Origin: Entrophospora sp. SA101
Taxonomy: Eukaryota > Glomeromycota > Glomeromycetes > Entrophosporales > Entrophosporaceae
Assembly (NCBI GenBank): GCA_958430865.1
Contig: CAUDNR010000739.1
Coordinates: forward strand, 1-13,880
Direction: 5' to 3'
DNA length: 13,880 nt
A program made the translations under genes and the position numbers. Below the pieces are notes generated by a model, which had not been told where the DNA came from, searched no databases, and saw nothing but the letters and a program-made list of their open reading frames with translations. Positions 1-13,880 of this stretch are shown here, piece by piece. Position 1 is the stretch's first letter; the number at the start of each line of letters is the position of its first letter.

Positions 1-90
1 ATTTGAACCTGGTCATAAAATGTAAGATAATCAAGATCAACCAAAAAGCTACTTTGCAATATGTGATTCACATCAAACTCCTTTAAACAA

Positions 91-200
91 TCCCAAAGAC
101 CAATCTTTAACCAGTCCCAAAGACCGCATCTAAAGACTGGTCCTTCGGTCTTTCAAAAAAAGACTGGTCTTTTGGGACCAAGACCAGACTGGACCAACAC
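91..200. repeat. Dispersed-repeat debris with inverted and direct copies of a short motif
   Basis: The motif tcccaaagacc occurs at 91-101 and 115-125. aaagactggtc occurs at 132-142 and again at 159-169. tttgggac at 171-178 is the reverse complement of gtcccaaa at 114-121, so the block can fold on itself. It is less AT-rich than its surroundings. This looks like the edge of a non-autonomous mobile element or dispersed repeat; no transposase reading frame is nearby and the family is not recognised. Confidence 0.5.
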
Positions 201-410
201 AACCCTAGAGCTGAGCTGAACTGAACCAAGCGCCCATCCCTATCTTTCACTGAAGCCATTATGATCACGTTATTTATGAGATTATGTGTGACCTAAGATT
301 TTCTGTTATCCCCCACCCCCTAAAATATTAGCTAATATATGTCAGCGCCCTAATAATAATAATTATTATTAACATTAAAAAGAAACAGAATTGAATTGGT
401 GTAACAAAAT

Positions 411-449
411 TATCTGTTTCAGGAATGAAAATATCTGATTCAGGAATGA
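411..449 (+). repeat. Two-copy 18-bp tandem repeat
   Basis: tatctgtttcaggaatga (411-428) and tatctgattcaggaatga (432-449) differ at one base, with a period of 21 bp. Function unknown; probably a small tandem duplication. Confidence 0.7.
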
Positions 450-527
450 TCATTTACTTTTTCACTTTAAATAATTTACATAAAAGGATTTTGTTGTTTC
501 ACAAAATTAAAAGCATTGTATAGATAC

Positions 528-581
528 CTTAACATTAAACATTAAACATTAAATACTAAATATTTAATATTTAATGTTAAG
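528..581. repeat. AT-rich inverted repeat built on an acattaa direct repeat
   Basis: The left arm begins cttaacattaaacattaa at 528 and the right arm ends ttaatatttaatgttaag at 581; they are near-complementary. The left arm is itself a triplicated 7-bp unit (acattaa). A cruciform or hairpin is possible, but in sequence this AT-rich it may be simple-repeat drift. Confidence 0.6.
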
Positions 582-1397
582 TTGGTGAAAACAAAATTTT
601 TATCTAAACATAATTTTTTGGGAAGCATAAATTAAAAAAAAAAGGTGGATGTTATCAAAACTAGTTTTTTTCTTGTGTTGGATTATTATCATCAAAATGA
701 TTTTCACCTTTAATTTAAAGAAATAGTATTAATAATTAATTCAGCATATCCGGATGGATTTTGAGGTTGTACCCTTTATTATTGATCAAAGAAGAATAAT
801 AAAAAAATATATTAATCAGTCATATGATAACTCACCTGATTGCATTTTAGAAATTTTTTTATTATTATTAATATTGTTCTTTATACTTTCGTCAACTTTT
901 CAAAATTTCCAGATCAAGTCAGATCAAGTGTTTGAAGGAGTTTACCTTATAAGCAATTTTTATATTAAATAAGTATTAGATAAAGCAGAAACATGAAGAA
1001 TACATTGGTTAATCAGTGAATGTGTGAACAATTTGGAAATGGCTCTCAGTCATTTATGAATCAGTGACATAAAAAATTAATGTGAATATTATGATTACAT
1101 GATATTAATTAACTATATAGATATTTTATAAAAATTTATGAGTAGATGAATATGAAGTATGGAGTACTAATTCATGTATATATTTATTTTTTAACAAAAA
1201 AAGCTATTGATTTCAAAGGTAAATTAACAAAATATAAATTTTCAAACATATGTTATCATTAATTTGCTACCATTTATCTACATATTCTAATGCATCTTGT
1301 AAATTGGATGCAATTTTAGTTCAACTTTTTTTTACTTAAAGGTGCGTAAATTCAAATTAATTAAAATATAAATTTATTTAAAACACATGTATGTCAT

Positions 1398-1628
1398 ACA
1401 CACATTCCTAGATAAAAGTTTCAAGTAACTTATTTACATTAATTACTCATAATAATTATATAAAAATTTATATCAATTTGTAATTTAAAATTTAACCATA
1501 ATTATTGAACACCTAGATGTACCAGAAGTATGTTTTTAAATTTTTTTATTTAATTACTGTGTATGTGTCAGAGTAATTAACATAAATACAGAAATAGGTA
1601 TCCAAAATCTTCTGTCTAGGTGTGTTTA
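1398..1628. mobile_element. Putative MITE sharing its end with the Tc1-like relic at 11420
   Basis: The left end carries cctagataaaagtttca at about 1408-1424. The right end reads cttctgtctagg at 1609-1620, whose reverse complement cctagacagaag resembles the left end. The first ~90 bp also resemble 11427-11530: cctaga(t/c)aaaagtttca, followed about 45-70 bp later by a near-identical tttatatcaatt(t)gta segment. No coding capacity. The reading is a short non-autonomous derivative of the same Tc1/mariner-type family; boundaries are uncertain by tens of bases. Confidence 0.4.
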
Positions 1629-2518
1629 ATAAATACAATAATTCTTTTGTGAAATAATTGACAAAGCATAATTTGATTATTATTTATCTATTTGTTATTT
1701 ATTTATCAACATACATATGTAACAAAGCAAATACCAACACTAATACTAACAGCTAATTCTTCAATTTTCGGACATGTCAATCATAAATATTAGGCCAATC
1801 AAAACAAACTTCCATTATGCTAAAAGGATATAACCTTATCTATATATTCCTGGGAATAAATCCGGGGTATGCGATGCACCACCTCTTACAAAAGAATATA
1901 TCAAATTTCAATAATAAAGTAGCATCTGGTCAGATATGGTGAATTGATTATTATTTATTTGTTAATAAAATTTCAATTTAAATTTCACATACAACATATC
2001 AAACAGATTTAGTTGTTTTAGGAATTAGTAAATCTTTTAGTACTAATTAGAAACATTTGGGACACATGAATTTATTCCTTTTTTTATTTTATTTTATTTT
2101 AAGTTTATCTGCTTTTGCTGGACAAGCTTCAGATCTTAAAATTTGATTATTCTCAGGTTAAATGTTCAAAAGATGCTGTAAATGAATACAAAAGATTAAG
2201 AAAAATCAACAGTGATGGACTAAATAAATTGAATTAAAATTTTTAATTGTGATTATTTTTTTTTTTTTGTTCAGTATTAATATTCCAAATTTGTAAAAAC
2301 TGCTTTAGAATGTTCTATATAGTAAAAAGAGTCCTTTTTTGTGTGATTTGATATGTACAAGCTCACTGGCTCATTCAAGTTCAACATTCAAATACTTGTT
2401 ATTTAGTAAAGTGGTTTTTTTTTAATAATGCGGATTTTTTGTTATTGTGTAAAACTATTAGTAGTGTATTTTTTTTAATTTGGAAAATCTGGGAAAATCA
2501 TATTAACACACATTGTGA
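1629..2518. other. Intergenic stretch without a supported gene
   Basis: AT-rich sequence with several poly-T and poly-A runs (for example around 2080, 2257 and 2417). No open frame of useful length, no splice-supported coding pattern and no RNA gene were seen. Confidence 0.55.
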
Positions 2519-2640
2519 ATTCGTTGTAACGCGATTAATACTTATTATTATACAAAAAAATCGTTATCGTTGTAACACAATATATATATTAATATAAAAT
2601 TCGTTGAAACAAGATTCGTTGAAACGAGGCTTTGACTGTA
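2519..2640 (-). mobile_element. Terminus of a pogo/Tigger-like DNA transposon (solo end)
   Basis: Read on the minus strand from 2640, the sequence is ta-cagtcaaagcctcgtttcaa-cgaa, closely resembling the CAGTCAAA..CCTCGTT..AACGAA ends typical of pogo/Tigger-type elements that insert at TA. Four sub-terminal copies of a (a)tcgttg(t/a)aac unit lie at 2519-2530, 2566-2577, 2599-2610 and 2614-2625. No matching opposite end and no transposase frame is visible here, so this is probably a solo or truncated end. Family assignment rests on recognition, not alignment. Confidence 0.5.
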
Positions 2641-3802
2641 TTTGTTTTATTAATATATTATAAAAAACGAAAAATTGGCGTGTAACTTTTACTTGCTATT
2701 TTTCCTAAATTCTTGTTATTATTATTAAAATTTATTTTGAAAAAATCCGTATATAGTAATTGTAATCTATGTTTGGTGATCTACAAGAATGGGAACACTG
2801 ACCGCAATTACGCATATTGACTAAAGTTTTCGAATTTTGTTACACGGGATGATAATAAGTTATTTTTTAATCATAGATTATATAGATAATTGCCAAATCT
2901 TTATATATCAAAAGAATCTACATTTTCAAAAGGACAGTTTCTTTTTATCTTTTGTCTCATTAATTTGTTAAATCTGTAAAAATTATTTGGATCTAAAGGT
3001 GATAATTAAAATACAATCAATTTCTATCTTTTCTCTCGAATAAAGATAGATATTTTTTTAATCTGGAAATTAACATTGACTCTAGAAGAAACTATAATTG
3101 CATAAAGTTGCTTTGGATAGTATTCAAAAATCTATTTAATTACTTACAACAAAATTCTGATATGAAAATAAATAACTCGGTAATATCAACAACATCAAAT
3201 TAGAAGAAAAACAAAACGCTTTTAAAGCAACCACCTACCTTAGAAAGTTTTTTTTTGTAATGAATAAATCTATACGTTGTTTAAACATTTTTATTATTTA
3301 AAAAAAATTATATAAATTAGCCCTCCTGTGTGACCGACTTATTCAAGTTTACATATTAATATGTGGCATCTCTTCTCCATTTTGCTGAAGCTTAAATTCG
3401 AAAAATATAAATAGGATAACCGCCCCAAAAAAATTATACAAGGAGACGAATTTAATAAATACTAATTTAGTAAATATTAAAACGATCTACATTATTTGGA
3501 TCCTCTCTATTTTTAGTGATTAATAATGGTTTTTTTTTACGTGTAACGCATTAATTCTATTATGATCGTCACGAGTAAAAAGTTTTCATTCAGTAAATGA
3601 CTTTATATTTGTCACGGCTTGCGTACGAAATATCACAATATTTTTCATGCCCTGCTTGATATATGCCAAATTAAGATCCATAGGGCAAAATTACTTTTGA
3701 TTGGCTAATTTAATTCTACGCACAGTATGCACGCTAGATTTACACGGTGCTTGCACTGTATGCTTTTCAACCAGAGCCGAGAACAAGCTACCTGACTAAT
3801 TA
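2641..3802. other. Intergenic stretch without a supported gene
   Basis: Mostly AT-rich with stops in all frames. Bases about 3531-3800 contain more CpG and G+C than their surroundings and a CCAAT-like attggct at 3700-3706, but no coding sequence follows in a sensible arrangement. No tRNA cloverleaf or other RNA gene was recognised. Confidence 0.5.
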
Positions 3803-3919
3803 TTACTCATATGATGTGAAATGATGAAGCTTTTACTTTAGTCATTACATGAGTAAAGCATTGACTAAAAAGGTAGTCTCTCATCAAGGACTATTTTGAC
3901 AATTTGACTTAAAGTAAAA
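3803..3919. repeat. Nested inverted repeats
   Basis: Three complementary pairs are nested or interleaved: ttactcat (3803-3810) with atgagtaa (3849-3856); tagtca (3839-3844) with tgacta (3862-3867); and ttttacttta (3831-3840) with taaagtaaaa (3910-3919). This may be a small MITE-like or hairpin-forming element; no family recognised. Confidence 0.45.
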
Positions 3920-4710
3920 CCTCGACAAAATATGGAAACAAAAACTACTTGTTATTAAATTCAAGTACATGGCACATAATCCTGAGCTAAAATCATTTAA
4001 AAAGTATAAACAAAAAAATTTTTTGATTTCCTATAAATCAGTAGATTTTATTATCATCAAGTTTTTTATTTTAGCCAAGAGTTTGATTGTTCGTCGCTTT
4101 TAATATCAATATTACTATTACTATGCGAAATTGGTATGTTTTCTGTTCTAAAATGTTCTGCATAAAGAGTTGCTTTTTTCACATTATGGTCTATGCAAAT
4201 CAAAGTTACGTGTCATAAAAAAAAAAATCTATCCCAATCCAACCGCTATTACAGTCATGAAAGTAGCATTAAACAAAAGCTCGAGACTTATTATATCACT
4301 TATAGCACTAGATTTTTTTTTCTTGAACTATTTTATTAATTTATATTAAAATGTAATTTTTTAACGTAATTTTATAATCAAGCATAGTAAAACTTTTTAT
4401 TACTGAGCTGGGAATCTTTGGGCCTTTGCAAATATTTGCTTGTTACTTATATTATCGAACCAGATGAAAATTCATTACATCGACTGAAAATTCAATCACA
4501 TTTACGATTTTATTGTCACTTCATTATCATGAAGCCCAAATTGCACAGGTTTATTCAGTTATTTTATTACATCAATTAAAATTTTTTGATTCTATAAAAA
4601 ATGAACTTCATTGAAAAAATTTAAATCCATACCTTTTTTAGTAAGGTTTTCTATTAGCCAATTCTTCTATATTATAAATGAACTCAATATGGATCTTCTT
4701 TAAATAGAAC
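3920..4710. other. Intergenic stretch without a supported gene
   Basis: AT-rich sequence with poly-A and poly-T runs (about 4218 and 4313). No frame, splice pattern, repeat or RNA gene that I can support. Confidence 0.5.
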
Positions 4711-4729
4711 AACGACCTAACAGGTCGTT
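4711..4729 (+). other. Perfect 8-bp hairpin followed by a T-rich tract
   Basis: aacgacct (4711-4718) and aggtcgtt (4722-4729) are exact complements around a 3-base loop, followed by tttatttttac. In bacteria this would read as an intrinsic terminator; in a fungal intergenic region it more likely belongs to a degenerate repeat or is a transcript-end structure. Its GC content stands out from the background. Confidence 0.6.
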
Positions 4730-4736
4730 TTTATTT

Positions 4737-4919
4737 TTACACGTTATGCATTAGCCACAGCATGATTTTCTTTCCAGATTTACTCCATTCAATAATGTTC
4801 TTTGGTGAAATGCACAAGTCAAGAGGCATAATATCGTCCGTACAATTTGATTAATATGGTACAGGACCTCTTAAATCGCCAACTTTTACATGTGATCTTT
4901 GAGATAATGGAAATAACTT
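4737..4919 (-). pseudogene. Possible antisense coding relic, identity unknown
   Basis: On the minus strand one frame stays open from about 4919 down to a TAA at 4737-4739, except for one in-frame stop at 4851-4853. The translation is less AT-biased than neighbouring random frames (pieces such as VGDLRGPVPY and DLCISPKNIIEWSKSGK) but I recognise no family. Another frame over the same bases is also partly open, so this may be chance. It could be a fragment of a decayed gene or transposon. Confidence 0.2.
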
Positions 4920-5330
4920 CCTGGCCTACCTTTTTAAAAATAGCATAGATTGGGTCTCAAATTTTATTGTGACAATGAGGTTTTTTCAAAATATTGATTG
5001 GCGTTGACTTCTATCTGTTATGTTCACGGCCGTAAAAATCATGACTAAATTTGATAAATTTGATCTCATAGTGTCGAATTATACACAGCCATGTCATAAC
5101 TCGTGGAAAGATTTGCCGTATTAACTGTTAATATTAATATGTATTTAAATGTGCCATTTACTTTATTTGTTGAAACCTCGTAAAAAAAATTTTTAATCAT
5201 ATTTTGAAATTCGCGGTTTGATCGTCGAACCACTTGAATTTCTTACTTGTAACATGGCGCGTTACAATAGAAAAAATTAAAATAATACGTCGAATGAATT
5301 AACAAAACAAAAAGTTATGCAGGCACATCT
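4920..5330. other. Upstream region of the oxidoreductase gene
   Basis: No coding sequence seen. The stretch lies directly upstream of the large + strand gene and presumably contains its distal regulatory sequence, but I recognise no specific transcription-factor site. Confidence 0.4.
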
Positions 5331-5338
5331 TTATAAAT
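5331..5338 (+). promoter_or_regulatory. TATA-like box and A-rich leader of the oxidoreductase gene
   Basis: ttataaat sits about 46-53 bases before the ATG at 5384 and is followed by a leader made almost only of A and T. The ATG is preceded by a run of A, a favourable fungal start context, and an in-frame TAA lies at 5378-5380 just upstream, so no longer in-frame start exists without a further upstream exon. Confidence 0.45.
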
Positions 5339-5383
5339 CAATTTGAATTTTTTGAAAAAAAAAAATTTTAAAAAAAATAAAAA

Positions 5384-8300
5384 ATGTTTTATAATCATCA
5401 AAGAGAAAGAGGAAATTCATCACTTCAATTTCATCTTTTTCTGCTGATATTATTCATATTTTTATTGTTACCATGTAAAATAGAATCTCGACTTACAGAT
5501 GGTAGTGATAATAATTTAAACAATCCAACTTCTGGTGCCCCAAAACAAAATTTTCAAATGAAATATCCACCCGAACCTTTTTTTGGGTAATTATACCATT
5601 TTAGTACTGTTATTAAATCATTTATTAAATAAATAATTAATGGTTTAATTCTTTTTTTTTTTTAATCAACAATATTATTAGCCCAGATGGAGATTCAATG
5701 ATAAAAACTCCTTCTGATATTGTTGACACTGACCCAAAACAACCAATACCCAAGTGTACTGATCCATTACTAGCCGATATTTATCCAATGCCAAGATGTA
5801 TCTCTAATATTATAACTAATTATCAATTAGATCAATTTGATATGGCAAAGGCAATGGGTTATCGATCTAAAAGACAAACTAGCCATATGGTAAAAAAAAT
5901 TCTTTTAACAACTGTTTATTTGTATTTGTTTTCTCAAATTGATTTTTTGAATTAAATAATCTTTTGTTTGATTTCTTTTCTAGATCACTTTTTTTGCTCA
6001 ATTTGTTAGTTATGATATTTGCAACTCAAGAAACCATGCTCCATCAAGTCATCAATTGTATATACCATCTGATGATGCAACTTATAATCCAATAACGTCA
6101 TTACCAGGTCAATTAAGTAATTCGAAGTCACTTGCTTTTAATCGATCAGATTTTCTTCCTACACAAACACCCAAGCGTACTGGTTACAATATGGCAACTC
6201 CTTTTCTGGACTTGAGTCCTATTTATGGTGTCACTGCTGAAGATGCAAAAGATCTTCGTGAGGGTAATAGAGGAAAATTAAAGACCAGTGGAAATGCATA
6301 TGATCCTTACCCATTTAAGGATCCAACAACAGGAATATATGTTACTGGACCTACTTCCAAACGATCAAATAATATTTTTACAATGGCTATTCTGACTATT
6401 TGGTTACGTGAACATAATAGATTATGTGATGAGTTTTATGAAAAAAATGGTGATGCATGGACTGATGATCAATATTTTGAAGAGGCTGTAGGTTTTATAT
6501 TTGTTAATGATAGTAATATAGTAATAATTATAATAATAATTAATTTTTTAATTTTTTAATTAATCAGAGGAAATGGAATATTGCATTTTATCAAAGAGTT
6601 GTTACTGAAGAATATCTTGGTGTTATACTGGGTAAACCATTACCACCATATCAAAAATATGATCCAGATCTAACTCCAGGAATTGATGTTTTTTTTTCAA
6701 CAATAACATTCAGATATGGTCATAGTGAGCTGAGTGATTTTTATCAAATTCAAGATGAATTTGGTAATTCAATTGTGCAATTATCATTACAAAATATTAT
6801 GATACCAAATTTACTAGAAAAATTTGGTGTAGCAAATTTGTTGGGATCAATGTCTTTGCAACGTCAAGAAGATGTTGATATATATTATTCTGATGCAACA
6901 AGAAATGTTCAATCACCTGAACCAAACACTTATGATCTTGTGGCATTTGATGCACTAAGAGCTAGAGATAGAGGTATGAATATGTGTGTGTTTTATGTAT
7001 TTTATATATATATATGAAATAATGTTAACATGCATATATTATAGGAATTGCATTATATAATGATGTTCGTCAGGCATATGGTTTAAAAAAAAAAGATACA
7101 TGGGCAGATATAACTTCGGTTAAAGAAATACAGGATAATCTACAAAAATTGTATCCTAATGGAACTAATCAATTAGAAGCTTTGGTTGGAGCAATGGCTG
7201 AAGATCATTTGAATGGAACAAATCTTGGTGAATTATTGAATGCTAGTATGATTACTCAGGTAACATTATTTATTATTATTATTACTTATTACTTATTATT
7301 GTTTTATCTAATATTTTCATTGTTTGCTTTACCATCTATTTATTTATTTTTCATTGCCTGTTTATCACTTATTTATTTATTTAATAGTTTGCAAATATTA
7401 GAGATTCAGATAGATTTTGGTGGGAAAACAGAGAGAATAACTTGTTTACTGATGAAGATAGAACCACCAAACTTAGAAATAAAACAACATTTAGAGATAT
7501 TATTTTACGTAATTTAGATGAAATTTTTCATCCAGCAATCCCACAAAATATTTGGTCAGTTCAACCAAAGCAGAAATTGTTCGAGTCATCAAAATACCTT
7601 AATCGTATTGCTTTATGGCCAGCAGCATATGTTATTGGTTATGAAATAATTAGAAATCATATTAATTTCCAAGTTCAAATACTAACTACAGATGGTAATG
7701 CATGGTTTGGAATGGTGAGTTGGTTATTTAGTTGATAATGTCAAGATTATGATGATGACAGTGATAAAATTTACAATATATTTATTTATTTGAATAATAA
7801 AATAGGGATTTGATCCTGATAATAATGGAATGACTGGAGCAGATTTTGTGATTGGGATTGTAAGTTATTTTTTAAAAAATAATTGTCTTATGTATGATCT
7901 TGTAAAAATTAAAAAATCATAATATTAAAATTTTTGTTTTTTTAGATTTCTAATGGAAATTTATCATCTTTATCAAATTATCGATCAGCTCCAACTGGTT
8001 ACTACCCTCCTACACCTGATGGTGATGACTCAGATTTACAAATAATTAATTACACACCTCCTATTAAAGATAATTTTGCAATTATTGAATTCTCAAGACC
8101 TTTAATACCTAATGGAAGAAAAGGGATTAGAAGTGGATCTGTGAAATGTAATGATAATTTTGCAAAAATATTATAATTAGTTTCTCTTTTTATTATTTTT
8201 TCTCATAAGAATAATAATTATTGTTTTTAGTTATTTTGGCTTATAATCCTGCAAGTTCAGTATTTTCATATCATCAAAATAATCGTCAATTAACACTATA

Positions 8301-11300
8301 TGATTTTTACAGTAATCAATTTTCATCATCTGTATCTAATGGTCAAAGATTAGCAAAATTAGCTCATGGAATTGGAATGTTCTTAACTTGGTGGTAGGAT
8401 ATTGATATTAAATATACATCAAATATCTTTGCATTTTGAAAAAAATTATTAATTATCATTTCCATTCCATTATAGCATTCTATTTCCTGTTTCTATTTTT
8501 ATTGTAAGATATTACAAACATACCAATAGCTACATCAAAATACATCGATTTGCACAATTGCTTGGTGGTATTAGTATTGGTAGCTTTGGTGCAGCAGCTA
8601 TGGCAACAATTAGTATGAAAACAAGTCATTCATGGCTAGGATTGACAATATATTTTTTGTTATTTATTGAACTTGGATTAGGTCTAATATCAATGTGGGG
8701 TCAAGTGGCAATAGTGTCAGTTAATCAGGGATATCCTAGATTTCTTAAAAGAATTCACAGACTTTTTGGAATTTCCTTATTATTATGTGCATGGGTAAAT
8801 ATATATTTGGGAATTGATACATATAGTTTATCTTATGGGTTTGAATCATTTCGTTACAAGGTTGCATATCTTATATGGATTAGTGTAATGGTAGCAGCAT
8901 ATATATTTAGTGAATATTGGTGGAATTGGAAAGGGACTTGGAAATGGAAATATACCTTGTTGAATTCTAAAAAAGGAAATGAAGAAGGAAATAAAAAAAA
9001 CTCCATTATTTCATCATATATTACTGAAGAAGATTTAGCTAAAATGCCAGAATTTACATGGAGTGAAATTAATGAGCGTGTTCAACGTGGAGCATATTTA
9101 ATAGTTTGTGATGGATTTATTGTTAATATGAGAAAATGGATTAAGGTACATCCTGGTGGAGCAAAAATTCTTGAACGTGTCATTGGAACTGACATAACAA
9201 ATGATTTTTTTGGTTATAAAGGTAAAGGGATTATTGAGCAGATTAGTAACATTCCAGAAATAAAGTCTGTTCCAACTGGTATATCATCATCAGTTTTAGG
9301 GAAGTATAAAGATATTTTACATGAGAGAACCAAAAAATACACAACTGAAAAAAATTCAGTTGCACAAGTTGTTGATGATATGAATGTTAAATATTTTTTA
9401 AAGGCACCTTTGGCTATACATCCACATAGTTTGTTTGCAATTAAGAAAATAGCAACAATGATTGTGGCAAAATTAAAAGAAACCCCAGATGTTGTTCTTG
9501 GATCACAGATGTCACCTGCACCAATATTTGGACCAACAAATGTAGCTGATGGAAGATTAAGTGATTCAGAAATTGCTAAACAAGATACAGCATTTAGAGT
9601 AAAGTTCCGTAGATACAAATTAACAAGCAAAGTACCTATCAATGGCAGTAAAACGTACCCAGTGATGAAATTCACATTCACAATAGTACATGAAAATGAA
9701 GCTTATAATCATAAATTGAAATTCTTGCCTGGACATTATATTGAAGTGCAATCAAGAATTAAAGGACAAGTAGTAATTAGAAGTTATACACCAATAGAAG
9801 GCAGTATTGCCCAAAGTTTTAGTATTTTTGTTAAAGTGTATCCAGATGGATTAATGTCACGACATTTGGTAAAGTTTAAAATAATTAATAATTATATAAT
9901 GCTATATTTATTATTATTTAAATCCATTAGTCATTTATTGATTTTAATTAATTAATAACCAATCATGCTTTAGAATGAACAATTAAAAGGATATGAGATT
10001 CAAGTGAGAGGACCATTTGATGTTGGAGATAGAGAAGTTTTGCAAACACCAACATTATCCCAGACTGTTGATGCAGCATCACAATATAGAAAATCAAGTA
10101 TATATAGCTTATCCACCCCATCATTTATATCTTCATCAACAAGTTCCTTACTTAATCCTAATACTCAGGATGGTCACTGGAAAGAATTATACATGATTTG
10201 TGGTGGTACTGGAATTGCACCAATGTTACAAGTAAGATTTTTATTGTAAAATAATAATATATTTTTATTCATTGTTTTTGTTATTTATTTATCATTGTCA
10301 TTATTATTGTAATGAAATAGCTGATGATATATCATTTGGAATTGTGTATGAGGCGCAGCCGGGCATCAACAACACGTAATAAACGAGTGTCAATGCATTT
10401 GTTATATGGTAATTATAGAGTAGAGGATATAATTAATGGTGTAGAATTAGAAGAGTATCGGTTAAGTAGTAGGGGTATGCTATCCATAACATATTCATTA
10501 AATAAACCACCCCCTGAATGGACAGGGAAAATTGGTGAAATTAATCAAGAAATGATTTCAGATTGGTTAGGTGAACTGGTCGTAAATGATAGTAAAAACA
10601 AAATTACTGCTGATGATACTGATATACCAGATTCCCTTAGTCCACAACCATTTATAAAACATTCATCATATGGTGGTGGTTCATTAAATAATATGTCAAA
10701 CATGATACAATTTAATAGTTATAACAATACAACAAACACATCATATTTGCCAATTAATACAAGTCAATCACAACTTAATAATAGTGATGATGATATTAAT
10801 ACAAATACAACAAATTTGCCAACTAGTACAAATCCACCACAATTTTATAATCCTTTATCATATGATAATAATAATGATAATCGACCACCAATAATACCAC
10901 ATCATACAAAACCTCCACCACCAAGTATAGTGTTTAGTAATAATCAGAACACTTATAGAACATCAATTAATCCAGAAAGTGCTTTAAGTTATAATTATGC
11001 TCAACATTATAGAACGCCACCACCATTATCGTCACCACCATTATTATCACCACCATTATTATCACCACCATCATTATCACCACCATCATTATCACCACCA
11101 CTACTACCATCATCACCACCACAACGATATAGAGATTCATATGTAAATAAAAACTATATTAAACTTAATAGCAAAAAGAGTGATGATGAAATTAGTGAAG
11201 CACATAGTAATGTTACTGCTGGTAATAATAAGAGAAAATCTAAACTTAATCCTAACAGTAAAATATTTGTTTGTGGACAATCTGGTATGATAAATGTAGT

Positions 11301-11358
11301 TGAGCAAACATTACAATATCTAGGTTATACTGAGGAAGATTTTATATTAATAGCATAA
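5384..11358 (+). CDS. Peroxidase-DOMON-cytochrome b561-cytochrome b5-reductase fusion protein (DUOX-like)
   Basis: Twelve exons: 5384-5586, 5682-5889, 5984-6487, 6568-6973, 7045-7259, 7388-7714, 7806-7859, 7946-8147, 8231-8393, 8476-9868, 9974-10231, 10321-11358. All introns are GT-AG, all junctions keep frame, and the total is 4971 nt (1656 residues). Module order: secretion signal (residues 1-35, hydrophobic 15-31), animal-type haem peroxidase (about 45-570), DOMON (about 577-745), five-helix cytochrome b561 (750-910), cytochrome b5 (about 950-1095, with an insertion), FAD domain (about 1130-1245) and NAD(P)H domain (about 1295-1656). Inferred role: a plasma-membrane enzyme moving electrons from cytosolic NAD(P)H through FAD and several haems to the cell exterior, coupled in one chain to a peroxidase fold. 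Each module resembles a known family; the combined function (peroxide production, metal reduction or substrate oxidation) is inference. Start chosen because of the signal peptide and the in-frame stop immediately upstream. Confidence 0.92.
5682..7700 (+). other. Domain: animal-type haem peroxidase (exons 2-6), degenerate distal pocket
   Basis: Family hallmarks run in order: QFVSYD (residues 143-148), which aligns with the distal-haem motif Q-F-x-D-H-D; a calcium-loop signature T-x-F-x-D-x-S (209-215, TPFLDLSPIYG); R264 at the expected catalytic-arginine position; LREHNRL (278-284); the proximal-haem motif FRYGH with H357; and RDSDRFWWEN (517-526). The distal His is Tyr147 and the ester-forming Asp is Ser146, while the calcium-binding Asp148 and proximal His357 remain; the Glu/Met haem-link positions after R264 are also changed (N-I). 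Exon 5 holds N-glycosylation sequons at N479, N497 and N506, fitting an external location. Full peroxidase activity is therefore doubtful; haem binding through His357 is still possible. Confidence 0.9.
7600..8345 (+). other. Domain: DOMON haem domain (exons 6-9)
   Basis: Residues about 577-745 give a beta-rich DOMON pattern: WFGMGFDP (618-625), GMTGADFVIG (629-638), FAIIEFSRPL, and VKFILAYNP followed by YHQN (720-723). In DOMON domains that bind haem b (cellobiose dehydrogenase, plant AIR12, CYBDOM proteins) the axial ligands are a Met and a His; here M630 (alternatively M621) and H721 are the candidates. The domain directly precedes a cytochrome b561 core, the usual CYBDOM order, which places it outside the membrane. 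It spans the 54-nt exon 7, so gene prediction could easily miss part of it. Confidence 0.8.
8345..8925 (+). other. Domain: cytochrome b561, five membrane helices, four haem histidines
   Basis: Predicted helices are at residues about 750-774, 784-808, 812-835, 855-877 and 885-910. Conserved histidines fall at helix starts: H752 (AHGIG), H784 (KIHRF), H812 (SHSWLG) and H855 (RIHRLFG). H752/H812 would hold the outer haem and H784/H855 the inner one. Loops rich in Lys/Arg (RYYKHTNSYIK; FLKRIHR; the segment after helix 5) alternate with poorly charged ones, giving the N-terminus outside and the C-terminus inside. This fits a secreted peroxidase/DOMON half and a cytosolic reductase half. Confidence 0.88.
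9053..9480 (+). other. Domain: cytochrome b5 split by a ~70-residue insertion
   Basis: Residues from 954 (FTWSEINERV) lead into HPGG at 986-989 with the first axial H986, then GTDITNDFFGY (998-1008), the usual helix before the second haem ligand. The expected His is not there. Instead about 70 residues follow (GIIEQ... to LAIHP), after which HSLFAIKKIATMIVAKL matches the post-ligand end of cytochrome b5 (HS..A....... pattern), making H1078 (or H1076) the likely second ligand. The domain lies on the cytosolic side between the b561 core and the flavin domain, where it would carry electrons from FAD to the inner b561 haem. Confidence 0.75.
10175..11228 (+). repeat. Inverted repeat, left arm (gene 3' part)
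   Basis: This segment pairs with 12827-13880 in reverse orientation without indels (coordinates of paired bases sum to 24055). I compared the arms block by block and found two differences: c10177 (silent) and c11020 (Pro in the gene, Thr in the copy). The arm contains the end of exon 11, all of intron 11 and most of exon 12. The right breakpoint lies after 11228; the left limit is set by the window end. Confidence 0.95.
11032..11106 (+). repeat. Coding minisatellite, five 15-bp units (SPPLL/SPPSL)
   Basis: Five in-frame units of tcaccaccattatta or close variants encode Ser-Pro-Pro-Leu/Ser-Leu at residues 1549-1573, inside the disordered insertion of the NAD domain. Flanking Pro-rich sequence extends the tract. 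The same five units are present in the inverted copy (12949-13023). Confidence 0.9.
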
Positions 11359-11419
11359 AAACTTTATTTAAAATTATATATATGGCTTATTTATTTATAT
11401 TTGTATCTATAAATTTTAT

Positions 11420-11970
11420 TACTCCCTCCCTAGACAAAAGTTTCAGTCACCACAAATCTAATAATCCTGCAAAAACGTACATAATAAAAGCATAAATAAT
11501 TTATATCAATTGTAGGTTTAAATATTAAAGAATTTGACCAAAATGGTTTTAAAAAACTTGCATAATAACCACACCTGAAATTCTGGCATGTATAGCTTGA
11601 GTCCTGACACAACGCGTCATCATATATTTTTCCAATTTTTTTTTGTAGTTTACTTAAAAAATTAAGATTTTTTCTCTAAAAAAAGAATTTGAACGTGGCA
11701 AATAATTGAACTTTACAGAGACAATAATACTATTCATATATTTCTAAAACAAATGGCTTTGCAAAACTTCCAGGAGAGAGGTAGCGTTGAAGGGTTAGCA
11801 AGAAGTGGACGTCGGATACTGATCATAAGAATGAATTGAAAAAAAGAGAACCGTAAATCTACCAGCAAATAAAAAGAACCAATTTAATGAAATTACAAGT
11901 TTACAGGTTTCAACCAAAACTAACAGAAATTTACATGATTTAAATATTTATTCTCGTGTTCTGTATCTAA
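11420..11970 (+). mobile_element. Decayed Tc1/mariner element, 5' half
   Basis: Just 62 bases after the stop codon, a TA is followed by ctccctccctagacaaaag (11422-11440), a terminal sequence of Tc1/mariner style whose core recurs at about 1408. About 250 bases further on lies a transposase relic (11691-11955). A degenerate opposite end may be gacgaaacttttcttttatc at 12441-12460, whose complement partly matches the left end. The element inserted in the 3' flank of the gene and has since lost coding function. Confidence 0.55.
11691..11955 (+). pseudogene. Tc1/mariner transposase N-terminal relic (frameshifted)
   Basis: Reading across at least two frameshifts gives fragments typical of the paired-type DNA-binding part of Tc1-like transposases: ERGK then IELYRDNNTI, LQNFQERGSVEGLARSGRR (the FQ..GSV...RSGR linker motif, 11764-11816), and later FNEITSLQVSTKTNRNLHDLNIYSRV, matching the VS..T..R.LHELG.YSRV end of the second helix-turn-helix. 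No catalytic DDE region is recognisable downstream. A dead remnant, on the same strand as the oxidoreductase gene. Confidence 0.65.
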
Positions 11971-12798
11971 GCCTTAAATTAACGGACAACATAATTTTCA
12001 AAAAACTTTTTTTTTATTTATTAATTATTATTTTCCTAGGTTAAAGTTAATCAAAAGATAAAAATTAACATGCATTATTATGTATAGACATGCAGATTTG
12101 CTAATTGCCAACCTTTACATGAAAAGTTGTATTATTCTTTTTGCACCACAGAATTAGATTCTTTGACCAGTTAATTAACCGTGAAAATTCAAGAAAATTA
12201 ACTAGTCGATTTAATCACGTGAAACATTTACTGGCAAATTCAATCGCAACGCCTGTTGAATTTTGTTATAATGCGCTCGTTCACTCATTATATTCATTAA
12301 AATTCACTGATTACATTCATTGTTACAATGTTAATTAGGAGATATGAGTTAATGAAGGAATGTAATATTATCTATTATTATGTGCGAGATTTAATAATTA
12401 CAAATGGAATGAAAATGAGAACACACAAAGCCTGTTTTCTGACGAAACTTTTCTTTTATCCAAGTTTCAGGTAACACATTGATGTGCTTTACGAATTCTT
12501 TATTTTAAAATTTTGATACTACTTATGAATTTATTGATTAACGAAGAATAGAATGGAGCACATTTGCACAAAAAGTTGACCTCCACTACATAAATTTTTT
12601 TGTTATCAAATATAATTTTTTTTTTGTTCGCATAGACAAAAGGAAGAATTTACTATTTGGCCGACATGGATCAAAGGTTCAAATAATAAGTGTACTCGAA
12701 TTAAATAAAATAGTTTTATAAGCATACATATTTATTCAATTGTATTATAATAATTTTCATATAAAGAAAAAATTATACTTTAAATTTTATTTGGATAG
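11971..12798. other. Spacer between inverted-repeat arms, no supported gene
   Basis: AT-rich sequence. An open frame of 65 codons at 12141-12338 has no recognisable family or splice support. A possible degenerate transposon end lies at 12441-12460. No RNA gene was seen. Confidence 0.5.
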
Positions 12799-13880
12799 TT
12801 AACATAACAAAATATTAAAGATTTCGTTATTACCAGCAGTAACATTACTATGTGCTTCACTAATTTCATCATCACTCTTTTTGCTATTAAGTTTAATATA
12901 GTTTTTATTTACATATGAATCTCTATATCGTTGTGGTGGTGATGATGGTAGTAGTGGTGGTGATAATGATGGTGGTGATAATGATGGTGGTGATAATAAT
13001 GGTGGTGATAATAATGGTGGTGACGATAATGGTGTTGGCGTTCTATAATGTTGAGCATAATTATAACTTAAAGCACTTTCTGGATTAATTGATGTTCTAT
13101 AAGTGTTCTGATTATTACTAAACACTATACTTGGTGGTGGAGGTTTTGTATGATGTGGTATTATTGGTGGTCGATTATCATTATTATTATCATATGATAA
13201 AGGATTATAAAATTGTGGTGGATTTGTACTAGTTGGCAAATTTGTTGTATTTGTATTAATATCATCATCACTATTATTAAGTTGTGATTGACTTGTATTA
13301 ATTGGCAAATATGATGTGTTTGTTGTATTGTTATAACTATTAAATTGTATCATGTTTGACATATTATTTAATGAACCACCACCATATGATGAATGTTTTA
13401 TAAATGGTTGTGGACTAAGGGAATCTGGTATATCAGTATCATCAGCAGTAATTTTGTTTTTACTATCATTTACGACCAGTTCACCTAACCAATCTGAAAT
13501 CATTTCTTGATTAATTTCACCAATTTTCCCTGTCCATTCAGGGGGTGGTTTATTTAATGAATATGTTATGGATAGCATACCCCTACTACTTAACCGATAC
13601 TCTTCTAATTCTACACCATTAATTATATCCTCTACTCTATAATTACCATATAACAAATGCATTGACACTCGTTTATTACGTGTTGTTGATGCCCGGCTGC
13701 GCCTCATACACAATTCCAAATGATATATCATCAGCTATTTCATTACAATAATAATGACAATGATAAATAAATAACAAAAACAATGAATAAAAATATATTA
13801 TTATTTTACAATAAAAATCTTACTTGTAACATTGGTGCAATTCCAGTACCACCACAAATCATGTATAATTCTTTCCAATG
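12799..13880 (-). pseudogene. Inverted partial copy of the oxidoreductase gene, 3'-truncated
   Basis: Minus-strand copy entering from beyond the window: end of exon 11 (13880-13824), intron 11 intact (13823-13735), then exon 12 (13734-12799). It encodes the NAD-domain motif CGGTGIAPML, the NKPPPEWTGKIG region and the whole low-complexity insertion, then leaves the parent sequence at 12826 and ends with EIFNILLC and a TAA at 12799-12801. It therefore lacks the final ~38 residues including CGQSGM, which should disable NAD(P)H binding. Because the intron is kept, it arose through DNA, not through a reverse-transcribed mRNA. Whether a full second gene exists beyond 13880 cannot be seen; an assembly artefact is also possible. 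Confidence 0.8.
12827..13880 (-). repeat. Inverted repeat, right arm
   Basis: Reverse complement of 10175-11228 with 2 mismatches in 1054 bp. The spacer between the arms is 1598 bp (11229-12826) and holds the gene's last 130 bases with its stop, the Tc1-like relic and unassigned AT-rich sequence. The arm continues past the window end, so its true length is unknown. Confidence 0.95.

Follow-up and report, generated by a model that had tools for sequence, protein, structure and literature searches.

A fungal peroxidase-type domain without a distal histidine, joined to a predicted transmembrane electron chain

In a window of 13,880 nucleotides from Entrophospora sp. SA101 (the whole stretch of DNA analysed), we describe a predicted gene that joins an An_peroxidase domain to DOMON, cytochrome b561, cytochrome b5, FAD-binding and NAD(P)-binding modules. 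This architecture is that of a fungal family present in several phyla and is not specific to one organism. Alignments identify a previously unrecognised, lineage-wide change in its active site: across Glomeromycotina, the proximal haem-ligand histidine is kept and the distal catalytic histidine is absent. We propose, with a probability of about 0.6, that these proteins act as an outward NAD(P)H electron wire to an external peroxidase-type haem, where an external acceptor would be reduced in place of classical peroxidase chemistry. We found no description of a peroxidase-DOMON-b561-b5-reductase chain in the open PubMed Central literature, as judged from titles and the beginnings of abstracts among the matches listed.

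Gene model, module order and ligand residues

The gene comprises 12 predicted exons on the forward strand (Table 1), with a spliced length of 4971 nt encoding 1656 amino acids. The first-pass annotation had proposed a single 12-exon gene with consistent phases, and this held: GT-AG borders flank all 11 introns, the phases agree and the only stop is the last codon. The six modules it had named were likewise matched by Pfam in the order claimed (An_peroxidase, DOMON, Cytochrom_B561, Cyt-b5, FAD_binding_6, NAD_binding_1), each above its curated cut-off. All joints between modules lie within exons, namely exon 6 for peroxidase/DOMON, exon 9 for DOMON/b561, exon 10 for b561/b5/FAD and exon 11 for FAD/NAD, so that no joint could be turned into a gene boundary by shifting a splice site. 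Pfam reported no match above cut-off on six short pieces from other parts of the window; Rfam returned nothing at gathering scores, and the NCBIfam matches, on three homologues, were all below cut-off.

Table 1. Features of the predicted gene. Positions refer to the window; bracketed values are those of the Pfam matches.
Feature	Position	Strand	Basis
Gene, exons 1-12	5384-11358	+	splice borders, phases
Exons 1-6	5384-5586, 5682-5889, 5984-6487, 6568-6973, 7045-7259, 7388-7714	+	
Exons 7-12	7806-7859, 7946-8147, 8231-8393, 8476-9868, 9974-10231, 10321-11358	+	
Hydrophobic N-terminal segment, aa 13-31, predicted signal peptide	5420-5476	+	hydropathy
An_peroxidase domain, aa 36-559, exons 1-6	5489-7528	+	Pfam (5e-91); PDB sequence matches; fold of homologue P0021
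Tyr147 at the distal catalytic His position	6011-6013	+	alignments
His357, conserved proximal haem ligand	6721-6723	+	47/47 glomeromycotinan rows covering the site
Peroxidase/DOMON joint, in exon 6	7529-7627	+	
DOMON domain, aa 593-711, exons 6-9	7628-8244	+	Pfam (4e-11)
DOMON ligand candidate Met630	7830-7832	+	M in 50/50 rows
DOMON ligand candidate His721, just behind the Pfam match	8272-8274	+	H in 44/45 rows
Cytochrome b561, Pfam match aa 752-875, His752, 784, 812, 855	8365-8917	+	Pfam (8e-6), hydropathy, ligand alignment
Cytochrome b5, Pfam match aa 955-1008, ligands His986 and His1078	9056-9427	+	Pfam (1e-7); 47/47 and 48/48 rows
FAD-binding domain, aa 1169-1240	9698-10018	+	Pfam (8e-13)
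Motif RSYTP	9779-9793	+	
NAD(P)-binding domain from aa 1299, Pfam match aa 1299-1399	10193-11358	+	Pfam (2e-14), conservation
Motif GGTG	10202-10213	+	
Low-complexity insert in NAD(P)-binding domain	about 10585-11247	+	limits set by eye
C-terminal motif CGQSGM	11272-11289	+	

Hydropathy places five hydrophobic segments within aa 753-908 (aa 753-771, 789-807, 815-833, 857-875 and 890-908), which are the predicted b561 membrane helices. Together with the N-terminal segment, they predict a secreted peroxidase-type domain and DOMON outside the membrane and the b5/FAD/NAD module inside. A DOMON domain with Met/His ligand candidates and a predicted outside position, followed by a five-helix b561 with four His, is the arrangement of CYBDOM proteins. 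HPGG, HS..A, RxYT and GGTG are signatures of cytochrome b5 and b5 reductases, and all four are present; the closest solved structures to the C terminus are NADH-cytochrome b5 reductases. Loss of the second b5 ligand in the window copy was considered and rejected: the ligand, H1078, lies 92 residues past H986 and beyond the Pfam match, displaced by a long insert. The complete transmembrane electron chain postulated in the first-pass annotation agrees with the alignments, in which a full set of candidate ligand residues for outward transfer is present, and haem would be expected to occupy every haem module.

A first structure model (27 rows) was poor, with a mean pLDDT of 55.8. The second (59 rows; pLDDT 78.8, pTM 0.63) represents the Gigaspora homologue P0021, not the window protein, and ends inside the FAD domain. 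It also contains the five b561 helices; its fold matches test mostly residues 20-564 and barely the other modules.

Active site of the peroxidase-type domain

The N-terminal domain has the fold of the peroxidase-cyclooxygenase superfamily and its proximal His, according to Pfam, alignment and the model of P0021. Distal and proximal residues were assigned by aligning the domain with peroxidases of known structure, together with what is generally known of the superfamily. Residues were counted in the window protein and 49 glomeromycotinan proteins, with gaps set aside and partial gene models and near-duplicates included; ten further, mostly partial, glomeromycotinan matches (P0063, P0072, P0075, P0076, P0078-P0081, P0083 and P0085) were left out. 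The proximal His is present in every row that covers it (47/47). The distal catalytic His, by contrast, occurs in 0 of the 42 rows covering its position, which hold 27 F, 7 Y, 3 S, 3 M, 1 K and 1 A. Glu is found at the distal Glu column in 0 of 44 rows, and the equivalent of the distal Arg varies with the alignment (K263 or R264).

Outside Glomeromycotina, the alignment places F at the distal position of the blastocladiomycete Paraphysoderma sedebokerense. The distal His is retained, along with an RxxE pattern, in P0039 and in two chytrid proteins, P0038 and P0043; P0040 and P0041 keep the His too, as do six further outgroup proteins examined by a local check. Local checks also located a His in both domains of P0044 and, in P0045 and P0047, which have no His at the distal column of the full-length alignment, a His-bearing segment C-terminal of the main match. 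P0042 was not counted for the distal His, as its gene model skips that stretch.

Classical peroxidase turnover appears unlikely in the glomeromycotinan proteins, which lack the distal His. Of the label 'peroxidase' given by the first-pass annotation, the part that refers to the fold is upheld by Pfam and the proximal His, whereas the part that implies peroxidase activity is not. The variability of the distal residue (Y, F, S, M, K, A) is compatible with either lost constraint or a new function.

Occurrence, paralogues and age of the fusion

A full-length database search gave 41 matches, with An_peroxidase and DOMON together in 39 and FAD_binding_6 or NAD_binding_1 in addition in 35. The named sources were Entrophospora, Acaulospora, Gigaspora, Rhizophagus, Paraglomus, Scutellospora, Cetraspora, Racocetra, Funneliformis and the chytrid Cladochytrium replicatum, and further searches added the chytrid Nowakowskiella, a second Cladochytrium protein, Dentiscutata, Diversispora and P. 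sedebokerense. In Cladochytrium, b561 falls just under the Pfam cut-off, and in Paraphysoderma, DOMON is below cut-off and b561 unmatched; the ligand residues nevertheless align in both. Absence of the architecture from all related genomes, which the earlier annotation had named as a sign of misassembly, does not apply, as the order recurs in Glomeromycotina, chytrids and one blastocladiomycete. A ciliate protein, P0086, carries two DOMON-b561-b5-reductase-like units, with a b561 match below cut-off and no An_peroxidase match in Pfam. The closest named relative of the window protein is from Entrophospora sp. SA101. Family members are listed in databases as heme peroxidase (often in Glomeromycotina), hypothetical protein, unnamed protein product or under a gene number.

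In the organism's own genome assembly (101 Mb, 2123 contigs), exon 10 gave 20 matches on nine contigs, including that of the window (C665). Paralogues on C334, C2001, C244 and C513 are collinear with the window protein from about residue 1-4 to 1655-1656, that on C513 with additional introns in the region corresponding to exon 10. A comparison of nine of the 12 exons with each of these four paralogues gave 36 matches, none containing a stop; one of them, exon 10 against C513, was partial (aa 243-464 of 464). Four collinear paralogues and recurrence in other fungi show that the architecture is neither a misassembly nor species-specific. Overall dN/dS against the paralogues was 0.39-0.57. Between close paralogues, it reached about 1 in exons 6 and 8 and was 0.6-1.0 in the b561 part, so that part of the chain is possibly weakly constrained and constraint may be relaxed in some copies.

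In a maximum-likelihood tree of the peroxidase domain (34 rows chosen from the matches, with P0044, P0045 and P0047 omitted by choice and no DUOX sequences), a single change of the distal residue maps to the branch leading to Paraphysoderma and Glomeromycotina (100/98), and all fused forms group together with modest support (91/75). A tree of the C-terminal half (24 chosen rows, one of the two P0086 units used) has the same backbone; it contains long branches to P0086, P0039 and P0084, and the join of P0086 and P0039 was flagged by the tool. The common backbone indicates that the two halves were probably inherited together and that the fusion is probably old.

Comparison with known systems and possible function

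Like dual oxidases (DUOX), the family combines in a single chain a predicted external N-terminal peroxidase-type domain behind a predicted signal segment, a predicted transmembrane haem pair and a C-terminal FAD/NAD(P)H reductase, and the active site of its peroxidase domain is degraded. Unlike in DUOX, b561, DOMON and b5 replace the NOX/ferric-reductase core and EF-hand. The Pfam listing at E up to 1 contained neither PF01794 (Ferric_reduct) nor PF08022 (FAD_binding_8) nor any EF-hand, and NAD_binding_6 (PF08030) scored 12.2, below its cut-off of 22.2; we therefore reject membership of DUOX. The earlier proposal of an independently built DUOX idea is fair as an analogy, given the non-NOX parts, but its wording 'peroxidase' does not fit a domain that has lost the distal His. 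PMC4420034 reports the proximal His to be absent in DUOX, the reverse of the fungal family, and calls the function of the DUOX peroxidase domain obscure. In human DUOX1, the haem-ligand His is missing and no haem was seen in the peroxidase domain (PMC7794343), and that of the worm DUOX BLI-3 is likewise described as missing haem-binding residues (PMC6411640). The loss of peroxidase residues in two chains of different construction hints, short of proof, that such a fold is prone to assume another role once attached to an outward electron pump.

The closest functional precedent is the CYBDOM protein HYP1, which consists of DOMON and b561, takes electrons from cytosolic ascorbate and reduces Fe3+ and Cu2+ (PMC10784544). 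The five-helix b561 and the haem-ligand logic recur in the fungal family, for which the external DOMON and outward electron transfer of HYP1 are likewise predicted; unlike HYP1 as described there, the fungal proteins add a peroxidase fold at the predicted outer end and a fused b5/FAD/NAD module at the predicted cytosolic end. FRE ferric reductases of Naegleria, Albugo and Phytophthora likewise place a DOMON external to a transmembrane haem reductase, but have a ferric-reductase core and, as described in PMC3591440, no peroxidase domain. NADH-cytochrome b5 reductases resemble the C terminus in FAD and NAD motifs and are not fused behind a long-insert b5 domain and b561. Unlike Peroxinectin A and the cyanobacterial and mammalian animal-type haem peroxidases, the glomeromycotinan and blastocladiomycete proteins have lost the distal His, and an electron chain is fused to the domain. 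Fungal Ppo/LDS dioxygenases have the An_peroxidase superfamily in common, but are described as having a C-terminal P450 (PMC4420034, PMC10629195), in place of the present electron chain. Animal-type haem peroxidases of Mucoromycota have been noted, with an architecture likened to Ppo (PMC10629195).

In the electron wire that we favour, electrons would pass from cytosolic NAD(P)H to FAD, b5, the two membrane haems, the DOMON haem and finally the external peroxidase-type haem. By analogy with HYP1 (PMC10784544), NAD(P)H would take the place of ascorbate via the fused b5/FAD/NAD module, and an external acceptor would be reduced at the peroxidase-type haem instead of classical turnover. We tentatively name O2 as the acceptor, with superoxide or H2O2 as the product, since a proximal-His haem with Phe or Tyr for the distal His would offer an open site. 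Reduction of ferric or cupric ions comes second; HYP1 reduces metals, and the word 'superoxide' is absent from the main text of PMC10784544, so that this precedent gives no support to the O2 step. Quinone reduction and cell-wall cross-linking, which the first-pass annotation also raised, may be further roles.

The same precedent underlies a rather unlikely alternative, in which the protein would be a CYBDOM-type surface ferric or cupric reductase supplied with NAD(P)H electrons by the b5/FAD module of the same chain, with the peroxidase-type domain as a scaffold or docking platform. The loss of the distal His, the peroxidase-free chain of the ciliate P0086 and the docking role supposed for the inactive peroxidase domain of BLI-3 (PMC6411640) all agree with it; yet the proximal His, retained in every covering row, would be superfluous in a mere scaffold. 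It is improbable that the wire instead feeds a surface peroxidase that reduces external peroxide, given that all 42 glomeromycotinan rows, the window included, are without the distal His and that the distal Glu is missing as well; for P0038, P0043 and P0039, which keep distal His and RxxE, and perhaps for the ancestor, such a reading is fair. Two neighbouring genes or a chimeric contig taken as one can be dismissed for the architecture: the contig is short and carries a partial copy in inverted orientation at its end, and, of the 46 mismatches to P0001, the nearest protein in the databases, 38 fall within aa 1-268 (exons 1-3), but the module joints lie inside exons, four paralogues are collinear, the order is common to many genera, and P0085, also from Entrophospora sp. 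SA101, matches aa 195-760 of the window protein with one mismatch and two gaps.

Extending the electron-wire reading, we may speculate, with some doubt, that these proteins represent a second, fungal dual oxidase, in which b5, b561 and DOMON wire a peroxidase fold to cytosolic NAD(P)H. Loss of the distal His in the lineage leading to Blastocladiomycota and arbuscular mycorrhizal fungi, the mirror of the proximal loss in DUOX, would then have produced an O2-reducing or sensing surface haem, held in several gene copies and acting at the plant-fungus interface. The family offers a natural comparison with DUOX, as two separately built chains whose peroxidase residues were lost at opposite haem faces. 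Databases list the arbuscular mycorrhizal copies of this predicted surface redox machine as 'heme peroxidase', as 'hypothetical protein' or under a gene number. Should electron transfer proceed as the ligand residues imply, NAD(P)H reducing power would be exported directly at the cell surface, with consequences for iron acquisition, oxygen chemistry and the exchange of signals with the host root.

Divergence from near-identical copies and the contig end

Most mismatches between the window protein and its nearest database protein, P0001, which is also from Entrophospora sp. SA101, lie at the N-terminal end: 38 of 46 fall within amino acids 1-268, encoded by exons 1-3. The other 8 are at amino acids 717-1534, and most of these adjoin gaps in the gene models. 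P0085, another protein of the same isolate, encoded on a contig whose listed length equals that of P0001's contig, aligns with the window protein over amino acids 195-760 with 1 mismatch and two gaps. The pattern looks like the outcome of gene conversion or recombination among near-identical copies.

Part of the gene is also present downstream as an inverted duplicate (identity 99.8-99.9%), which is either a truncated tail-to-tail duplicate or an assembly fold-back. It lacks the last part of the gene and reaches the contig end or stops at most 3 bases from it. A short reading frame 3' of the gene, which we take to be reminiscent of a remnant of a transposase helix-turn-helix, had no match above cut-off in a Pfam search.

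Coordinates of features in the window
Feature	Positions	Strand
Exons 1-3	5384-6487	+
Interval between the two b5 haem-ligand His	9152-9424	+
Source of the inverted copy, end of exon 11 into exon 12	10178-11228	+
Insert in the NAD-binding domain	10585-11247 (approximate)	+
Short reading frame	11753-11836	
Inverted copy	12827-13877	-

Domain inserts and architectures of relatives

Between the two haem-ligand His of the b5 domain there are 91 residues, whereas a usual b5 has far fewer. The segment preceding the second ligand His appears conserved across Glomeromycotina. The NAD-binding domain is interrupted by a low-complexity insert rich in Asn, Ser and Pro, with short repeats, and several homologues carry inserts of different sequence at the same place.

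The relative P0039 has peroxidase, DOMON, b5 and FAD matches, with b561 His aligned. It keeps the distal His, has a shorter b5 insert, and forms a long branch in the trees of both the peroxidase domain and the C-terminal half. The peroxidase domain of P0045 and P0047 matches in an order like that of a circular permutation: its N-terminal portion, including the distal His segment, aligns C-terminal of the remainder. P0086, from the ciliate Pseudocohnilembus persalinus, contains two tandem DOMON-b561-b5-reductase-like units without a peroxidase, and is possibly a relative of the pre-fusion chain.

dN/dS of the modules among close paralogues

Between close paralogues, dN/dS was near or at 1 for exons 6 and 8 (compared with L009-L011) and for the b561 part of exon 10 (compared with L002-L004), and was lower for the b5 and FAD parts. 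The outer and membrane modules are possibly under relaxed or diversifying evolution.
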